DNA of 64,000 nt. Source: Oscillospiraceae bacterium (GTDB lineage Bacteria; Bacillota; Clostridia; Oscillospirales; Acutalibacteraceae). The translations under genes and the position numbers were made by a program. This document shows, piece after piece, positions 1 to 64,000 of this stretch (the first letter of the stretch is position 1; every line of letters begins with the position of its first letter). The notes below the pieces were generated by a model. That model was not told the DNA's origin and ran no database searches. It saw only the letters and a program-made list of their open reading frames with translations. The stretch lies in the NCBI GenBank assembly GCA_902774035.1, contig CACYHA010000023.1, positions 1 through 64,000 of the forward strand. Reading direction: 5' to 3'.

Positions 1-31
1 CACCGATGGAATACCGGTGCCAGTTCGTTGC

Positions 32-145
32 TTAACTATTTAATCTTCTCTGCCATTTAGGCTGTTTTTGTGCTGTCCGTACAAATTGGAGCAGTTCACG
101 CAGGTGAGCGGTTTCTTTTTCATTTCGTCTATGCGGGCAAGCCAT
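32..145 (-). CDS. possible tiny ORF after the repressor
   Basis: A 37-codon reading frame begins with an ATG that overlaps the stop codon of the XRE repressor gene (TGATG arrangement), so it could be translated by coupling. The product would be basic (begins MACPHRRNEK) with no recognisable domain. A different frame over the same bases encodes a 27-residue peptide with a CxxC pair (begins MKKKPLTCVNC). Neither has its own strong ribosome site. Either or neither may be real; I only record the possibility. Confidence 0.2.
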   Translation of the reverse strand: MACPHRRNEKETAHLRELLQFVRTAQKQPKWQRRLNS

Positions 146-360
146 CAGTTGACGGCTTCGCCGACATATTCCAGCAGATCACCCGGCTGACAGCCAAGCA
201 ACTTGCAAAGCTGACCGATGTTCGCCCAGCTCACAGGTTCACCGCAGCGCAATTTCTGCAGGGTGCTTTCGGAAAGCAGCTTCTCTTTGCGGATCGAATA
301 AGCACTATACCCTTTCTCTTTCAATGCCTGCAGCACATCAATTCGATATTTCAGCGGCAT
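145..360 (-). CDS. XRE/Cro-C1 type small repressor of the integrative element
   Basis: The 71-residue protein is essentially one helix-turn-helix domain: SAYSIRKEKLLSESTLQKLR forms the helix-turn-helix core and the tail LCKLLGCQPGDLLEYV is the usual end of the Cro/C1 HTH_26 fold. The start follows GGGAGGTGA. It is divergent from the small early genes at 708, and the space between them carries several TACACGA half-sites and two clean palindromes around a consensus promoter. By family and position it is most likely the master repressor that shuts the rightward promoter and perhaps its own. No peptidase domain is present, so induction must use another route such as an antirepressor (inference). 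Confidence 0.85.
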   Translation of the reverse strand: MPLKYRIDVLQALKEKGYSAYSIRKEKLLSESTLQKLRCGEPVSWANIGQLCKLLGCQPGDLLEYVGEAVN

Positions 361-476
361 GGATTCACCTCCCGGAGTTTATTTTTGCTTCTATTCCCAG
401 CGTAATCATTATAACAGAAATGTACACGAAAATCAATGTACAATATGCACGAAAATGCGACCATATCTTTGTGCAA

Positions 477-500
477 TTATACACGAAAAAAAGTGTATAA
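477..500. promoter_or_regulatory. palindromic operator O1
   Basis: TTATACAC and GTGTATAA form a perfect inverted repeat around an A-rich 8-base centre. The half-site TACAC(G) recurs at about 423 (TGTACACGAA), 482 and 513, which suggests an array of binding sites for the neighbouring XRE protein. Confidence 0.6.
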
Positions 501-505
501 AAGTA

Positions 506-534
506 TTGACAATACACGATAATTCGTGTATAAT
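506..534 (+). promoter_or_regulatory. rightward early promoter with operator O2 in its spacer
   Basis: TTGACA at 506-511 and TATAAT at 529-534 are separated by exactly 17 bases. The 20-base palindrome ATACACGATAATTCGTGTAT (512-531) fills the spacer and enters the -10 box, so a repressor bound there would exclude RNA polymerase. It drives the small genes at 708 and 1102. Confidence 0.85.
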
Positions 535-540
535 GAATAC

Positions 541-707
541 AGAAAGTTAAGGGAAGGTAGACAGCTAAGGCAGCCGCCGGACCAAGACTGCAACGTAAGA
601 GCGGGAACGGATAAGAGAGAGTGAGACGCACTGAGTAGAACGCTAGATGTTTAACGCCGCCCGCCCCTTGACTTTCAAGTATTTCAACAAAGGAAAGGAT
701 GTTCACA
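541..707 (+). other. long untranslated leader of the early transcript
   Basis: About 160 bases lie between the start site expected from the promoter and the ATG at 708. I see no open frame with a ribosome site and no hairpin followed by a T run. Purine-rich segments (GGGAAGG, GATAAGAGAGAGTGAGA) are present but I cannot assign a function. Confidence 0.35.
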
Positions 708-983
708 ATGTCAACCAACGAAATCACCAAAAAGATCAGAGAGCTGAAAGAGCTGCAGGCACTTATGGAGCAGGCCCAGGCCGAAGCCGAAGCAATCAAG
801 GACGATCTGAAAGCCCTCATGATCGAAACCGGCACGGATGAAATGAGCGTGGACGTGTTCAAAATCAGATATGCCATCGTCAAGGGCAGCCGCTTTGATA
901 CGGCAGCATTCAAAAAGACGCACGCCGACCTGTATGCACAGTACACCCGGCAGACCGAAACCCGCCGTTTCACCGTTGCATAA
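708..983 (+). CDS. small coiled-coil early protein of the element
   Basis: The 91-residue product starts MSTNEITKK; an upstream in-frame ATG at 699 sits too close to the AAAGGAAAGG ribosome site, so 708 is preferred. Residues 5-45 are a charged, leucine- and alanine-rich helix (ELKELQALMEQAQAEAEAI) likely to be a coiled coil, followed by a compact tail. This type of short protein is common next to repressors in clostridial prophages and mobile elements, but I do not know a function. It is the first gene behind the operator-controlled promoter, which suits an antirepressor, a recombination helper or a replication accessory role (inference only). Confidence 0.7.
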   Translation: MSTNEITKKIRELKELQALMEQAQAEAEAIKDDLKALMIETGTDEMSVDVFKIRYAIVKGSRFDTAAFKKTHADLYAQYTRQTETRRFTVA

Positions 984-1101
984 GAAACGCCCTTGCAAAA
1001 CCGCGCCAACGGCTGCAAGGGCAAACCCACCGCCAACCACGGGAGCGGGTAAAGCTATTATAACCGCCCGCTCCCTTCCTGTCAAGAAAGGACGGATCAC
1101 C

Positions 1102-1380
1102 ATGAAAGAAGAAACAATGTTCACACTCACCGCAGAGGAGATGGCCGAAAAGATGGACAAGCTGGATCTTGTCGGCATTGCAAACGCGCTGGAAAGCCTG
1201 TATTACACGATCGACGCGATAATGACAGAATATTTTTACCGCTATGACGCGCAAAAGGACGAAGACCGCACCGCCATTCTGTATGAATACACGCGCACCC
1301 GCGCCCTCATGCTCGGCGTGAACACGTTGATCTGCGACGCGCACAAGCAGATGGAAGGTCTGCAGGTGGATGTGTATTGA
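1102..1380 (+). CDS. small acidic protein of the element, function unknown
   Basis: The 92-residue protein begins MKEETMFTLTAEEMAEKMDK and follows AAGAAAGGACGG. It is mostly helical by composition, with a middle segment LESLYYTIDAIMTEYFYRYD and no cysteine pairs or membrane helix. It is 118 bases behind the 708 gene and ends just before a strong hairpin terminator, so the two form a short operon under the repressor. I do not recognise a named domain. Such helical proteins are frequent in clostridial satellites and prophages. Confidence 0.7.
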   Translation: MKEETMFTLTAEEMAEKMDKLDLVGIANALESLYYTIDAIMTEYFYRYDAQKDEDRTAILYEYTRTRALMLGVNTLICDAHKQMEGLQVDVY

Positions 1381-1402
1381 CGAAACAAAACGAAACGCCG
1401 AC

Positions 1403-1432
1403 GCCCGGCGGCGAAACCGGGCTTTTCTTTTT
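1403..1432 (+). terminator. intrinsic terminator of the early operon
   Basis: GCCCGG (1403-1408) pairs with CCGGGC (1417-1422), followed by TTTTCTTTTT. It stands between two convergent genes. Confidence 0.8.
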
Positions 1433-1440
1433 GCCGTTTT

Positions 1441-3228
1441 TTATTCTTCAAGAAATTCGATGAAATCCCCATGATCTACTGTTGCAAGGCTGTCATGTTT
1501 CCAACCATAGTCAACCCCCATAGCGTTTACTGTCGGTTTGATTCGTTTTGACATCGGGTTATATATGAGCTTCACCGCATTGCCGTCTTTCAAAAGATTG
1601 CCGTTGTGCCTGTTTTTTGTGAGAGACAGCAAGCTGTCGAATGTATCAACGTCCGCTCTTTGATAGAACAAAACCACGTCGGCTTTGTTGGCCACGTCGC
1701 CGCTTCCGGCTATAAAATCATTGTCGCAGTTGTTCCCGGCGTTTTTTCGCGGGTGGGCAACCAGCAGCACCAACACGGAATACTTCAAAGCAATCTTTTT
1801 TAGTTTTCCAACAAAACCGCTTTGCGCCTGATACAATCCGTTTTCGTCCGTTACATTTTCCATTGCCGACATTAAGTTGTCAACGACAACAACGCGGACG
1901 CCCAAAGAGCAGATTGCCGTTTCAATCGTTTGCAGCAGGTTCGCGCTTTCATCCTCTGTTCCGTTGTAATCGTTTTGAAACACGCACACACGATCACCGC
2001 ACCACGCGTCTATTTGAGCTTCAACGCCCGGCTTGAAAGAGTTATACATAGACCCGGGAACGGTTTCAATCCCCGTTTCTCCGGCAAGCTGAAACAAAAG
2101 CCACCGCTTCACGTTTTCCGCGTCCAGCTCCCCGGAATAAAGAAAGATTCTTTCGTCCTGTTCCAAGAACTCACAAACTAATTGTGAAACGAAGGTTGAT
2201 TTCCCCTCGCCGCGCCTGCCTGTAATAACCACCAAATCGCCGAAATAAAAACCCCCGGCAAGTGCAGAGTCCAACAGTTTAATATTTGTCTGCACCTTGT
2301 CGATCTGTTCAAGGCTTTTGGTTTTGATTTCAGAAAGAAAGACAATGTTTCTGATCTTTGCCGGTTCTGCATTTGTTACACATCGGATCACATCATCCGT
2401 TCCGAATGTTGTCAAAATGTCGTTTGCGTCTTTTTCGCCCATATAATCCTGCATTCTGACGACGTACACAGGAACAGTGAACCGTTTCATAATTTCGTCA
2501 ACAAGAGTCACCGCGCCGTTTTCGCAGTCTCCGAACACGATTATTTTTTTGAACTGTTGCACCCAGTTATAGCAATGCGCCACCCATGCAAAATTTTTTG
2601 CGCCCATCGGCACCGAAACCACGTTGTTCATGCCGCATGATGCAACTGACAGCGCGTCTATTTGACCTTCCGTTATAATGAGTTGTTCAAAGCCTGAACA
2701 GTGATTCATGCCGAACAGAATGGGCTTTGTGTCCTTCAACGGTCGTTCTTTGTTTTTGTCACCGGGTTTATAATTCATGTCGCGGAGCTTTACAAATTCA
2801 AGTTTTCCGTGCTCGTTATAAAATGGGAACACCAGCTTGTTTTTTTCTTTGCTTGACGTTGTGATGTTGTATTTTCGCGTGATCGTTTCGGGAATCCCGC
2901 GCTTTTCCAAAAAACGAACCGCTGCATCTGTTGTGAAAAGATCCTTTTGCGGCAGTTTTTTATAATGCCGCGTCATGTTGTCGAGATCCAGCGGAAAATT
3001 CATATCACGCGCCAGCTGAACAAAATGGCCGCTTATTCCGCAGCTGGAGCGGTGACAGCAATATGCACCGCTTTGGAGATTGATTGAAAATGTTTCTTTG
3101 TCTTTATGATCTCCACCCATGCAAGAGGGGCAATATTTGAACGTCAATTCGTCGTTTTTCTCTTTCGTTTCAGCGCCGACGAATGACGCAAACCTGTAGG
3201 CATCCTCTTTGGTAAACTGATATTTCAA
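1441..3228 (-). CDS. primase-helicase (CHC2 zinc finger, Toprim, RecA-like helicase)
   Basis: The 595-residue protein has the order of T7 gp4/Twinkle-type replication proteins. A zinc-binding primase module has C33, C36, C57/C58 and C63. A Toprim domain has E187-G188-Q-I-D191 and D234. A RecA/DnaB-like ATPase follows with Walker A GRRGEGKST (337-345) and a VVVVDN Walker B near 450, then DxxG and arginine-finger-like basic segments near the C terminus. The start is TTG, placed by AAGGTGG eight bases upstream. It is the replication gene of the element and the last gene of the minus-strand block. A complete replication protein in a small integrase-bearing element suits a satellite that replicates its own DNA after excision (inference). 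Confidence 0.88.
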   Translation of the reverse strand: MKYQFTKEDAYRFASFVGAETKEKNDELTFKYCPSCMGGDHKDKETFSINLQSGAYCCHRSSCGISGHFVQLARDMNFPLDLDNMTRHYKKLPQKDLFTTDAAVRFLEKRGIPETITRKYNITTSSKEKNKLVFPFYNEHGKLEFVKLRDMNYKPGDKNKERPLKDTKPILFGMNHCSGFEQLIITEGQIDALSVASCGMNNVVSVPMGAKNFAWVAHCYNWVQQFKKIIVFGDCENGAVTLVDEIMKRFTVPVYVVRMQDYMGEKDANDILTTFGTDDVIRCVTNAEPAKIRNIVFLSEIKTKSLEQIDKVQTNIKLLDSALAGGFYFGDLVVITGRRGEGKSTFVSQLVCEFLEQDERIFLYSGELDAENVKRWLLFQLAGETGIETVPGSMYNSFKPGVEAQIDAWCGDRVCVFQNDYNGTEDESANLLQTIETAICSLGVRVVVVDNLMSAMENVTDENGLYQAQSGFVGKLKKIALKYSVLVLLVAHPRKNAGNNCDNDFIAGSGDVANKADVVLFYQRADVDTFDSLLSLTKNRHNGNLLKDGNAVKLIYNPMSKRIKPTVNAMGVDYGWKHDSLATVDHGDFIEFLEE

Positions 3229-3449
3229 AAGCTAACCACCTTCCAAATCGGGCGACGCCCCGCCCTTTCAGGCGGGAGCGGAAGCCCATATATTTTTTAC
3301 GATAGAAAGAAAAGATATAACTATCTTTCTTTCTATCTATCTTTCTTTCAGGTTTTTTGCGAAAACCTATAAAAACCATAAGGTTTTTAGATTCTTTTGT
3401 AAAAAAAGCATAACATATGGTTTTGTTCATTTTATAGATTTCCCCACGG
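3229..3449. repeat. palindrome-rich spacer upstream of the primase; candidate replication origin
   Basis: Three inverted repeats follow each other: GATAGAAAGAAAAGATA with TATCTTTCTTTCTATC (3301-3337, one bulge), AGGTTTT with AAAACCT (3350-3368), and TAAAAACC with GGTTTTTA (3370-3389). TATCTTTCTTTC is also directly repeated (3322-3333 and 3338-3349). CCCCACGGT with ACCGTGGGG closes the region near 3441-3466, overlapping the end of the next gene. AT-rich repeats beside a primase gene are typical of satellite and phage origins, but they could equally be regulatory or terminator structures. Confidence 0.4.
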
Positions 3450-3758
3450 TCACGAATAACCGTGGGGTGCATTGTTTGTCGGTGTGTCGGCGGTTTCTTT
3501 TTTCGGTCTGCCGCCTTTTTTGCCGGCCTCCTGCTTCTTTTGGTTCGTTTCTTCGTATTGTTTGCGTTTTGCGTCAAGATCAGCCTTTACCACTGTAAAG
3601 ACGGTTTCCGTCTTATCGTCAAGCGTGTATTGCATTTGTACTCCCGTTTCATTTACAAACACCGCTTTGACAAGATTTGCAATTTGAGAATCGTCCATCA
3701 TTGCAATCAGCGCGGCATAGGAATGCTCTACAACGAATCTGTTTTTTTCTTTTGCCAT
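3450..3758 (-). CDS. small replication-module protein, DUF6291-like
   Basis: The 102-residue protein starts at MAKEKNRF, chosen because GAGGTGA lies just upstream; a longer in-frame start exists at 3794 but has no ribosome site. The N-terminal part (VVEHSYAALIAMMDDSQIANLVKAVF) matches the pattern I associate with DUF6291 proteins of phage replication regions, which carry a short helical domain ending in a basic tail. Here the tail contains KKGGRPKK, resembling an AT-hook or DNA-contacting segment. It sits directly upstream of the primase-helicase gene in the same orientation, so a helper role in replication or loading is plausible but not shown. Confidence 0.65.
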   Translation of the reverse strand: MAKEKNRFVVEHSYAALIAMMDDSQIANLVKAVFVNETGVQMQYTLDDKTETVFTVVKADLDAKRKQYEETNQKKQEAGKKGGRPKKETADTPTNNAPHGYS

Positions 3759-3768
3759 AATTTTCACC

Positions 3769-3999
3769 TCACAGCGGTCGGATTTTGCCTTCACAGGGCT
3801 TCGGGGTTGCCGTGGGCGTGTTCAGCATGGCAAAAAACTGGTCAAGGTTGACAAGCCGTTTATTGCCCACCAGCACCACAGGGATCTCCCCGCGGTTGAC
3901 GGCAGCGCGGAACGCCCGCAGGGTGTAGGCGGTGTTCGGGTCAGCCGCTTTCAACTCCCGGAACGCCTCCGGCACGGTTCTCATGCGTGGAATGCTCAT
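3769..3999 (-). CDS. excisionase-like winged-helix DNA-binding protein
   Basis: The 76-residue product begins MSIPRMRTVPEAF after GGGAGG. The segment TLRAFRAAVNRGEIPVVLVG followed by NKRLVNLDQF has the helix-turn-helix plus wing pattern of MerR-like excisionase (Xis/HTH_17) proteins, in which a short basic helix and a turn ending in a lysine-arginine pair touch DNA. Its ATG overlaps the TGA of the upstream gene (ATGA), so translation is coupled. In an integrase-bearing element this is the best candidate for the directionality factor, although it is about 2 kb from the integrase gene. Confidence 0.65.
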   Translation of the reverse strand: MSIPRMRTVPEAFRELKAADPNTAYTLRAFRAAVNRGEIPVVLVGNKRLVNLDQFFAMLNTPTATPKPCEGKIRPL

Positions 4000-4280
4000 G
4001 CTTCTTTCCTCCCTTTCAATGTTTTCAGCGCACGTTCCCGCAGTTTTTGGCGTTGTTCCTCCGTGAGTTGACGGGGCATCTGCACTTTTATCCAGCTTTT
4101 CGGGCAACGATATTTCTTCGCGTGTTCGTCTTCGCGCAGCAGGCAGCAGGCGGGGCTTTTGGCGCAAAATGCGTCCATGCGTCGCTGCAGGGCAGGGCTG
4201 CAGGTTTCGACGGTTGCGGCCGTTTCCGCTTCGTTAAACAAAATGATGGTCTCCCGTTCGATCTGTAATAGTCTGCTCAT
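3996..4280 (-). CDS. hypothetical protein of the replication block
   Basis: The 94-residue protein starts MSRLLQIERET after AAGGAGGG. It has two cysteine-containing segments (TCSPALQRRMDAFC and SPACCLL) and a conserved-looking tail PKSWIKVQMPRQLTEEQRQK. I know similar short proteins from clostridial prophages but no function for them. It overlaps both neighbours by ATGA, which shows that it belongs to a tightly coupled operon with the excisionase-like gene downstream and the small membrane protein upstream. Confidence 0.65.
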   Translation of the reverse strand: MSRLLQIERETIILFNEAETAATVETCSPALQRRMDAFCAKSPACCLLREDEHAKKYRCPKSWIKVQMPRQLTEEQRQKLRERALKTLKGRKEA

Positions 4281-4504
4281 CGTTCGCCCTCCTTCCGTTG
4301 CAGGCACACCGCAGCAGCCGCAGCAAACAGGGCGACCGCGCCGATCAGCGCCAGCGTCAGGCGCTTGTTGATTCTGTCCAGGCGGCAGCCCAGCGCTTCA
4401 TAAGTGACGAAGGGAACCACGCCCAGGCCGTTGATTTTGTAAAAGCCGTTTGCCTTTTCAACGTGTAGCTCCTCGCCGTTGATGGTTTCACTTTGCCGGG
4501 TCAT
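4277..4504 (-). CDS. small single-pass membrane protein
   Basis: The 75-residue product begins MTRQSETINGEEL after AAAGGAGG. A soluble first half is followed by one membrane helix (LTLALIGAVALFAAAAAVCL, about residues 48-67) and a short basic tail, QRKEGER, so the C terminus is probably cytoplasmic. It overlaps its neighbours by 4 and 17 bases in the minus-strand operon. Small membrane proteins in phages and satellites often act as holin-like, superinfection-exclusion or anti-phage factors, but nothing here points to one of these. Confidence 0.65.
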   Translation of the reverse strand: MTRQSETINGEELHVEKANGFYKINGLGVVPFVTYEALGCRLDRINKRLTLALIGAVALFAAAAAVCLQRKEGER

Positions 4505-4685
4505 TGCGCGCCTCCTTTGCCAGCTGGTCGATGAGGGCGAGAATGTGCGCCGTTTCCTCCGGCGGCAGCTCATGCCGAAGTTTTCGACTAAAATTGCCGT
4601 CGTTCATGCCCAACGCGTCGGCGATCTGCCACAGTTTGACATTTTTCTTTTTTGATGTTTCGCGGATAAGATGATTTTTTTGCAT
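4488..4685 (-). CDS. small HTH-like protein heading the minus-strand operon
   Basis: The 65-residue protein starts MQKNHLIRETSKKKN after AAAAAGGAG. Residues 15-45 (VKLWQIADALGMNDGNFSRK) have the spacing of a helix-turn-helix: the first helix ends in LGM, a turn DGN follows, then a basic recognition helix FSRKLRHEL. The family is frequent in clostridial phage-like elements. As the first gene of the replication/excision block, divergent from the gene at 4849, it may regulate the 4686-4848 intergenic region. Confidence 0.7.
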   Translation of the reverse strand: MQKNHLIRETSKKKNVKLWQIADALGMNDGNFSRKLRHELPPEETAHILALIDQLAKEARNDPAK

Positions 4686-4709
4686 AGCTTTGCTCCTTTT
4701 TGCGGAATT

Positions 4710-4742
4710 GTTGTTGACAACACGATTAGAAACTGATATAAT
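4710..4742 (+). promoter_or_regulatory. promoter of the DUF6076-like gene and integrase
   Basis: TTGACA (4714-4719) and TATAAT (4737-4742) are 17 bases apart. The inverted repeat GTTGT-TG-ACAAC (4710-4721) overlaps the -35 box, with another CAACAAC at 4752, and may be an operator for the HTH protein encoded on the other side. Confidence 0.75.
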
Positions 4743-4848
4743 ATTTGTGTTCCCAACAACTACAGAATACAGGACAAAATTATTTTTTGCAATTGTAAAT
4801 TTTTGTTCTTGAAATTATGATTTTTAAGGACACAATAAAAGGTGCTTT

Positions 4849-5925
4849 ATGAAGTATTTAATTGAGCAGATAGATGACTATCCAAATTACAGCCGTACCA
4901 TAAAACTGTTGAGACACAGCATCACTTGCAACATTCAATTCAAGTCTACTGAAACGGAACCACACAATATCGTTTTGCATTTTTTCGGCGGAATAAGTAG
5001 TTTTGAGTGTTCAGCGGTTGCCTTGCTTGCAGAATTGCTCGATCAGACTGTTCTATTGCACAGGTCAAACTTTAACGATGATTATTCCTTCCATTTTCCG
5101 GATTTAGACGATGAATTTATAACTGATGAATTAGCTGACAACCCGGATTCAACCGTCGCGATGTTTCTCGCTGGTAAAAAGAATTATAACGATATCAAAT
5201 TGAAAGAACTGCTAGCTACAAATCCAATCCAGTTTTTGGTTTATGACTGGTCATGTCTATCTTTAGAGGACGTGTACACATTACATTTGATTGAAGCCTG
5301 TTTAAGGTTCCACGAAAAAAAACGACATCAGTTAACAAGGTCATTTATAACAAAAATGATAAAGGATCAACACTTTGTTTTACCAACATCCAATGCACCC
5401 GACAGCGATCCATGGTATTACTTGATAAACGAATGGAAGATCGGAGATAAACTCTTTGAAGGCTATTTAGTCGATACAGTCGGCACATACTATACCTGTG
5501 AATATTTATCAGAGATTGCGCTCGTTATTCTATATGAACTTTCAAAAAACGGGATCTATCTTAAACGATGTGAGCATTGCGGAAAATGGTTTGTTCCGTC
5601 AAATGGAAAAGAAATATACTGCTCACGGATCACAGACGGAAAAACTTGCAAAGAAGCAGCCAAGGCGAAAAAGAGAAAAGAGCGCGGCACTACTGAAATA
5701 CAAAAGAAATATAACTGTGTGAGAACATCACTTGCAAACCAAAAGAACAAAAAGAACGTAACGCCTGTAGATGAAAGAATAATCGACGAACAAGTGGAAT
5801 CATTCAGCGTCGAATATCAAAAACAAATGACCAAGTATAAACGTAGAGAAATCACAGAATCAGATGTTTTGCAGTGGTTAGATTCACAGTCAATAAGGGG
5901 GAGAAAGAATCATGCCGACGATTGA
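4849..5925 (+). CDS. DUF6076-like protein with C-terminal zinc ribbon
   Basis: The 358-residue product has an N-terminal alpha/beta-looking region without a known motif and a zinc ribbon near residues 240-270: C-E-H-C-G-K-W-F, a later CSR and a TCKEAA, giving four cysteines. This matches the DUF6076 pattern, in which the ribbon is followed by a lysine-rich helix (KAKKRKERG). The gene is clearly more AT-rich than the integrase that follows and has its own consensus promoter; it overlaps the integrase start by 14 bases, so the two are cotranscribed. Function is unknown. In this position it could be cargo, for example an anti-phage or regulatory protein, or a partner of recombination (inference). 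Confidence 0.7.
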   Translation: MKYLIEQIDDYPNYSRTIKLLRHSITCNIQFKSTETEPHNIVLHFFGGISSFECSAVALLAELLDQTVLLHRSNFNDDYSFHFPDLDDEFITDELADNPDSTVAMFLAGKKNYNDIKLKELLATNPIQFLVYDWSCLSLEDVYTLHLIEACLRFHEKKRHQLTRSFITKMIKDQHFVLPTSNAPDSDPWYYLINEWKIGDKLFEGYLVDTVGTYYTCEYLSEIALVILYELSKNGIYLKRCEHCGKWFVPSNGKEIYCSRITDGKTCKEAAKAKKRKERGTTEIQKKYNCVRTSLANQKNKKNVTPVDERIIDEQVESFSVEYQKQMTKYKRREITESDVLQWLDSQSIRGRKNHADD

Positions 5926-7291
5926 ACAGCGCGGCGACACCTACCGCATCACGGTCTCTGCCGGGTATGACCTGCAGGGCAGGCAGATCCGAAAGAAAAT
6001 GACATGGAAACCCGCGCCGGGGATGACAAAAAAGCAGATCGAAAAAGAGCTGAACCGGCAGGCGGTCATGTTTGAAGAAAAGGTCGCAACCGGCGTCTAT
6101 CTTGACGGCAACGTGAAATTTGCCGATTTTGCAGAGCGCTGGATGAAGGAATACGCCGAAACGCAGATCAGAGCGACCACACTTTCCCGCTATGAAAGTA
6201 TGCTCCCGCGAATCAATGCGGCGTTCGGCCATCTGCGCCTTGACAAGATCCAGCCCGCGCATCTGCTTGCTTTCTATCAGAATCTTGCAGAATCCGGCAT
6301 CCGGGAGGATACAAAATACAATGCGGGCGAGCGTTTGCAAGCCCTCATGAAATCCGAAAAAATCACCCTGCAGGCGCTTTCCGACAAAAGCGGCATATCC
6401 CTCGGAACTGTCCGCAGCGCCGCGCACGGTCAAAACGTGATGAAGAAGACCGCCGACGGCATCTGCGCCGCTCTCGGTGTGCCGGTCAAAGACCTGTTTC
6501 AGCCGGTTGACCCGGAAAAGACACTTTCAGGCACCACGATCCACCGCTATCATGAATTGATTTCGTCCATATTCAATACAGCGGTCAAATGGCAGGTGAT
6601 ATTCTCCAATCCCTGCGACCGGGTGCAGCCGCCGAAGAAAAACAAGCCGGAACCGAAGTATCTTGACGAAGTGCAGGCGCGGGAACTGCTCACGCTGCTG
6701 GAAGGGGAGCCGCCGCAGTTTCGCATCATGATCACGGTGCTGATGTTCACCGGCCTGCGCCGTGCGGAGCTGCTCGGTCTGAAATGGGAAGACGTGGACA
6801 CCGACACCGGCCTGATCTCGGTCAAGCGGAATCTGCTCTACCTGCCGCACAAAGGCACGTTTGAGAGCGAAACAAAAACCACCATGTCACAGCGCACGAT
6901 CAAGGTTTCGCCCGCTGTCTGCGACCTGTTCCGGGAGCAAAAGGCACTGCAGGCCGCCCGACGTCTGCAGCTCGGCGACCAATGGCAGGCCACCGGCTAC
7001 ATCTTCACGGCATGGAACGGCGCGGCACTGAACCCGACCACACTTTCCTGCGCGTTTGACACCTTCCGGCAAAAGCACGGTCTGACGGGGATCACGATCC
7101 ACGGCCTGCGGCACACTAACGCCACGCTGCAAATTGCAAACGGCGTTCCGCTGACCACCGTTGCCCACCGCCTCGGCCATGTCAACGCCACCACCACCAC
7201 GAAGATCTACGCCCACGCCATCCAGTCCGCAGACGCGGCAGCCGCCCAGGTGATCGACGATCTGCTTTCCCCGGCAGCGACCCGACGATAA
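5912..7291 (+). CDS. int: tyrosine integrase with an inserted XRE helix-turn-helix domain
   Basis: The 459-residue protein has an AP2-like arm-binding N terminus (1-60), a SAM-like core-binding domain that is split, and a catalytic domain with all expected residues: R283 (TGLRRAE), K322, H397-x-x-R400, H423 and nucleophile Y433. Between about residues 137 and 197 a complete Cro/C1-type HTH is inserted (RLQALMKSEKITLQALSDKS, then SGISLGTVR and GVPVKDLF). It would catalyse integration and excision at the adjacent tRNA-fMet gene. The HTH insert may add a second DNA contact or let the integrase regulate transcription. Standard integrases of this type are about 380-400 residues, so the insert accounts for the extra length. 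Confidence 0.92.
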   Translation: MPTIEQRGDTYRITVSAGYDLQGRQIRKKMTWKPAPGMTKKQIEKELNRQAVMFEEKVATGVYLDGNVKFADFAERWMKEYAETQIRATTLSRYESMLPRINAAFGHLRLDKIQPAHLLAFYQNLAESGIREDTKYNAGERLQALMKSEKITLQALSDKSGISLGTVRSAAHGQNVMKKTADGICAALGVPVKDLFQPVDPEKTLSGTTIHRYHELISSIFNTAVKWQVIFSNPCDRVQPPKKNKPEPKYLDEVQARELLTLLEGEPPQFRIMITVLMFTGLRRAELLGLKWEDVDTDTGLISVKRNLLYLPHKGTFESETKTTMSQRTIKVSPAVCDLFREQKALQAARRLQLGDQWQATGYIFTAWNGAALNPTTLSCAFDTFRQKHGLTGITIHGLRHTNATLQIANGVPLTTVAHRLGHVNATTTTKIYAHAIQSADAAAAQVIDDLLSPAATRR

Positions 7292-7315
7292 AACGGCCGG
7301 CGCCGCCGGGTGCAG

Positions 7316-7334
7316 AATGTTAGGAAATGTTAGG
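7316..7334. repeat. two AATGTTAGG direct repeats, candidate integrase arm sites
   Basis: AATGTTAGG occurs at 7316-7324 and 7326-7334, a 10-base period that places both copies on one helical face, 25 bases after the integrase stop and inside the expected attachment region. Function is inferred from position only. Confidence 0.35.
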
Positions 7335-7395
7335 GTAAAAACCTACATCGACGAATAGCTCCCGAAAATCAATGACGAAACGGATAAAAAGAAAA

Positions 7396-7430
7396 GCTGA
7401 CTGTTTCCATGGAGCAGTCAGCCGTTTTTT
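7396..7430 (+). terminator. terminator of the integrase operon
   Basis: GCTGACTG (7396-7403) pairs with CAGTCAGC (7415-7422) and is followed by CGTTTTTT. Confidence 0.8.
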
Positions 7431-7579
7431 ATATGTTCAATGGGAATAAACAGGGGAGACCCGGCGCAAATGACAGGACGCGAAAAACCACCTGAAAACC
7501 GCAAAAATGAGGGCAATAAACCCCAAATAAACCCCAAAAGCCGAAATTTGACCGGTTTTTCTCGGTTTTTATCGGGAAT

Positions 7580-7619
7580 AAAAAAGGCCGAAACCCCAAT
7601 AAAAACAAGGGATTTCGGC
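7580..7619 (-). terminator. terminator of tRNA-fMet
   Basis: On the minus strand GCCGAAA and TTTCGGC form the stem immediately after the tRNA CCA end, with an adjoining CCC/GGG, followed by CTTTTTTATT. If integration occurs within the tRNA 3' end, this terminator is supplied by the element. Confidence 0.75.
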
Positions 7620-7620
7620 A

Positions 7621-7660
7621 TGGTTGCGGAGGTAGGATTTGAACCTACAACCTCCGGGTT
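7621..7660. other. probable attachment site (attR side) in tRNA-fMet
   Basis: Tyrosine integrases of this group commonly recombine in tRNA 3' ends, and the integrase gene normally ends near the site. The tRNA 3' half lies 330 bases from the integrase stop. The second copy of the duplicated core is not in this window, so the core length cannot be read. Confidence 0.45.
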
Positions 7661-7697
7661 ATGAGCCCGACGAGCTACCGGGTTGCTCTACTCCGCG
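7621..7697 (-). tRNA. initiator tRNA-fMet (CAT)
   Basis: The minus-strand sequence starts CGCGGAGTAGAGCA and ends CTCCGCAACCA with an encoded CCA. The anticodon loop is CTCATAA (anticodon CAT), flanked by GGG and CCC in the anticodon stem. The acceptor pairs C1 with A72, the mismatch that marks bacterial initiator tRNAs. The T arm carries GGTTCAAATCC. Length is 77 with CCA. Its 3' end faces the integrase, which makes it the probable integration target. Confidence 0.95.
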
Positions 7698-7724
7698 TCA
7701 TCTCGCTCTCTCGAGTGCTTTGCT

Positions 7725-7753
7725 ATTATACTCCCGCGCACTGTATTTGTCAA
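7725..7753 (-). promoter_or_regulatory. promoter of tRNA-fMet
   Basis: On the minus strand TTGACA (7753-7748) and TATAAT (7730-7725) are 17 bases apart, about 28 bases before the tRNA. Confidence 0.85.
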
Positions 7754-7798
7754 CCCCTTTTTCACGATTTCTTAATTTTTTTCAGGCCGAGATTCCGC

Positions 7799-7827
7799 TT
7801 GCATTTTGCCGGGGTTCATGATAGAAT
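7799..7827 (+). promoter_or_regulatory. promoter of the MscS-type channel gene
   Basis: TTGCAT (7799-7804) and TAGAAT (7822-7827) are 17 bases apart, about 50 bases before the ATG. Confidence 0.6.
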
Positions 7828-7876
7828 GATTTTCGCAGACATATATAAATATAGTATATTCGCAGGAGGAGATTTT

Positions 7877-8812
7877 ATGCTGAAGCTTTTGGAAACAGCC
7901 GTTATGACCACGGAGGAGGCGACAACGGGCCTTGCAGATATCCTCACCGACCCCGAGATCGACCTCACCAAGCCGAAGGAGACGCTCGGCTACTTTGCGA
8001 AGCTCTGGGCCGAGTGGGATCTTTGGGGAAAGACGCAGGCCGCGCTTCCGAAAATCATAGCCGCGGCGCTCATCGTCCTGACCGGCTTCTTGCTGGCGCA
8101 TTTCGTGTCCAAGCTGCTCGTGCGCGCCATGCGGCGAAAAAGGGCAGACTATGCCGTCTACAATTTCATCGCCAAAATGGTCCGTTTTGTCATTCGCATC
8201 ACCTTTGTGCTGATCGCGGTTTCCATGTTTATCAAAATCAATTCCATCATCGCCGCGCTCAGCGCTGTCGGCGTGGCGATCGGTCTCGGTCTGCAGGACA
8301 GCGTCGCCCAATTTGTCAGCGGTGTGCAGATTCTGATCAACCATCCCTTCCGCACCGGAGATTTCATTGAGGTGGCCGGCGTTTCGGGCAATGTGGTCGA
8401 GATCAGCTTCATGACCACGATCATCCGCACGCTCGACAACAAGCGCATTGTTCTGCCGAATTCCCACCTGACGAAGAACCACATCGTCAACTGCTCCGTG
8501 GAGGGCAGACGCAGGATCGACTTCAGCTTTTCCATCAGCTATACCGACGACATCGCCAAGGCCAAGCAGGTGTTGGGAGAAACGGTGCGCGGCACCGAAT
8601 TCGTGCTCGACGACCCGGCGCCGACGATCGCGGTCGGCAAACACGGAGAAAGCAGTGTGGAGCTGCTCGCACTGGTCTGGTGCGAGAGCAAGCACTACTG
8701 GGACGTTACCTTTGCGCTGTATGAACGGGTGAAGCTCGCCTTTGACGCAAACGGCGTCACCATCCCCTTCAATCAGCTCGACGTACACATTATCGACGCC
8801 CCAAAAAACTGA
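7877..8812 (+). CDS. small-conductance mechanosensitive channel (MscS family)
   Basis: The 311-residue protein starts after GCAGGAGGAG. A short acidic N terminus is followed by three membrane helices at about 58-80, 98-118 and 120-148. The third is the MscS pore helix, AALSAVGVAIGLGLQDSVAQ, rich in alternating glycine and alanine. The beta domain follows (HPFRTGDFIEVAGVSGNVVE), then the alpha/beta vestibule ending IPFNQLDVHI. It forms a heptameric inner-membrane channel that releases solutes on hypo-osmotic shock. Length is close to the E. coli MscS of 286. It stands alone with its own promoter. Confidence 0.93.
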   Translation: MLKLLETAVMTTEEATTGLADILTDPEIDLTKPKETLGYFAKLWAEWDLWGKTQAALPKIIAAALIVLTGFLLAHFVSKLLVRAMRRKRADYAVYNFIAKMVRFVIRITFVLIAVSMFIKINSIIAALSAVGVAIGLGLQDSVAQFVSGVQILINHPFRTGDFIEVAGVSGNVVEISFMTTIIRTLDNKRIVLPNSHLTKNHIVNCSVEGRRRIDFSFSISYTDDIAKAKQVLGETVRGTEFVLDDPAPTIAVGKHGESSVELLALVWCESKHYWDVTFALYERVKLAFDANGVTIPFNQLDVHIIDAPKN

Positions 8813-8881
8813 TTCGTCAAAATCACCAAAATCTCGGCATTTCCACAAAGATATTCTATGCCGCGAATTTTGAAAAAATGC

Positions 8882-8910
8882 TTGATTCTCAACGTCGAAA
8901 AAAGTAGAAT
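8882..8910 (+). promoter_or_regulatory. promoter of prs, followed by a leader hairpin
   Basis: TTGATT (8882-8887) and TAGAAT (8905-8910) are 17 bases apart. Just downstream, GCAAAAGT and ACTTTTGC (8919-8936) form a hairpin in the mRNA leader. Confidence 0.65.
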
Positions 8911-8964
8911 AAGATTAAGCAAAAGTTTACTTTTGCAAATTTGATGTTGCAGGGGGAATTGCAC

Positions 8965-10164
8965 ATGGAAAGCCCATCCATCAAAGAACTGACCAACATG
9001 CCGCGCGGCAAACTCGGCATCATTCCCATCAAAGGCAGTGAAGAACTCGCAAAAAAAATCAACGATTACATCGTCGCCTGCCGGAAAGAATATGAGATCG
9101 CCCACCAGAACGAGCTCTTCTTCCGCGGCTACCACAAGGACAACTATGTGATCAACGTGGAGTTCCCGCGTTTTTCCACCGGCGAAGGCAAATGCGTGAT
9201 CAACGAGTCCATCCGCGGCTATGACCTGTTCATCGTTGCCGACTGCTTCAACTACAGCGTCACCTACAACATCTACGACCTCAAAGACAAGGACGGGAAT
9301 CCCCTTGCGGTCCCGATGAGTCCCGACAACCATTTTGCAGACCTCAAACGTATCATTTCCGCCTGCGCGGGCAAGGCGAAACGGATCAACGTCATCATGC
9401 CCATGCTTTACGAAGGCAGGCAGCACAAGCGCTCCATGCGCGAATCGCTGGACTGCGCCATGGCGCTGCGCGAGCTGGAAGCGCTCGGCGTGGAAAACAT
9501 CATCACCTTTGACGCCCATGACCCGCGGGTGCAGAACGCCATCGGCATCGGGTTTGAAAGCGTTTCCCCCACCTATCAAATGATCAAGGCGCTCGCCAGA
9601 AGCACCAACAACCAAATCAAGTTCGACCCGGAACACACGATGATGATCTCCCCCGACGAAGGCGGTATGAGCCGCTGCGTCTATTACTCCCAGGTGCTCG
9701 GCATCAACCTCGGTATGTTCTACAAGCGCAGAGACTACACCAAGATCGTCAACGGCCGCTGCCCCATCACCGCGCACGAGTTCCTCGGCGCCAATGTGGA
9801 AGGTCTGGACGTGATCGTTGCCGACGACATGATCTCCAGCGGCGACAGCATCATTGACGTCTGCCGCCAGCTCAAGAGCCTCAAAGCCGGCCGTATCTTC
9901 GTGTTCGCCACCTTCGGCCTGTTCTCCTCCGGTCTCGAGCGCTTTGACGAAGCCTTTGAAGCCGGCCTGTTCGACAAGATCTTCACCACGAACCTCATCC
10001 ATGTGCCCCAGGAGCTTCAAAAACGCGAATGGCACGTTTCCGTCGATATGTCCAAATACTGCGCGCTCATCATCAACGCGCTCAACCACGACGAGACGGT
10101 CAGCCCCTATCTCAACCCGCTCAAAAAGATCTCGGATTACATTGCACTGTATCATCTGAAGTAA
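8965..10164 (+). CDS. prs: ribose-phosphate pyrophosphokinase
   Basis: The 399-residue enzyme makes PRPP from ribose 5-phosphate and ATP for nucleotide, His, Trp and NAD synthesis. The PRPP-binding loop is DVIVADDMISSGDSI near residue 278, and the flexible-loop and dimer regions (FDAHDPRVQNAIG) are recognisable. It starts at MESPSIKEL after AGGGGG; a TTG 24 bases upstream is in frame but less well placed. It is longer than the usual 310-330 residues, with additions at the N terminus and around SPDEGGMSRCVYYSQVLGIN, as in the long clostridial form. Confidence 0.92.
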   Translation: MESPSIKELTNMPRGKLGIIPIKGSEELAKKINDYIVACRKEYEIAHQNELFFRGYHKDNYVINVEFPRFSTGEGKCVINESIRGYDLFIVADCFNYSVTYNIYDLKDKDGNPLAVPMSPDNHFADLKRIISACAGKAKRINVIMPMLYEGRQHKRSMRESLDCAMALRELEALGVENIITFDAHDPRVQNAIGIGFESVSPTYQMIKALARSTNNQIKFDPEHTMMISPDEGGMSRCVYYSQVLGINLGMFYKRRDYTKIVNGRCPITAHEFLGANVEGLDVIVADDMISSGDSIIDVCRQLKSLKAGRIFVFATFGLFSSGLERFDEAFEAGLFDKIFTTNLIHVPQELQKREWHVSVDMSKYCALIINALNHDETVSPYLNPLKKISDYIALYHLK

Positions 10165-10193
10165 GTCCGCATACGATATATTGAGCCAGCATT

Positions 10194-10224
10194 AAACGGT
10201 GTTCCGACGGTTCACCGTTTTTTG
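10194..10224 (+). terminator. terminator of prs
   Basis: AAACGGTG (10194-10201) pairs with CACCGTTT (10213-10220), followed by TTTTGA. The rest of the 10165-10460 gap holds only the ptsH promoter. Confidence 0.8.
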
Positions 10225-10386
10225 ATTTCCCGCCGCATCGACAGATTCCGCAGAGAAGTTGTGCAGGTTGCTAAACCGGGAAAACAGTATCTTGTCAAAA
10301 TGCACAAAACACAAAGAGGAAAGCCGACAATGTTCGGGCTAACAGCCAAAATATCGAAAAATGGGGTTTTTCCTCGTTTTTACCTG

Positions 10387-10414
10387 TTGACGAAGAATTT
10401 TTTTGTGATATAAT
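10387..10414 (+). promoter_or_regulatory. promoter of ptsH-like gene (extended -10)
   Basis: TTGACG (10387-10392), a 16-base spacer and TATAAT (10409-10414), with TG one base before the -10 box. Confidence 0.8.
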
Positions 10415-10460
10415 ATGCATTAAATGAAATAATAATTTTTATGTGGGAGAGATAGAGCCT

Positions 10461-10724
10461 ATGTACGTGAAAGATGTTAAAGTTCAGAACCAGGTCGGCC
10501 TCCATGCGCGTCCTGCGACGTTCTTCATTCAGAAGGCGAACGAATTCAAATCCTCCATCTGGGTGGAAAAGGAAGAAAGAAGAGTCAACGCCAAAAGCCT
10601 TTTGGGCGTCCTTTCCCTCGGGATCATGGGCGGCACGGATATCCGCATCATTGCCGGCGGCGCCGACGAACAGGAAGCTGTTGACGCGCTGGTGCAGCTT
10701 GTTGAATCCGGCTTCGCGGAATAA
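10461..10724 (+). CDS. ptsH: HPr, phosphocarrier protein
   Basis: The 87-residue protein carries the active-site histidine in GLHARPATFF (His at residue 15) and the regulatory serine in NAKSLLGVLSLG near residue 46. The first takes phosphate from enzyme I and the second is the HprK target in Firmicutes, so this is HPr rather than Crh, which lacks the histidine. No other PTS gene is near. It is monocistronic, from a strong promoter to the T-box promoter of the next operon. The start at MYVKDVKV follows GGGAGAG; an upstream in-frame start would add MGEIEP and is less likely. Confidence 0.93.
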   Translation: MYVKDVKVQNQVGLHARPATFFIQKANEFKSSIWVEKEERRVNAKSLLGVLSLGIMGGTDIRIIAGGADEQEAVDALVQLVESGFAE

Positions 10725-10762
10725 GCGCCGGAACGGAATTTTTTTGAGCGAGTAAATAATAC

Positions 10763-10791
10763 TTGACAATTGCGTTTGGAAGTGCTAAACT
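10763..10791 (+). promoter_or_regulatory. promoter of the T-box operon
   Basis: TTGACA (10763-10768) and TAAACT (10786-10791) are 17 bases apart, about 30 bases before the T-box stem I. Confidence 0.75.
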
Positions 10792-10829
10792 TCTTTCAAG
10801 TGAATAATCAGTAAAAGCTGACAAAAGCG

Positions 10830-11086
10830 TTGACGAAGACGGACGAGAGCAGTGGTCTTCCAGCGAGCCGGGGACGGTGAAAGCCCGGTAAGAACATCTC
10901 TCAGGTCCCATCCCTTCTGAGCTGAAGATGCAAAAGCTTATGCAAGTAGTGTCTTCCGTGATTGCTGCGTGAATGCATAGGGTTTGCCGGAACCCGAGAG
11001 TGGCGGTCTTCCGCAATTTGAGTGGTACCGCGGGTATTGTTGAAATGCTCGTCTCAAAGAAATTCTTTGAGACGAGTTTTATTTTT
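10830..11086 (+). ncRNA. T-box leader, probable Ile (AUC) specifier
   Basis: The T-box core TGGTACCGCGG is at 11023-11033. Stem I has GGACGAGAG (10841-10849) pairing with CTCTC and GTCC (10898-10908), a TCTT/AAGA helix, and a CCGGG/CCCGG distal stem with the usual AGCGAG and GGTGAAAG elements. The specifier side reads GAAC-ATC (10892-10898), so the codon is probably AUC. The bulge TGGT would pair with an ACCA tRNA end, that is a discriminator A, as in tRNA-Ile, Leu and Val. The terminator is a 14-base stem (11048-11061 with 11063-11076) followed by TTTTATTTTT. Uncharged tRNA should switch the downstream operon on. Confidence 0.92.
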
Positions 11087-11106
11087 CCGCAAAGGAGGAC
11101 ATCAGG

Positions 11107-13377
11107 ATGCAAACATCCCACCTTTCCAACGAAGTGCAGCAGGTGGCCGAGCGAATTCGCGAGATGCGTATGATCTACGGCTATACCACCGCTGAGATGG
11201 CGCAAAAAACCGAACTGACCGAAGCGCAGTACATTGCCTATGAAACTGCGACGGCTGATCTGCCGTTTACTTTCATCCACAAGTGCGCGTTCGCGTTCGG
11301 CATCGGCATTACCGATCTTCTAGAAGGGCATTCCGCCCATCTCTCCACCTACACCGTGACCCGCAGGGGTCAGGCGATCCGCACGGCGAAAGAGGACGGC
11401 ATCGAGATCCGCAAGCTTGCACCCCTGTTCCGCGGAAAAATCGCAAAACCCTATCTTGCAAAATACGATTACGACGAAAAACTGCAGAACCGCCCGATCC
11501 ACACCACGACCCACGCCGGCCAGGAATTCGACCTCGTTTTGAGCGGCACGCTCAAGGTGGTCGTCGACGGCCATGAGGTCGTGCTGGAAGAAGGCGACAG
11601 TATCTACTATAACAGCGGCCTGCCCCACGGCATGATCGCCATGAACGGCAAGGACTGCTCCTTCCTCGCGGTCGTGATGCCCGACGACAAGCAGACCAGC
11701 GACACCAAGGTGGAAGAGACCATCGTTTCCGCCGGAAAAGCCGAGACTCTGGCGATCAGCCCGTTCATCGACGCGAAAGAGGACGAAAAGGGCCACCTGG
11801 TCTCCCTCGGCTTCAAAAACGAAGAAAAATTCAACTTCGCCTACGACGTTGTGGACGCTATTGCAGACCGTGCGCCGGACAAGCTGGCCATGCTGCACGT
11901 CTCCAAAGACAAGGTGGAACAGCGCATCACCTTCCTCGATATGAAGCGCAACTCCGCCCGTACTGCCAACTATTTCAAGAGCCTCGGCATCAAAAAAGGC
12001 GACCGCGTGATGCTGGTGCTCAAGCGCCACCTCGAATTCTGGTATTCCATCCTTGCCCTGCACAAGATCGGCGCCATCCCCATTCCTGCAACGCATCAGC
12101 TTTTGGCCCACGATTTTGAATACCGCTTTGAACGCGCCGATGTCAAGGCCATTCTCTGCACCGCCGACGACAGCACCGCCGGTGAAGTGGAAAAAGCGGA
12201 ACAGACGGTCGGAAAACGCGCCGTCAAGATCATTGTTCACGGCAAACGCGACGGCTGGCACTGCTTTGATGAAGAATATACCATGTTCCGCAGTCATTTT
12301 CCGCGCACACAGGACACGCCCTGCGGCAGCGACCCGATGCTGATGTTCTTCTCCTCGGGCACCACCGGTTATCCCAAAATCGTTTTGCACGATTACAAAT
12401 ACGCCCTCGGTCACTACATCACTGCCAAATACTGGCACACTGTGCGCTCGGACGGCCTGCATTTCACAATCTCCGACACCGGCTGGGGCAAGGCGCTTTG
12501 GGGCAAGCTCTACGGTCAGTGGATGTGCGAAGGCGCGGTCTTCACCTATGACTTTGACCGCTTTCATGCCGACGACATTTTGCCGATGTTCGCAAAATAT
12601 CACATCACGACCTTCTGCGCGCCGCCAACGATGTACCGCATGTTCATCAAGGAGGATCTTTCCCAATATGACCTTTCCTCCATCAAATATGCCACCACAG
12701 CCGGCGAGGCGCTGAACCCCGAGGTCTTCTATCAGTTCAAGAAGGCGACCGGTCTCACGATCTATGAGGGCTTCGGCCAAACGGAGACCACGCTGACCAT
12801 CGGCAACCTGATCGGCACAACGCCGAAACCGGGCGCCATGGGCAAGGCGATTCCCACCTATGACATCGACCTTGTGGATCCCGACGGCAACCCGGTGGAG
12901 ACCGGCGAAACCGGCGAGATCGTTGTGCGCCTTGACAAGGGCAAGCCCTGCGGCCTGTTCATGGAATACTGCGGCAGCCCCGAACAGACCGAGGAAGCCT
13001 GCCGCGACAACATGTATCACACGGGCGACACCGCCTGGCGCGATGAGGACGGCTATTACTGGTATGTCAGCCGCATTGACGACGTGATCAAGTCCTCCGG
13101 CTACCGCATCGGCCCGTTCGAGATCGAAAACGTCATCATGGAGCTGCCCTACGTGCTGGAATGCGGCGTTTCCGCAGCGCCCGATGAAGTCCGCGGCCAG
13201 GTGGTCAAGGCGAGCGTTGTGCTCACCAAAGGCACCGAACCCAGCGAGGAGCTCAAAAAAGAGATCCAGACCTACGTCAAGACCAACACCGCGCCCTATA
13301 AATATCCCCGCATCGTGGTCTTCCGCGACGACCTTCCGAAAACGATCAGCGGAAAGATCATCCGCAGCAAACTGTAA
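11107..13377 (+). CDS. HTH-cupin-acyl-CoA synthetase fusion
   Basis: The 756-residue protein starts after AAAGGAGG. It joins an XRE helix-turn-helix (about 10-72), a cupin fold (about 118-192, with THAGQEFDLVLSGTL and GLPHGMIAM) and a full ANL-superfamily acyl-CoA synthetase (about 240-756). The adenylation motifs are SSGTTGYPK (416), GFGQTE, YHTGDTAWRDEDGYYW and SGYRIGPFEIE, with the catalytic lysine near 750 in SGKIIRSK. It resembles the medium/short-chain AcsM type. The usual arrangement in related genomes is a separate XRE-cupin regulator beside a ligase. With VOR and IlvE in the same T-box operon, branched short-chain acids are the likely substrates (inference). The HTH-cupin part may sense the acid or CoA ester. 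Confidence 0.88.
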   Translation: MQTSHLSNEVQQVAERIREMRMIYGYTTAEMAQKTELTEAQYIAYETATADLPFTFIHKCAFAFGIGITDLLEGHSAHLSTYTVTRRGQAIRTAKEDGIEIRKLAPLFRGKIAKPYLAKYDYDEKLQNRPIHTTTHAGQEFDLVLSGTLKVVVDGHEVVLEEGDSIYYNSGLPHGMIAMNGKDCSFLAVVMPDDKQTSDTKVEETIVSAGKAETLAISPFIDAKEDEKGHLVSLGFKNEEKFNFAYDVVDAIADRAPDKLAMLHVSKDKVEQRITFLDMKRNSARTANYFKSLGIKKGDRVMLVLKRHLEFWYSILALHKIGAIPIPATHQLLAHDFEYRFERADVKAILCTADDSTAGEVEKAEQTVGKRAVKIIVHGKRDGWHCFDEEYTMFRSHFPRTQDTPCGSDPMLMFFSSGTTGYPKIVLHDYKYALGHYITAKYWHTVRSDGLHFTISDTGWGKALWGKLYGQWMCEGAVFTYDFDRFHADDILPMFAKYHITTFCAPPTMYRMFIKEDLSQYDLSSIKYATTAGEALNPEVFYQFKKATGLTIYEGFGQTETTLTIGNLIGTTPKPGAMGKAIPTYDIDLVDPDGNPVETGETGEIVVRLDKGKPCGLFMEYCGSPEQTEEACRDNMYHTGDTAWRDEDGYYWYVSRIDDVIKSSGYRIGPFEIENVIMELPYVLECGVSAAPDEVRGQVVKASVVLTKGTEPSEELKKEIQTYVKTNTAPYKYPRIVVFRDDLPKTISGKIIRSKL

Positions 13378-13399
13378 AAGCGAAGCTTTTACAGTTTGC
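13367..13399. repeat. 15-bp perfect hairpin across the end of the synthetase gene
   Basis: GCAAACTGTAAAAGC and GCTTTTACAGTTTGC flank a GAA loop and include the stop codon. No T run follows, so it is not a standard terminator. It is joined to a short GCGAATTCGGAATT tract related to the 7-bp repeat family. Confidence 0.75.
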
Positions 13400-13432
13400 G
13401 AATTCGGAATTATCCCAACAATGGAGGTCCCC

Positions 13433-14128
13433 ATGATCCACCGCCCCAAGCGCATTTCAATCTTCTGCGGCCATTACGGCAGCGGAAAAACGAACATTGC
13501 GGTCAACTATGCGCTGCACCTGAAAAACAATTGCGAATTGCAAATTGCGAATTGCGAATTGCCTCATGTGGCGATCATTGACCTCGATATCGTGAACCCT
13601 TATTTCCGCACACTGGACAGCCGCAAGGAGCTGGAAGCCGCCGGAGTGGAGCTGATCTGCTCCGACTATGCCGGTTCCAACCTCGATATTCCCGCCCTCC
13701 CGGCCGCCATGCAGCGCCCCATTGCCGACCGCAGCACCTTCTGCGTGCTTGACATCGGCGGCGACGATCAGGGCGCCGTGGCACTCGGCCGTTTCGCTGA
13801 CCAGATCAAAGCCGAAAACGACTATGAGATGCTGTTTGTGGCAAGCTTTTTCCGTCCGCTGACGAGAACGCCGGAAGATGCGCTGGAAGTGCTGCGCGAC
13901 ATTGAAAACGCCTGCCATCTGCCCTTCACCGGCATCGTCAACAATTCCAACATCGGTGACGAAACGACCGTGGAAGACATCCTTGCAAGCGGCGAAAAGG
14001 CGCGCAGATTGAGCGAGCTTTCCGGCCTGCCGCTGGTCATGACGACCGTGCGCGAAGATTTGGCAACAGATCCGGCGCTGAAGAACGAAACCGTGTTTCC
14101 CCTGCGTTTGCAGGAAAAACCGATTTAA
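13433..14128 (+). CDS. P-loop ATPase of the ParA/CobQ type
   Basis: The 231-residue protein has a P-loop FCGHYGSGKTN (10-20), a switch-like IIDLDIVNPYF and a later LDIGGDDQGAVALGRF. The start follows GGAGGT. This class binds ATP and MinD/ParA-like partners or acts in cofactor or metal-centre assembly. Its place between the acyl-CoA synthetase and the VOR genes suggests a service role for that pathway, for example in Fe-S cluster handling, but this is only inference. A 7-bp repeat tract (13530-13562) encodes an odd cysteine-containing stretch, NCELQIANCELP, just before the second strand, where relatives have a shorter loop. Confidence 0.75.
   Translation: MIHRPKRISIFCGHYGSGKTNIAVNYALHLKNNCELQIANCELPHVAIIDLDIVNPYFRTLDSRKELEAAGVELICSDYAGSNLDIPALPAAMQRPIADRSTFCVLDIGGDDQGAVALGRFADQIKAENDYEMLFVASFFRPLTRTPEDALEVLRDIENACHLPFTGIVNNSNIGDETTVEDILASGEKARRLSELSGLPLVMTTVREDLATDPALKNETVFPLRLQEKPI
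13530..13562. repeat. in-gene tandem array of a 7-bp unit (ATTGCGA)
   Basis: Four full units (ATTGCGA, ATTGCAA, ATTGCGA, ATTGCGA) and a partial one lie inside the P-loop ATPase gene and keep the frame open. Confidence 0.85.
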
Positions 14129-14142
14129 CGGAGGTTTTCGAT

Positions 14143-15024
14143 TTGAAAAAAGCCGTTCCAATAATTGCTTTATGCTTGCTTTTGCTTTTGACCGGCTGCA
14201 GCGGGAAAAGCGCATTGCCTGAACCCGCTTTGCAGGAGTCTCTGTCTGTTTCCGACACGACGGATGCATCCATTGAGCAGACAGAAGTTGTTTTCGGCGA
14301 CATTCTTGATACACATTACAAGTTGGAAAACCGTGTTCTGTATGGAAAAGGTGAAAACAGCTTTCAAACGATAGGTTCCGATGCTTTCTATAACGATTGG
14401 GTCGAGATTGCGTCAAATGTTGCTGCATTCGACTATAATCCCAGTGTGTTGCTTTATCTGACGACGGACGGACAGGTTTTTGGAAAAGGTCTCATGGAAG
14501 GCGGCGTCATGCAAATTGAAACCGATGATAATAACAGCACCCTCTGTCTTGCGCAGCCCGCTTTGTTGTTTTCTGATGCGGCCGAGATTTCACTTGGCGC
14601 AAGGTTCGCCCTTGCAAGAAAAGCGGACGGAACCGTTTGGTTTTGGGGCGAGAGCAAAAACGGGCAGAGCACCGAAGTTGCGGATCAGATTCTTTCCCCA
14701 ATTCAGATTGCGGAGGATGCAATTGCAATCAAAGCGTTCCTGTATAATTCCGCATGGATTGACAAAGAGCATACGCTTTATATTTGCGGCGACAATTCTT
14801 TTGGTCAAATCGGCAACGGAGAACAGGGAAACGGATTCCCCACGACGTTCACAAGCAATGTTCCCGAACCCTATGCAGTGCTTGAAAACGCTTTGAACGT
14901 GTGGACAACAGAAGACCGGCAAACAGTTTTTGCCTCAACGCAAGACGGAACATCTTACACTTGGGGCGGCAATCAATATACAGTTCCAACGCCGGTTGCG
15001 GCGCAGAACATAGTTCAGTCATAA
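14143..15024 (+). CDS. RCC1-repeat-like lipoprotein
   Basis: The 293-residue product starts at TTG, placed by ACGGAGG eight bases upstream. It has a lipoprotein signal (MKKAVPIIALCLLLLLTGC, cysteine about residue 19) and a body with RCC1/BLIP-II-like blades, visible as WFWGESKNGQS, LYICGDNSFGQIGNG and SYTWGGNQY. It would be anchored outside the cell, and such propellers usually mediate binding. It is clearly more AT-rich than the metabolic genes on both sides and splits the operon with short gaps (14 and 32 bases). Its link to the pathway is unclear and it may be a later insertion. Confidence 0.8.
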   Translation: MKKAVPIIALCLLLLLTGCSGKSALPEPALQESLSVSDTTDASIEQTEVVFGDILDTHYKLENRVLYGKGENSFQTIGSDAFYNDWVEIASNVAAFDYNPSVLLYLTTDGQVFGKGLMEGGVMQIETDDNNSTLCLAQPALLFSDAAEISLGARFALARKADGTVWFWGESKNGQSTEVADQILSPIQIAEDAIAIKAFLYNSAWIDKEHTLYICGDNSFGQIGNGEQGNGFPTTFTSNVPEPYAVLENALNVWTTEDRQTVFASTQDGTSYTWGGNQYTVPTPVAAQNIVQS

Positions 15025-15056
15025 AAATGTAAGTTCATTGATACAGGAGGTAACGT

Positions 15057-15263
15057 ATGCCCAAAGTCACATTCAGAACCGACTGGTGCAAAGGCTGCGG
15101 TCTGTGCGCCCTGGTCTGTCCGAAGCAGATCATCGTGATCGCCAAGGACAAGATCAACCAAAAAGGACACTCCCCTGCCGAGATCACCGATCAAAGCAAG
15201 TGCATCGGCTGCGCGTTTTGCGCCACCATGTGTCCGGATTGTATCATCAAAGTGGAAAAGTGA
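15057..15263 (+). CDS. vorD: 2-oxoacid:ferredoxin oxidoreductase delta subunit (2[4Fe-4S])
   Basis: The 68-residue protein has two cluster motifs, CKGCGLCALVCP and CIGCAFCATMCP, each of the CxxCxxCxxxCP form. It starts after AGGAGG. It passes electrons between the thiamine-diphosphate site of the beta subunit and external ferredoxin. It is the first of four adjacent subunit genes (delta, alpha, beta, gamma), the common order for VOR/KOR enzymes of clostridia and archaea. Confidence 0.9.
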   Translation: MPKVTFRTDWCKGCGLCALVCPKQIIVIAKDKINQKGHSPAEITDQSKCIGCAFCATMCPDCIIKVEK

Positions 15264-15272
15264 GGTGTGAAC

Positions 15273-16336
15273 ATGTCTGAGAAAGTTTTGATGAAGGGGA
15301 ACGAAGCGATTGCCGAAGCCGCCATCCTTGCCGGCTGCCGCCATTACTTCGGTTATCCCATTACCCCGCAGACGGAGATCGCCGCCTACATGGCAAAGAA
15401 AATGCCCAAGATCGGCGGCTGCTTCCTGCAGGCGGAAAGCGAGATCGCGGCCATCAACATGGTCTACGGCGTTGCCGGCGCAGGCAAGCGCGTGATGACC
15501 TCCTCCTCCAGCCCCGGAATCTCGCTGAAAAGCGAGGGCCTGAGCTATCTTGCAGGTTCCGATCTTCCGGCGCTCGTGGTCAATGTTCAGCGCGGCGGCC
15601 CGGGTCTCGGCGGCATCCAGCCCTCCCAGTCCGACTATTTCCAGGCGACCAAGGGCGGCGGCCACGGCGATTACAAAATGATCGTCCTTGCCCCCTCCTC
15701 CGTGCAGGAAATGGCGAGTCTGACCGTCAAGGGCTTCGATCTTGCCGACAAATACCGCATGACGGCGATGATCCTTGCCGACGGCACCACGGGCCAGATG
15801 ATGGAACCCGTGAACCTCAGCGAAGTCGAAGTCCAGCACTACGACAAGCCGTGGGCTGTGACCGGCACCAAAATGCAGCGTGAGCACAACATCATCAACT
15901 CCCTGTTCCTGGAGCCCGAAGAGCTGGAAAAATACAACTTTGCCCGCTTTGAGCGCTACAAAGAAGTTGAAGAGAACGAGGTCATGGTCGAGGAATACCT
16001 GATGGACGACGCCGAAATCTGTGTGGTCGCCTTCGGTATTGCCGCGCGTGTTTCCAAGAACGCCATCAACGAGGCGCGCAAAAAAGGCATCAAGGTCGGT
16101 CTGATCCGCCCGATCACCCTGTGGCCGTTCCCGAAGAAGACTCTGCTCGCCGCGGCCGACAAGGTCAAGCAGTTCATCTCCGTGGAGCTGAACATGGGCC
16201 AGATGGTCGAGGATATCGAGCTTGCAACGAAGTGCAAAAAGCCTGTGACGCTCTGCAACCGCACGGGCGGCATGATCCCCTCTCCGCAGCAGGTGCTTGC
16301 GGCGATTGAAGAAGCCGACAAAGGAGGACAAGCGTA

Positions 16337-16337
<1 letters not shown>
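15273..16337 (+). CDS. vorB: 2-oxoacid:ferredoxin oxidoreductase alpha subunit, VorB-like
   Basis: The 354-residue protein begins MSEKVLMKGNEAIAEAAILA, the N-terminal signature of VorB (3-methyl-2-oxobutanoate:ferredoxin oxidoreductase). Domain I has GYPITPQTEIAAYMAK and SSSPGISLKSEGL; domain II ends with GMIPSPQQVL. A GTG six bases upstream is in frame, but the GAGGTG site fits the ATG at 15273. With VorA, C and D it interconverts branched 2-oxoacids plus CoA with acyl-CoA, CO2 and reduced ferredoxin. Discrimination from 2-oxoglutarate-specific KorA cannot be settled by eye; the ilvE neighbour favours branched substrates. Confidence 0.88.
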
Positions 16338-17091
<754 letters not shown>

Positions 17092-17095
<4 letters not shown>

Positions 17096-17628
17096 TGAAC
17101 CAGATTTTGATCGCCGGCTTCGGCGGCCAGGGCGTGCTCTTTGCCGGAAAATTCCTTGCAAACAAGGGTCTGATCGAAGACAAACAGGTGAGCTGGCTGC
17201 CCTCCTACGGCCCGGAGATGCGCGGCGGTACCGCCAACTGCTCCGTGATCATCGGCGACGAACCGGTGGGCTCCCCCATCGTCAACGAGCCGAACACCCT
17301 CGTTGCCATGAACCTGCCCTCGCTGAAAAAATATGAAAACAGCGTGGTTCCCGGCGGCCTGATCCTTGTGGATTCCTCGCTGATCGCCGCCAAGGTGGAA
17401 CGAAACGACGTGCGCGTTTGCTATGTTCCCGCCACGGAGCTGGCCAAGAACGCCGGTTTCGCCACCCTCGCGAACATGATCCTCATGGGAAAACTCCTCA
17501 AAGAGAGCGACGACATGAGCTTTGACGACACCGAGGACGCGCTGAAAAAGGTCATTCCGGCGCGCAAGATGAACCTGCTGGACGTCAATCTGCAGGCGCT
17601 GAAAACCGGCTATGATTACAATGCGTAA
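17092..17628 (+). CDS. vorC: 2-oxoacid:ferredoxin oxidoreductase gamma subunit
   Basis: The 178-residue subunit begins [20 protein letters not shown], the GFGGQG signature of gamma subunits, and has [17 protein letters not shown]. It overlaps vorA by ATGA. It completes the four-subunit enzyme and contributes to CoA binding. A 7-bp repeat tract follows the stop codon before ilvE. Confidence 0.9.
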
Positions 17629-17634
17629 TTAGAA

Positions 17635-17651
17635 ATTCGCAATTCGCAATT
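17635..17651. repeat. 7-bp repeat (ATTCGCA) between vorC and ilvE
   Basis: Two and a half units of ATTCGCA. The unit is the reverse complement (rotated) of the ATTGCGA unit in the P-loop ATPase gene. Confidence 0.75.
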
Positions 17652-17677
17652 ATTATTGAAAGAAAGGGTGCATTTCT

Positions 17678-18742
17678 ATGGAAATCAAAATCACAAGAAC
17701 AACTTCTCCGAAGCAAAAACCCGTCCCCGGTCAGCCGCTCGGGTTCGGCAGAATCTTCACCGACCACATGTTCGTGATGAATTACACCGAGGGCAAAGGC
17801 TGGCACGACGCCCGCATCGTCCCCTATCAGAATCTCTCGCTCGCTCCCTCCGCCATGGTTTTCCATTACGGTCAGGAGATGTTCGAGGGTCTGAAAGCCT
17901 ATAAGGGCGAAGACGGCACCGTCTATCTGTTCCGCCCCGACATGAACGCCAAGCGCACCAACAACACCAACGAGCGCCTGGTGATCCCCCAGCTTCCCGT
18001 GGAAGACTTTGTGGAAGCCGTGCGCGCCGTTGTGGACGTGGACCGCGACTGGGTCCCGACGGATCCCGGCACCTCGCTCTACATCCGCCCCTTCATCATC
18101 GCCACGGATGAATTCCTCGGCGTTGCGCCCTCCAAGACCTATCTGTTCATCATCATCCTCTCCCCCTCCGGCGCCTACTACGAGAGCGGTCTGGAACCGG
18201 TCGGCATCTGGATCGAAGACGAATATGTCCGCGCGGTCAAGGGCGGCATGGGCTTTGCCAAGACCGGCGGCAACTACGCTGCCAGCCTGATCGCCCAGGT
18301 CAAGGCGCACGACGACGGTTATTCCCAGGTGCTCTGGCTGGACGGCGTGGAGCGCAAATACATTGAAGAAGTCGGCTCCATGAACATCATGTTCAAGATC
18401 GCCGGCAAGGTCGTCACCCCGATGCTCAACGGCTCCATCCTGCCGGGCATCACCCGCGATTCCATCCTCACCGTTTGCCGCGAATGGGGCTACGAGGTCG
18501 AGGAGCGCCGCATCAGCGTGGACGAGCTGGTTGCCGCCGCGAAGGACGGCACGCTCGAAGAGGTCTGGGGCACCGGTACGGCCGCCGTGGTCTCTCCGGT
18601 CAACAAGCTGCGCTATGAGGACGACGTCATGCTGATCGGCGACGGCGGCATCGGCGAACTGACCCAGAAGCTCTATGACGAACTGACCGGCATCCAGTGG
18701 GGCAAGCTGGAAGACAAGCGCGGCTGGAGAGTCACTGTGTAA
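17678..18742 (+). CDS. ilvE: branched-chain amino acid aminotransferase
   Basis: The 354-residue fold-type IV PLP enzyme has PYQNLSLAPSAMVFHYGQEM, the PLP lysine in FAKTGGNYAASL, LDGVERKYIEEVGSMNI and a C-terminal VWGTGTAAVVSPV. It transfers an amino group between glutamate and 2-oxoisovalerate, 2-oxoisocaproate or 2-oxo-3-methylvalerate. It starts after GAAAGGG. As the last gene of the T-box operon it gives the final step to Val, Leu and Ile if the operon runs in the synthetic direction. A strong terminator follows. Confidence 0.93.
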   Translation: MEIKITRTTSPKQKPVPGQPLGFGRIFTDHMFVMNYTEGKGWHDARIVPYQNLSLAPSAMVFHYGQEMFEGLKAYKGEDGTVYLFRPDMNAKRTNNTNERLVIPQLPVEDFVEAVRAVVDVDRDWVPTDPGTSLYIRPFIIATDEFLGVAPSKTYLFIIILSPSGAYYESGLEPVGIWIEDEYVRAVKGGMGFAKTGGNYAASLIAQVKAHDDGYSQVLWLDGVERKYIEEVGSMNIMFKIAGKVVTPMLNGSILPGITRDSILTVCREWGYEVEERRISVDELVAAAKDGTLEEVWGTGTAAVVSPVNKLRYEDDVMLIGDGGIGELTQKLYDELTGIQWGKLEDKRGWRVTV

Positions 18743-18770
18743 ATTGAAAGTTGAAAATTGAAAATTGAAA
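18743..18770. repeat. 7-bp repeat (ATTGAAA) after ilvE
   Basis: Four units (ATTGAAA, GTTGAAA, ATTGAAA, ATTGAAA) directly follow the ilvE stop. Confidence 0.8.
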
Positions 18771-18787
18771 ATGAATTGATTGAAAAG

Positions 18788-18815
18788 GCTTCCCTGCATC
18801 CGGGGAAGCTTTTTT
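18788..18815 (+). terminator. terminator of the T-box operon
   Basis: GCTTCCC pairs with GGGAAGC, followed by TTTTTT. Confidence 0.85.
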
Positions 18816-18884
18816 CGTAACCGTAAAAGCCTTCTCCGCAGGCAGGAAAGGGGGACCGCGGACGCAGTCTGTGGTGGATGAAGT

Positions 18885-18922
18885 CAACCCCGCCGTGGAT
18901 TCTGAGTTCCATGGCGGGGTTG
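18885..18922. repeat. 15-bp inverted repeat without T run
   Basis: CAACCCCGCCGTGGA and TCCATGGCGGGGTTG form a stem with one wobble around an 8-base loop. It lies between the ilvE terminator and the open frame at 18943 and has no clear assignment. Confidence 0.6.
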
Positions 18923-18942
18923 GTGTATCTGTATGAGGTTTG

Positions 18943-19089
18943 TTATTTCTTGAACCCAAATACAGCGAGAATTGTGTGAAGAAGTTGCACGAGCCAGCCG
19001 AACATGCCGCCGTGGGTGCCGCCGCAATAGGGGCAGCCGCCGGAACAATCGGCGTTTGGCCCGAAGTCTGCGCCCTTTCCGAGGCAAAT
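18943..19089 (-). pseudogene. cysteine-rich short open frame lacking a usual start codon
   Basis: An open frame of 48 codons ends in TAA. Its residues look selected rather than random: GADFGPNADCSGGCPYCGG, then a membrane-like helix (MFGWLVQLLHTILAVFGF) and KK. The frame opens after a stop at 19090-19092 with ATT as first codon and no separate ribosome site; an internal ATG would give only the hydrophobic tail. It may be a decayed gene, a non-AUG start, or a gene cut by the terminator just upstream. Its Cys cluster and hydrophobic tail are the only features. Confidence 0.3.
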
Positions 19090-19119
19090 TCACCTGATGA
19101 TAAAGCAAACCATCAAAAA

Positions 19120-19152
19120 AACGGCCCGTTTCTCTGCACGGGTCGTTTTTCC
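19120..19152. terminator. bidirectional terminator beyond the GH2 gene
   Basis: AACGGCCCG pairs with CGGGTCGTT; A and T tracts on both sides serve both directions. Confidence 0.75.
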
Positions 19153-19164
19153 TTTTTTGGAGCT

Positions 19165-20832
19165 TTATACTTCATCGTCTTCGATCGCGGCTTTTTGCGC
19201 GTTGATCGCGCGGAGGATGGCCGGATCGAATTTCGGCTTTCGGTCGTAGGTGTAAAGGCCGTTCTGCTCCTGCTCCACATCGGTGAGCTGGGTATAGCAA
19301 AAGCCGAACAAACGGTCGTTCTGCAGCAGCGCTTCGGTCAGACCGCGATAACGCGCAAGGAACTCTTCGGCGGTCTTCGGCGCGTTGCCGTAACCCCAGC
19401 CGTCGCCCTCGCTCCAGCGGATGCCGCCGTATTCGCTCACAAAGGCCGCCTGACCGATCCGGTAATGCTGGCGGTCGCCGAGGTGGTCAAAGAGCTCCCC
19501 GGTTTCCATGAGCTTGTCGTAGTGGGCTTTGAACACCGCCGGGTCCTGATCGTAGTCGTGAACGTCAAAGATGTCGGTCTCCACATGGTAGCCACCGCTG
19601 ACGTCGATGCACGGCCGGGTCGGGTCCATGGCCTTTGTCACGCGGTAGACTGTGCGCAGCACATCATCGCACTGCTTTCTGCGCTCGCGGTCCCAAGTCT
19701 CGTTGAAGGGGCACCAGCCGATGATCGAGGGGTGGTTGAAGTCGCGTTCGACCTCCTGCATCCATTCATACAGCATCGGGAAAACGCTTTCCGGCCGGGT
19801 GTGATCCAGCCCCCAGTTCGGATATTCGCCCCAGACGAGATAGCCCAGCTTGTCGGCGTGATAGAGGAAGCGCGGCTCAAAGATCTTTTCGTGCAATCGC
19901 GCACCGTTGAAGCCCATCGCCATGGAGCGCTCGATATCGCCGCGCAGGAAATCGTCCGTCGGCGCGGTGTAGATCCCCTCGGGGTTGAAGCCCTGGTCAA
20001 GGATCAGACGCTGAAAGACGGAGCGACCGTTGATGCGGAACTTATAGCCGTCCAACTGCACGGAGCGCAGACCGAAATAGCTCTTGACGCTGTCTTCGCC
20101 GTAGGTCAGGAGGAGATCATACAGTCTGCCCTGCCCCGGCTCCCAGAGGTGGACTTCGTCCAAAGGAAGGTGCAGCGTTTCGCTGCCGCCGCCGGAGGAA
20201 AGCGAAGCTTCGCCCACAATCCTGCCCTCATAACAGGCTTTTGCCGTCAGGGTTCCCGCGCCGGAGAGCGCTGCATTCACAGTCAGTGCACCGCGGATAT
20301 CCGGAAAGAGCTTCGTGAATACCGGACTCAGCATCCTCAACACTGTAGAAACTAATATTTCAACAGCAGAAGATCCGGTAGAGCGCGGGATCATCGGGTC
20401 GCGCTCGTCGTCTTCGGCGCAGATCACGAGCTTGTTTTCTCCGGCGCGGAGGAATTCCGTAATGTCAAATCCGAAGGAGACATAGCCGCCGCTGTGAGTC
20501 CCGGCGCAGACCGCGTTCACGTAGACGGTCGTGCGATAATCGCAGGCGCCGATGTGCAGCATCACAAGGCCGGAGAGCTGCTCCGGTGTGACGCTGATGC
20601 TGCGGCGATACCATACGCAGGGCAAAAAGTCAGTGTCGCCCACGCCGGAAAGCCGGCTCTGCGGGCAGAAGGGCACCGTGATCTTTTCGGAAAAAACAGC
20701 GTCGGGTGCAAAAAGTCCGCGGGCTTTTCCGCTTTTGCCGGGATCCTTCTGAAACTCCCATGCGCCGTTGAGGCAAAGCCAGCGCTCGCGTTCAAACTGC
20801 GGATTCGGATGCTCGGGTCGGGGAAGATTCAT
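19165..20832 (-). CDS. glycoside hydrolase family 2 enzyme
   Basis: The 555-residue protein has the GH2 order: N-terminal jelly roll (FERERWLCLNGAWEFQKDP to WYRRSISV), immunoglobulin-like domain, and TIM barrel with acid/base in GWCPFNETWD and nucleophile in FVSEYGGIRW. No signal peptide is seen, so it acts in the cytoplasm on imported oligosaccharides, as a beta-galactosidase, glucuronidase or related enzyme. The start follows AAGGAG. Near residues 155-185 the usual RTTGIWQ-type motif is replaced by a short AT-rich stretch (STGSSAVEILVSTVLRML), so the sandwich domain may be altered; the catalytic residues are intact. Confidence 0.88.
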   Translation of the reverse strand: MNLPRPEHPNPQFERERWLCLNGAWEFQKDPGKSGKARGLFAPDAVFSEKITVPFCPQSRLSGVGDTDFLPCVWYRRSISVTPEQLSGLVMLHIGACDYRTTVYVNAVCAGTHSGGYVSFGFDITEFLRAGENKLVICAEDDERDPMIPRSTGSSAVEILVSTVLRMLSPVFTKLFPDIRGALTVNAALSGAGTLTAKACYEGRIVGEASLSSGGGSETLHLPLDEVHLWEPGQGRLYDLLLTYGEDSVKSYFGLRSVQLDGYKFRINGRSVFQRLILDQGFNPEGIYTAPTDDFLRGDIERSMAMGFNGARLHEKIFEPRFLYHADKLGYLVWGEYPNWGLDHTRPESVFPMLYEWMQEVERDFNHPSIIGWCPFNETWDRERRKQCDDVLRTVYRVTKAMDPTRPCIDVSGGYHVETDIFDVHDYDQDPAVFKAHYDKLMETGELFDHLGDRQHYRIGQAAFVSEYGGIRWSEGDGWGYGNAPKTAEEFLARYRGLTEALLQNDRLFGFCYTQLTDVEQEQNGLYTYDRKPKFDPAILRAINAQKAAIEDDEV

Positions 20833-20855
20833 ACTGCACACTCCTTTTCTCCTTT

Positions 20856-20883
20856 ATTATAAACTGATTCGGTTGCCTGTCAA
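20856..20883 (-). promoter_or_regulatory. promoter of the GH2 gene
   Basis: On the minus strand TTGACA (20883-20878) and TATAAT (20861-20856) are 16 bases apart. Confidence 0.75.
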
Positions 20884-20991
20884 GAAAGGTTGAGATTTGT
20901 TCACAGAAATGTTAAGAAACAGCTTCCATTTTCCAAAAAAACGTGGTAAACTGGATCTGCAGCAAACATCATTACAGAAAGGCGGATCCTT

Positions 20992-22119
20992 TTGAAAAAA
21001 ACCGTTGCCTTTGCGCTTGCGCTCCTTTTGTGCTTTGCCGCCGGGCTGACCGGCTGCCAAACGCAGCAGCCCGCAGCCGAACCGATCCTCTAAGCCTGTC
21101 CGGTCATGCACGAAACTGAATTCGGCGGCGTCTATATCGACAAAACGATCGAGGAATTCAACGCCCTGGGCTTCGCCTACGGCGACAAGCTGACGGTCGC
21201 CTTCTCCAACGGCTACACCCTGATCGACATTCCCTATTATAACGGCTACTACTCGGAAAACGGCGCTCCCCTGCTTGTCGCGTTTCCGGACTATCCTCAC
21301 ATCGAGGCGGCGATCAACAACGGCAATTCCCTCTGGGCGGTCGCCGGACTGCAGGAGGGCGACACGGCAACGATCACCCGCAGCGAGGCGGGCGTGTTTC
21401 TCGCCGTTCAGAATGCGCGGGACATCCACTATACCGACAACCGCAGCGATTACGAAAGCGACGAGATCTTTGCGAACTTCAGAAGCGTCAAGGTCACGGG
21501 TATCCGCGAAAACTCGCTTTACCGTTCCGCTTCTCCCTGCGACAACCGGCACAACCGCGCACCCTTTGTTGACAAGCTGATCGCCGAGGCGGGCGTGCGC
21601 TTTGTTCTGGATCTTGCCGACAACGAAGAGAAGATCCGGGGCTACCTTGCCGACCCGGATTTCAATTCTCCCTATTTCCGGACGCTGCTCGACCAAGGGC
21701 TGGTGCTGCCCATCGGGCTGAACATGAACTATTCCTCGCAGGAATTCAAAGAAAAGGTTGCGCTCGGGTTGGCTGCCCTTGCCGAACACGAGAGGCCATG
21801 TCTTGTCCACTGTACCAAAGGAAAAGACCGCACGGGCTTTGTGTGTATGCTGCTGGAAGCGCTCTGCGGCGCAAGCTATGATGAGATCGTAAACGACTAC
21901 ATGCTGACCTATCGAAACTACTATCGGATCACGCAGGACAACGAGAAGGAAAAATACGATACCCTTGTGGACAGTCTGCTGGATCCGATGGTCAGGAGCC
22001 TGACCGACGGGGAAACGACCGACCTGCGCTCTTTGGATCTTTCCCAATGCGCAAAGGACTACCTGCTTTCCGGCGGCATGAGCGAAGCGCAGATGGAAGC
22101 GCTGATTACAAAATTCTGA
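20992..22119 (+). pseudogene. secreted tyrosine phosphatase lipoprotein interrupted by one stop codon
   Basis: A TTG start after AAAGGCGG opens a lipoprotein signal (MKKTVAFALALLLCFAAGLTGC) and a short linker, then codon 34 is TAA (21091-21093). The same frame continues without further stops for 341 codons. The continuation holds a conserved N-terminal domain (FSNGYTLIDIPYYNGYY) and a protein tyrosine/serine phosphatase with the P-loop HCTKGKDRTG (C-x5-R), then ALCGASYDEIVNDYM. An ATG at 21106 could give a cytosolic version but has no ribosome site. As read, the exported enzyme is lost unless the stop is suppressed or is a base error. The family is common as exported lipoproteins in gut Firmicutes. 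Confidence 0.8.
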
Positions 22120-22145
22120 ATAACCATAAAAATCAGGTGAAGCAA

Positions 22146-23315
22146 ATGAAACAATGGGTCCAATGTTGGGGACAGGCGCACGCGCCGCTTTCGGCGTTTT
22201 CCTTCGACAACCACTGCCGCACGGTGCGGCTGGTTCTGCAAAGCGCAATCGGCGGTTCGGCTGTGCGTGTGCGGCTTTCCAACGAGTTCGGCAAAGAGGA
22301 TGTGGAGCTTTCCGGCGTTTGCGCCGCGCCCTGCAGCGAAGACGGCGCGCTCACCGGCGACAGCGTGGATCTTCCCGCGCCGAAGACGCTTGCCGCAGGC
22401 GAGGTCATCACCACCGGAGAAGGCCGGCTGAACCTCGCCGCCGGAGACCGGTTCTGTGTGAGCGTCTGCGTGCGCGAAGGCAGGCTGACAAGCGGCAACC
22501 TCATGAGCGGCGTACAATGTCTGCTTCTGCCCGGCGACCGCCGCCACAGCATTTTTCCGCAGGCGCAGCCGCGCTTCAACGACAGCTTGCGCCATTTTGC
22601 AACGGGACTTCTGCAGATCCCGCTGCAGACGCCGATCCCTCTGTTTGAAACGGTGGAGCTTTTGAACGGCGACGGAGCAAAATCCATCGTTGTGTTCGGC
22701 GATTCCCTGTGTCAGCAGGGCTTTTGGGTGAACCCCTTTGCGGCGCGCATCCACGCAGCCTATCCCGGCGCTTTCAGCGTCATCAACCGTTCCATCATGG
22801 GCAACCGGATCTTGCGCGACGCCTCCCCCGTTTTTCCGCTGAAAGGCTTTTACGGCACCCGCGCGCTGACCAGACTGCAGCGAGACGTTTTGCAGTTTTC
22901 CGATGTGTCGCACGTGATCCTCATGCTGGGGGCGAACGATCTGCTGCATTACGCAACCATCAACGGCCGCCCAAGCGAAAAGCCCTCACCGATGCAGCTT
23001 GTGGAGGGCGTGTTTGCACTGGCACAGGAGATGCAGGCGCACGGCATCCGCGTTATGGGCTGCACCCTGGTCAACTTTCGCGACTGTGTGGACGCCACAC
23101 AGGAAAAAAGCGACCTGTGCGATCTGGTGAACACGCTGATCCGCGCCAATGCCGATCGCTTTGACGGCTTCCTTGATCTGGCCGCCGTGACCGCCGATCC
23201 GGAGCATCCGCAGCACACCCGGCCGGATTATGTGGGCGGCGACAAGATGCATTTCAACGCCACGGGCGGCAGCGCCGTTGCAAACGCGATCGACCTGGCG
23301 TTTTTCCGGACATAG
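22146..23315 (+). CDS. SGNH/GDSL esterase with N-terminal beta domain
   Basis: The 389-residue protein starts after AGGTGA. An N-terminal beta-sandwich-like part (TVRLVLQSAIGGSAVRVRLS) precedes an SGNH hydrolase domain with IVVFGDSLCQQG (serine in block I), NRSIMGNRI, the block III motif MLGANDLL and the terminal GGDKMHFNATG holding the Asp-x-x-His pair. The family removes acyl groups, often acetyl from plant polysaccharides or lipids. No signal peptide, so it probably works on imported material, like the GH2 enzyme nearby. Confidence 0.87.
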   Translation: MKQWVQCWGQAHAPLSAFSFDNHCRTVRLVLQSAIGGSAVRVRLSNEFGKEDVELSGVCAAPCSEDGALTGDSVDLPAPKTLAAGEVITTGEGRLNLAAGDRFCVSVCVREGRLTSGNLMSGVQCLLLPGDRRHSIFPQAQPRFNDSLRHFATGLLQIPLQTPIPLFETVELLNGDGAKSIVVFGDSLCQQGFWVNPFAARIHAAYPGAFSVINRSIMGNRILRDASPVFPLKGFYGTRALTRLQRDVLQFSDVSHVILMLGANDLLHYATINGRPSEKPSPMQLVEGVFALAQEMQAHGIRVMGCTLVNFRDCVDATQEKSDLCDLVNTLIRANADRFDGFLDLAAVTADPEHPQHTRPDYVGGDKMHFNATGGSAVANAIDLAFFRT

Positions 23316-23648
23316 ATTTCGTTATTCTATCCCGGATCATCGAAAAGCAGAAGCATCCATTTTGCGCACGGCTTTGCCGTGCGCAAGCGGCGGCGGAACC
23401 GCGCGGCCCGGGCCGCGCGAAAACAAAGCAGGGCTTCGTTTTGAACCGTGCCATGCACGGTTCGTTCCGCCGCCGCCTCGCCGCGCAGCGAAGCTGCGCG
23501 AAAGGAGCTCCTTTCGCAAGGAGCATTTCAGTAAAGCAAACTTATCCAGATTGATACACAAAACAAGGACGCTTTCAGAGAGGGGTTCCCTTTGAAAGCG
23601 CCCTTGTTTCCGGTTGCCACGGTTCGTTTAAGAAATACAGCCGCACAT
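23316..23648. other. gene-free stretch between convergent genes
   Basis: The stretch is occupied by the large multi-arm inverted-repeat element described separately (23362-23517) and, outside it, by AT-rich DNA with no open frame that carries a ribosome site. Confidence 0.6.
23362..23517. repeat. multi-arm inverted-repeat element A
   Basis: A perfect 11-bp hairpin (TTGCGCACGGC/GCCGTGCGCAA, 23362-23386) is followed by an outer 13-bp stem GCGGCGGCGGAAC (23387-23399) with GTTCCGCCGCCGC (23464-23476). Inside lie three arms: the 20-base palindrome at 23400-23419 (CGCGCGGCC...), AAAACAAAGC/GCTTCGTTTT (23420-23442) and GAACCGTGC/GCACGGTTC (23443-23463). CGCGCAGC/GCTGCGCG and the palindrome GCGAAAGGAGCTCCTTTCGC close the unit. 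There are no spare bases between arms, so the outer stem closes a four-way junction. Confidence 0.85.
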
Positions 23649-25262
23649 TTATATCCTTTTGTTCCATTCGCTCTCGTCCTCGAGCACGGCATGGGCGCAT
23701 TTGATGCCGTCCACCGCCGCGGAGACAATGCCGCCTGCATAACCCGCGCCCTCGCCGCAGGGATATACGCCGCGGATGTTTGACTGCAGGATATCGTCGC
23801 GCAGAATGCGCACCGGGGAGGAGCTGCGGCTTTCCGGCGCGGTCAAAACCGCGTCCGGCAGCGCAAAGCCGTGCAGCTTTCTGTCCATCTGCAGCAAAGC
23901 GGAAGCCATGGTGTCCGTCACGTTTTTCGGCAGGCAGCGACGGATGTCCGTGGGAGTGACGCCTGTGGAAAAGCTGGGTTTGACAAAGGACAGGCGCTTT
24001 GACGGGCGTTCGGCAAGAAAATCGCCGACAAGCTGACAGGGCGCGGCATAATCTCCGCCGCCGAGTTCAAAGGCAGTATGCTCGATCTTGCGCTGCAGGT
24101 CAAAGCCCGCAAGCGGATGCGCCGAGGGAAAGTCTTCGGGATAGACGTTGACCAGCACGGCGCTGTTGGAGTTTTCCCTGTCGCGGGCAAATTCGCTCAT
24201 GCCGTTGGTGACGACGCCGTGTTCTTCGCTGGTGGCGGAGATCACCATTCCGCCGGGACACATGCAAAACGTATAGGCGCCGCGTTCGTGTTCGCCGTGG
24301 CAGGCCAGCTTATACACTGCGGCCGGAAGCTTCGGATGGCCGGCAAAGGCGCCGTATTGCGCCTTGTCGATGAGTTCGCGGGGGTGCTCGATCCTTGCGC
24401 CGACAGAGAAGGGCTTTTGCTGCATGGAAAGGCCGCGCCGATGCAGCATTTCCACTGTATCGCGCGCCGAATGACCGATGGCGAGGATCACCGTGTCGGT
24501 TTCAAAATCGGTCGCGCGGCCGTTCTGCGTGTAAGTCACGCCCTGCACCGAGGCATTGTAGATGATCAGATCGTCCAACCGTGCGCCGAATCTCACCTCT
24601 CCGCCGAGAGAAAGGATCTCCTCGCGCATGGAGCGGATAACACCCACCAGCTTATCTGTGCCGATATGAGGCGTGCCGGACCAGAGGATCTCCTCCGGAG
24701 CGCCGTGAGCAAAGAATTCTTCAAACACAAAACGGCAAAAGGGGTGCTTGATCCCGGTGGTCAGCTTTCCGTCGGAAAATGTCCCCGCCCCGCCCTCGCC
24801 GAACTGCACGTTGGATTCCGTGTTCAGCGTTCGCGTCGCAAAAAAGCGGAGAATGTCCGCCGTGCGGGTCTCCACGTCTTCTCCGCGTTCCAGCACGAGC
24901 GGCCGAAGCCCTGCCCGGGCAAGCACAAGCGCGGCGAAAATCCCGGCGGGGCCGAAGCCGACGACCACCGGGCGCAGCAAAGACACGCGGCGGTTTTCCG
25001 GGCAGCTATAAACCGGGTCGGCCGCCTTTTCGATTTTCGGATTCGCGCATTTTTTCAGCAGCCGGTCTTCGTCGGTGCGAACCTGAACGTCCACCGTGAA
25101 GCGAAAATGGACGTCCTCTTTTTTTCGGCTGTCAACGGAACGGCGCACAAGGGCGAGAGAAGCGATCTGCTGCGGTTCGATCCGCAGCGCCTTTGCCGCC
25201 GCGCGCAAAAGATCGTCGCGGTCGGCGTCGAGGCTCTGGCGAAGTTCACGGATACGGATCAT
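23649..25262 (-). CDS. FAD-dependent dehydrogenase of the COG2509 type
   Basis: The 537-residue protein starts MIRIRELRQSL, after GGAGGG and overlapping the upstream stop by ATGA. It has an N-terminal domain of about 75 residues, a Rossmann nucleotide site VVVGFGPAGIFAALVLARAG near 95-115, a conserved NVQFGEGGAGTFSDGKL, and the C-terminal flavoprotein motif GVYPCGEGAGYAGGI. It belongs to the family of uncharacterised FAD-dependent dehydrogenases widespread in Firmicutes. It is the last gene of the minus-strand operon, next to a second flavoprotein. Confidence 0.88.
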   Translation of the reverse strand: MIRIRELRQSLDADRDDLLRAAAKALRIEPQQIASLALVRRSVDSRKKEDVHFRFTVDVQVRTDEDRLLKKCANPKIEKAADPVYSCPENRRVSLLRPVVVGFGPAGIFAALVLARAGLRPLVLERGEDVETRTADILRFFATRTLNTESNVQFGEGGAGTFSDGKLTTGIKHPFCRFVFEEFFAHGAPEEILWSGTPHIGTDKLVGVIRSMREEILSLGGEVRFGARLDDLIIYNASVQGVTYTQNGRATDFETDTVILAIGHSARDTVEMLHRRGLSMQQKPFSVGARIEHPRELIDKAQYGAFAGHPKLPAAVYKLACHGEHERGAYTFCMCPGGMVISATSEEHGVVTNGMSEFARDRENSNSAVLVNVYPEDFPSAHPLAGFDLQRKIEHTAFELGGGDYAAPCQLVGDFLAERPSKRLSFVKPSFSTGVTPTDIRRCLPKNVTDTMASALLQMDRKLHGFALPDAVLTAPESRSSSPVRILRDDILQSNIRGVYPCGEGAGYAGGIVSAAVDGIKCAHAVLEDESEWNKRI

Positions 25263-26491
25263 AACGCGCCCTCCGCAACGGCCGAAGCGCACAGACGCGC
25301 GCTTGCGAATGCCCACTGCAGGTTGAAGCCACCGCACAGGCCGTCCACATCCAGCAGTTCACCGATACAGAAAAGGCCGGGCAGGCTCTTTGCCTCCAGC
25401 GTTTCGGGACGGAACGCGTCGAGCGATGCGCCGCCGAGCATGACCTGGGCGTCGGCGTAGCCGCGTGTGCCGTTCACCGGCAGCGACAGCGATTTACACG
25501 CGCAACAGAGCGCGGAAAGCTGCGAGCCGGTCAACGAGGCTGTGGACGCGGACGGAGAAAGCCCGGCCGCTTTCAGCAGCGCCAGACCCACCTGCTTCGG
25601 CAAAAGGCCCGAAAGCAGATGTTCGCACGTTTCCCGCTGACCCGTTCGACAAAGGCCGCCGAGGGTTTCTTTCAGTTGTTCCGCTGTCATGGAAGGCACA
25701 AAGTCGATCTCCACGGCGGCCTCGGTTCCGCCGCCCGAAAGGAAGCGGTTCAGCACCGGGGAAAGATTCATCGCGCAGATGCCGGACAGCACACCGTCGG
25801 CAAACTGCAGCTCGCCGGTCTCCTGCGCTGCGGGTCTGCCGTTCAGCAGAAGGCGCAGGTTTGCCGCCGCACGGATCCCGGCCAACTGCTTCGGGAGCGG
25901 CGAGGGGGTGGTCAGCTTCACCAGCGAGGGCGCGGTTTTCGTCATCGGGACGCCGAGCTGCCGCAGGAGCGATTCGGCGTTGTAGGTCTTCACGGCGGCT
26001 TTTCCGCCGCAGGCGAGCACAAGAAGATCAAAGCGTTCCGTTTTGTTCAAAATGAAAGCGCCGCTTTTTGTTTGAATCGTTTCAATGGATGTGTCCGTGC
26101 GGAGCTTCACGCCCAGACGCGCCGCTTCCAGCCGCAGCGCATCCAGTACACCGGCGGCCTGATTGGAAAGCGGATAGACCCGGCCGGCGGCGTCCGCGTG
26201 GGTAAACAGCCCCAGACGCGCAAAAAAATCCAGGGTGCTCTGCGGCCCGAAGCGCGTGAGCGCCGGAACGACAAACGCACGGGCGTTTTCGTTGTAATCT
26301 GCGGGAGAAGCGTGGAGGTTCGTCAGGTTGCAGCGGCCATTGCCGGTCGCAAGCAGCTTCTTGCCCACCCGGGGCAGAGCTTCAAACACCGAGATCTGCA
26401 GCGGTCTGTTCTTTTGCGCCGCCAGAAACGCGGTTTCACAGGCGCAGCAAAGCCCGGCCGCGCCGCCGCCGAGGATCGCCATCTGCCGCAT
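25259..26491 (-). CDS. HI0933/BaiN-family flavoprotein
   Basis: The 410-residue protein starts MRQMAILGGGAAGLCC, chosen because AAGGAG lies eight bases before this ATG (an ATG six bases upstream is too close). It has the FAD site GGGAAGLCCACETA, KLLATGNGRCNLTN, and a C-terminal GLFCIGELLDVDGLCGGFN. It belongs to the HI0933-like/BaiN group, some members of which reduce unsaturated bile-acid intermediates; most have no known substrate. It is in the same operon as the FAD dehydrogenase downstream. Confidence 0.88.
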   Translation of the reverse strand: MRQMAILGGGAAGLCCACETAFLAAQKNRPLQISVFEALPRVGKKLLATGNGRCNLTNLHASPADYNENARAFVVPALTRFGPQSTLDFFARLGLFTHADAAGRVYPLSNQAAGVLDALRLEAARLGVKLRTDTSIETIQTKSGAFILNKTERFDLLVLACGGKAAVKTYNAESLLRQLGVPMTKTAPSLVKLTTPSPLPKQLAGIRAAANLRLLLNGRPAAQETGELQFADGVLSGICAMNLSPVLNRFLSGGGTEAAVEIDFVPSMTAEQLKETLGGLCRTGQRETCEHLLSGLLPKQVGLALLKAAGLSPSASTASLTGSQLSALCCACKSLSLPVNGTRGYADAQVMLGGASLDAFRPETLEAKSLPGLFCIGELLDVDGLCGGFNLQWAFASARLCASAVAEGAL

Positions 26492-26527
26492 ATCCATCTC
26501 TCCTTTTCTTCGTACCCGATGATTCAC

Positions 26528-27766
26528 TTAGCTTTCTTCGCGCCGTTTGCGCAGGATCGCACCGACAGGCAGCGGCGTTTCGCACGGAAAGGAAAACGCC
26601 ATCATCGGATGGTTGGTCGCCTGAACAAGCTCGCCCTCGGCGTTGCAGATCTCCCGCGCCGTCACAGGGAACGGAACCGCCTGCGGTGTGAGCACCTCCA
26701 GCGTATCGCCGGCAAAAAAGCGGTTGCGCTGGGTGCAGTGGGCCACGCCGTTTTCCCAGCGTTCGACAACGGCCATCACGTCCCAATTGCGGTCGTAGCC
26801 GCCGCGAAAGCTGATCTGAGCGGCTTCGCCCGGATCGTCAAAATAAAAACCGGTGCAGTAATCGCGATAGCTGACGCGGGTCACTTCCTCGCGCAGCCAA
26901 TCCGGGAGCGCAAAGCCTTCCGGGTCGGCGCAATATGCGTCGATGGCCTTGCGGTAAGCGTTGGTGATCACCGCAACATAGTATTCGCTTTTGGCGCGGC
27001 CCTCGATCTTGAAGGAGGACACCCCGGCGTCGACGAGTTCCGGTATGTGCTCGATCATGCAGAGATCCCGCGCGTTCAAAATGTAGGTTCCGCCGTCTTC
27101 GGCGTCCTCGATGGGGAAGAACTGCCCCGGGCGTTTTTCTTCGGTCAGCGCATATTTCCAGCGGCAAGGCTGCGCGCAGGCGCCGCGGTTGGCGTCCCGC
27201 CCGGTGAGATAATTCGAAAGCAGACACCGCCCGGAAAACGACACGCACATGGCGCCGTGGACAAAGCATTCGATCTCCATGTCCTCCGGAATGTTTTTTC
27301 GCAGCGTTTTGATCTCTGCGAGCGACAGCTCCCGCGCCGTGACGATGCGCCTTGCGCCGAGGCGGTAGCAGGCGTTCGCGGCGGCGTAGTTGACGATGCC
27401 GGTCTGGGTAGACATGTGGATTGCCACGCCGGGGGCGTATTGCTTTGCGTAGTCCAGAACGCCGAGGTCGGAGATGATCAGGGCGTCCACGCCGCAGTCC
27501 TTCGCATGGGAAAGAAAACGGGGCAACGCGGCCAGTTCGTCGCTGCGGGGCAGGACGTTCGCCGTCAGATAGACTTTTACGCCGTTTTCATGGGCGAGGG
27601 CGACGGCGTGTTCCAGCCCTGCTTCGTCAAAGTTTTCCGGCGCGGAGCGCATACCGAAAACAGTGCCGCCCAAATAGACGGCATCTGCTTTGAACTGTAT
27701 GGCTGCTTTCAGCCGCGCCATATCTCCGGCGGGGCTGAGGAGTTCGGGTTTTCGGATCGTTTTCAT
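26528..27766 (-). CDS. trhP: peptidase U32-family protein, probable tRNA hydroxylation factor TrhP
   Basis: The 412-residue protein begins MKTIRKPELLSPAGDMARLK and has the U32 signature ECFVHGAMCVSFSGRC, then LLSNYLTGRDANRGACAQPC with the cysteines of an iron-sulfur site. U32 proteins next to mltG (as in the B. subtilis yrrL-yrrN-yrrO region) take part in 5-hydroxyuridine formation at tRNA position 34, hence the symbol; a relative acts on 23S rRNA instead. The ATG lies one base after the mltG stop, so translation is coupled. Function is by family and neighbourhood. Confidence 0.8.
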   Translation of the reverse strand: MKTIRKPELLSPAGDMARLKAAIQFKADAVYLGGTVFGMRSAPENFDEAGLEHAVALAHENGVKVYLTANVLPRSDELAALPRFLSHAKDCGVDALIISDLGVLDYAKQYAPGVAIHMSTQTGIVNYAAANACYRLGARRIVTARELSLAEIKTLRKNIPEDMEIECFVHGAMCVSFSGRCLLSNYLTGRDANRGACAQPCRWKYALTEEKRPGQFFPIEDAEDGGTYILNARDLCMIEHIPELVDAGVSSFKIEGRAKSEYYVAVITNAYRKAIDAYCADPEGFALPDWLREEVTRVSYRDYCTGFYFDDPGEAAQISFRGGYDRNWDVMAVVERWENGVAHCTQRNRFFAGDTLEVLTPQAVPFPVTAREICNAEGELVQATNHPMMAFSFPCETPLPVGAILRKRREES

Positions 27767-27767
27767 T

Positions 27768-29207
27768 TTAGCTGAACAGAACGAGTTCGGTGTTGCGCTG
27801 GTGTTCTTCGGCGGTCGCGGCAAGGTAGATGTTGCCCTGGCTGTCGTGGCAGAAGAACTTGTAGTCGGTATCCGCAGGATCCAGCGCCGCCTCGATGGCG
27901 TCGATGCCCGGGTTGCAGATAGGACCTGCCGGCAGACCGGTCACGCTGTAGGTGTTATAGGCGTCGAGATAGATGGAGTAATAGACCTCGTTGAACCGTC
28001 CGTATTCGTTCACAGCGTCGATATACTCCTTCGTGGAGTTCATCTGCAGCTGCGGATAGGTCGCGCTGTCCTTCAGACGGTTGTGCAGAACAGAGGAGAC
28101 GTTGCGCATCTGCGTCTTGTCCTTGGCTTCGCGCTGAATGATGGAAGCGAGGGTGATGATCTCGTCCATGTTCATGCCCAGCGCTTTCGCCTTTTGGGAA
28201 TACGCCTTCGTCCATTTCTTTTCGAAGTTGCCGTAGAGCTTTTTCAAAACAGAGGACGCCGCCTCGCCGAGATAGAAATCATAGGTGTCGGGGAAGATAT
28301 AGCCCTCCGCCTTCAGATAGCGGCCGCTCTTGTTCGGGATCTTCGTATAGAACTTGAACTGTTTGCCGACGATATCCAGATTCGCATAGAGCTTTTCGGC
28401 GTCGCAAACATTGTATTTCTGGATCCGCTCGAAGACTTTTGCGATCGTCCAACCTTCGGGGAAGGTCAGACGCACCGTTTCCCGGGAGGTGTTGGTGGTC
28501 GCCTTGATCATCTCGAGCATGGCTTCCACGCCGCTGTCGGTCTCGATATAATAGACACCCGGTTCATATTTCACAGGCTTGCCGCGCTTGATGTCGTAAT
28601 GGCGGAACTTGCAGAACAGCTTGACCAGCGTCTTCTGGTGGATCAGATCGTTGTTGCACAGGATCTCAAATACATCGTCGAAATCGGAATTCTCCGGCAC
28701 CACAATGGAAACCGTGGTGCCGCCGTCCTTGTTGACGGCAAGGATGTCGTTAATCGTTGAGAGCGCCAGCGTGGACACCGCCGCCGTGAGGATGCCGATA
28801 AAGATCAGGCACATCAGGGTGATCATCAGGCCGCGGGCAAAGTTATAGCCGCGATGCTTTTCTTTCTTTTTGCGCTTTTTCGCCTCTCGGCTCTGCGGCT
28901 GGGGCGCCTGGCGCGGCGGGCGCGAGGCCGCGGCGGCGCGGCGCTGGGCGTCGGAAGCCGGGTTCGGCTGGCGCACAACGCTGTTTTGCGCAGCGGACTG
29001 CGTGCGGGTCTGACGCACAACGCTTTGCTGCTGATTTTGCGGCCGCGCGGCGCCGTTTTTCGGCACATAGGCCGGCGGCTCGTTGTCCAGTCCTTCAATG
29101 TTCACCCGAAACGCCGCGCGCTTTGCGTTGCGGTTGGCGTAATAGGTATCCATCGCCGAGCGGTTCGGGTCCGGTGTCTTTTCGGGGATTTTGTTCTCGT
29201 TGTCCAT
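27768..29207 (-). CDS. mltG: endolytic murein transglycosylase MltG
   Basis: The 479-residue protein starts after AAAAGGAG. A long cytoplasmic N terminus of about 125 residues is rich in Gln, Ala, Arg and Lys. One membrane helix follows (GLMITLMCLIFIGILTAAV), then the YceG/MltG domain with LysM-like part and the catalytic glutamate in ASIIQREAKD, ending LPAGPICNPGIDAIEAALDP. It cleaves nascent peptidoglycan strands at the membrane and sets glycan length. The basic N-terminal extension is longer than in E. coli and typical of clostridia. Confidence 0.93.
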   Translation of the reverse strand: MDNENKIPEKTPDPNRSAMDTYYANRNAKRAAFRVNIEGLDNEPPAYVPKNGAARPQNQQQSVVRQTRTQSAAQNSVVRQPNPASDAQRRAAAASRPPRQAPQPQSREAKKRKKKEKHRGYNFARGLMITLMCLIFIGILTAAVSTLALSTINDILAVNKDGGTTVSIVVPENSDFDDVFEILCNNDLIHQKTLVKLFCKFRHYDIKRGKPVKYEPGVYYIETDSGVEAMLEMIKATTNTSRETVRLTFPEGWTIAKVFERIQKYNVCDAEKLYANLDIVGKQFKFYTKIPNKSGRYLKAEGYIFPDTYDFYLGEAASSVLKKLYGNFEKKWTKAYSQKAKALGMNMDEIITLASIIQREAKDKTQMRNVSSVLHNRLKDSATYPQLQMNSTKEYIDAVNEYGRFNEVYYSIYLDAYNTYSVTGLPAGPICNPGIDAIEAALDPADTDYKFFCHDSQGNIYLAATAEEHQRNTELVLFS

Positions 29208-29220
29208 ACAAGATCTCCTT

Positions 29221-29769
29221 TTATCTGATCGTGAGGATTCGTTCTTCCGTTATGATTTTTGAGACGCTGCAGTCAAAGGGTTCGCGGGGCAGGCAGGGGC
29301 AAAGCAGAGCTTCGCAGCAAAGCCCGATCGTTTTCCCCGGAAAGCCGGCAAGAAACCGGTCGTAATAGCCGCCGCCGTAACCGATGCGGTACCCGGCGCG
29401 GTCAAACAGCAAGCCCGGAACGACGCACAGTGTTTTTGCGCTGCAGACCGGTTCCGGCGCGGACGGATCCGGCTCGGGGATGCCGAAAGCCGAAACGGTC
29501 AGTTCCCGCAGCGAACGGATCTCGTGAAAGCGCATCAGACCGCCGCCTTCACAGCGCGGCACAGCCACCGGCTTTCCGACAGCAAAGCAATGCACGAGCA
29601 ATGCGCGGGTATCCGCCTCCGACGCCACGCTGACATAGCACAGCAGCAGATCGCAAGCGCGAAACTCCTCGGTTTCCAGCAGCAGGTGTAGGATCTTCCG
29701 GTCAGCGTCCGTATGATCGAACGCGGCGCGTTTTTGTTTTCCGAGTCTTCGCAGCGTTTGTTTCTGCAT
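29221..29769 (-). CDS. 5-formyltetrahydrofolate cyclo-ligase
   Basis: The 182-residue enzyme has the signature RIGYGGGYYDRFLA and the N-terminal KQTLRRLGKQKRAAF that binds the polyphosphate. It turns 5-formyl-THF into 5,10-methenyl-THF with ATP. The start at 29769 overlaps the upstream stop (ATGA) and matches the usual N terminus; a second ATG at 29781 would add only four residues. It sits between mltG and a DJ-1 gene in the operon. Confidence 0.92.
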   Translation of the reverse strand: MQKQTLRRLGKQKRAAFDHTDADRKILHLLLETEEFRACDLLLCYVSVASEADTRALLVHCFAVGKPVAVPRCEGGGLMRFHEIRSLRELTVSAFGIPEPDPSAPEPVCSAKTLCVVPGLLFDRAGYRIGYGGGYYDRFLAGFPGKTIGLCCEALLCPCLPREPFDCSVSKIITEERILTIR

Positions 29770-30314
29770 CAGGACTGACATTGAATTGCGGCGCGGATCT
29801 TGTTCGCGGTTGCCGGATCCCGAAGGGCGGCAACGATCGCCAGACCGAAGTCTACGGCGACGCCCGCGCCCTTGGCGGTGATGAAATTGCCGTCTTTCAC
29901 AACGGCTTTTTTGCTGACAGTCGCGCCGATGAGATCTTTTTCAAAGCCCGGGAAGCAGATCGCCTCCCTGCCCTTCAAAAGCCCCTTGTGGCCGAGCACG
30001 GAGGGCGCGGCGCAGATGGCGCAGATCAGTCTGCCGTTCGCATTTGCGAAATCCAGCGCGGCCTGCACAGACGCCGAGGCTTCAAGATGCAGCGTTCCCG
30101 GCATCCCGCCCGGAAGGATCACCGCGTCAAGCGCATTCGTCAAAAGCGCCTGCGCTTCCGTCAGGTCAGCCGTCACGGGGATGCCGTGGGAGCCGGTGAC
30201 GACGGTTCCGCCGACGCCGACGGTTTTGACCTCCACGCCCGCGCGGCGCAGAAGATCCACCGGCGCGAGCGCCTCGATCTCTTCAAATCCGTTTGCAAGA
30301 TAACAATAAACCAT
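29769..30314 (-). CDS. DJ-1/PfpI family protein
   Basis: The 181-residue protein has the DJ-1 nucleophile elbow ICAICAAPSVLG and the acidic residue in ANGFEEIEAL, which together form the active site of DJ-1 and YajL-like enzymes. Members act as glyoxalases or protein deglycases, or in redox protection. The start follows GGGAG. It is in the middle of the operon with tmk upstream and the folate enzyme downstream. Confidence 0.9.
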   Translation of the reverse strand: MVYCYLANGFEEIEALAPVDLLRRAGVEVKTVGVGGTVVTGSHGIPVTADLTEAQALLTNALDAVILPGGMPGTLHLEASASVQAALDFANANGRLICAICAAPSVLGHKGLLKGREAICFPGFEKDLIGATVSKKAVVKDGNFITAKGAGVAVDFGLAIVAALRDPATANKIRAAIQCQS

Positions 30315-30316
30315 AG

Positions 30317-30997
30317 TTATTCTCCCATTGTTTCGTTCAATATCGCCCTTGCGCAGGCGAAGACTTCGTCGGCGATCGCCGCAACCGGCTTCGGTTCTCC
30401 CTTAGCGGCGCAGCGAATCGTCTGCCAGCCCAGCGCCTTTGCGCAATAGGCGGCGGCTTCATGGCAGGCGGCGAGATAGGCCACGTCGCGCTCATGGACG
30501 TCCTTTTTCCCCTCGTCGCCGGCATAGCGCCCGGCAAGGAGCTTCTGCGAGACCTCCACGGGCATATCGAGATAGATCACGCCGTCGGGCTTCGGAATGC
30601 CGAGCAGGTCGTATTCATAGGTAAACAGCCAGTCCAGATAAGCGTCCCAGTTTTCGCGGGGCAGCTTTGTCATCTGATGGCAGGCGTTGGATGTGGTGTA
30701 GCGGTTGGCGAGAATGACGCCGCCGCTCTCGTAAGAAGCGCCCCAGCGCGTCTTGTAGCCCGCGTAACGGTCCACAGCGTAAAACGACGAGGCGGCGTAG
30801 GCGTTGACATCCCCCGGTTTGCTGCCGAAGGCGCCGCCGAGATAGAGCTTGACGAGGGCGCTGGAATCGTCTTCATAGTGCGGCAGGCTGATCACGGTGT
30901 TCGCCTGCCCCGCCGCTTTCAGACGCTCGGAAAGCAGCCGGGTCTGCGTGTCCTTGCCGCTGCCGTCCAGCCCTTCGATCACAAGGAGCTTTCCCAT
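30317..30997 (-). CDS. tmk: thymidylate kinase
   Basis: The 226-residue protein begins MGKLLVIEGLDGSGKDTQTR, the P-loop of dTMP kinases. It has ILANRYTTSNACHQ and the LID region KPDGVIYLDMPVE to RYAGDEGKKDVHERD. It phosphorylates dTMP to dTDP. The start lies two bases behind the cupin stop codon. A separate locus about 1.4 kb away encodes the ThyX-like protein, so two thymidylate steps are close to each other. Confidence 0.93.
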   Translation of the reverse strand: MGKLLVIEGLDGSGKDTQTRLLSERLKAAGQANTVISLPHYEDDSSALVKLYLGGAFGSKPGDVNAYAASSFYAVDRYAGYKTRWGASYESGGVILANRYTTSNACHQMTKLPRENWDAYLDWLFTYEYDLLGIPKPDGVIYLDMPVEVSQKLLAGRYAGDEGKKDVHERDVAYLAACHEAAAYCAKALGWQTIRCAAKGEPKPVAAIADEVFACARAILNETMGE

Positions 30998-30998
30998 T

Positions 30999-31349
30999 TC
31001 AATAGGTCAGGATCGCGGCGAAGACCACAAGGCTGCCGCTTTCTTCGCGGTTGGCGATGGAATGCTTCTGGCCGCCAAGGCAAAGGCAACTGTCGCCCTG
31101 CTGCAGGATCTCGGTTCTGCCGTTGTCGTCATAGGTCGCGGTGCCCTCGATCACATAGAAGACCTCTTCCTCGTTCTCGTGCACATGCGCGCCGATGGAG
31201 CAGCCGGGTTCCAGACGAATCGTGCCCAGCAGCCGGGCCGCGCCCTTGTATTCGCCCTTGTTCAGGATATCGGTGACCACGGCCTGTCCGTCGCCGCCGC
31301 GCATATTCACCTTGACGGTGGAAGTCATATCGCTGGCTCTTTTAATCAT
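30999..31349 (-). CDS. small cupin-domain protein
   Basis: The 116-residue protein is a single cupin: IRLEPGCSIGAHVHENEEEV gives the first metal-binding motif (two His, Glu) and GGQKHSIAN the second His. It starts after AGAGGAG and is the first gene of the minus-strand operon that runs to the FAD dehydrogenase at 23649. Substrate unknown; such cupins are often small metalloenzymes or sensors. Confidence 0.87.
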   Translation of the reverse strand: MIKRASDMTSTVKVNMRGGDGQAVVTDILNKGEYKGAARLLGTIRLEPGCSIGAHVHENEEEVFYVIEGTATYDDNGRTEILQQGDSCLCLGGQKHSIANREESGSLVVFAAILTY

Positions 31350-31380
31350 GGTAAAGTCTCCTCTTATAGTTATTCACTTT

Positions 31381-31409
31381 ATTATAGCAACAAATTCCAT
31401 TTTTATCAA
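31381..31409 (-). promoter_or_regulatory. promoter of the eight-gene minus-strand operon
   Basis: On the minus strand TTGATA (31409-31404) and TATAAT (31386-31381) are 17 bases apart; the next seven genes follow with gaps of at most 40 bases or overlaps. Confidence 0.8.
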
Positions 31410-31468
31410 GTTCTTTTGCTCAATTTCAGAAAAATGAAAGAAGTTTTCGAAAGGGCGGCAAGTTTTGA

Positions 31469-31497
31469 TTGACAAAGGAGAGAGAATCTATTAAAAT
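31469..31497 (+). promoter_or_regulatory. promoter of the Fn3-like secreted protein gene
   Basis: TTGACA (31469-31474) and TAAAAT (31492-31497) are 17 bases apart. Confidence 0.8.
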
Positions 31498-31529
31498 GAA
31501 GATAACTATGAGAGATTGGAGCGATTCAA

Positions 31530-32438
31530 ATGAAACGGATGATTTCCGTTCTGCTGGCGGCGCTGATCCTGCTTTCCTGCGCGGCCGTGCCCGCGACCGC
31601 GTCCGCAAAAAAAGATCAGCTCGAAGAGATCTATGATCTTTACGTTTTTGTTCCGGAGAACAAATCAAAAACCCTTTGTCTGACCTGGTACAAAAGTGAA
31701 GAAACAAAGCCGGACGGCTATCAGATATTCCGCAGCGACAGCGGTAAAAAGGGTACGTATGAAAAAATTGCCACAACGACGGAGCCGACCTACACGGATT
31801 CGGGTCTCAAAAATCAAACGGTCTATTTTTATGCGGTACGTGCTTATGCAAAAAGAGGCGGTAAGATCCTTTACAGCCCGATCGCCAAAAGAGACTGCTG
31901 CACCAAGCTCACCAGATCGTATGCCGCGAAGCTTTTGAAAAAGGGCTACGAGATCTACCGGAAATGGATCACCCGGGACGAACTGGAGCTGAACTACAAC
32001 AAAGCAGTCACTTACAAGGAAACAATTGTAGGCGACGACGGTCAAAAGTTTTGGTTGCTGACGCCCTACTATCTTGTAAAGGACAAAACATTCACAACAA
32101 AGAAGGCCATCAAGAAGTACTTGAACAAGCATTTTGCCTACTGGTGCGTCGGCTCGTTTGTCGATGACTATTATGTGGAACGCAACGGACGTCTTTATAC
32201 GCGTGAGCCGGCTTTCGTTGACGGCGTCGGTCAAATCTACGACAAATTCACGATTCGGGATATCGCGCAAAAGGATGATTTCGCATCGTTTTCCGTGCTT
32301 GAAACCTGGACGACATATACAGGCGATTTCCCGGTCATGGGCGCTTATACGTTATTCCGCGAAAAGAACAGATGGGTCTTCAGCGACAATAGCTGGTTCC
32401 CGACCAAAGACTGGATAGAAAGGAAGTTTGTCTCATGA
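31530..32438 (+). CDS. secreted protein with Fn3-like domain
   Basis: The 302-residue product has a signal peptide (MKRMISVLLAALILLSCAAV, with a possible lipobox cysteine at about 17). A fibronectin-III-like domain at about 35-120 shows LTWYKSEETKPDGYQIFRSD, TYTDSGLKNQTVYFYAVRAY. A second domain of unknown type follows (KFWLLTPYYLVKDKTFTTK and LFREKNRWVFSDN). It probably works outside the cell. Its stop overlaps the ThyX start by ATGA, so the two are cotranslated. Confidence 0.82.
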   Translation: MKRMISVLLAALILLSCAAVPATASAKKDQLEEIYDLYVFVPENKSKTLCLTWYKSEETKPDGYQIFRSDSGKKGTYEKIATTTEPTYTDSGLKNQTVYFYAVRAYAKRGGKILYSPIAKRDCCTKLTRSYAAKLLKKGYEIYRKWITRDELELNYNKAVTYKETIVGDDGQKFWLLTPYYLVKDKTFTTKKAIKKYLNKHFAYWCVGSFVDDYYVERNGRLYTREPAFVDGVGQIYDKFTIRDIAQKDDFASFSVLETWTTYTGDFPVMGAYTLFREKNRWVFSDNSWFPTKDWIERKFVS

Positions 32439-33820
32439 AACACGGCGCATTCATCATCGGCGTTTCCTCCTGCGGCGAAGCGGTCTGCGCGGCCGCCGGC
32501 AGGATCTCCACGCAAAAGGGCACGGCGCTCGAAATTATGGAGCGTTCGCGCGACAAAGACAAAAACGCAAACCTCATCTCCAAAGTGACCGCCTCCGGCC
32601 ACACCTCCACCGTGGAGCATGTATTCTTCAACCTCGCGTTTGAAAATGTTTCCGTCGTGGTGGAACAGTTCATGATCGAATTCCGTCTGGCGTCATTCAC
32701 GGTCAAATCCCGCCGTTATGTGGATTTTGCCGACTGCGGCTATCATGTTCCGGCTGCGCTGAACGAGGCGCAGAAAGCCCGCTACACCTCGCAGATGGAC
32801 AAGCTCTTTGCCCTTTACGGCACACTGTGCGAACGCGGCATTCCCAAGGAAGATGCGCGTTTTGTGCTCCCCTACTGCTTTTATTCCAACTTCTTCTGTT
32901 CGCTGGGCGGCCGCGAGCTGATCAACGTGCTGCGCGCCATGCTCTACGGACGCGGCAGCAAAAACGCGGAGATCCGCGCCATCGGCGAAGACCTGCTTGC
33001 CCAGTGCAAAGAGGCTGCGCCTGGCGTGTTCGGCGATTTTGAAGCGAAGAACGCCGGCTACTGCGATCTGCCGCCCCTGCCCGAAGTGCAGGACGACCCG
33101 CAAGCGGATACGCAGCCCCCGGTGGCTGTCCTTTCGCAGACGCCCGACGCGGAGCTGCTCGTTGCGCAGACCGCGCTCATGGAGCGTTACGGCTGCACGC
33201 CGGAAACGGCAAAAGCCGCCCTCGCCGACAAAACCGTTTTGCGCCGGACGCTGGACGCCGTTGTCGGCGGCGGACGTCCCCGCGCGCTGGAGGCAGCCTG
33301 CTTCACCGTGCGCTTTTGCGACGTTTCGCTTTCCACGCTCACCCACTTTGCCCGCCACCGGATCCAGAGCATCGCCATTCCCTCGCTGACGACCTGCAGA
33401 CGGAAAAACCACATCATTCCGCCCTGTTTGGAAGCCGATGCGGAGCTGCTCGATCTTTATCTCGACGCCTTTTCCTCCACAGCGGCGCTTTACGACGCGC
33501 TGAAAAGCGAGGGCGTTTCCGAAGACGATCTGATCTATGTGCTGCTTTCGGGCAATGTGATCGACTTTGTGACCACGCTCAATGCCAGGGAGCTGCGGCT
33601 GTTTTTGAAGCTGCGCACCTGCACCCGCGCCCAGTGGGAGATCCGTGCGCTGGCGACCGAGCTGCTGTTCCTGCTGCGAAAAGACAATCCCCTGCTGTTC
33701 GCTTCGTTCGGCCCGAGCTGCGTCATCGACGGCAAATGTCCCGAAGGCCGGATGTGCTGCGGCAAGATGGACGAGATGCAAAAAACATTCCGCGGCACAG
33801 GCGAGGAGGCGCAGGCATGA
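32435..33820 (+). CDS. double-domain ThyX-like (flavin-dependent thymidylate synthase family) protein
   Basis: The 461-residue protein carries two ThyX-type domains. The first has GHTSTVEHVFFNLAFENVS and RLASFTVKSRRY near residue 85-96; the second has LTHFARHRIQSIAIPSLTTC near 303-320, with the RHRxxSxxxPS pattern. Classic ThyX is about 220-250 residues and works as a homotetramer, so this is a tandem fusion. In each half part of the RHRxxSxNxxSxRY motif is degenerate, and the flavin and dUMP sites could be built across the two halves. It would make dTMP from dUMP, with tmk a short distance away, or a related reaction. Confidence 0.82.
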   Translation: MKHGAFIIGVSSCGEAVCAAAGRISTQKGTALEIMERSRDKDKNANLISKVTASGHTSTVEHVFFNLAFENVSVVVEQFMIEFRLASFTVKSRRYVDFADCGYHVPAALNEAQKARYTSQMDKLFALYGTLCERGIPKEDARFVLPYCFYSNFFCSLGGRELINVLRAMLYGRGSKNAEIRAIGEDLLAQCKEAAPGVFGDFEAKNAGYCDLPPLPEVQDDPQADTQPPVAVLSQTPDAELLVAQTALMERYGCTPETAKAALADKTVLRRTLDAVVGGGRPRALEAACFTVRFCDVSLSTLTHFARHRIQSIAIPSLTTCRRKNHIIPPCLEADAELLDLYLDAFSSTAALYDALKSEGVSEDDLIYVLLSGNVIDFVTTLNARELRLFLKLRTCTRAQWEIRALATELLFLLRKDNPLLFASFGPSCVIDGKCPEGRMCCGKMDEMQKTFRGTGEEAQA

Positions 33821-35481
33821 AAAAAGCACTGAGCTTTCTGCTCGCCGTTCTGCTGTGCCTTTCGGCCTTTGCGCCGCTGCAGGCCGGGGCGGCCGAGCTG
33901 CTTCTGGCGAGCATGGAAGTCGAATTCCGGCAGACGGAAGCGCGGAAGATCCTTCCGATGATCAACGAGATGCGCAAAAGCAAAGACGCCTGGTACTGGA
34001 ACCAGACCAACACCGAAAAGATCAGGGTCACCGATCTGAAGGACCTGGCTTACGACTATTCTCTTGAACAGATCGCCATGCAGCGCGCGGCGGAGATCGC
34101 CTTTTCCTATTCCCACATGCGCCCCAACGGCTCCCTGTTCTACAGCGCCTATCCGGAGGGATACCTCTACTTCGGCGTGGGCGAAAATATTGCCGCAGGA
34201 CAGATGAGCGCCGAAGAAGCCCACACGGACTGGCGCGAAGACAACGAGGATTATGAAGGGCAGGGACACCGTCGCAGTATGCTGGACGCGGACTTCACCG
34301 CCGTCGGCATCGGCTGCGTCTGCGTTGGGGGCGTCTGCTACTGGGCCGAAGAATTCAGCGGCGCCCAGAGCCTCGCGGAGGCGATCGACGCGCCCGACGG
34401 CAAGGCCGAAGTCACGCTGGAGATCGCCAAAGCCGCGGTGACCGCCACTGCCTGCAAAGCGACTCCGGAAAGCATGGAGCTCGTCGCCGGAAAAAGCGCC
34501 GCGCTGCCCGGCGCGGTCTTGCGCGCCCGCACGGCAGAAACCTGGCCGAACGGCACGGAACGCACGCTGAAAACAGATCCCGTCTGGAGCAGCGACAACA
34601 CTGCAATCGCCGCGGCACAGGACGGAAACCTCGTTGCCAAGGCCGCCGGCAGCACCAAACTGCGCGCGGACGTTTGCGGAAAAACGCTCGAGGTTCCCGT
34701 GCGCGTTGAAGGCGCGCCGGAGCCTGTGACAGAGCCTTCGAGCGAGCCTGCGACGCAGCCGCCGGAGCCGTCCTCCGAGCCGTCCTCCGAGCCGTCTTCA
34801 CAGCCCTCCGCAGAGCCTTCTGTTTCACCGTCCGCCGAACCGTCCACGCAGCCCTCCGCGCAGCCGACCACAACCCACACCCACGCGTTTGATATCATGG
34901 TCACGCCCGCGCAATATCACAAAAACGGCAAGCGGGTCATGACCTGCAGAACCTGCGGCGAACAAAAAACGGAGAAGATTCCGCAGATCGAACGCATCGC
35001 GCTTTCCAGAACCAAATACATCTGCAACGGCAAGGTCAAGACCCCGTCCGTCACCGTCACAGACGGCAGCGGCAGCGTTTTGAAGCAGGGTCGGGATTAT
35101 CAGCTCACCTACAGCAAGGGCCGCAAAGAGCTCGGCACTTACCGGGTCAAGGTCAGCTTTTTCGGCAACTACACCGGCAGCAAAAAGGTCGCGTTCAAAA
35201 TCGTGCCCGCCAAGGTGACCGGTCTGAGCGCAAAGGTGGAAAAGCAAAGCGTTGCCCTGCGCTGGGATCCCGTCATGGGCGCCAAATCCTACGCGGTCTA
35301 TTACACCACGGACAAGAACGAGCCGTATCAGAAGATCGGCAGTACCAAAAAAGCCGGCGCAACCATTCGGAAGCTCCAGCCGGGCACGGTCTATTATTTC
35401 CGTGTACGCGCCTGCGCCAAGGTGGACGGCAAAGCCTACAAGGGCGAGCTTTCCGCCGCAAAAAAATGCAAAGTGAAATAA
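33817..35481 (+). CDS. secreted CAP/SCP-domain protein with Ig-like and Fn3 domains
   Basis: The 554-residue product starts after GAGGAGG and overlaps the ThyX stop. A signal peptide (about 1-26) is followed by a CAP domain at about 35-185 (QRAAEIAFSYSHMRPNG, GVGENIAAGQ, EGQGHRRSMLD). An Ig-like segment follows (VWSSDNTAIAAAQDGNL), then a Ser/Pro/Glu linker near 300-345 built of SEPS and QPS repeats, and a C-terminal Fn3 domain (VTGLSAKVEKQSVALRWDP). It is probably an extracellular, wall-associated protein. Confidence 0.86.
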   Translation: MKKALSFLLAVLLCLSAFAPLQAGAAELLLASMEVEFRQTEARKILPMINEMRKSKDAWYWNQTNTEKIRVTDLKDLAYDYSLEQIAMQRAAEIAFSYSHMRPNGSLFYSAYPEGYLYFGVGENIAAGQMSAEEAHTDWREDNEDYEGQGHRRSMLDADFTAVGIGCVCVGGVCYWAEEFSGAQSLAEAIDAPDGKAEVTLEIAKAAVTATACKATPESMELVAGKSAALPGAVLRARTAETWPNGTERTLKTDPVWSSDNTAIAAAQDGNLVAKAAGSTKLRADVCGKTLEVPVRVEGAPEPVTEPSSEPATQPPEPSSEPSSEPSSQPSAEPSVSPSAEPSTQPSAQPTTTHTHAFDIMVTPAQYHKNGKRVMTCRTCGEQKTEKIPQIERIALSRTKYICNGKVKTPSVTVTDGSGSVLKQGRDYQLTYSKGRKELGTYRVKVSFFGNYTGSKKVAFKIVPAKVTGLSAKVEKQSVALRWDPVMGAKSYAVYYTTDKNEPYQKIGSTKKAGATIRKLQPGTVYYFRVRACAKVDGKAYKGELSAAKKCKVK

Positions 35482-35494
35482 TACCGTTGAAAAC

Positions 35495-35528
35495 GCCGCA
35501 GTCAGATCGGGCTGCGGCTTCTTTTTTT
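35495..35528 (+). terminator. terminator of the CAP-protein operon
   Basis: GCCGCAG pairs with CTGCGGC, followed by TTCTTTTTTTT. Confidence 0.85.
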
Positions 35529-35598
35529 TACGTTCAGGCCGACAAAACGCGACATGCTTTGCGTCTGCCGGGTGCTATACTGTTTGCGGGGTGAGAAA

Positions 35599-36468
35599 AT
35601 GCGCGTTGTGGTTTACGCAGACATTCTGTTCGTACTCAACGCCTACCTCACCTATGCCCTGCTGCTGGTGACGGATCTGCTTTGCCGGGCAAAGGGCAGC
35701 CGTCTGCGGCGCGCCCTCGCGGCTCTTCTCGGCGGCGCCTACGCCTTCGTGATCTTTGTGCCGAAGCTCCCGGGCTTTGTGCTCGCGCTTTCAAGGCTTG
35801 CGGCTGCGGCGGTCTTTCTCCTTGCCGCCTACGGCAAAAGCGGCCTCAAGCGGTTTTTGCTGCTTTACGGCGGCTTCTTCGCGGTCAACTTCGTCTTTGC
35901 GGGGCTGATGTTCGCCCTCTGGCACACGCTGCGCCCGAAGTCGCTGCTCTGCTTCGGCAGCGTGGTCTATTTCAACATCGACACTCTTCTGCTGGTGACC
36001 CTGACCGCCGTTTGCTACGCGGTGTTCTACGGGATCCACCGCCTGCTGGAAGCAAGGCCGCCGCGCCGCAGTCTGTTTCGGCTGACCGTGACCCTCGGCG
36101 GAAAAAGCGCCCGCTGCACCGCGTTTCTGGACAGCGGCAACCGGCTGCAGGAACCGTTTTCCGGGCTTCCGGCAATCGTTGTTGAAAAGCGCGTGCTCGC
36201 TCCGCTGCTTGGCGAAGCCGACCTGAGCGACGCCGAAACCGCCGCAAGGCTGCATCTGCGGCAGATCCCCTGCCGCGTCCTGACCGGCGAAGGCACCCTC
36301 CCCGGCTTTCGGCCGGACGAGATCGTGATCCGCAGCGCACAAGAAGCGCTGCGCACCGGGGACGTCTATGTCGCGATCTCCGAAACCCCGCTCTGCGGCG
36401 GCGACTACGGCGCGCTGCTGCACCCGAATCTGATGGAAGAAACGAATGTGATTCTATGCAAAAAATGA
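35599..36468 (+). CDS. spoIIGA: sigma-E processing peptidase SpoIIGA
   Basis: The 289-residue protein starts after GGGGTGA. The first half has five membrane helices ([18 protein letters not shown] to [20 protein letters not shown]). The second half is an aspartic-protease-like domain with [13 protein letters not shown], whose Asp178 is in the DSGN motif. It cleaves the pro-sequence of sigma-E in the mother cell during sporulation. Its last 13 bases overlap sigE, the standard arrangement in spore-forming Firmicutes. Confidence 0.93.
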
Positions 36469-37181
36469 AGCGTGCCCTTGCGTTTTTGCGGCAAAAGCTG
36501 GTTCGCCTTTCCGCGCTGTTCAAGGGAGAGATCCACTACATCGGCGGCGCACAGACGCTGCCCGAGCCGCTGACAAAGCAGCAGGAGGCCCGGGCGCTGG
36601 AAGCGCTCGAACGCGGCGAACCGGGCAGCCGCGACCGACTGATCGTCCACAACCTGCGTCTGGTGGTTTACATTGCGCGAAAATTCGAAAACACCGGCGT
36701 CGGGATCGAGGATCTGATCTCCATCGGCACCGTGGGGCTCATCAAGGCGGTGAACACCTTCTGTCCGGGTAAAAAGATCAAGCTCGCCACCTACGCCTCC
36801 CGCTGCATCGAAAACGAGATCCTCATGTATCTGCGCAAATGCGCAAACCGCAAGAACGAGGTCTCCATCGACGAGCCGCTGAACGTGGACTGGGACGGAA
36901 ACGAGCTGCTGCTGTGCGACGTGCTCGGCTCCGAAAGCGACGAGGTCAGCCGCGACCTGGAAAGCCGCGACGAACAAACGCGCCTGCTGGCGCTCGTCCA
37001 GCGGCTGGACGCACGGGAAAAGGAGATCATGACCCTGCGCTTCGGCCTGTTCGGCTCCAGGGAATACACCCAGCGAGAGGTCGCCGACCGGCTGGGCATT
37101 TCACAGAGCTATATCTCGCGGCTGGAAAAACGGATTCTCGCGCGGCTGAAGGAGGAACTGACGGCGCAGGAGCAGATCTGA
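36456..37181 (+). CDS. sigE: RNA polymerase sigma factor sigma-E
   Basis: The 241-residue protein is a sigma-70 family member with region 2 ([20 protein letters not shown]), the [15 protein letters not shown] -10 contact and the region 4 HTH ([20 protein letters not shown]). The pro-sequence ends [13 protein letters not shown], matching the SpoIIGA cleavage area. It directs early mother-cell genes. Adjacent spoIIGA supports the assignment and shows that the organism has a sporulation programme. Confidence 0.94.
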
Positions 37182-37250
37182 CCTGGCGCGGTGAAGGTTC
37201 GCCGCGTCCGTTATCTGCCCCGGCCGAAGCCCGGAACCACGCATCAAGAA

Positions 37251-37290
37251 GCCGCAGCGGCACACGTTTTGTATGCCTCTGCGGCTTTTA
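37251..37290. terminator. bidirectional terminator between sigE and the PNPOx-like gene
   Basis: GCCGCAG pairs with CTGCGGC, with a T run on the plus strand and A run on the other side. Confidence 0.75.
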
Positions 37291-37293
37291 TCT

Positions 37294-37767
37294 TTATTTT
37301 TCATGTACCAGTTTGCCGGTCATGTGCGCGACTTTGATTTTGACAACGTCGGCGCGGACGGCATTTCGGGCCAAATCAGCCTCCGTATCCTCCTCCGGTG
37401 GAAAATACTTCTTTGCAAGCGCGCGTAAAACGGCGTTCTTTTTTTCTTCGTCCGTCACGATGGATGCCGTTCCGAAAACCACCGCGCTCTTCACATACCA
37501 TGCCCAGTCGCCGCGCTTTTCGTCGCCGCCGAACACGGTAAAGCACACCTTCGGATCCCGCAGGATCGCGTCGCGCTTATGGCCTTGCTTTGCACAGTGA
37601 AAATACAGACAGTTTTCTGCTGCGTCATAGATATAATTCAGCGGAACCGCATACGGGTAACCGCAGTCGCCGTGCACGGCAAGCACACCGCGCCCCGCAG
37701 ACTCCAGAAATGCGCGGCAATCGGCTTCAGGGATTGTTTGCTTCGTTCTTCGCATTTTCCGGAACAA
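37294..37767 (-). CDS. pyridoxamine 5'-phosphate oxidase-like (NimA-type) flavoprotein
   Basis: The 157-residue protein has the split-barrel FMN fold: LAVHGDCGYPYAVPLNYIYD, LYFHCAKQGHKRDAI and KVCFTVFGGDEKRGDWAWYV. These small flavoproteins reduce or bind nitro compounds, haem or flavin and are often called pyridoxamine oxidase family. The start is TTG at 37767, since GGAGGAG is eight bases upstream; an ATG at 37755 lacks a site. It overlaps the end of the YitT gene by 41 bases, so the two form an operon. Confidence 0.82.
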   Translation of the reverse strand: MFRKMRRTKQTIPEADCRAFLESAGRGVLAVHGDCGYPYAVPLNYIYDAAENCLYFHCAKQGHKRDAILRDPKVCFTVFGGDEKRGDWAWYVKSAVVFGTASIVTDEEKKNAVLRALAKKYFPPEEDTEADLARNAVRADVVKIKVAHMTGKLVHEK

Positions 37768-38662
37768 CGCCGTTCTCCTCCTTCCTTTCGGAACTCTGAT
37801 TACTCAAAAAAACGTCTGCCACCTCGGTGATCGTGATATAGGCCGAAGGGTCGATCTGATGCACCAGCGCTTTCATTTTTGCAACCTGAAAGCGGTTCAC
37901 CACGAAATAGACCAGCGTCTTTTTGCGCCCGGAATAGCCGCCGCGCGCGTCGATCACCGTTGCGCCGGTTTCAAACGCGGCGGAAAGGGTTTCGCAGATC
38001 TCATTCGGTTTCACCGTCACGATCATCGCCGCCTTCGCGCGGTCGATACCGTCCACGATGAAATCCACGGTTTTCAGCGCGGCAGCATAGGTCACGATGG
38101 AATACAGCGGCAGGATCCAGCTTCGCAGCACGGCGCCGCAGACGATGTACAGCAGCACGTTATAGACCATGCAGAACGTGCCGACGCTGATGCCGAGCTT
38201 TTTTGCAAAGATCATGGCGATGACCTCGATGCCGTCCATCGCGCCGCCGTAGCGCATGGCAAGTCCGCTGCCGATGCCGGAGATGATTCCGCCGAACAGA
38301 GCGCAAAGCAGCAGATCTCTGCCCGCAAGGGGCGAGGCAAAGGAAACGTCGATCGGCAGAACCTCCATGATGAGCCAGGCGGTCAGGGAATAGACCGCGA
38401 CGGCATAGATCGCACTCACGGTAAACACAGCGCCTTGCTTCTTGAGTCCGTAAAGGAACAGCGGAATGTTCAACGCGGCGAGGAACAGCGAAAGCGGCAA
38501 AAACGAAGGCGTGAGCTGCGAAATGAGCATGGAGGTGCCGGAGATGCCGCTGTCGTAAAGATGCACCGGATAAAGGAAAAAGACGACGCCGCAGGCGTTG
38601 ATGATGCCGGCGGCAGTCAGCACCAAAAAGTTTTTGACATGGGATTTCCATTGTGTTTTCAT
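37727..38662 (-). CDS. YitT-family membrane protein
   Basis: The 311-residue protein has five or six membrane helices (FLVLTAAGIINACGVVFFLY, LSLFLAALNIPLFLYGL, AVAVYSLTAWLIMEVLP, LLLCALFGGIISGIGSGLAM) and a C-terminal DUF2179 domain (GATVIDARGGYSGRKKTLVY to VHQIDPSAYITITEVADVF). The family is common in Firmicutes and its transport substrate is unknown. The transcript continues into the PNPOx-like gene. Confidence 0.88.
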   Translation of the reverse strand: MKTQWKSHVKNFLVLTAAGIINACGVVFFLYPVHLYDSGISGTSMLISQLTPSFLPLSLFLAALNIPLFLYGLKKQGAVFTVSAIYAVAVYSLTAWLIMEVLPIDVSFASPLAGRDLLLCALFGGIISGIGSGLAMRYGGAMDGIEVIAMIFAKKLGISVGTFCMVYNVLLYIVCGAVLRSWILPLYSIVTYAAALKTVDFIVDGIDRAKAAMIVTVKPNEICETLSAAFETGATVIDARGGYSGRKKTLVYFVVNRFQVAKMKALVHQIDPSAYITITEVADVFLSNQSSERKEENGVVPENAKNEANNP

Positions 38663-38687
38663 TCTTCATCGCGCCCTTTCGTACTCT

Positions 38688-38716
38688 ATTGTAACGGATT
38701 CTCGTTCCGATTGCAA
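38688..38716 (-). promoter_or_regulatory. promoter of the YitT-PNPOx operon
   Basis: On the minus strand TTGCAA (38716-38711) and TACAAT (38693-38688) are 17 bases apart. Confidence 0.7.
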
Positions 38717-38840
38717 GCCTTTTGCGCCCGATGCTCCATGCAGACGCGGAAAAATCGGCGGCAGCCCCCTGCGCTTTGCACATCTTCACAAGGCGCCGGC
38801 GCTTGATCTGCAACGAACGTCGATTTTTCAGACACAGAAC

Positions 38841-38880
38841 CGCGGTTTTCGTTGACATAGCGCGGTTTTCATACTATAAT
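38841..38880 (+). promoter_or_regulatory. consensus promoter with two CGCGGTTTTC direct repeats
   Basis: TTGACA (38852-38857) and TATAAT (38875-38880) are 17 bases apart. CGCGGTTTTC occurs at 38841-38850 and again at 38861-38870, two helix turns apart and flanking the -35 box, so a dimeric regulator could bind there. Confidence 0.8.
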
Positions 38881-38920
38881 TAAGAGAAAAGCAAAAAAAC
38901 GTCAAAGGAGATTCGACAAT

Positions 38921-39358
38921 ATGAAAGAGTTTTTTCAAAAAATGGTTGCTTTTTTTCTGGCGATCCTCGCCGCATTGGGCATCAGTCTGAAAACGCCTGA
39001 AACGCCCTCCATCACCCTTTCGGAAAACGACAGCTACGCTGTCGACGACGGCACCGTGACCTTCGCCTTTGCGTCCAACCCCTCCACCGGCTACACCTGG
39101 GAGGTCCGCCAGGAGGGCAAAAGCGTTAAGCAGAGCCGCGCGTGGTACGAGAGCGGCACCGACGAGCGCGGCGACATTGCCATCGCCGGCCGAAGCGGGA
39201 CACAGTTTTACACCTATCAGGCCGTTGCTGCGGGCAAAACCACGCTGACCTTCGACTATGCGCGCCCCTGGGAGAAGGAGCCGCCCATCAAGTCCTATGA
39301 GGTTTGCATCACGGTTGACAAGGATCTGAAGATCAGCGACGTTGCCGTGGCTGCGTAA
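38921..39358 (+). CDS. chagasin-like (I42) protease-inhibitor domain protein
   Basis: The 145-residue protein has an N-terminal membrane or signal segment (MVAFFLAILAALGI, about 8-22). A chagasin fold follows, with the loops typical of I42 cysteine-protease inhibitors: SNPSTGYTWEV, the central GRSGTQFYTYQ, and DYARPWEKEPP. It should inhibit papain-like proteases outside the membrane or protect a secreted partner. The start follows AAAGGAG. It is controlled by the consensus promoter upstream and precedes a large glycoside hydrolase in the same orientation, possibly in one transcript. Confidence 0.84.
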   Translation: MKEFFQKMVAFFLAILAALGISLKTPETPSITLSENDSYAVDDGTVTFAFASNPSTGYTWEVRQEGKSVKQSRAWYESGTDERGDIAIAGRSGTQFYTYQAVAAGKTTLTFDYARPWEKEPPIKSYEVCITVDKDLKISDVAVAA

Positions 39359-39374
39359 ACGGGGAGAAACAGCC

Positions 39375-42300
39375 ATGCTTTACAAAAAGAACCATACATC
39401 AACGCTGTCAAAGGCGCTGTTTCAGAACCCGACCGCGGAGTACCGCGGCACGCCGTTTTGGGCGTGGAACGATCTGCTGACAAAGGAAGAACTGGAACGG
39501 CAGATCGACGTGTTTCGCGCCATGGGGTTCGGCGGCTTTCATATGCATGTGCGCACCGGGCTGAAAAACACGTATCTGAGCGACGAATTCATGTCGCTCG
39601 TGCGCGCCTGCGTCGACAAGGCGAAAGAGAATCAGATGCTCGCGTGGCTCTATGACGAGGATCGTTGGCCCTCCGGTGCGGCGGGCGGTCTTGTGACCAA
39701 AGACGAGCGTTTTCGCGCCCGTGCGCTGTATTTCACGAACGACGAAAACGACGCCGACGCGCTTGGCGCGGGCGACAGGCTGCTGACGTGCTACGACGTT
39801 GTGCTCGGCGGCGACGGCACCCTGCAGACCTTCCGGCAGATCGGCCGGGCAGATGAAGCCAAAGGTGAAAAATGGTTCGCCGTGCTGCGCATCAGCTCCC
39901 CATCCTCCTGGTACAACGGCCAAACCTATGTGGACACGCTGAACAAGGAAGCGATCGAACAGTTTGTGCGCGTGACGCATGAGCGATACAAGGCGACGGT
40001 CGGCGACGAGTTTGACAAAACGATCCCCTCCGTCTTCACCGACGAGCCGCAGTTCACCAGCAAAAGCACGTTGAAACACAGCCTTGCGCAGGGCAAGACC
40101 TGGGTTCGTCTTCCGTGGACGAACCGTGTTCCCGAGCTGTACCGCGCGGCCTATGGCGAAGACATTTTCGAGACCCTGCCGGAACTGATCTGGGAACTGC
40201 CGGAGGGCAGAATCTCTGAAGCGCGGTATCGGTTTCATGATTTCATTGCGGAGCTCTTTGCCTCCTCTTTCGCGGACACCATCGGTGGATGGTGCGACAA
40301 AAACGGCATCGCGCTGACCGGACATATGATGGAGGAGCCTTCGCTGCGCAGCCAGACGGCGATCATCGGCGAAGCCATGCGCTCTTACCGATCCTTCGGC
40401 ATTCCGGGCATCGACATGCTGTGCAACTATCACGAATTCACCACCGCAAAGCAGGCGCAGTCCGCCGCACATCAATTCGGCAGAGAAGGCGTGCTTTCCG
40501 AGCTTTACGGCGTGACAAGCTGGGACGCGGATTTCCGGCTTTATAAGCACCAGGGCGACTGGCAGGCAGCGCTCGGCGTGAGCGTGCGTGTGCCGCACCT
40601 GTCCTGGTACTCCATGCAGGGCGAAGCCAAGCGCGATTATCCCGCTTCCATCAGCTATCAATCCGCATGGCACACACAGTGGCATCTGCTGGAGGATCAT
40701 TTCGCCCGGATCAACACCGCACTGACCCGCGGCAAGCCCAAGGTCAAGGTGGCGGTCGTGCATCCCGTGGAGTCCTTTTGGTTGCACTGGGGGCCGAACG
40801 ACAAAACCGCCGGGATCCGCGAAGACATGGACACGCGGTTTCAGGATCTGACAAATTGGCTGCTGGAAGGCATGATCGACTTCGACTTTCTCTGTGAATC
40901 GCTCCTGCCCCGGCTTTGCAAACAGGGCGGCGCGCCTCTGCATGTCGGCGAAATGCGCTATGACACGGTCATCGTTCCCGCCTGCGAAACCCTGCGCTCC
41001 ACAACGCTGGAACGGCTGGAAGCCTTCCGCGCCGCCGGCGGCAGACTGATCTTCCTCGGCAAAGCGCCCACACTGGAAAATGCCGTTCCCTCTGTGCGCG
41101 GGAAAGCGCTGTTTGACCGGAGTGAGCAGGTGGAATTCGCCCGCGCGGCGCTGCTGGATTCGCTGGACGGCGACCGGTTCCTGACCGTTCGGGACGCTGA
41201 CGGACGGCTTGCGGGCGGACTGCTGCACCAGCTTCGCAGCGACACGGACGGCGACTGGCTCTTCCTTGCCCACAGCACAGAACCGAACTGCAAGGATCTT
41301 TCCCGTCGGCGCGAACTTGATCTGACGATCAAGGGCAGCTTTGCGCCCCTGCTCTATGACACAACCAACGGCGAGATCCGCCCCCTCGGCGCGGATTATG
41401 AGAACGGCTGCACCGTGGTCAAAACGGCGCTGTATGACTACGACTCCCTGCTGATCAAGCTGGTTCCAGGCAAAGCCGACCGGCCGGCACACGCGGAAAA
41501 ACACGCGTTCAAAACCGCTGCGGTGATCCACCGCCCGCTGTTCTGCACCCTCGGCGAAGACGACGAGAACGTGCTGCTGCTGGACACGGCGGAATATGCC
41601 CTTGACGGCGGCCCGTTTGCGGCAAAGGAGAACATTCTGCGGCTGGACGACCGCCTGCGCGACCGGCTCGGATTCCCCCGGCGCAGCGGCCACGTTGCCC
41701 AGCCCTACACCATCAAGGACACGCCGCCGACGCACACCGTCACGCTGCGCTTTCGCATCCAAAGCGAAGTCGAGCTTTCGCAGGCGCACCTCGCGCTGGA
41801 AGATCCTGAGGTTTCCGAGATCACCCTGAACGGCGAACCTGTGAACAACACGCCGAAGGATTGCTTTGCTGACATCGCCATCCAAAAAGTGGCGCTGCCC
41901 GGGCTGAAAACAGGTGAAAATATTCTCACCGTGACGCAGCCGTTCGGCGAGCGCACAAATCCGGAAGCAATGTATCTGCTTGGTGATTTTCACGTGCGCG
42001 TGATCGGCGAAGAAGCGATCCTCAGCGGATCCGACTTGCAGCCGACCTTCGGCGACCTGACAACCCAGGGACTCCCCTTCTACGGCGGCAAAGTGCGCTA
42101 CGGATTCAAAGCAGCAGCGAAAAACGGCGAGCTGACCGTCCACGCCTCCTGCTACCGCGGCGGCCTCATCAAGGTTTTCTGCGACGGAAAGGACGTCGGC
42201 GCGATCCTCTACCCGCCCTATGATCTGACGATCAAAGGCCTTGCGGACGGCGAACACATAATCGTGCTCGAGCTGTTGCTGCACCGCTACAACACTTTCG

Positions 42301-42452
42301 GCCCGGTGCACCTTGTGAATGAAAAACGTACATGGCACGGGCCGGACGCGTGGCGCACCGAAGGCGACGATTGGAGCGACGCCTATATGCTGCGCCGCAC
42401 CGGGATTTTGAAAGCGCCCGAGATACTGGAAAGAGAGGAAGAAACTACATGA
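39375..42452 (+). CDS. large GH106-like glycoside hydrolase
   Basis: The 1025-residue protein starts after GGGGAG. The catalytic region opens with FQNPTAEYRGTPFWAWNDLL, RAMGFGGFHMHVRTGL and the DEDRWPSGAAGG segment typical of the GH106 alpha-L-rhamnosidase group and its relatives. Beta-rich and carbohydrate-binding modules follow to the C terminus. No signal peptide, so it acts inside the cell on imported plant glycans. The last four bases overlap the SGNH gene, so the two are coupled. Exact substrate cannot be read. Confidence 0.78.
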   Translation: MLYKKNHTSTLSKALFQNPTAEYRGTPFWAWNDLLTKEELERQIDVFRAMGFGGFHMHVRTGLKNTYLSDEFMSLVRACVDKAKENQMLAWLYDEDRWPSGAAGGLVTKDERFRARALYFTNDENDADALGAGDRLLTCYDVVLGGDGTLQTFRQIGRADEAKGEKWFAVLRISSPSSWYNGQTYVDTLNKEAIEQFVRVTHERYKATVGDEFDKTIPSVFTDEPQFTSKSTLKHSLAQGKTWVRLPWTNRVPELYRAAYGEDIFETLPELIWELPEGRISEARYRFHDFIAELFASSFADTIGGWCDKNGIALTGHMMEEPSLRSQTAIIGEAMRSYRSFGIPGIDMLCNYHEFTTAKQAQSAAHQFGREGVLSELYGVTSWDADFRLYKHQGDWQAALGVSVRVPHLSWYSMQGEAKRDYPASISYQSAWHTQWHLLEDHFARINTALTRGKPKVKVAVVHPVESFWLHWGPNDKTAGIREDMDTRFQDLTNWLLEGMIDFDFLCESLLPRLCKQGGAPLHVGEMRYDTVIVPACETLRSTTLERLEAFRAAGGRLIFLGKAPTLENAVPSVRGKALFDRSEQVEFARAALLDSLDGDRFLTVRDADGRLAGGLLHQLRSDTDGDWLFLAHSTEPNCKDLSRRRELDLTIKGSFAPLLYDTTNGEIRPLGADYENGCTVVKTALYDYDSLLIKLVPGKADRPAHAEKHAFKTAAVIHRPLFCTLGEDDENVLLLDTAEYALDGGPFAAKENILRLDDRLRDRLGFPRRSGHVAQPYTIKDTPPTHTVTLRFRIQSEVELSQAHLALEDPEVSEITLNGEPVNNTPKDCFADIAIQKVALPGLKTGENILTVTQPFGERTNPEAMYLLGDFHVRVIGEEAILSGSDLQPTFGDLTTQGLPFYGGKVRYGFKAAAKNGELTVHASCYRGGLIKVFCDGKDVGAILYPPYDLTIKGLADGEHIIVLELLLHRYNTFGPVHLVNEKRTWHGPDAWRTEGDDWSDAYMLRRTGILKAPEILEREEETT

Positions 42453-43099
42453 AAAAAACCATTCTGTTTCAGGGAGACTCCGTAACGGACTGCGGCAGAA
42501 ACCGCTGCAGCGACGCCGAACTCGGCGACGGCTACCCGAGATTGATCGAAGCGTCCCTCGGCTTTGACGCTCCGGGCGTCTACCGGTTTGTCAACCGCGG
42601 CATCAGCGGTGACCAGGTCGCAAGCGTTTACAAGCGCCTGCAGGCTGACATTTTGGATGTCAAGCCCGACTTCATGAGCCTTTTGATCGGCGTCAACGAT
42701 ATCTGGCATCCGCTGGATCAGGGCATCATCACGGACACGGTGGAGCTGGCTGCGCTGCTGGAAGCCCTTGTCGGCGAAGTGCAGCGCGCCCTGCCCCAAA
42801 CAACGATCCTGCTGATGGCCCCGTTTATTCTGCGCGGCGCCGCAACCGAAGATCTGCCCGATATGCCCGGCCGCTTCGACGCGTTTTTCAGCGGCGTCCG
42901 TTCGTTCGCCGAACAGATGCAGCGCGTTGCCGAACGGCGGAACGTGCTGTTCCTGGATCTGAAAAGCGCGTTTGACGACGCGGCAAAGAAGGCGGAGCCT
43001 TCCTACTGGCTGGCCGACGGCGTGCATCCCACCGCAAAGGGACACGAGCTGATTAAGCGCGAATGGCTACGCGTTTTTACACAAGCTTCACAGAATTGA
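42449..43099 (+). CDS. SGNH-family hydrolase
   Basis: The 216-residue enzyme starts with ATGA overlap to the preceding glycosidase and has LFQGDSVTDCGRN (catalytic serine), NRGISGDQVA, LLIGVNDIWH and the terminal Asp-His pair in DGVHPTAKGHELI. It removes acyl groups such as acetyl. Coupling to a rhamnosidase-like enzyme suggests combined removal of side groups and sugars from pectin or arabinogalactan-type glycans (inference). Confidence 0.88.
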   Translation: MKKTILFQGDSVTDCGRNRCSDAELGDGYPRLIEASLGFDAPGVYRFVNRGISGDQVASVYKRLQADILDVKPDFMSLLIGVNDIWHPLDQGIITDTVELAALLEALVGEVQRALPQTTILLMAPFILRGAATEDLPDMPGRFDAFFSGVRSFAEQMQRVAERRNVLFLDLKSAFDDAAKKAEPSYWLADGVHPTAKGHELIKREWLRVFTQASQN

Positions 43100-43189
43100 C
43101 CCGCGCATGTCATCTTTTCAGTGTATGATCGTCATGGACCGCCGGTGATCCGGCGATCCATCGGAAACAAAAATTAAGGGGGATAACCC

Positions 43190-45064
43190 ATGAAAAAAAC
43201 AATCTCTTTGCTTCTGGCGCTGATCTTGCTGCTGGGAACAATGATTCCGGCATTTGCCGAAAGCGGCGAGCTTTTCGGCGCAGCGCCGTCTTTTGAAGAA
43301 GCGGCGCAGGAACAGGCTGCGCAGGCGGCGGAAGAAGCGCCGCAGATCGGCAACCGGGTTCTCTCGGAAGAAGCGGATGACACACAAACGCCTGCCGCGC
43401 AGGACACGGCGACCCCGGAGGAACCCGCAGCGCAGGATCCTGCGGCGGAAGAGCCCGCAACCGAGGAACCCGCAACCGAGGAGCCGGAAAAAACACCGTT
43501 GGAGCTGCGATCCAACGGCGACGTTCCCGTTGTGATGCTCGGCGGCGACGGCAACGATCTGTATGACGGAGACGGCAACAAGCTCTATACCTTCCCGCAG
43601 ATCATCGCTGCCTTTGCAACGGGACAGGAAGGCGTGATCCCCGACGGGTTCGATCTGAAGGAATCCTTCACGACTGTTTTGAAGACCTATGTGAAAGGCA
43701 TCCTCACGTTCCGCGAAGAGCAATTCTACGACGCGCTGGAAGCGGAGGTCCGCAAGCTCACCGCGCCGATCCAGATGGATGAAAACGGCGATCCGCGCAA
43801 CAACTCCGGCGTTTCGGCGCATGACAAAGAAGCCAACGAAAAGCGGATGACAACGCCGAACCCGAACGGTCCGTACAACATCGTCTCCTATATTTTCGAT
43901 TACGACTGGCGACGCTCGCCGATGGAAATCGCGGACGAGCTGGACGCCTTCATCGAAGCAGTCTGCGAGATGACCGGGAAGCAGCAGATCAGCCTCGTCG
44001 GCCGCTGCCTCGGGACAAACTTTGTGCTGGCGTATCTCACAAAATACGGTTACAAGAACCGCATTCGCGGCCTCGGACTGGACGTTGGCATGATGCACGG
44101 TCAGGACGCGCTGAGCGAATCCATCAGCGGCAAGTTTTCCACCGACGGCAACGCGATCCTGCGCTATCTGGCCGACATGGAGATCACCCCCGACGACTGG
44201 CTGAAGGATCTGATCATCTTTATGGAACGGGCGCATATTTTTGACAATATCAACGCCTCCGTCAAAGCAAAGATCTATGCCAAAACCGCAAAAGGCGTGA
44301 CCAGCGCGCTGGCCATGTCCACGCTTTTCACCATGCCTGGCTTCTGGACGTGCGTGAGCAACCGGGACTATGACGCGGCGATGAACTATGTTTTCGGCAA
44401 AAACGGCAGCGCAAAGCGGCAAAAATACGCCGGTCTGATCCAAAAAATCGAAGCCTACCACCATCAGGTACAGCTTCCGATGGACGACATGCTGAAGCAA
44501 TTCGCCGCGGACGGCGGAAAGCTCGCGCTCGTTGTGAAATACGGCTATCAGCTCATGCCGATGTGCGATTCCAGAAATCTGGCCGCCGACACCTTTGTCA
44601 GCGTGAAAAACGCCTCTCTCGGCGCAACCACTTCGCTGAATTACAACACGCTTTCGGAAGAATACATCAGCAGCCGCGAAGCACTGGGTCTCGGCAAATA
44701 TATTTCCCCCGACAAAAAGATCGACGCTTCCACGTGTATGTTCCCGGACTACACCTGGTTCATCAAGAATATAGAGCACGCAACCTACATTCAAAAAGAA
44801 TACGAACTGCTCTACACCGTGATCACCGGCGACGAGCAATACACTGTGGATGATTTTGACTGCACACAGTTCCTCGTCAAGGAAAAAGACGCGACAACCA
44901 ATACGCCTGTGCCGATGACGGCGGAGAATTCCGCCACGGAAAACTGGGAGACCGTGGCAGACACAACGCCGAGCTTTTTGGAGCGCCTTTCCGGGTTCTT
45001 TGAAGCGCTGCGCAGACTGCTGGGTGATCTCTTCGTCCTGCTTGGCGAAAGAATGAAAGCGTAG
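43190..45064 (+). CDS. secreted lipase-like alpha/beta hydrolase with Cys at the nucleophile position
   Basis: The 624-residue protein has a signal peptide (MKKTISLLLALILLLGTMIPAFAE) and an acidic repetitive linker (residues 35-100, EEPA/TEEP repeats). The alpha/beta hydrolase follows: VVMLGGDGNDLYDG and the nucleophile elbow SLVGRCLGTNFVLAYL. The standard G-x-S-x-G is here G-R-C-L-G, with Cys273 where Ser normally acts. Other segments (DYDWRRSPMEIADELDAFIE) resemble the LCAT/lipase group. A C-terminal segment of charged helices follows. It may be inactive, a Cys hydrolase, or a binding protein. It ends just before a convergent terminator. Confidence 0.8.
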   Translation: MKKTISLLLALILLLGTMIPAFAESGELFGAAPSFEEAAQEQAAQAAEEAPQIGNRVLSEEADDTQTPAAQDTATPEEPAAQDPAAEEPATEEPATEEPEKTPLELRSNGDVPVVMLGGDGNDLYDGDGNKLYTFPQIIAAFATGQEGVIPDGFDLKESFTTVLKTYVKGILTFREEQFYDALEAEVRKLTAPIQMDENGDPRNNSGVSAHDKEANEKRMTTPNPNGPYNIVSYIFDYDWRRSPMEIADELDAFIEAVCEMTGKQQISLVGRCLGTNFVLAYLTKYGYKNRIRGLGLDVGMMHGQDALSESISGKFSTDGNAILRYLADMEITPDDWLKDLIIFMERAHIFDNINASVKAKIYAKTAKGVTSALAMSTLFTMPGFWTCVSNRDYDAAMNYVFGKNGSAKRQKYAGLIQKIEAYHHQVQLPMDDMLKQFAADGGKLALVVKYGYQLMPMCDSRNLAADTFVSVKNASLGATTSLNYNTLSEEYISSREALGLGKYISPDKKIDASTCMFPDYTWFIKNIEHATYIQKEYELLYTVITGDEQYTVDDFDCTQFLVKEKDATTNTPVPMTAENSATENWETVADTTPSFLERLSGFFEALRRLLGDLFVLLGERMKA

Positions 45065-45085
45065 CTTCTCCCCTCCTCCCCTTCT

Positions 45086-45150
45086 AAAAAAAGAAAAGCG
45101 CCTGCTGTGCCGTTTCGGCCGTTTGCAGGCGCTGCATTTTTATGTTTTTG
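45086..45150. terminator. bidirectional terminator between convergent genes
   Basis: GCGCCTGC (45098-45105) pairs with GCAGGCGC (45125-45132), with an A tract on the left and T tract on the right. Confidence 0.85.
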
Positions 45151-45151
45151 C

Positions 45152-47029
45152 TCAATCCATTGCGTCGCGCATAGGCTTTGCGACATCCAGCAGCCTTGTC
45201 AGGATCCCGTCGCGTTCCCCGTCCGGCGCTTCCAGCGATTGATGGTGTGCTTCCAGCACACAGTCGCCGAGATAGCCGATCTCCTTCAGCGTTCGGCTGA
45301 AGAGATTCCAGTCGATCGTTCCGTCACCGGGGATCAGGTGGCCGTCGCCGCTGCCGTCGTTGTCCTGAATGTGCAGCGAGAGCGGAACCGTTTTGCATTT
45401 TTTGAGTATGTCCGGCGCATAACCGCAGCACCAGGCGTGACCCACATCGAAACACCAGCCGAACCACGGGGAATCCACCTTTTTGACCAGCTTAGCGATG
45501 TTGCGCGGGTTCTTTGACGCGCCCCAGAGAATGTTTTCGGAAAGCAGAACCACGCCGCATTCCTCAGCCTTTTGCAGCCAGGGACGGATCGCGTCGGCAT
45601 TGACAGAAAGAAAACGGCGCACGCTGTTGATGGTTTTTCCGTTTTCGTCGTGCCAGATGGGATGCACCACCAGATAGGCTGCGCCGAGGGCGGCGGCAGT
45701 TTCGATGGAACGGCCGAGCCATGCGCCGTCCGCTTCGCCGGGCGCGTGAGCATGGGTGAAAACGATTCCGGCTTTTTCGGCGCGATCCTTCAGTGCCTCT
45801 GCCCAAGCGAGATAATCATCCGAAAGGAAGGGCGAGGTCTCGTCATAGATCCAGTAATCAAAGCCCATGTCAATGCCCTCATAGCCGAGGGACGCAAGAC
45901 GATCCACCGCGGTTTCCGCCGGGTAGCCTTTCTCGAACACATCCGTGGTCGTGACGATCCTGCGCGTCATGGCGATCACCTGCGAGCCATCCATGGCGAC
46001 ATAGCTTTTTTTCACGCCGAGCTGCTTGATCCAATCGCGCACCTCCAACGTCAGCAAATTGCCGTTCCGGTTATCCCAGACCCAGGAGGGCGTCGGCCAA
46101 AGGCAGATCTCCGGCGCGACCGCCTCATAAAAATCGCGATCCACTCCTTCCTGCCCATGGTGCGCCATTTTGCAGATGTCGCAGTTCAAAAGGCCGCTGT
46201 CCTTCCAGTTTTCCAGCGTTTTTTTGCCGGCGCTGACGCCCGCGTCGCCCGTGAACAGCACGCTCGTTCCGCTGAGATCCATACGGAAGATCAAAGAGCT
46301 GTCGTTGCAGCCCGTGAACGCCGGGTCAAATGTATAGAGCACCGTGAAATCCGCTTTGCCGATGCTGAATTTGTCGCCGTCGTGCAAAACCTGCACCTTT
46401 TCGGCAAACTGCGGCCGCAGACGTTCGAATTCGCAGACGTCGTTTTCGCTTTCCGTGTCGTCAACGGCGGCGTAAAAGCCGACGGGCGCATAGTTCAGGC
46501 AGACCTTGTCAAAGGTCAGTTTGTCGGCGCGGTTTTCCGCGATCTCATAGAATACCTGCACATGATCGTCGTGAGGATGGGTCAGGAACCAGGCGTCGAT
46601 GTGCGGCTGCTTTTGGCCGGTCGCTGCGCGCAGGTAGGCAAGGAAATAATCGGTCTCAAAGCTGTGGCCGCCGTCGATGACGAACACCTTGCCGTCCTCT
46701 GTTGTGATAATGTAGCTGTCTAAGATGGTATCCCGAACCGATTTGAGTTGATGGATGGCGTTGCGGTTTATCGTGCACTGCACGCCCTCTTTTTTCACCT
46801 CATGACGCGCTTTCATGGCGTTCCAGCCTCCTTTGACGTTGCTGAAAAACTGTTTGCATCCGTTTCCGATGTTTTGAAAAAACGCAGCAAACCCGTTTTT
46901 GTTTTCTTCCCCGGATGAGGCCATTTCGGCGCCCGGTTCTCCCACCGCGGCAAACGCCGGCGCACCGAGCGCAAACAGAAGCGTCAAAGCCAGCAGCAGC
47001 GCGAGCACAGATTTTGCGTTATTTTTCAT
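45152..47029 (-). CDS. secreted metallo-beta-lactamase / TIM-barrel fusion
   Basis: The 625-residue protein has a signal peptide (about 1-27). A metallo-beta-lactamase domain follows with THPHDDHV, DGDKFSIGKADF and FTGDAGVS; residues 95-350 resemble ComEC-type or hydrolase MBLs. From residue 354 (MTRRIVTTTDVFEKG) a xylose-isomerase-like TIM barrel follows, with HAHAPGEA, LLSENILWG, WCFDVGHAW and LSLHIQDNDG, the order of sugar-phosphate isomerase/epimerase proteins. The junction contains AGGTGATCGCCATG, that is, a ribosome site and start for a free-standing TIM protein. The gene starts after GGGAGACG. Confidence 0.85.
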   Translation of the reverse strand: MKNNAKSVLALLLALTLLFALGAPAFAAVGEPGAEMASSGEENKNGFAAFFQNIGNGCKQFFSNVKGGWNAMKARHEVKKEGVQCTINRNAIHQLKSVRDTILDSYIITTEDGKVFVIDGGHSFETDYFLAYLRAATGQKQPHIDAWFLTHPHDDHVQVFYEIAENRADKLTFDKVCLNYAPVGFYAAVDDTESENDVCEFERLRPQFAEKVQVLHDGDKFSIGKADFTVLYTFDPAFTGCNDSSLIFRMDLSGTSVLFTGDAGVSAGKKTLENWKDSGLLNCDICKMAHHGQEGVDRDFYEAVAPEICLWPTPSWVWDNRNGNLLTLEVRDWIKQLGVKKSYVAMDGSQVIAMTRRIVTTTDVFEKGYPAETAVDRLASLGYEGIDMGFDYWIYDETSPFLSDDYLAWAEALKDRAEKAGIVFTHAHAPGEADGAWLGRSIETAAALGAAYLVVHPIWHDENGKTINSVRRFLSVNADAIRPWLQKAEECGVVLLSENILWGASKNPRNIAKLVKKVDSPWFGWCFDVGHAWCCGYAPDILKKCKTVPLSLHIQDNDGSGDGHLIPGDGTIDWNLFSRTLKEIGYLGDCVLEAHHQSLEAPDGERDGILTRLLDVAKPMRDAMD

Positions 47030-47058
47030 TGTCCGTCTCCCTTCGCCGTGATAGCTTT

Positions 47059-47087
47059 ATGATACACCTGCCGTCTTTAAATTGCAA
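47059..47087 (-). promoter_or_regulatory. promoter of the MBL-TIM gene
   Basis: On the minus strand TTGCAA (47087-47082) and TATCAT (47064-47059) are 17 bases apart. Confidence 0.65.
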
Positions 47088-47140
47088 CCGAAAAAGCACC
47101 GAAAAAAGACGGCGCTTTGTAAAAAAACTGTAAAATGTCC

Positions 47141-47169
47141 TTGCGCAGCGGGAGATCGGATGGTATAAT
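47141..47169 (+). promoter_or_regulatory. promoter of the WbsX-like gene
   Basis: TTGCGC (47141-47146) and TATAAT (47164-47169) are 17 bases apart. Confidence 0.7.
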
Positions 47170-47191
47170 GCAGAAAAAGGGGGTCGTTAGA

Positions 47192-48295
47192 ATGAAACGA
47201 TATGATGTTGCGGCCTACATCTGGCCGTCCTATACCGGAAAAGAACCGCGTTCGCGCCAGTTCTGGGAGCAGGGCATCGGCGAATGGCAGTCCGTCCTTT
47301 CGGCCGAGAGCCGCGTCGAGGGGCAGATCCTGCCGCGCAGACCGCTTTGGGGCACGGTGGACGAGGCTGACCCGAAGGTGATGGAGTTCCAGATCAAAGA
47401 AGCGCTGCGCCACGGCGTGAACGTCTTCATCTATGACTGGTACTGGTATGACCGCCGCCCGTTTTTGGAGCAGTGCCTTGACGAGGGCTTTCTCGGCGCG
47501 CCGAACAACACGGACATGCAGTTCTATCTCATGTGGGCCAACCACGACGCAGGCTACACCTGGGACAAGCGGCAATCGGGACTTGACGAGATCATCTGGC
47601 TCGGCTCGCAGCCACGCGAGGAATTTGACCGCATCTGCCGCCGGGTGATCGACCTTTATTTCAAACGGCCGAACTACTATAAGATCAACGGCTGCCCGGT
47701 GTTTATGATCTATGAGATGAGCAACCTTGTCAGAGGGCTCGGCAGCATTGAAAAAACGCGGGAGGCGCTGGAGCATTTCCGTACGCTGACAAAGGAAGCG
47801 GGCTTCCCCGGTCTGCATCTGCAGGCGACGATCTATTCCGAGCACGCAGTCAATGTCAGCGGTGTGGATTCCGCGCGGGAGGGCTCCACAAAGGACATGG
47901 TGGAGCTGCTGGGCTTCGATTCCGTGACGCACTATCAGTTCTGCCATTTTGTTGACTGCAACCGGGATTATCTGGAGATTTTGCCCGATGTTCAAAAGGA
48001 GTGGGATCGCATCCGCGCCGAATACAAGGTCCCCTATTATCCGCACATGACGATCGGCTGGGACAACAACCCCCGCCACCTGTTTTTGACGTGGCCGATC
48101 ATGAAAAACAACACGCCGGAGAATTTCAAGAAGGGGTTGGAGATGGCGAAGGACTTTGTCGACCGCTATTGCGGCGACGTGCCGCTGATCACGATCAACT
48201 CCTGGAACGAATGGACCGAGATGAGCTATCTGGAGCCGGACGATGTGTACGGCTACGGCTATCTGGAAGCCGTGCGCGACGTGTTCTGCGAATAA
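47192..48295 (+). CDS. GH99-like / WbsX-family protein
   Basis: The 367-residue protein begins MKRYDVAAYIWPSYTG after GGGGG. It has GVNVFIYDWYWYDRRPFLEQ, the conserved VFMIYEM and SWNEWTEMSYLEPD at the C-terminal end of the barrel, matching the WbsX/GH99-like group of glycan-active TIM-barrel enzymes. It lacks a signal peptide, so it works on imported or internal glycan. A large palindromic element lies behind it. Confidence 0.84.
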   Translation: MKRYDVAAYIWPSYTGKEPRSRQFWEQGIGEWQSVLSAESRVEGQILPRRPLWGTVDEADPKVMEFQIKEALRHGVNVFIYDWYWYDRRPFLEQCLDEGFLGAPNNTDMQFYLMWANHDAGYTWDKRQSGLDEIIWLGSQPREEFDRICRRVIDLYFKRPNYYKINGCPVFMIYEMSNLVRGLGSIEKTREALEHFRTLTKEAGFPGLHLQATIYSEHAVNVSGVDSAREGSTKDMVELLGFDSVTHYQFCHFVDCNRDYLEILPDVQKEWDRIRAEYKVPYYPHMTIGWDNNPRHLFLTWPIMKNNTPENFKKGLEMAKDFVDRYCGDVPLITINSWNEWTEMSYLEPDDVYGYGYLEAVRDVFCE

Positions 48296-48346
48296 GGAAA
48301 CAACTGAACAAACCGACCGCCGAAAAAACTCTGAACAGAGCCCCAA

Positions 48347-48552
48347 GGGGCTCCTTTCGTAAAGATGTGCCGCCCGTAAAGCGACTCTTTTCCGCGATAA
48401 CAGCGTTAAGAAAAACGACAAGGCGTCAGCCTTTGTCGGTTTTCTGTGCCTTGTTCTCACGAAAAATAGTCTGCTTTACGGGTGCGAAGCAGTTTTTGAA
48501 GTGCAAAAATTTCTTCCTTCAAAAACCGACACATCCTTACGGAAGGAGCCCC
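48347..48552. repeat. multi-arm inverted-repeat element C
   Basis: The outer stem runs over 23 bases (48347-48369 with 48530-48552; GGGGCTCC...GATGTG against CACATCC...GGAGCCCC) with two mismatches. Inside, CCCGTAAAGC (48373-48382) pairs with GCTTTACGGG (48473-48482). That arm holds another long hairpin (GAAAAACGACAAGGC with GCCTTTGTCGGTTTTC, 48410-48444). A third arm is GTTTTTGAAG with CTTCAAAAAC (48492-48526). It lies between convergent genes and has no coding frame. Confidence 0.8.
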
Positions 48553-48570
48553 AACGGCGGCCGATTTTTA

Positions 48571-49275
48571 TTATTTTATTTTTCTCACGATGCACAGCGG
48601 CGTGCTCTGACTCCCCTGCCCCAGCGGATTGTCGCGGAAGACCTGCCTGCAGAATGCGGCCGGGATGTCGCGGCTGCTGCGGCCGAGAACATTGACGCCG
48701 ATGTCGTTCGCATCGATCACGACCACGCCGCAGCCGACAAGCTGCGCAAGCTCGCCCGCGACCTTGTTCGGTTTTTTCGGCGCAAGCTTCGCAAAGTGGT
48801 TGTACGGCGGGATCGTGCAGTCGCAGGGGCCGTCGATGGCGCGCGCTTTCGTTCCGGCCACGCGGTAAAACACCCCGCGCACGCCGAAGGGCTTCGTCGC
48901 CGCGGAGCAGGTTGCGGCCAGCAGCATCCGCGGCAGACCGACGTCGCGCAGAGCGAGCTCCATTGTCCACGGCGAACCGAGGCCGATCCCGTAGGGAGAT
49001 TTATAAACAAAACGGCACAGCAGATTCGCCAGCGGAGAGGGCCGGATGCTGTCAATGTTGAACGCGCGGTTCTGGCAGATGGCGATGATCTTTTCGCTGA
49101 CGAACAGCAAATCGCCGGGCTTTGTTTTTCCGCAGACGTACTGCCGCATGATCTCCGAAAGGCTTTCGCCGCAGCGGATCACATGGGTGCGGATCGGATA
49201 ACGGGCGAAGACGCCCCGGTCGGTTTCGATGGTCAGCGCTTTGCCCTCGTTGGGCGAAGATGGGAACTCATTCAT
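48571..49275 (-). CDS. CofE-like (coenzyme F420-0 gamma-glutamyl ligase family) protein
   Basis: The 234-residue protein starts after AAGGAG. It has GDLLFVSEKIIAICQNRAF, SPYGIGLGSPWTMELALRDVG and VVVIDANDIGVNVLGRS, which match F420-0 ligase-like proteins (CofE family). These ligases add glutamate to F420 or related cofactors. No other F420 gene is visible here, and orphan members occur in clostridia; the substrate may be a different cofactor. It converges with the WbsX gene across element C. Confidence 0.74.
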   Translation of the reverse strand: MNEFPSSPNEGKALTIETDRGVFARYPIRTHVIRCGESLSEIMRQYVCGKTKPGDLLFVSEKIIAICQNRAFNIDSIRPSPLANLLCRFVYKSPYGIGLGSPWTMELALRDVGLPRMLLAATCSAATKPFGVRGVFYRVAGTKARAIDGPCDCTIPPYNHFAKLAPKKPNKVAGELAQLVGCGVVVIDANDIGVNVLGRSSRDIPAAFCRQVFRDNPLGQGSQSTPLCIVRKIK

Positions 49276-49430
49276 GGGATCGCTCCTTCCTTTTTCCGAT
49301 AGTATTTCCAAAAACGCGCGGTTTTTCGACAAAAAGAACAACCGGAAGAAAAAGGCAATCACTGATCACAAAGGAGCAAAATGATGCTGTTCCGAAAACA
49401 GCTTTCAACGCCGCGTTCACAAAAATCGGC

Positions 49431-49459
49431 TTGTTTTTCGCGGCGGATTGTGTTACAAT
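49431..49459 (+). promoter_or_regulatory. promoter of the GH13 gene
   Basis: TTGTTT (49431-49436) and TACAAT (49454-49459) are 17 bases apart. Confidence 0.65.
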
Positions 49460-49485
49460 GTAAAAAAAGACAGGGAGATGTTTGG

Positions 49486-51153
49486 ATGGAACGGAAACAA
49501 TGGTACAAAGATATCGCCGTTTATCAGATCTGGCCACGCTCGTTCTGCGACGGCAACGGCGACGGCATCGGCGATCTGACAGGCGTGATTGGCAAACTGG
49601 ATTACATCAAGAGCCTTGGCGTGGACGCGATCTGGTTCTCGCCGCTTTACCCCTCGCCGAACGCGGACTACGGCTACGACATCGCTGACTACCGCGACAT
49701 CAGCAGCGACTACGGCACGCTGGAACAGTTCAAAACGCTGCTTGACGAGGCGCACAAGCGCGATCTGAAGGTCATTATGGATCTTGTAATCAACCACACG
49801 AGCGACCAGCACAAGTGGTTCCAGGCGAGCAAGGATCCCGCCAGCCCCTATCACAGCTACTATTTTTGGCGGCAGGGCCGCAAGGGCGGCAAAAAGGAGC
49901 CGAACAACTGGCTTTCCACCTTCCAGGGCAAGGCGTGGGAATTCTGCAAAGAAAACGGCCTGTATTATCTGCATGTGTTCGCCAAAGAGCAGCCGGATCT
50001 GAACATGGACAACCCGAAGGTGCGCGAAGAGGTCAAAGACATCATCCGCTTCTGGCTCGACCTCGGCGTGGACGGCTTCCGCGAAGACGTGATCACCTTC
50101 ATCTCCAAAAAAGAGGGCCTGCCAAACGGCTTCCCCCTGCCGACGGCCACAGGCATCGAGCACTACATGAACGGCCCGCACCTGCATAAGTATCTGGAGG
50201 AGTTTCGCGCCGTGCAGGAGGAATATGACTGCTTCACCGTCGGCGAGGCGCCGATGATGACGCCGAAGCGCGCCCTGCAGTTCATCGGCGAAGACGGCCA
50301 CCGCGTGCTGGACATGATGTTCCATTTCGAGCACATGAACTGCGACAACATCATGACGAACTTTTTGCGCACGCCCTTCCGCCCCGGCAAGCTCAAGAAG
50401 GTCTACAACAACTGGCAGACCGGGCTTTACGGCAAGGCGTGGAACGCAAACTACATTGAAAACCACGACCAGCCGCGCATCATCAGCCGCTACGGCAGCG
50501 AAAAATACCGCGTCAAGAGCGGCAAGATGCTGGCGACGATGTACATTTTGCAGAGCGGCACGCCGTTCATCTATCAGGGGCAGGAGATCGGTATGCTCAA
50601 CGCGAACATCCCGACGATCGACCGCTACAAGGACGTGTCCTCGATCAACACCTACAACCTGATGAAAAAGCTGCATGTGCCCGACAAATTCGCCATGTGG
50701 CTGATCCAATACGCCTCGCGCGACAACGCGCGCACCCCGGTGCAATGGAGCGACGAAAAGAACGCGGGCTTCACGACGGCGGACGAACCATGGTTCGAGG
50801 TCAATCCGAACTACACCGAGATCAATGTGGCCGCTGCAGAAGCCGACCCCGACTCCCTGCTGCACTATTACCGCAAGCTGCTGCAGTTCCGCAAGGACAA
50901 CGCCATCGTGCGCTACGGCGATTTCAAGCTGCTCAAGACGAATAAGGAGGTCTTTGCCTATCTGCGCACCTACAAAGGACAAAAGCTGCTGGTGGTCAAC
51001 TCCTTCAGCGAGCAGCCCCAGGAATTCCGCGCGCCGGAGGACTTTGAGCTGCTGGACGACGAGCTGGCGCTGGCCAACTATGAGCGGAACATGACCGTTC
51101 ACAACGGCTTTTTGCTGCGGCCCTATGAGACAAGAGTTTATCTGAAAGGCTGA
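49486..51153 (+). CDS. malL: alpha-glucosidase / oligo-1,6-glucosidase (GH13)
   Basis: The 555-residue enzyme starts MERKQWYKDIAVYQIWPRSF after AGGGAG. The GH13 regions are GFREDVIT (Asp near 200), FTVGEAPMM (Glu near 252) and ENHDQPRI (Asp near 328), the spacing of oligo-1,6-glucosidases. It hydrolyses short alpha-glucosides such as isomaltose, panose or maltose in the cytoplasm. It is alone under its promoter and ends at a strong terminator. Confidence 0.92.
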   Translation: MERKQWYKDIAVYQIWPRSFCDGNGDGIGDLTGVIGKLDYIKSLGVDAIWFSPLYPSPNADYGYDIADYRDISSDYGTLEQFKTLLDEAHKRDLKVIMDLVINHTSDQHKWFQASKDPASPYHSYYFWRQGRKGGKKEPNNWLSTFQGKAWEFCKENGLYYLHVFAKEQPDLNMDNPKVREEVKDIIRFWLDLGVDGFREDVITFISKKEGLPNGFPLPTATGIEHYMNGPHLHKYLEEFRAVQEEYDCFTVGEAPMMTPKRALQFIGEDGHRVLDMMFHFEHMNCDNIMTNFLRTPFRPGKLKKVYNNWQTGLYGKAWNANYIENHDQPRIISRYGSEKYRVKSGKMLATMYILQSGTPFIYQGQEIGMLNANIPTIDRYKDVSSINTYNLMKKLHVPDKFAMWLIQYASRDNARTPVQWSDEKNAGFTTADEPWFEVNPNYTEINVAAAEADPDSLLHYYRKLLQFRKDNAIVRYGDFKLLKTNKEVFAYLRTYKGQKLLVVNSFSEQPQEFRAPEDFELLDDELALANYERNMTVHNGFLLRPYETRVYLKG

Positions 51154-51241
51154 ACCACGCAAAAATGCTCCAGCAAGAAAACGGTCATTCCGACGAACCG
51201 CAGAGGAGCCGCCTCTGCGCGAGGAACCAAAAACGCAAAAA

Positions 51242-51274
51242 ACGAGCGCTCGAAATCCGGAGCGCTCGTTTTTC
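51242..51274. terminator. bidirectional terminator between GH13 and peptide gene 1
   Basis: ACGAGCGCTC pairs with GAGCGCTCGT around an 8-base loop, followed by TTTTTC on the plus strand and an A run before it, serving both genes. Another 7-bp hairpin (GCAGAGG/CCTCTGC) precedes it. Confidence 0.85.
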
Positions 51275-51288
51275 AATCTTTGGTTGCC

Positions 51289-51465
51289 TTATTCTTCTTC
51301 CTGTGCTTCCGCTTCTTCGGCTGCTTTGCCGAGCAGGGACGCAATCAGATCCTTGAGCTTGCTGAACAGATCGCCTTTCGACGGATCGAACGCGGAGATC
51401 ACGCGCTGCATCTCTTCCATGATCGTGTTCCAAAAATCGGAAATGCCTCTGAGAACCTTTGCCAT
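51289..51465 (-). CDS. small acidic amphipathic peptide 1
   Basis: The 58-residue product starts MAKVLRGISDFWNTIMEEMQ after AAGGAGG. The first two thirds form a helix with hydrophobic residues every three to four positions; then comes DPSKGDLFSKLKDLIASL and an acidic tail (AAEEAEAQEEE). It lacks a signal peptide and cysteines. It clearly resembles peptide 2 (MA-V, DF, FD--G, FxKLKDxI, GKAAE). It has its own promoter, hairpin in the leader and terminator. I know of no named family. Confidence 0.8.
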   Translation of the reverse strand: MAKVLRGISDFWNTIMEEMQRVISAFDPSKGDLFSKLKDLIASLLGKAAEEAEAQEEE

Positions 51466-51480
51466 AATGTATTCCTCCTT

Positions 51481-51499
51481 ACAACACATTTCGTGTTGT
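51481..51499 (-). promoter_or_regulatory. hairpin before the ribosome site of peptide gene 1
   Basis: ACAACAC and GTGTTGT form a 7-bp stem with a 5-base loop just upstream of the AAGGAGG site. It may stabilise the mRNA, control translation or be an operator. Confidence 0.55.
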
Positions 51500-51503
51500 A
51501 TAT

Positions 51504-51532
51504 ATTATATCACGTTCCCGTGCGCCGCGCAA
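51504..51532 (-). promoter_or_regulatory. promoter of peptide gene 1
   Basis: On the minus strand TTGCGC (51532-51527) and TATAAT (51509-51504) are 17 bases apart. Confidence 0.85.
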
Positions 51533-51642
51533 GAGGAGAATTGTAAATTTTTCGTCAAAGTCAGCGACGATGCGCTCAGCAGCACAACCCCGGGGCAACT
51601 TTGCTCGCCGATCTTTACACACCGGGTGCATCATCAGTGACC

Positions 51643-51671
51643 AAAACAAAACCGCCGGTGCGACCGACGGC
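51643..51671 (-). terminator. terminator of peptide gene 2
   Basis: On the minus strand GCCGTCGGT pairs (two wobbles) with ACCGGCGGT, followed by TTTTGTTTT. Confidence 0.65.
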
Positions 51672-51688
51672 TTGCAATGGTTTTTCAA

Positions 51689-51862
51689 TTATTCGGCTTC
51701 TTCAGTCTGAGCTTCGGCAGCTTTGCCGATGATCTCGCCGATCGCGTCCTTCAGCTTTGCGAAGATCTCGCCGCCGAGGCCGTCAAAGGAATCAAGCATA
51801 TTGTAGATGCTCTCGAGAATGCCGGTGTAGAAATCTGCGAAAATTTTGAAAACTCTTGCCAT
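51689..51862 (-). CDS. small acidic amphipathic peptide 2
   Basis: The 57-residue product starts MARVFKIFADFYTGILESIY after GGAGG. Its body shares the pattern of peptide 1: helix with DF, then FDGLGGEIFAKLKDAIGEII, then an acidic tail (GKAAEAQTEEAE). No signal peptide, no cysteines. It has its own promoter and terminator. Such peptides could act on membranes, as regulators or as proteins that bind partners, but the sequence does not decide. Confidence 0.8.
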   Translation of the reverse strand: MARVFKIFADFYTGILESIYNMLDSFDGLGGEIFAKLKDAIGEIIGKAAEAQTEEAE

Positions 51863-51910
51863 GATGTGATCCTCCATGAGATTCATTTTTTTGAGCCATC
51901 GCTCACCCGT

Positions 51911-51939
51911 ATTATAGCACCCTGCCAAAGGAAACGCAA
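51911..51939 (-). promoter_or_regulatory. promoter of peptide gene 2
   Basis: On the minus strand TTGCGT (51939-51934) and TATAAT (51916-51911) are 17 bases apart. Confidence 0.85.
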
Positions 51940-52071
51940 GCGGATATGAACAAAGTTTTAATTTTTTTCACGTTTTCACAGCATGTTCGGCACAAGCAGG
52001 ACAAGTTTGACAATAATAACAACCCATAGAAAAAGATCATTGTATTACCAATGCTTCATTATGAAAGATAG

Positions 52072-52102
52072 AAAAAAGCAACCGCAGGAAGACCCTGCGG
52101 TT
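52072..52102 (-). terminator. terminator of peptide gene 3
   Basis: On the minus strand AACCGCAGG pairs with CCTGCGGTT, followed by GCTTTTTT. Confidence 0.8.
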
Positions 52103-52123
52103 CACTTTTGATTGAGAACGAAC

Positions 52124-52270
52124 TTATTCGGCGTCCTTGGAAGCGGAACCGAAGATGTCCTTGATCGCGCCGAGCACCTGGGCGGCGACGTCGCTGTCTT
52201 CGCCTCTGCCGGTCACGATGTTGATGATATCCTGGAACAGGTTCTTCAAAACTTCAAAGATTTTTTCCAT
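52124..52270 (-). CDS. small acidic amphipathic peptide 3
   Basis: A 48-codon gene starts MEKIFEVLKNLFQDIINIVT after CAGGAGG and ends KDIFGSASKDAE. It has the same design as peptides 1 and 2: an amphipathic N-terminal helix, a turn (GRGEDSD) and a second amphipathic helix with a small acidic tail, but is more divergent and shorter. Own promoter (TTGCAT-17-TATAAT) and terminator. It was below the usual size limit for gene calls. Confidence 0.72.
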   Translation of the reverse strand: MEKIFEVLKNLFQDIINIVTGRGEDSDVAAQVLGAIKDIFGSASKDAE

Positions 52271-52313
52271 GGTAGGATCCTCCTGCGTTTATTTTAAGCT
52301 TTCGCTTATCTGC

Positions 52314-52342
52314 ATTATAGCATCTTCCCGCCGGGAATGCAA
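52314..52342 (-). promoter_or_regulatory. promoter of peptide gene 3
   Basis: On the minus strand TTGCAT (52342-52337) and TATAAT (52319-52314) are 17 bases apart. Confidence 0.85.
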
Positions 52343-52396
52343 GGGTTTGTGAACTTTTTATGAAACATTCACATTCCAAACACAGGTTTGCAAAAA

Positions 52397-52738
52397 TCAG
52401 CCAGCCGGCCAGCCGAACGCGCGGCCGCCCATGAAGTGGAAGTGCAGGTGCTTGACGGTCTGGCCGCCGTCTTCGCCGCAGTTGTTGACGATGCGGTAGC
52501 CGTTTTTCAGGCCGAACTGCTTACCGAGCTTCGATGCGACTTCAAAGATGTGGGCGATCACGGCGCTGTTGTCGGCGGTGATGTCGTCGCAGGACGTGAT
52601 GTGCTGCTTCGGAATGATGAGCACATGGATCGGCGCCTGGGGCTCGAGATCGTTGAAGGCGAGGACGAGATCATCCTCGTAAACCTTGGTGGACGGGATC
52701 TCACCGTTCGCGATTTTGCAGAAAATACAGTCACTCAT
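52397..52738 (-). CDS. hinT: HIT-family hydrolase (HinT)
   Basis: The 113-residue protein starts MSDCIFCKIANGEIPSTKVY and has the histidine triad HLHFHFMGGRAF. It hydrolyses adenosine phosphoramidates and aminoacyl adenylates. The start follows AAGGAG, 11 bases behind the alaS stop, so it is cotranscribed with alaS, a pairing that suits removal of stray aminoacyl adenylates. Confidence 0.93.
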   Translation of the reverse strand: MSDCIFCKIANGEIPSTKVYEDDLVLAFNDLEPQAPIHVLIIPKQHITSCDDITADNSAVIAHIFEVASKLGKQFGLKNGYRIVNNCGEDGGQTVKHLHFHFMGGRAFGWPAG

Positions 52739-52749
52739 AGTGGTTCTCC

Positions 52750-55389
52750 TTACTTCAGCATGGCGCTGATGATTTCGTTTGCCGCGTTCACGGCGTTCGG
52801 CAAGGCCGCGACGTCCTTTGCGCCGGCCATGGCGGAATCGGGCTTTCCGCCGCCGGAACCTCCGGCCTTTTGCGCCACTGCCCGGGCGATGTTGCCCGCA
52901 TGGGCGCCCGCCGCAACGGCGGCTTTTCCGCAGCAGACGCAGATGTTGCCGCTGCCTTTGGCCTTTTGGACGCCTGCGATCACGCCGATGTAGTTTTCGC
53001 CCTTGCTTTTGACAAGGTCGCACATCTTGCGCAGCTCATCCACGGTGGTCTCCTCCAAAAAGGCGGTGACCAGCTTGCAGGAGCCGACGTCGGCCGCGTT
53101 TTCCAGCATGGTCTGCGTTTTGGCGCCCGCGATCACGCCGGAGAGCTTTTCGATCTCCTTATCCTTGGCTTTCAGTTCCGCCGTCAAAGCGGCAGCTCTG
53201 GCCGAAAGCTCGCGCACGTTGCCGCACTTGAGGACGGCGGCGGTCTCGTTCAGCAGGTTCAGCGTGTCGTGGAAATAGTTGAACGCGTTGAGACCCGTCA
53301 CCGCCTCGATGCGGCGCACGCCTGCGGCCACAGAGGACTCGGAGAGGATGTGGAAGGGGCCGATATTGCCCGTATTTTGGACATGCGTGCCGCCGCAGAG
53401 CTCGATGGAGAAATTGCCCATCTTCACCACGCGGACCACGTCACCGTATTTTTCGCTGAACAGAGCCATCGCGCCCATTTTCTTCGCCTCGTCCATCGGG
53501 ACTTCCATGGTCTGCACCGGCTGCGCGGCAAGGATCTGCTCGTTCACCAGCGCTTCCACGGCGGCGAGCTCTTCGCCCGTCATGGCGGAGAAATGGACAA
53601 AGTCGAAGCGGGTCACGCGCTCGTCAACAAGCTGACCGGCCTGCTCCACATGGGTGCCGAGGACGGTGCGCAGAGCAGCCTGCAGCAGATGGGCGGCGGA
53701 ATGGCTTTGGGTGATCGCCACACGGCGGAAGGTGTTGACTTCGGCGCTGACGCTCCGGCCGACGCTGATGGAATCGCCCTCGATCACGCGGCCGTGGTGC
53801 AGAAAGACGCCGTCGGCGGTTTTGGTTGTGGAAACGACCTCAAAGGTCGCGGTTTCGGTCTTGATGAACCCGGTGTCGCCCACCTGGCCGCCGCTTTCGG
53901 CGTAGAACGGCGTTTCGTCCAGAACCAGAGTCGCATCCTTGTCCTCTTCGGCGAATTCGGCGCGCGCGCCGTCGGCGATCACGGCAACGACCCGGGCATC
54001 GGATTTCAGCGTTTCATAGCCGCGGAAGGTTGTGGCCGGCAGTCCCTTGGTCACGGTGCCGACGCCCTTCCACGCTTCGGCGCCTGCGTCCTTGCGGGCG
54101 TTCCGGGTGCGGATGCGGTTTTCCTCGACGAGCTTGCGGAAGGATTCGACGTCCACGGTGAAGCCGCGTTCGGCAAGCAGCTCTTTTGTCAGGTCGATCG
54201 GGAAGCCGTATGTGTCCTGCAGCTTATAGGCGTCCGCGCCGGAGAGGGTCCTGGTGTCCATGGTGTCGATCAGGTTTTTCAGCAGGGAAAGACCGGTGTC
54301 GATCGTTTTGGCAAAGGATTCCTCTTCGGCCTTGATGACCTTGACGATCAGATCGTGCTTTTCTTCCAGATTCGGATAAGCGCTCTTGTTCTCGTTGATC
54401 ACGGTTTCGCAGACCTCATACAGGAAGGTGCGGTCGATGCCGAGGAGCTTTCCGTGGCGGGCGGCGCGGCGCAGCAGACGGCGCAGCACATAGCCGCGGC
54501 CCTCATTGGAGGGCATGACGCCGTCGCCGATCATGAAGGTCGTGGAACGGATGTGGTCGGTGATCACGCGCAGGGAGATGTCCTTGTTCCTGTCCTCGTG
54601 ATAATTGACCCCGGCGATGCGGATGACGTGCTTCATGATGTTCTGCACGGTATCCACTTCAAAGAGGTTGTCCACACCCTGCATGATGCAGGCAAGACGC
54701 TCGAGACCCATGCCGGTGTCGATGTTGCAGCTCTTCAGGCGGGTATAGTTCCCCGCCCCGTCGCTTTCAAACTGGGTGAACACGAGGTTCCAGAACTCGG
54801 TGTAGCGGTCGCAGTCGCAGCCCGGGCCGCAGTCCGGCGAGCCGCAGCCGTATTTTTCACCGCGGTCAAAGTAGATCTCCGAACACGGACCACAGGGGCC
54901 TGCGCCGTGCTCCCAGAAGTTGTCCTCCTTGCCCAGCCGCACGATGTGCGAAGGATCCACGCCGACTTCCTTTGTCCAGATGTCGAACGCTTCGTCGTCG
55001 TCCTGATAGATCGTGACCCAGAGCTTCTCGATGGGCATCTTCATCACTTCGGTGCAGAATTCCCACGCCCAGGGGCAGGCCTCGTGCTTGAAGTAATCGC
55101 CGAAGGAGAAGTTGCCGAGCATTTCAAAGAAGGTGCCGTGACGCGCCGTGATGCCGACGCGCTCGATGTCGGGCGTGCGGATGCACTTCTGGCAGGTGGT
55201 CATGCGCGTGCGCGGCGGGGTCAGCTCGCCGGTGAAGTATTTTTTCAGCGGCGCCATGCCCGCATTGATGAGCAGCAGGCTTTTGTCGCCCTGCGGCACG
55301 AGCGAAAACGAGGGCGCACGCAGATGGCCCTTGCTTTCAAAAAAGCTGAGATATTTTTCTCGGATGTCGTTGAGACCCATCCATTCCAT
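52750..55389 (-). CDS. alaS: alanyl-tRNA synthetase
   Basis: The 879-residue protein starts MEWMGLNDIREKYLSFFESK after GGAGGA. Motifs of the class II core are present (SLLLINAGMAPLKKYF, GNFSFGDYFKHEA, PCGPCSEIYFDRGEKYGC). The editing domain has SHSAAHLLQAALR and the zinc-site CGGTHV; the C-Ala tail contains a GSGGG linker and KDVAALPNAVN. Length matches bacterial AlaRS. It is the first gene of a short operon with hinT. Confidence 0.96.
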   Translation of the reverse strand: MEWMGLNDIREKYLSFFESKGHLRAPSFSLVPQGDKSLLLINAGMAPLKKYFTGELTPPRTRMTTCQKCIRTPDIERVGITARHGTFFEMLGNFSFGDYFKHEACPWAWEFCTEVMKMPIEKLWVTIYQDDDEAFDIWTKEVGVDPSHIVRLGKEDNFWEHGAGPCGPCSEIYFDRGEKYGCGSPDCGPGCDCDRYTEFWNLVFTQFESDGAGNYTRLKSCNIDTGMGLERLACIMQGVDNLFEVDTVQNIMKHVIRIAGVNYHEDRNKDISLRVITDHIRSTTFMIGDGVMPSNEGRGYVLRRLLRRAARHGKLLGIDRTFLYEVCETVINENKSAYPNLEEKHDLIVKVIKAEEESFAKTIDTGLSLLKNLIDTMDTRTLSGADAYKLQDTYGFPIDLTKELLAERGFTVDVESFRKLVEENRIRTRNARKDAGAEAWKGVGTVTKGLPATTFRGYETLKSDARVVAVIADGARAEFAEEDKDATLVLDETPFYAESGGQVGDTGFIKTETATFEVVSTTKTADGVFLHHGRVIEGDSISVGRSVSAEVNTFRRVAITQSHSAAHLLQAALRTVLGTHVEQAGQLVDERVTRFDFVHFSAMTGEELAAVEALVNEQILAAQPVQTMEVPMDEAKKMGAMALFSEKYGDVVRVVKMGNFSIELCGGTHVQNTGNIGPFHILSESSVAAGVRRIEAVTGLNAFNYFHDTLNLLNETAAVLKCGNVRELSARAAALTAELKAKDKEIEKLSGVIAGAKTQTMLENAADVGSCKLVTAFLEETTVDELRKMCDLVKSKGENYIGVIAGVQKAKGSGNICVCCGKAAVAAGAHAGNIARAVAQKAGGSGGGKPDSAMAGAKDVAALPNAVNAANEIISAMLK

Positions 55390-55430
55390 AAGATTTTCCT
55401 CCGATGTTAATTATTCCGATTCAATCTATT

Positions 55431-55459
55431 ATTCTACTCAAGTCCGGGGAATTTGTCAA
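55431..55459 (-). promoter_or_regulatory. promoter of alaS-hinT
   Basis: On the minus strand TTGACA (55459-55454) and TAGAAT (55436-55431) are 17 bases apart; no T-box is visible before alaS. Confidence 0.8.
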
Positions 55460-55487
55460 GTGGCCTTTTCTTCTAAAATCACTGCAT

Positions 55488-57860
55488 TCAAAGTGTCTGC
55501 TGTTTTGCCGCCCACTGGGCGCGCTTTTGCAAAACGAACTCCGGCGCACGGTTGAACAGGAAGGTGATGTAGCGCATCACGCTCGCTTCGGCAAAGGCAA
55601 AGACCACGCAGAGCATGATGCCCTTGGCGCCGAATTCGTCGATCATGAACAGTGTCCGCAGCGTCGGAACGCAGGCGCAGACCACGAAGCCCGCGACGCA
55701 GCCGACGATGACCACAGTTCGGTAAAGATTCATGGGTTTTGACACGTTGCGCAGGATCAGAAAACCGACGATGGCAAGCAGATAGGTGCTCGCGACGCCG
55801 ACGTCCGGCTCGGAGATCTGAAAGACGTTGCCGAAGACCACCATGGCCGCGATCGAGAAGAACGAGGTCAGCGAGGCAGGCAGCGCCGTCAAAAGCGTCC
55901 GCTTGAGGAAGTGTCCCTCCTGTTTGCGGATGTTCGGCTCCAGCGAAAGGAGAAAAGCCGGAACGCCGATGTTGAAGCCGGAGACCAGCGAGACCTGAGA
56001 AGGCCTCAGCGGATAGGAGAAGGTGGTGATGATCGAAAATGCCGCAAGGAACATGGAGAACATGTTCTTATACAGGAACAGCGTTGCGGAACGGGTGATG
56101 TTGTTGATGATCTGCCGCCCCTGCGCCACGATGGGACGCATTTTTGAAAAATCGGAATCCAGCAGCACCACCTGCGCCGCCTGCCGCGCGGCGTCCGACC
56201 CGGCGCCCATGGCGATCGAGCAGTCCGCCTCTTTCATGGCAAGGATGTCGTTGACGCCGTCGCCCGTCATGGCAACACGCTTGCCGGTCTCCTTGAGGGC
56301 GCGGATGATGGATTTTTTCTGTTCGGGCTTGACACGGCCGAACACGGTGTACTCCGTGACCGCTTCCCGGATCGCCGCGTCGTCGCGCAGGGTGGTGGCG
56401 TCGACATATTTTTCGGCGTCGGCAATGTTGACCTGCGAAGCGATCCGCGATACCGTGAGCGGATTGTCACCGGAGATGACCTTGATCTGCACCCCCTGCT
56501 CACCGAAGAAGGCAAAGGTCTCGGCGGCATTTTTGCGGATGGAGTTTTCCAGCGAGACAAAAAGCAGCGGCAGGGCGCGGTCTCGCACCGCAACCAGCGC
56601 AAGCACACGGCTTCCCTTTGCGGCGCGTGCTTCGATCAACGCCCGGTTGCGCTCAAAGACGGTGGGTTCCAACAGGATCTCGGGCGCGCCGAGACGGTAG
56701 GCACCGGCGTCGGTCCGGATCTCGGAATACTTGGTTTTGGAGGTGAACGGCGATATTGCGGTCACCTGCAAGGGCGTGCTTTCCGGGCAAAAGGCGCGCA
56801 GCGCCTGCATGGTGGCGTTGCCGTCCGGAACCGTTGCGACATACTGCGCAAGCAGATGCTCGTTGCGGCGCAGGCCGTCTTCCGAGAGGCCCTCGGGTGC
56901 AAAAACTTCGAGGACTTTCATCCGGTTGTCGGTGATCGTTCCGGTTTTGTCGACGCACAGCACATCCACCCCGGCCAGTGTTTCGATGGAGCGCATATCG
57001 TGCAGGAGAATCTGCTGCTTTGCAAGGCGCATGGCGCCCAGCGCAAGCGCGATCGTCACCAGAAGATACAGCCCCTCCGGGATCATGCCGATCACGGCGC
57101 CGACCGTGGAGACGATGGCTTCGGAGAAGACCTTGTGGTTGACCGCGAGTTCTTCGATGAACAGAATCAGACCGATGGGGATGATCGCGATGCCGGCGAC
57201 CTTGATGATCAGCTCGATGCCGCGGATGATCTCAGACGGCTTTTCCTCCATCTGTTTGGCTTTGGCGGTCAGCCTTGCGGCGTAGGAATCCGCGCCGACA
57301 TGGGTCAGCCGCGCACGGCACTGCCCGTTCACGACGAAGGAGCCGGACTTCAGCTCGTCTCCGGCGTTCTTCTCGATCTCATCCGCTTCGCCGGTCAGCA
57401 GCGATTCATTGACGCTCACGCGGCCGCTGACGACCACGGCGTCGGCCGGGATCTGCTGGCCTTCGCCCAAAAGGATGAGATCGTCCAGCACCAGCGCATC
57501 TGTCGGCACTTTTTGTTCGCTTCCGCCGCGCAAAGCCACACAGGTGGATTTTGAAAGCAGAGAGAGCTTGTCCAGCACCCGCTTGGAACGGATCTGCTGC
57601 ACGATGCCGATCACGGTGTTTGCGATCACCACCGGCAAAAACGTCAGATTTTTGAAGGAACCGGCGATGATCAGCAGCAGCGCGATGATGGCAAAGATCA
57701 AATTGAAATAAGTGAAAACATTTTTCTTGACGATATCGGAAACGGTGCCGGTGGCACTGTCGGGCAAAGCGTTGATTTTGCCTTCGGCGACGCGGCGGCG
57801 CACTTCTTCTTCCGTCAGCCCCTGCGTTTGCGGGGCAAAAGGTTCAAGCATTGTGTCCAT
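55488..57860 (-). CDS. CtpE-like cation-transporting P-type ATPase
   Basis: The 790-residue protein starts after AAAGGAGG. It has the phosphorylation site VDKTGTITDNRMK (Asp304), TGEAD in the actuator loop, TGDGVND in the hinge and about ten membrane helices. The fourth helix contains IGMIPEGLYLLVTIALA, where PEGL is the ion-site motif of the CtpE group. That group imports or exports divalent cations, calcium in mycobacteria. It is monocistronic. Confidence 0.88.
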   Translation of the reverse strand: MDTMLEPFAPQTQGLTEEEVRRRVAEGKINALPDSATGTVSDIVKKNVFTYFNLIFAIIALLLIIAGSFKNLTFLPVVIANTVIGIVQQIRSKRVLDKLSLLSKSTCVALRGGSEQKVPTDALVLDDLILLGEGQQIPADAVVVSGRVSVNESLLTGEADEIEKNAGDELKSGSFVVNGQCRARLTHVGADSYAARLTAKAKQMEEKPSEIIRGIELIIKVAGIAIIPIGLILFIEELAVNHKVFSEAIVSTVGAVIGMIPEGLYLLVTIALALGAMRLAKQQILLHDMRSIETLAGVDVLCVDKTGTITDNRMKVLEVFAPEGLSEDGLRRNEHLLAQYVATVPDGNATMQALRAFCPESTPLQVTAISPFTSKTKYSEIRTDAGAYRLGAPEILLEPTVFERNRALIEARAAKGSRVLALVAVRDRALPLLFVSLENSIRKNAAETFAFFGEQGVQIKVISGDNPLTVSRIASQVNIADAEKYVDATTLRDDAAIREAVTEYTVFGRVKPEQKKSIIRALKETGKRVAMTGDGVNDILAMKEADCSIAMGAGSDAARQAAQVVLLDSDFSKMRPIVAQGRQIINNITRSATLFLYKNMFSMFLAAFSIITTFSYPLRPSQVSLVSGFNIGVPAFLLSLEPNIRKQEGHFLKRTLLTALPASLTSFFSIAAMVVFGNVFQISEPDVGVASTYLLAIVGFLILRNVSKPMNLYRTVVIVGCVAGFVVCACVPTLRTLFMIDEFGAKGIMLCVVFAFAEASVMRYITFLFNRAPEFVLQKRAQWAAKQQTL

Positions 57861-57887
57861 GGGAACCTCCTTTCAGAATCCGGACCG

Positions 57888-57916
57888 ATTATACCACAGT
57901 TGCAGCCGATTTGCAA
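57888..57916 (-). promoter_or_regulatory. promoter of the P-type ATPase gene
   Basis: On the minus strand TTGCAA (57916-57911) and TATAAT (57893-57888) are 17 bases apart. Confidence 0.8.
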
Positions 57917-57969
57917 CAGGCGCCGTGCGATTTTGGGGCTGTCGGATTTCGGTGACGTCCCAAAAAAGC

Positions 57970-58085
57970 GGGGCGGAACGCATCGTGCCGCAGCACGATG
58001 CAAAAAGGAGCGCAAACGCGCACGGCAAAAGCCGCTCGCGTTTGCGCCCCTTTTTCGCGCGGCTTTTGCCGCGCGGTTCCGCCCC
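57970..58085. repeat. multi-arm inverted-repeat element B
   Basis: The outer stem is GGGGCGGAAC (57970-57979) with GTTCCGCCCC (58076-58085). Inside are three arms without spacers: GCATCGTGC/GCACGATGC (57980-58001), a long arm AAAAAGG...GCGCAAACGCG with CGCGTTTGCGC...CCTTTTT (58002-58055, with a CGGC/GCCG cap), and CGCGCGGC/GCCGCGCG (58056-58075). It shares the GGCGGAAC/GTTCCGCC closing stem, the CGCGCGGC arm and the CGTGC/GCACG arm with element A. Confidence 0.85.
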
Positions 58086-58103
58086 ACCGCCCGCCAAGAA
58101 CCG

Positions 58104-58163
58104 AAAAAAAGAGAAAGCGCTTTTTGCAGAGTGATTCTGTGATTTCAGCGCTTTCTTTTCTTT
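58104..58163. terminator. bidirectional terminator
   Basis: GAAAGCGCT (58113-58121) pairs with AGCGCTTTC (58147-58155), with an A run on the left and TTTTC on the right; it can end the GH16 transcript. Confidence 0.75.
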
Positions 58164-58249
58164 ATGTTTTTCAAAACAGACAGGATGATTTGCTTTGACT
58201 CGACGTTTTCATCTAACGGCGGCGTCCCGTAACGAGGCAAAAAACCGTT

Positions 58250-59170
58250 TTATTCTGCCTGCGCTTGCTTTGCCAGCAGATCGTTATACTGGTACACGCG
58301 CACGTAGTCCACCTTGAATTCCACCGGCCAGTTGCCCTGCGGCGTTCTGGTGATCTTGCCGGTGCCGTGGCGGTCAGCGTCGGCAACGCCGTTTTCCCCC
58401 GCGATCTCCACGGAAAGCAGCAGATACTCCGGATTGTCGCTCACGCCGCCGGCAGAAAGACGGCCGGTCTCCTTGCCGTTGATATAGAAAATGTATTCGT
58501 CGGGATTCCATTCCACACCGTAGGTGTTGTATTCGGTATAGGGATCGTTCTCGATGAAGTATTTGCCGATGGACGCGCCGGTGTGTCCGTCGCCGTAGCC
58601 GTCGTAGTGAATACCGGTCACGACCGCGTCGGCGCCCCACCAGTGATCCTTGTAGTACATGGATTCGAACACATCGACCTCCGTGCCGTCCTCACCGGAA
58701 CCGTCCACGTTGAACACGCCCTCATTCATCATCCAGAAGGCCGACCAGAGGCCGTATGCCGCCGGAAGAATGCAGCGGCACTCATAGTAGCCGTAACACT
58801 GTTCGAATTTATCGCGTGTGACGACCTGACCGCAGTAATAGCCGGGTTTGTAGGGCTTGATCCAATCTGTGTCCGAGCGGCAGGTCAGCGGCTCGCTGAG
58901 GTATTCCGCTTTGATGATGAGATTGCCGTCGCGCACGGAAACCATGTCTTCGTGCCAGAATCCGCCCTTGCGCTCGGTGACCCACCATTCGTAGTCCCAT
59001 TTGGTCTTGTCCAGCTCGTCGCCGTCGAATTCGTCGTTCCATGTCAGCGTGAATTTGCTCAGATCCAGCTCGTTTTTGCCCGCTTTCGCCGGAAGGCCGA
59101 AAAACTGCGGCGCGGCAGAGGTAAACAGCATCAAAAACGAGATCAGCAGAGAGAGGGTTCGTTTGAACAT
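58250..59170 (-). CDS. secreted glycoside hydrolase family 16 enzyme
   Basis: The 306-residue protein has a signal peptide (MFKRTLSLLISFLMLFTSAA) and a GH16 beta jelly roll with the catalytic E164-V-D166-V-F-E169 motif. Surrounding substrate residues are in FTLTWNDEFDGDELD, YYECRCILP and AFWMMNEGVF, and the C-terminal strands are EFKVDYVRVYQYN. It cleaves beta-1,3/1,4-glucans or similar polysaccharides outside the cell. It starts after AAAGGAGG. It is monocistronic. Confidence 0.93.
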   Translation of the reverse strand: MFKRTLSLLISFLMLFTSAAPQFFGLPAKAGKNELDLSKFTLTWNDEFDGDELDKTKWDYEWWVTERKGGFWHEDMVSVRDGNLIIKAEYLSEPLTCRSDTDWIKPYKPGYYCGQVVTRDKFEQCYGYYECRCILPAAYGLWSAFWMMNEGVFNVDGSGEDGTEVDVFESMYYKDHWWGADAVVTGIHYDGYGDGHTGASIGKYFIENDPYTEYNTYGVEWNPDEYIFYINGKETGRLSAGGVSDNPEYLLLSVEIAGENGVADADRHGTGKITRTPQGNWPVEFKVDYVRVYQYNDLLAKQAQAE

Positions 59171-59200
59171 CGGATAAACCTCCTTTGTTTTTCTGGTTTC

Positions 59201-59229
59201 ATTCTACACTGAAAACTGCGCCTTGTCAA
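59201..59229 (-). promoter_or_regulatory. promoter of the GH16 gene
   Basis: On the minus strand TTGACA (59229-59224) and TAGAAT (59206-59201) are 17 bases apart; the -35 box lies in the end of the ZIP gene. Confidence 0.8.
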
Positions 59230-59960
59230 GCCAGAAGATGATCCATTGCAAGCATTGCGCAAAACCCGCCGAGCAGAGCCAGCGTTTTTCCGCGCTTGGC
59301 GTTTTCCTCTTCGGCCGACGGCAGCATTTCGGTGAAGATCACATAGAGCATACAGCCGCCCGCAAAGGAGAGCGCCAGCGGCAGCAGCGCCGCGCAGACC
59401 CGCACGGCTCCATAGCCGAGAAAGGTGGCAAAGATCTCCACGGCGCCGGTGAACAATCCGAAGCAGAGCGCTTTCACCGGCGGAACGCCCACGGCCAGCA
59501 GCGGCGTGACCGTGACCATGCCCTCGGGCAGATTTTGCAGCGCGATTCCGACGGCGACCGCCATTGCCCGGGCGGTGTCCTCCGTTCCGAAGCCGACGCC
59601 GGCGGCAAGCCCTTCCGGGAAATTATGCACGGCGATCACCACGGCGAACAGCAGCGCACTGCGCATGTTTTGCGCCGCGCCGAACCGCCGGGTCAGCCGC
59701 GTCGACAAACGGTCAAAAAGGGCAAGAAAGGCACAGGCACACCCGACGCCGCCGAACAGCACCAACAGAGCGAAGCGTCCGCCGAGATCCATCGCCGGGA
59801 GCAGCAGCCCGGCCACCGAGGTCGCGAGCATGACCCCTGCCGAAGCCGTCATTGTGTGGCCGGCGAAACGCTCGGACGCGCCTTTCAGAAAAAAGCCGCA
59901 CACTGCGCCGAGCATCGTTGTTCCGCCGACAAGCAGCGCCGCAAGAAAAACAAGCCGCAT
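59226..59960 (-). CDS. ZIP-family divalent metal transporter
   Basis: The 244-residue protein has eight membrane helices and the ZIP signatures AVHNFPEGLAAG and ALQNLPEGMVTV in helices 4 and 5, which bind zinc or other divalent metal. It ends MLPSAEEENAKRGKTLALLG. Import of zinc, iron or manganese is likely. The start follows GGAGGGG; this site and the ATG are inside a 10-bp hairpin (see the next entry). It lies 53 bases behind icd in the same direction. Confidence 0.9.
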   Translation of the reverse strand: MRLVFLAALLVGGTTMLGAVCGFFLKGASERFAGHTMTASAGVMLATSVAGLLLPAMDLGGRFALLVLFGGVGCACAFLALFDRLSTRLTRRFGAAQNMRSALLFAVVIAVHNFPEGLAAGVGFGTEDTARAMAVAVGIALQNLPEGMVTVTPLLAVGVPPVKALCFGLFTGAVEIFATFLGYGAVRVCAALLPLALSFAGGCMLYVIFTEMLPSAEEENAKRGKTLALLGGFCAMLAMDHLLA

Positions 59961-60001
59961 AGAACCCCTCCAAACGGAAATTTACAGGGTATTCTATGCG
60001 G
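59955..60001 (-). promoter_or_regulatory. hairpin covering the ZIP ribosome site and start codon
   Basis: CCGCATAGAA (59955-59964) and TTCTATGCGG (59992-60001) are perfect complements, extended inwards by CCC with GGG. On the minus-strand mRNA the right arm contains GGAGGGG and the ATG. No T run follows, so this is more likely translation control than termination. Confidence 0.6.
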
Positions 60002-60012
60002 CAAAGGTCAAA

Positions 60013-61221
60013 TCAGTTCATATACGATTCCAGCTCGGTGCGAATCGCCTTGATGAAATCATCGCTGTTCAAAATGCGCGGTGTACTCCCCTGCCACATG
60101 AGGGCAAGATCCTTCGTCATCCGGCCGCTTTCGATCACGGCAAGCGAGGCTTTTTCGAGCTTATTCGCAAAGTCGACCAGCGGCGCGTTGCCGTCCAGCT
60201 CGCCGCGCTTGCGCAGCGCGCCCGACCAGGCAAAGATCGTGGCGATCGGGTTGGTGGAGGTCTGCTCGCCTTCCAGATAGCGATAATAGTGGCGGGTCAC
60301 CGTGCCATGGGCGGCCTCATATTCAAAGTTGCCGTCGGGAGAGACAAGGACGCTGGTCATCATGGCAAGGGAGCCGAAAGCTGTGGAGACCATGTCGCTC
60401 ATCACGTCGCCGTCGTAGTTCTTGCAGGCCCAGATATAGCCGCCTTTGGAGCGGATCACGCGGGCCACGGCGTCGTCGATCAGGGTATAGAAGTAGGTGA
60501 TGCCCGCCTGTTCAAACTTTTCTTTGTATTCCTTTTCGAAGATTTCGGCAAAGATCAGCTTGAAGGTCTGGTCATACTGCTTGGAGATCGTGTCCTTTGT
60601 GGAAAACCAGAGGTCCTCCTTTGCATCAAGGGCATAATTGAAGCAGGAACGGGCAAAGGATTCGATGGAAGAATCTTTGTTGTACATGCCCTGCAGCACG
60701 CCGCCGCACTCAAAGTCATAGATCGTTGCGCGTTTGGTCTCGCCGTCCTCGGCGGTGAAAAGCAGTTCGGCCTTGCCCGGCTTTGTGACGCGGAACTCCG
60801 TTGCCTTGTAAACGTCGCCGTAGGCGTGACGGGCGATGGTGATCGGCTTTTCCCAGCTTCTCACGGCGGGCTTGACGCCGCTGACAAGGATCGGTGTGCG
60901 GAACACAGTGCCGTCAAGAATGGCGCGGATCGTACCGTTCGGGCTTTTCCACATCTCCTTGAGATGATATTCCTCCACACGCTGGGCGTTGGGCGTGATC
61001 GTTGCGCATTTGACGCCGACATGGTGTTTTTTAATCGCCTCGCCCGCATCGATGCTGACCTGATCGTTCGTTTCGTCGCGGTACGGAAGACCGAGATCAT
61101 AGTATTCCGTGTTCAGCTCCACAAACGGCAGCAGCAGCTCCTCTTTGATCGTTTTCCAGAGGATGCGCGTCATTTCGTCGCCGTCCATCTCCACGATGGT
61201 GTTCATTTTGATTCTTTCCAT
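60013..61221 (-). CDS. icd: NADP-dependent isocitrate dehydrogenase
   Basis: The 402-residue protein begins MERIKMNTIVEMDGDEMTRI after GGGGAG and has the substrate motif MWKSPNGTIRAIL, the metal-binding YDGDVMSDMV and the C-terminal HGTVTRHYYRYLEG of the homodimeric eukaryote-type NADP-IDH. It makes 2-oxoglutarate and NADPH from isocitrate, supplying glutamate. With the aconitase-family gene upstream it covers two steps towards 2-oxoglutarate. Confidence 0.93.
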   Translation of the reverse strand: MERIKMNTIVEMDGDEMTRILWKTIKEELLLPFVELNTEYYDLGLPYRDETNDQVSIDAGEAIKKHHVGVKCATITPNAQRVEEYHLKEMWKSPNGTIRAILDGTVFRTPILVSGVKPAVRSWEKPITIARHAYGDVYKATEFRVTKPGKAELLFTAEDGETKRATIYDFECGGVLQGMYNKDSSIESFARSCFNYALDAKEDLWFSTKDTISKQYDQTFKLIFAEIFEKEYKEKFEQAGITYFYTLIDDAVARVIRSKGGYIWACKNYDGDVMSDMVSTAFGSLAMMTSVLVSPDGNFEYEAAHGTVTRHYYRYLEGEQTSTNPIATIFAWSGALRKRGELDGNAPLVDFANKLEKASLAVIESGRMTKDLALMWQGSTPRILNSDDFIKAIRTELESYMN

Positions 61222-61234
61222 GGTTCTTCTCCCC

Positions 61235-61930
61235 TTACTTGGTTGGTTCTTTTGTTGAAAGGCTCCTGATCCGGGCGTTCGCCTGATCCGGCAGCGTGGT
61301 CGTCATATTGTCCGGCGCAAGGCGCAGCACTTTTTTCATCTGGCAGTCGTTGCGAACCGTCCAGATGGAGACCAGCAGTCCGTGTTTACGGAACGTGTTC
61401 ACAAGCAGCGGCGTTGCGTTCAAAAAGTTGCAGTTCATGCCGATGGCACCGCATCTCTGCGTGGTTTTGACCAGCCGATGCGCATAGGAAACGCTGAATT
61501 TCAAAAACGGATTGATGTTGATGTTGAGATAATACGGGATCTTCGGTGCGTCTCGTCGCACACGTTCGGTTTCGCCCTTCGGCACGCCGGTGAAAAACAC
61601 CTGCTCCAGCACGCCGCATGCTTCGGCAAGGGCCTGCAGGGCGGCGCAACGGTCAAACACCTTCAGATCAAGGTTCATCCGCTTGTCCGGATACTGCGCA
61701 AGCACTTCAAAGGCTGCCCGCAGCGGCACGGCGTCGTCCGGCGCCTGATGGCCGTGAAAAAGGGCAAGCTCGCCGTCCGCAAAGGTGCAGATATCCACCT
61801 CAACGATGTCCGCGTTCTGCAGACCGACCGTCAGGGATTCCAGCGAATTTGCCGGGGTATCCATGCAGCCGGAATGCGCCGTCACGGTAAACCCGGCAGG
61901 CAGATGACAGAAAGCCTCGTTCCGTTTCAT
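61235..61930 (-). CDS. glycerophosphodiester phosphodiesterase-like (GDPD) protein
   Basis: The 231-residue protein has the GDPD barrel: AHSGCMDTPANSLESL, VEVDICTFADGELALFHG and LDLKVFDRCAALQALAE. The Glu-Asp pair (VEVD) and the His of FHG, which are the catalytic residues in the family, are present; the usual PENT is PANS and the usual HD is HG, variants seen in clostridial relatives. It would hydrolyse glycerophosphodiesters or a related phosphodiester. It stands between the aconitase and icd genes with gaps of 9 and 13 bases, an odd place for a lipid enzyme. Confidence 0.84.
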   Translation of the reverse strand: MKRNEAFCHLPAGFTVTAHSGCMDTPANSLESLTVGLQNADIVEVDICTFADGELALFHGHQAPDDAVPLRAAFEVLAQYPDKRMNLDLKVFDRCAALQALAEACGVLEQVFFTGVPKGETERVRRDAPKIPYYLNININPFLKFSVSYAHRLVKTTQRCGAIGMNCNFLNATPLLVNTFRKHGLLVSIWTVRNDCQMKKVLRLAPDNMTTTLPDQANARIRSLSTKEPTK

Positions 61931-61939
61931 TTTTTCACC

Positions 61940-64000
61940 TTATTTCATCTGAGCTTTGTAGTAGTTCATCAGGCAGCCTTCGAGGATGATCGTTTTTTCA
62001 TCCTCCGTCAGACCTTTGACGTAAAGCGTGATGTCCTTCACGCCGTCCCCTGCGATCACCTTGGCGGGAATGGTCTCCACACCGTTTTGGATCGCGCTGC
62101 GGATGCCGGGCACAAAGACATAATCGCCGACCTCATAGGGGAAGGGCGTGTCCTTGTCAAGCGTGAACGGCAGAATGCCCCAGTTGATGCAGTTGGAGCG
62201 GTAGCGCTTCGTGGCAAAGGCATAGCAGATGTTTGCAAAGCCGCCGAGCACCTTCTGGCAGGAAGCGGCCTGTTCGCGGGCGGAACCGTCGCCGGGACGG
62301 TTGGCAAAGACGCAGGAGCCGAACTGGGTGTGCTTTGCGGTTTCGGCGGCGTCGTCCGTGACCTTTGAAAGCACGGCGATCACCTCGTCGGAACCGCCGG
62401 CGCGGCGTTTTGCCTCCTCGGCGGCCACAGCCTTGGCGCGGGGCACATACTGCGGTTCGCGGCGGGAAAGGGCAAATTCGGAAAGGCGCAGCGGATTGGA
62501 GCGGTAGGAGGAGGTTTCGCCCGAGGGGATCAGCTCATCCGTGGTCGTCACGTCGTCATGCAGCACGGCGGCGAGCTTGACCAGCAGGTTCTCCTCCAGG
62601 GCGTACATCTGCGGCCAGTCGGTGATATTCGGGCCGAAGCGCAGCTCCGCCTCTGGGTCGGCCTTGCCGAAGCCCTGATAGACACGGCGGTCGTAAACGC
62701 CCTTTTCGAAGCTGTATTCATAGGAAACACTGTCGTAATCCACGTCGGTCGCGGCGGTGAGGATGCCGCCTGCCGCTGCCGTGGCGGCAATGGAGCGGGC
62801 ATCCACAAGCGCAACGGAGGAAAGCTGGCCGTCGCCGGGCTTGCTGCCCTCGCGGTTCGGGAAGTTGCGCGTGGTGTGGCGGATCGAAAGGCCGTTGTTG
62901 GCCGGAACGTCGCCGGCGCCGAAGCATGGACCGCAGAAGCAGGGTTTGAAGACCGCACCGGCCTCCAGCAGCTTTTGCTGGACACCGTTTTTCAGCAGCG
63001 CCAGATTGATCGGCACGCTGGAAGGATAGACCGACAGGCTGAAATAGCCGTCGCCGGTGGATTTTCCGTCAAGGATCGCAGCCGCCTCGCAGATGCTTTC
63101 GAACATGCCGCCGGAGCAGCCCGCGATCACGCCCTGATCGACATAGATGCCTTCGGGACGGATCTTGTCCTGCAGGGAGAAGTTGACCTTGCTGCCGAAC
63201 TGGGCCTTTGCCGCTGCTTCCACATCGCGCAGCAAACCCGGATTTGCCTGAAGCTCATGGATGGTAAAGGCGTTGGAGGGGTGGAACGGCAAAGCGATCA
63301 TGCTTTCCATTTTGGAAAGATCGATGCGGATGGCCATATCGTAATACGCGCCGTCCTGCGGCTGCAGCGCTTTGTAGTCCTGCGGCCTGCCGTGAACGGT
63401 ATAGAACTTTTGGATCTCGTCGTCTGTCTCCCAGATGGAGGAAAGGCACGCGGTCTCGGTGGTCATCACGTCGATGCCGATGCGGAAATCGGCGGAAAGG
63501 TTTTTCACGCCCGGGCCGACGAATTCCAGCACCTTGTTCGTCACGAGACCTTCCTTGAACACCGCGCCGCAAAGGGCGATCGCAACGTCGTGGGGACCGA
63601 CGCCCTTGGGCGGTTTTCCTTCGAGATAGACGCAGACGACCTGCGGCGCCGGAATGTCCCAGGTGTTCTTCAAAAGCTGCTTGACCAGCTCCGGGCCGCC
63701 CTCGCCGACACCCATGGTACCCAGCGCGCCGTAGCGCGTGTGGCTGTCGGAGCCGAGCAGCATGTTGCCGCATTTTGCCATCTCTTCCCGAGCGTACTGG
63801 TGGATGACCGCCTGATTCGCCGGGACGTAGATGCCGCCGTATTTTTTCGCCGCGGAAAGACCGAAAACGTGGTCGTCCTCGTTGATCGTTCCGCCGACGG
63901 CGCAAAGGCTGTTGTGGCAGTTGGTCAGCGCGTAGGGGATCGGGAACTCCTTCAGGCCGCTGGCGCGCGCCGTCTGGATGATGCCGACATAGGTGATGTC
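61940..64000 (-). CDS. aconitase-family hydratase, 5' end outside the window
   Basis: The gene runs off the right edge. The visible 686 residues include LTNCHNSLCAVGGTINEDDH, GSDSHTRYGALGTMGVGEGG and a cysteine-containing CFCGPCFGAGD, features of the aconitase superfamily that bind the [4Fe-4S] cluster and citrate/isocitrate. The C terminus ends YKAQMK. The order aconitase, GDPD, icd suggests an operon for 2-oxoglutarate and glutamate supply. Whether the substrate is citrate or another hydroxyacid cannot be read without the missing N terminus and a comparison. Confidence 0.88.
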   Translation of the reverse strand, partial: DITYVGIIQTARASGLKEFPIPYALTNCHNSLCAVGGTINEDDHVFGLSAAKKYGGIYVPANQAVIHQYAREEMAKCGNMLLGSDSHTRYGALGTMGVGEGGPELVKQLLKNTWDIPAPQVVCVYLEGKPPKGVGPHDVAIALCGAVFKEGLVTNKVLEFVGPGVKNLSADFRIGIDVMTTETACLSSIWETDDEIQKFYTVHGRPQDYKALQPQDGAYYDMAIRIDLSKMESMIALPFHPSNAFTIHELQANPGLLRDVEAAAKAQFGSKVNFSLQDKIRPEGIYVDQGVIAGCSGGMFESICEAAAILDGKSTGDGYFSLSVYPSSVPINLALLKNGVQQKLLEAGAVFKPCFCGPCFGAGDVPANNGLSIRHTTRNFPNREGSKPGDGQLSSVALVDARSIAATAAAGGILTAATDVDYDSVSYEYSFEKGVYDRRVYQGFGKADPEAELRFGPNITDWPQMYALEENLLVKLAAVLHDDVTTTDELIPSGETSSYRSNPLRLSEFALSRREPQYVPRAKAVAAEEAKRRAGGSDEVIAVLSKVTDDAAETAKHTQFGSCVFANRPGDGSAREQAASCQKVLGGFANICYAFATKRYRSNCINWGILPFTLDKDTPFPYEVGDYVFVPGIRSAIQNGVETIPAKVIAGDGVKDITLYVKGLTEDEKTIILEGCLMNYYKAQMK

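What the first reader, a model, noticed from the sequence alone, without database searches (positions are those of the whole stretch)
10763..18815. T-box operon that may turn branched short-chain acids into branched-chain amino acids
A T-box leader with a probable AUC (Ile) specifier and a TGGT bulge matching an ACCA tRNA end controls one transcript with an acyl-CoA synthetase fusion, VOR (four subunits) and ilvE. VOR is usually read as catabolic, but a T-box turns genes on when charged tRNA is scarce, which favours synthesis. The order then reads: activate 2-methylbutyrate, isobutyrate or isovalerate; carboxylate reductively with ferredoxin; aminate with IlvE. Reductive carboxylation of branched volatile acids is known from rumen bacteria. 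A full T-box operon for it, joined to a sensor-fused synthetase, looks new to me.
Basis: partly seen in the sequence, partly recalled or inferred. Interest (0 to 1): 0.8.

Follow-up and report, generated by a model that had tools for sequence, protein, structure and literature searches.

The report
Isoleucine-sensing operon for branched-acid reuse
A gut bacterium appears to switch on, when isoleucine-loaded tRNA runs short, a set of enzymes that could rebuild isoleucine from a waste fatty acid of its neighbours, and related gut bacteria carry matching switches for valine and leucine.

Summary
The specifier is AUC (Ile), by register against the T-boxes of pheS, thrS, cysE-cysS and valS in the same genome.

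Relatives favour synthesis. Of 76 T-box-preceded synthetase copies (60 family stretches plus the window), 49 read Ile and 27 Val. In 21 tandem pairs with both T-boxes the first copy is Ile, the second Val; Val copies form one protein clade (24 of 25). A Leu T-box often heads a third synthetase operon nearby. Of 200 family genomes, ilvA or cimA is found in 3 of 40 seen with the block and 116 of 160 others. The nearest solved synthetase prefers 2-methylbutyrate.

Best reading: 2-methylbutyrate is activated, carboxylated with ferredoxin and aminated to isoleucine, induced by uncharged tRNA-Ile. The chemistry is known from rumen bacteria since the 1960s; the genes, T-box control and Ile/Val/Leu split look new within the papers I could search. 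Direction and substrate are not shown experimentally, and a genus mate has a classical route too.

The parts
10763..10791 (+). sigma-70-like promoter, TTGACA-17-TAAACT
   Evidence: consensus scan, 10 of 12
10821..11059 (+). T-box leader (RF00230)
   Evidence: cmscan 75.2 bits, E 1.2e-16; covariation in 31 related leaders
10910..10912 (+). specifier codon AUC (Ile)
   Evidence: register against T-boxes of known genes in the genome
11023..11026 (+). TGGT of the antiterminator bulge
   Evidence: sequence, aligned to the T-box model
11047..11087 (+). intrinsic terminator of the leader; its 5' arm can instead pair in the antiterminator
   Evidence: 14-pair stem plus T run; model pairs
11107..13377 (+). 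HTH-cupin-acyl-CoA synthetase fusion, 756 aa
   Evidence: AMP-binding, AMP-binding_C, Cupin_2, weak HTH_19; best NCBIfam MbcS 434 bits under cut-off 850; best PDB 3etc
13433..14128 (+). P-loop (SIMIBI-like) NTPase of unknown function, conserved in the block
   Evidence: CbiA/ParA matches in relatives, AlphaFold pLDDT 86.9, Foldseek to SRP GTPases and NifH at TM about 0.5; 39 of 39 VOR stretches
14143..15024 (+). RCC1-repeat lipoprotein-like ORF, an addition in this genome
   Evidence: RCC1_2; no match in 140 related loci
15057..15263 (+). VOR ferredoxin subunit (VorD-like)
   Evidence: 4Fe-4S domains; PorD_KorD 44.7 bits under cut-off 60
15273..16337 (+). VOR alpha subunit (NF005507, named VorB there)
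   Evidence: 550 bits, cut-off 399
16337..17095 (+). VOR TPP (beta) subunit
   Evidence: TPP_enzyme_C
17092..17628 (+). VOR gamma subunit
   Evidence: PF01558
17678..18742 (+). ilvE, branched-chain aminotransferase type II
   Evidence: TIGR01123 416 bits, cut-off 250
18790..18812 (+). terminator-like site after ilvE
   Evidence: stem 18790-18806 plus T run

Best explanation
This is an isoleucine-controlled salvage and biosynthesis operon. When uncharged tRNA-Ile accumulates, it binds the AUC specifier and the TGGT bulge, the antiterminator forms and the operon is read through. The AMP-forming synthetase activates 2-methylbutyrate to 2-methylbutyryl-CoA, VOR carboxylates it with reduced ferredoxin to 3-methyl-2-oxopentanoate, and IlvE aminates that to isoleucine. 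In related genomes a second, Val-controlled synthetase would feed isobutyrate into the same VOR and IlvE. Shown from sequence: leader, specifier, gene order, conservation, paralogue split, scarcity of the classical entry enzymes. Inferred: substrates, direction of VOR, and a sensing role of the HTH-cupin part.
For: RF00230 match and covariation. AUC by calibrated register. No strong inner terminator by consensus scan. Synthetase, P-loop protein and VorDABC together in 39 of 60 fetched stretches, with IlvE on 27 of these 39; with the window that is 40 of 56 genomes examined. 76 T-box-preceded copies: 49 Ile, 27 Val (3 read by eye; 6 of the 73 read by script had a second candidate). 21 of 21 tandem pairs with both T-boxes are Ile then Val (one second copy by eye). 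Label changes on the protein tree 4, against shuffled means of 25.6 and 21.5, 0 of 500 as low. Named set: 69 Ile, 33 Val, 22 without T-box, 4 unread of 128 copies; no first copy Val, no second copy Ile. ilvA or cimA in 3 of 40 block genomes and 116 of 160 others, p 2e-14; one genome per genus 2 of 23 and 79 of 112, p 3e-8. ilvC and ilvD without ilvA or cimA in 4 of 14 Ile-only block genomes and 2 of 150 genomes outside the T-box and VOR sets. Nearest PDB chain 3etc, E 2.4e-178, whose preferred substrate is 2-methylbutyrate (PMC10455477, passages). An AMP-forming synthetase suits activation; catabolic VOR systems usually gain ATP from the CoA ester (general knowledge).
Against: Genus mate G003 has ilvA, ilvC and ilvD, and G133 and G148 carry both block and classical route, so the operon is not always the only route. 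VOR is reversible and often catabolic. The synthetase fails the MbcS cut-off; substrate rests on homology. A hairpin at 13367-13399 might lower downstream expression. G000 is 85% complete, so its missing ilvA, cimA, ilvC and ilvD prove little alone. 32 of 150 genomes outside the T-box and VOR sets also lack all four genes, so their loss is not peculiar to the block. IlvE was not seen on 12 of 39 VOR stretches, some cut by contig ends. The association tests are not tree-corrected, and 63 genomes with a synthetase hit were not fetched and count among the others.
Confidence: 0.8

Rival explanations
1. Branched-chain fatty acid supply: the synthetase, and VOR run oxidatively, give branched acyl-CoA primers for membrane lipids, and the T-box only couples this to amino acid status.
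For: Best NCBIfam match is MbcS, which as I recall supplies branched primers in staphylococci. Ten genomes have a T-box synthetase with no VOR on the fetched stretch.
Against: VOR and often IlvE sit in the same unit; a T-box that responds to lack of Ile would spend Ile precursors when they are scarcest; the specifier follows the synthetase paralogue; ilvA/cimA are depleted.
Confidence: 0.09
2. Catabolic operon: IlvE and VOR ferment isoleucine to 2-methylbutyryl-CoA and the synthetase runs in reverse or detoxifies acids.
For: VOR is commonly annotated as catabolic; the reactions are reversible (general knowledge).
Against: A T-box turns genes on when charged tRNA is scarce, the wrong sign for breakdown; the synthetase is AMP-forming; genomes with the block mostly lack the classical entry enzymes.
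Confidence: 0.05
3. Broad operon: in this genome one synthetase and one VOR serve isobutyrate, isovalerate and 2-methylbutyrate alike, with tRNA-Ile as the only sensor.
For: One full fusion match in G000 at high score (one search counts one more match there without listing its place); VOR enzymes are usually broad (general knowledge). Not exclusive of the best explanation.
Against: Relatives keep separate Ile and Val synthetases with fixed differences. ilvC and ilvD are both kept in 5 of 14 Ile-only block genomes and 2 of 25 with both copies, as if Val were made otherwise in some. G000 has ilvBN under a probable Val T-box and a separate Leu T-box operon.
Confidence: 0.2

Closest known systems
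Carboxylation of branched volatile acids to branched amino acids in rumen bacteria (Robinson and Allison 1969; Allison and Peel 1971; Allison et al. 1966; seen only as references and a discussion passage in PMC7356843)
   Same: Same chemistry; 39 of 80 named loci with the related synthetase name a ruminant host in their title (counted by eye).
   Different: Here a gene cluster with T-box control is proposed for it; I found no gene assignment in the papers I could search.
T-box regulated ilv/leu operons (Wels et al. 2008, PMC2494555, passages)
   Same: Amino-acid-specific T-box on branched-chain amino acid genes.
   Different: The genes are synthetase, VOR and ilvE instead of ilvBCD/leuABCD; that paper's main text has no hit for ferredoxin, acyl-CoA or ilvE.
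MacsMa, Methanosarcina acetivorans acyl-CoA synthetase (3ETC)
   Same: Homologous over the synthetase domain, 597 bits; prefers 2-methylbutyrate (PMC10455477, passages).
   Different: I compared the synthetase domain only; its gene context and control were not examined.
Prevotella bryantii reverse VOR idea (PMC7709123, one passage)
   Same: States that branched acids could in theory give amino acids through EC 1.2.7.7.
   Different: Called not proven there; a T-box operon is not mentioned in the passage seen.

Membership tests
T-box leader (RF00230) | covariance model match over the full length | tested here: met
   75.2 bits, E 1.2e-16, model 1-219; under gathering score 93, four of six homologous leaders over it
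T-box leader (RF00230) | specifier codon that fits the gene downstream | tested here: met
   AUC by calibrated register
T-box leader (RF00230) | TGGN bulge and mutually exclusive terminator | tested here: met
   TGGT 11023-11026, terminator 11047-11077
T-box leader (RF00230) | response to uncharged tRNA | not testable with these tools
   needs expression measurement
VOR (2-oxoacid:ferredoxin oxidoreductase) | alpha, beta, gamma and ferredoxin subunits together | tested here: met
   alpha NF005507 over its cut-off, the other three under the cut-offs of their best NCBIfam models
VOR (2-oxoacid:ferredoxin oxidoreductase) | branched-chain specificity and reductive direction | not testable with these tools
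   needs assay
MbcS equivalog NF047394 | score over the curated cut-off 850 | tested here: not met
   434 bits; not filed as MbcS
IlvE type II TIGR01123 | score over the curated cut-off 250 | tested here: met
   416 bits
XRE-cupin regulator | HTH and cupin domains | tested here: inconclusive
   Cupin_2 met, HTH_19 22.2 bits under cut-off 30.2; helical N-terminus in a weak model

The most novel reading that the evidence does not exclude
Gut Clostridia have replaced part or all of the classical branched-chain amino acid pathway by a T-box-addressed salvage island: three leaders read Ile, Val and Leu and each commands its own acyl-CoA synthetase (for 2-methylbutyrate, isobutyrate and, through a TIM-barrel fusion next to a leuA-like gene, a leucine precursor), which share one VOR and one IlvE. 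The specifier codon then predicts the synthetase's substrate, and the island is the genetic basis of the old requirement of rumen bacteria for branched volatile acids.
Probability: 0.55. Interest if true: 0.85.

Novelty: new variant of a known kind. Interest (0 to 1): 0.75.

Why it matters
The conversion of branched volatile acids to amino acids in rumen bacteria was reported half a century ago, yet a 2020 study of Prevotella bryantii still calls the reverse VOR reaction not proven (PMC7709123, one passage). This operon offers the genes, the switch and the expected substrate of each synthetase, so the question becomes testable gene by gene. It warns against annotating such VOR operons as amino acid breakdown, and offers a genomic marker for which gut and rumen bacteria may depend on isobutyrate, 2-methylbutyrate or isovalerate from others.

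Tried and rejected
Rejected: GAACAUC at 10892-10898 as specifier (it lies at the helix above the loop in the model alignment; the register of the known leaders picks 10910-10912). Rejected: aromatic (IOR-type) role, since no aromatic specifier was read in 76 copies. Rejected as proof: absence of ilvC and ilvD in G000, because same-genus G003 and G138 have both and G000 is 85% complete. Not counted as proof: AUC is invariant in the 31 leaders, but these were chosen among leaders already read as Ile. Led nowhere: structure of the full fusion (pLDDT 66.6) is too weak for pocket analysis; the paper on the MacsMa pocket is not held, so the Ile/Val differences at 461, 464, 476 and 478 are not mapped to a pocket; Robinson and Allison 1969 is not held. 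The P-loop protein matches SRP GTPases and NifH only at TM about 0.5, so its role stays open. Not tested: tree-corrected association, leuBCD, VOR elsewhere in the genomes.

Rows dropped or limits: the VOR set comes from 60 stretches of 55 genomes, chosen mostly as the best fusion hits, plus the window; 63 of the 119 genomes with a hit were not fetched and count among the others. Three sequences under 480 residues were left out of the tree. Synthetase copies under 48% (family set) or 50% (named set) identity were not counted. The clade comparison leaves out ten Ile copies of two other clades and L095. The specifier script gave Ile precedence where several candidates fitted the pattern; 6 of 73 readings had a second candidate, more. 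The 80 named loci overlap in part with the unnamed ones.
Full report
What is there. Window 10763-18815 holds a promoter-like site, a T-box leader and eight ORFs on the + strand, followed by a terminator-like site. The leader matches RF00230 over its whole length with 75.2 bits and E 1.2e-16, below the curators' score of 93, which is why a default scan lists only a tRNA in the window. A search of the genome with the family finds eight T-boxes. In L052, L062 and L066 the Ile and Val leaders score 81-99 bits, four of six over 93, and the Leu leaders of L062 and L066 score 122 and 132. The ORFs are an HTH-cupin-acyl-CoA synthetase fusion, a P-loop protein, an RCC1-like lipoprotein ORF, ferredoxin-, alpha-, beta- and gamma-type VOR subunits and ilvE.

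Specifier. I calibrated the register of the specifier on the genome's own leaders: the codon lies six bases before the conserved GAGC. This gives Phe for pheS, Thr for thrS, Cys for cysE-cysS, Leu for a leuA-like gene, Val for valS and Val for ilvB; the gene names were checked by NCBIfam. The ilvB leader has slightly different spacing and is the least sure; the eighth, L008, was not read. Wels et al. 2008 describe the codon as 1-5 bases before a conserved GAG (passage), one less than here, but the known genes agree with six. In the window the register gives AUC. In an alignment of 31 leaders read as Ile, stems I, II and III covary: 19 of 40 pairs keep pairing through two-sided changes; the invariance of AUC there follows from the choice of rows.

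Transcript. Apart from the leader's own terminator and a 5-pair site inside the synthetase gene, the consensus scan shows no + strand terminator-like site between the leader and 18790. A perfect 15-bp hairpin without T run sits on the synthetase stop codon; L108, a 94% relative, has a tract of short repeats there instead, so the hairpin is not conserved.

Relatives. The fusion or its synthetase part occurs at E <= 1e-100 in 119 of 200 family genomes. I fetched 60 stretches from 55 genomes. On 39 stretches the synthetase is followed by the VOR genes; all 39 also have the P-loop protein and 27 have IlvE. With the window that is 40 of 56 genomes examined. Of 83 synthetase copies, 76 have a T-box upstream: 47 Ile and 26 Val by script, and three read by eye, as Val (L062 second copy) and Ile (L065, L082); seven have none. 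Of 22 tandem pairs, 21 have both T-boxes and all 21 read Ile then Val; in L076 the second copy has no T-box. On a tree of 80 proteins the Val copies fall in one clade, 24 of 25, the exception being L095; label changes are 4, against shuffled means of 25.6 (Ile) and 21.5 (Val). A second sample, 80 named loci, nearly all MAGs by title and 39 of 80 naming a ruminant host, gives 69 Ile, 33 Val, 22 without a T-box and 4 unread among 128 copies with enough upstream DNA; two copies lacked it. Class-wide, 100 of 391 genomes have a match at E <= 1e-220; of the 28 loci of this search that I examined, 23 read Ile (16 by script, 7 by eye), 3 Val, one is cut and one has no T-box.

A third arm. Next to the block in many loci, and on another contig in this genome, a Leu T-box heads a leuA-like gene (HMGL-like plus LeuA_dimer, under the cut-offs of the LeuA models) and an 837-aa TIM-barrel/AMP-binding fusion. 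Of 41 such leuA-like genes with upstream DNA, 30 have a Leu T-box, 5 a T-box not read as Leu and 6 none. Its chemistry is not settled.

Pathway context. Over the same 200 genomes I searched ilvD, ilvC, ilvA (TIGR01127) and cimA (TIGR00977). A source of 2-oxobutyrate (ilvA or cimA) is found in 3 of 40 block genomes and 116 of 160 others (Fisher p 2e-14); ilvC in 7 of 40 and 103 of 160. With one genome per genus the numbers are 2 of 23 and 79 of 112 (p 3e-8), and 5 of 23 and 70 of 112 (p 4e-4). Among 26 block genomes at least 95% complete, 3 have ilvA or cimA and 7 ilvC. Most telling, 4 of 14 Ile-only block genomes, including same-genus G138, have ilvC and ilvD but neither ilvA nor cimA, a pattern seen in 2 of 150 genomes outside the T-box and VOR sets: they keep genes for valine but lack the usual entry to isoleucine. 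Ten of the twelve PALP-family proteins in these four genomes are cysK (4), thrC (3), TrpB-like (2) or trpB (1); the other two were not classified. Against exclusivity, G003 (same genus), G133 and G148 have block and classical route together, and 32 of the 150 outside genomes lack all four genes without a block seen. The tests are not corrected for the tree, and unfetched genomes may hide blocks among the others.

Substrate. The best NCBIfam match of the synthetase is MbcS, under its cut-off; the best solved chain is 3etc, E 2.4e-178, whose preferred substrate is 2-methylbutyrate (PMC10455477, passages). The main Ile clade (39 copies) and the Val copies (25) differ consistently mostly in the HTH-cupin part, and in the catalytic part at 461, 464, 476 and 478 among others; at 461 the Ile type and 3etc have Gly, the Val type Ala. 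That would fit a smaller pocket for isobutyrate, but I did not map it to a structure.

Mechanism. Uncharged tRNA-Ile signals shortage, the operon is read, 2-methylbutyrate is activated, carboxylated by VOR with reduced ferredoxin and aminated by IlvE. The sign of T-box control, the AMP-forming synthetase, the paralogue split and the scarcity of ilvA/cimA all favour synthesis. Direction and substrates are inferred.

Known and new. Synthesis of Ile, Val and Leu from branched acids in the rumen is old knowledge (references and a passage in PMC7356843). My searches found no paper joining T-box with ferredoxin oxidoreductase, branched-chain and isoleucine (0 papers) or T-box riboswitch with acyl-CoA synthetase and ferredoxin (0 papers); in the listings of the other searches I saw no title or abstract start with such an operon. 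Main texts of two T-box surveys, searched for a few terms only, lack the words ferredoxin and acyl-CoA; their supplements were not read. Another study proposes an isoleucine-linked methylbutanoyl-CoA pathway in Rhodospirillum rubrum (PMC7238569, passages), with classical synthesis and breakdown enzymes. The library holds open-licence papers only. I rate the finding a new variant of a known kind.

Noticed in passing
G000 C7 about 31071-35280 (L010 2072-6279), and L062, L063, L066, L088, L094, L111, L129: Leu T-box before a leuA-like gene and an 837-aa TIM-barrel/acyl-CoA synthetase fusion; a possible third, leucine arm whose chemistry is unclear.
   Followed up: partly
window 13433-14128: Conserved P-loop protein in the VOR block; the window copy has no Pfam match. 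SIMIBI-like fold, function unknown; maturation of an iron-sulfur enzyme is one guess.
   Followed up: partly
window 14143-15024: RCC1-repeat lipoprotein-like ORF between the P-loop gene and the VOR ferredoxin gene; no tblastn match in 140 related loci.
   Followed up: partly
window 13529-13560: Short direct repeats of AATTGCG type lie inside the P-loop gene and seem to add residues compared with L108; similar repeats lie behind ilvE (18738-18765).
   Followed up: no
window 13367-13399: Perfect 15-bp hairpin over the synthetase stop codon without T run; may affect processing or read-through.
   Followed up: partly
L009 12147-15402 (G000 C5): ilvB and ilvN with a metallo-beta-lactamase-family ORF between them, behind a T-box that probably reads Val; no ilvC or ilvD found in this 85% complete genome.
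   Followed up: partly
window 61943-63781 (-): Aconitase-family protein (PF00330 and PF00694) near the window end; whether it is LeuC/LeuD-like was not tested.
   Followed up: partly
L105, L106, L107: XRE-cupin part and synthetase match as two separate stretches, without a T-box found upstream or VOR genes on the stretch: perhaps an older, protein-regulated form.
   Followed up: no
L108 6140-6460: Long tract of TCAATCCC-like short repeats between synthetase and P-loop gene in a near relative.
   Followed up: no
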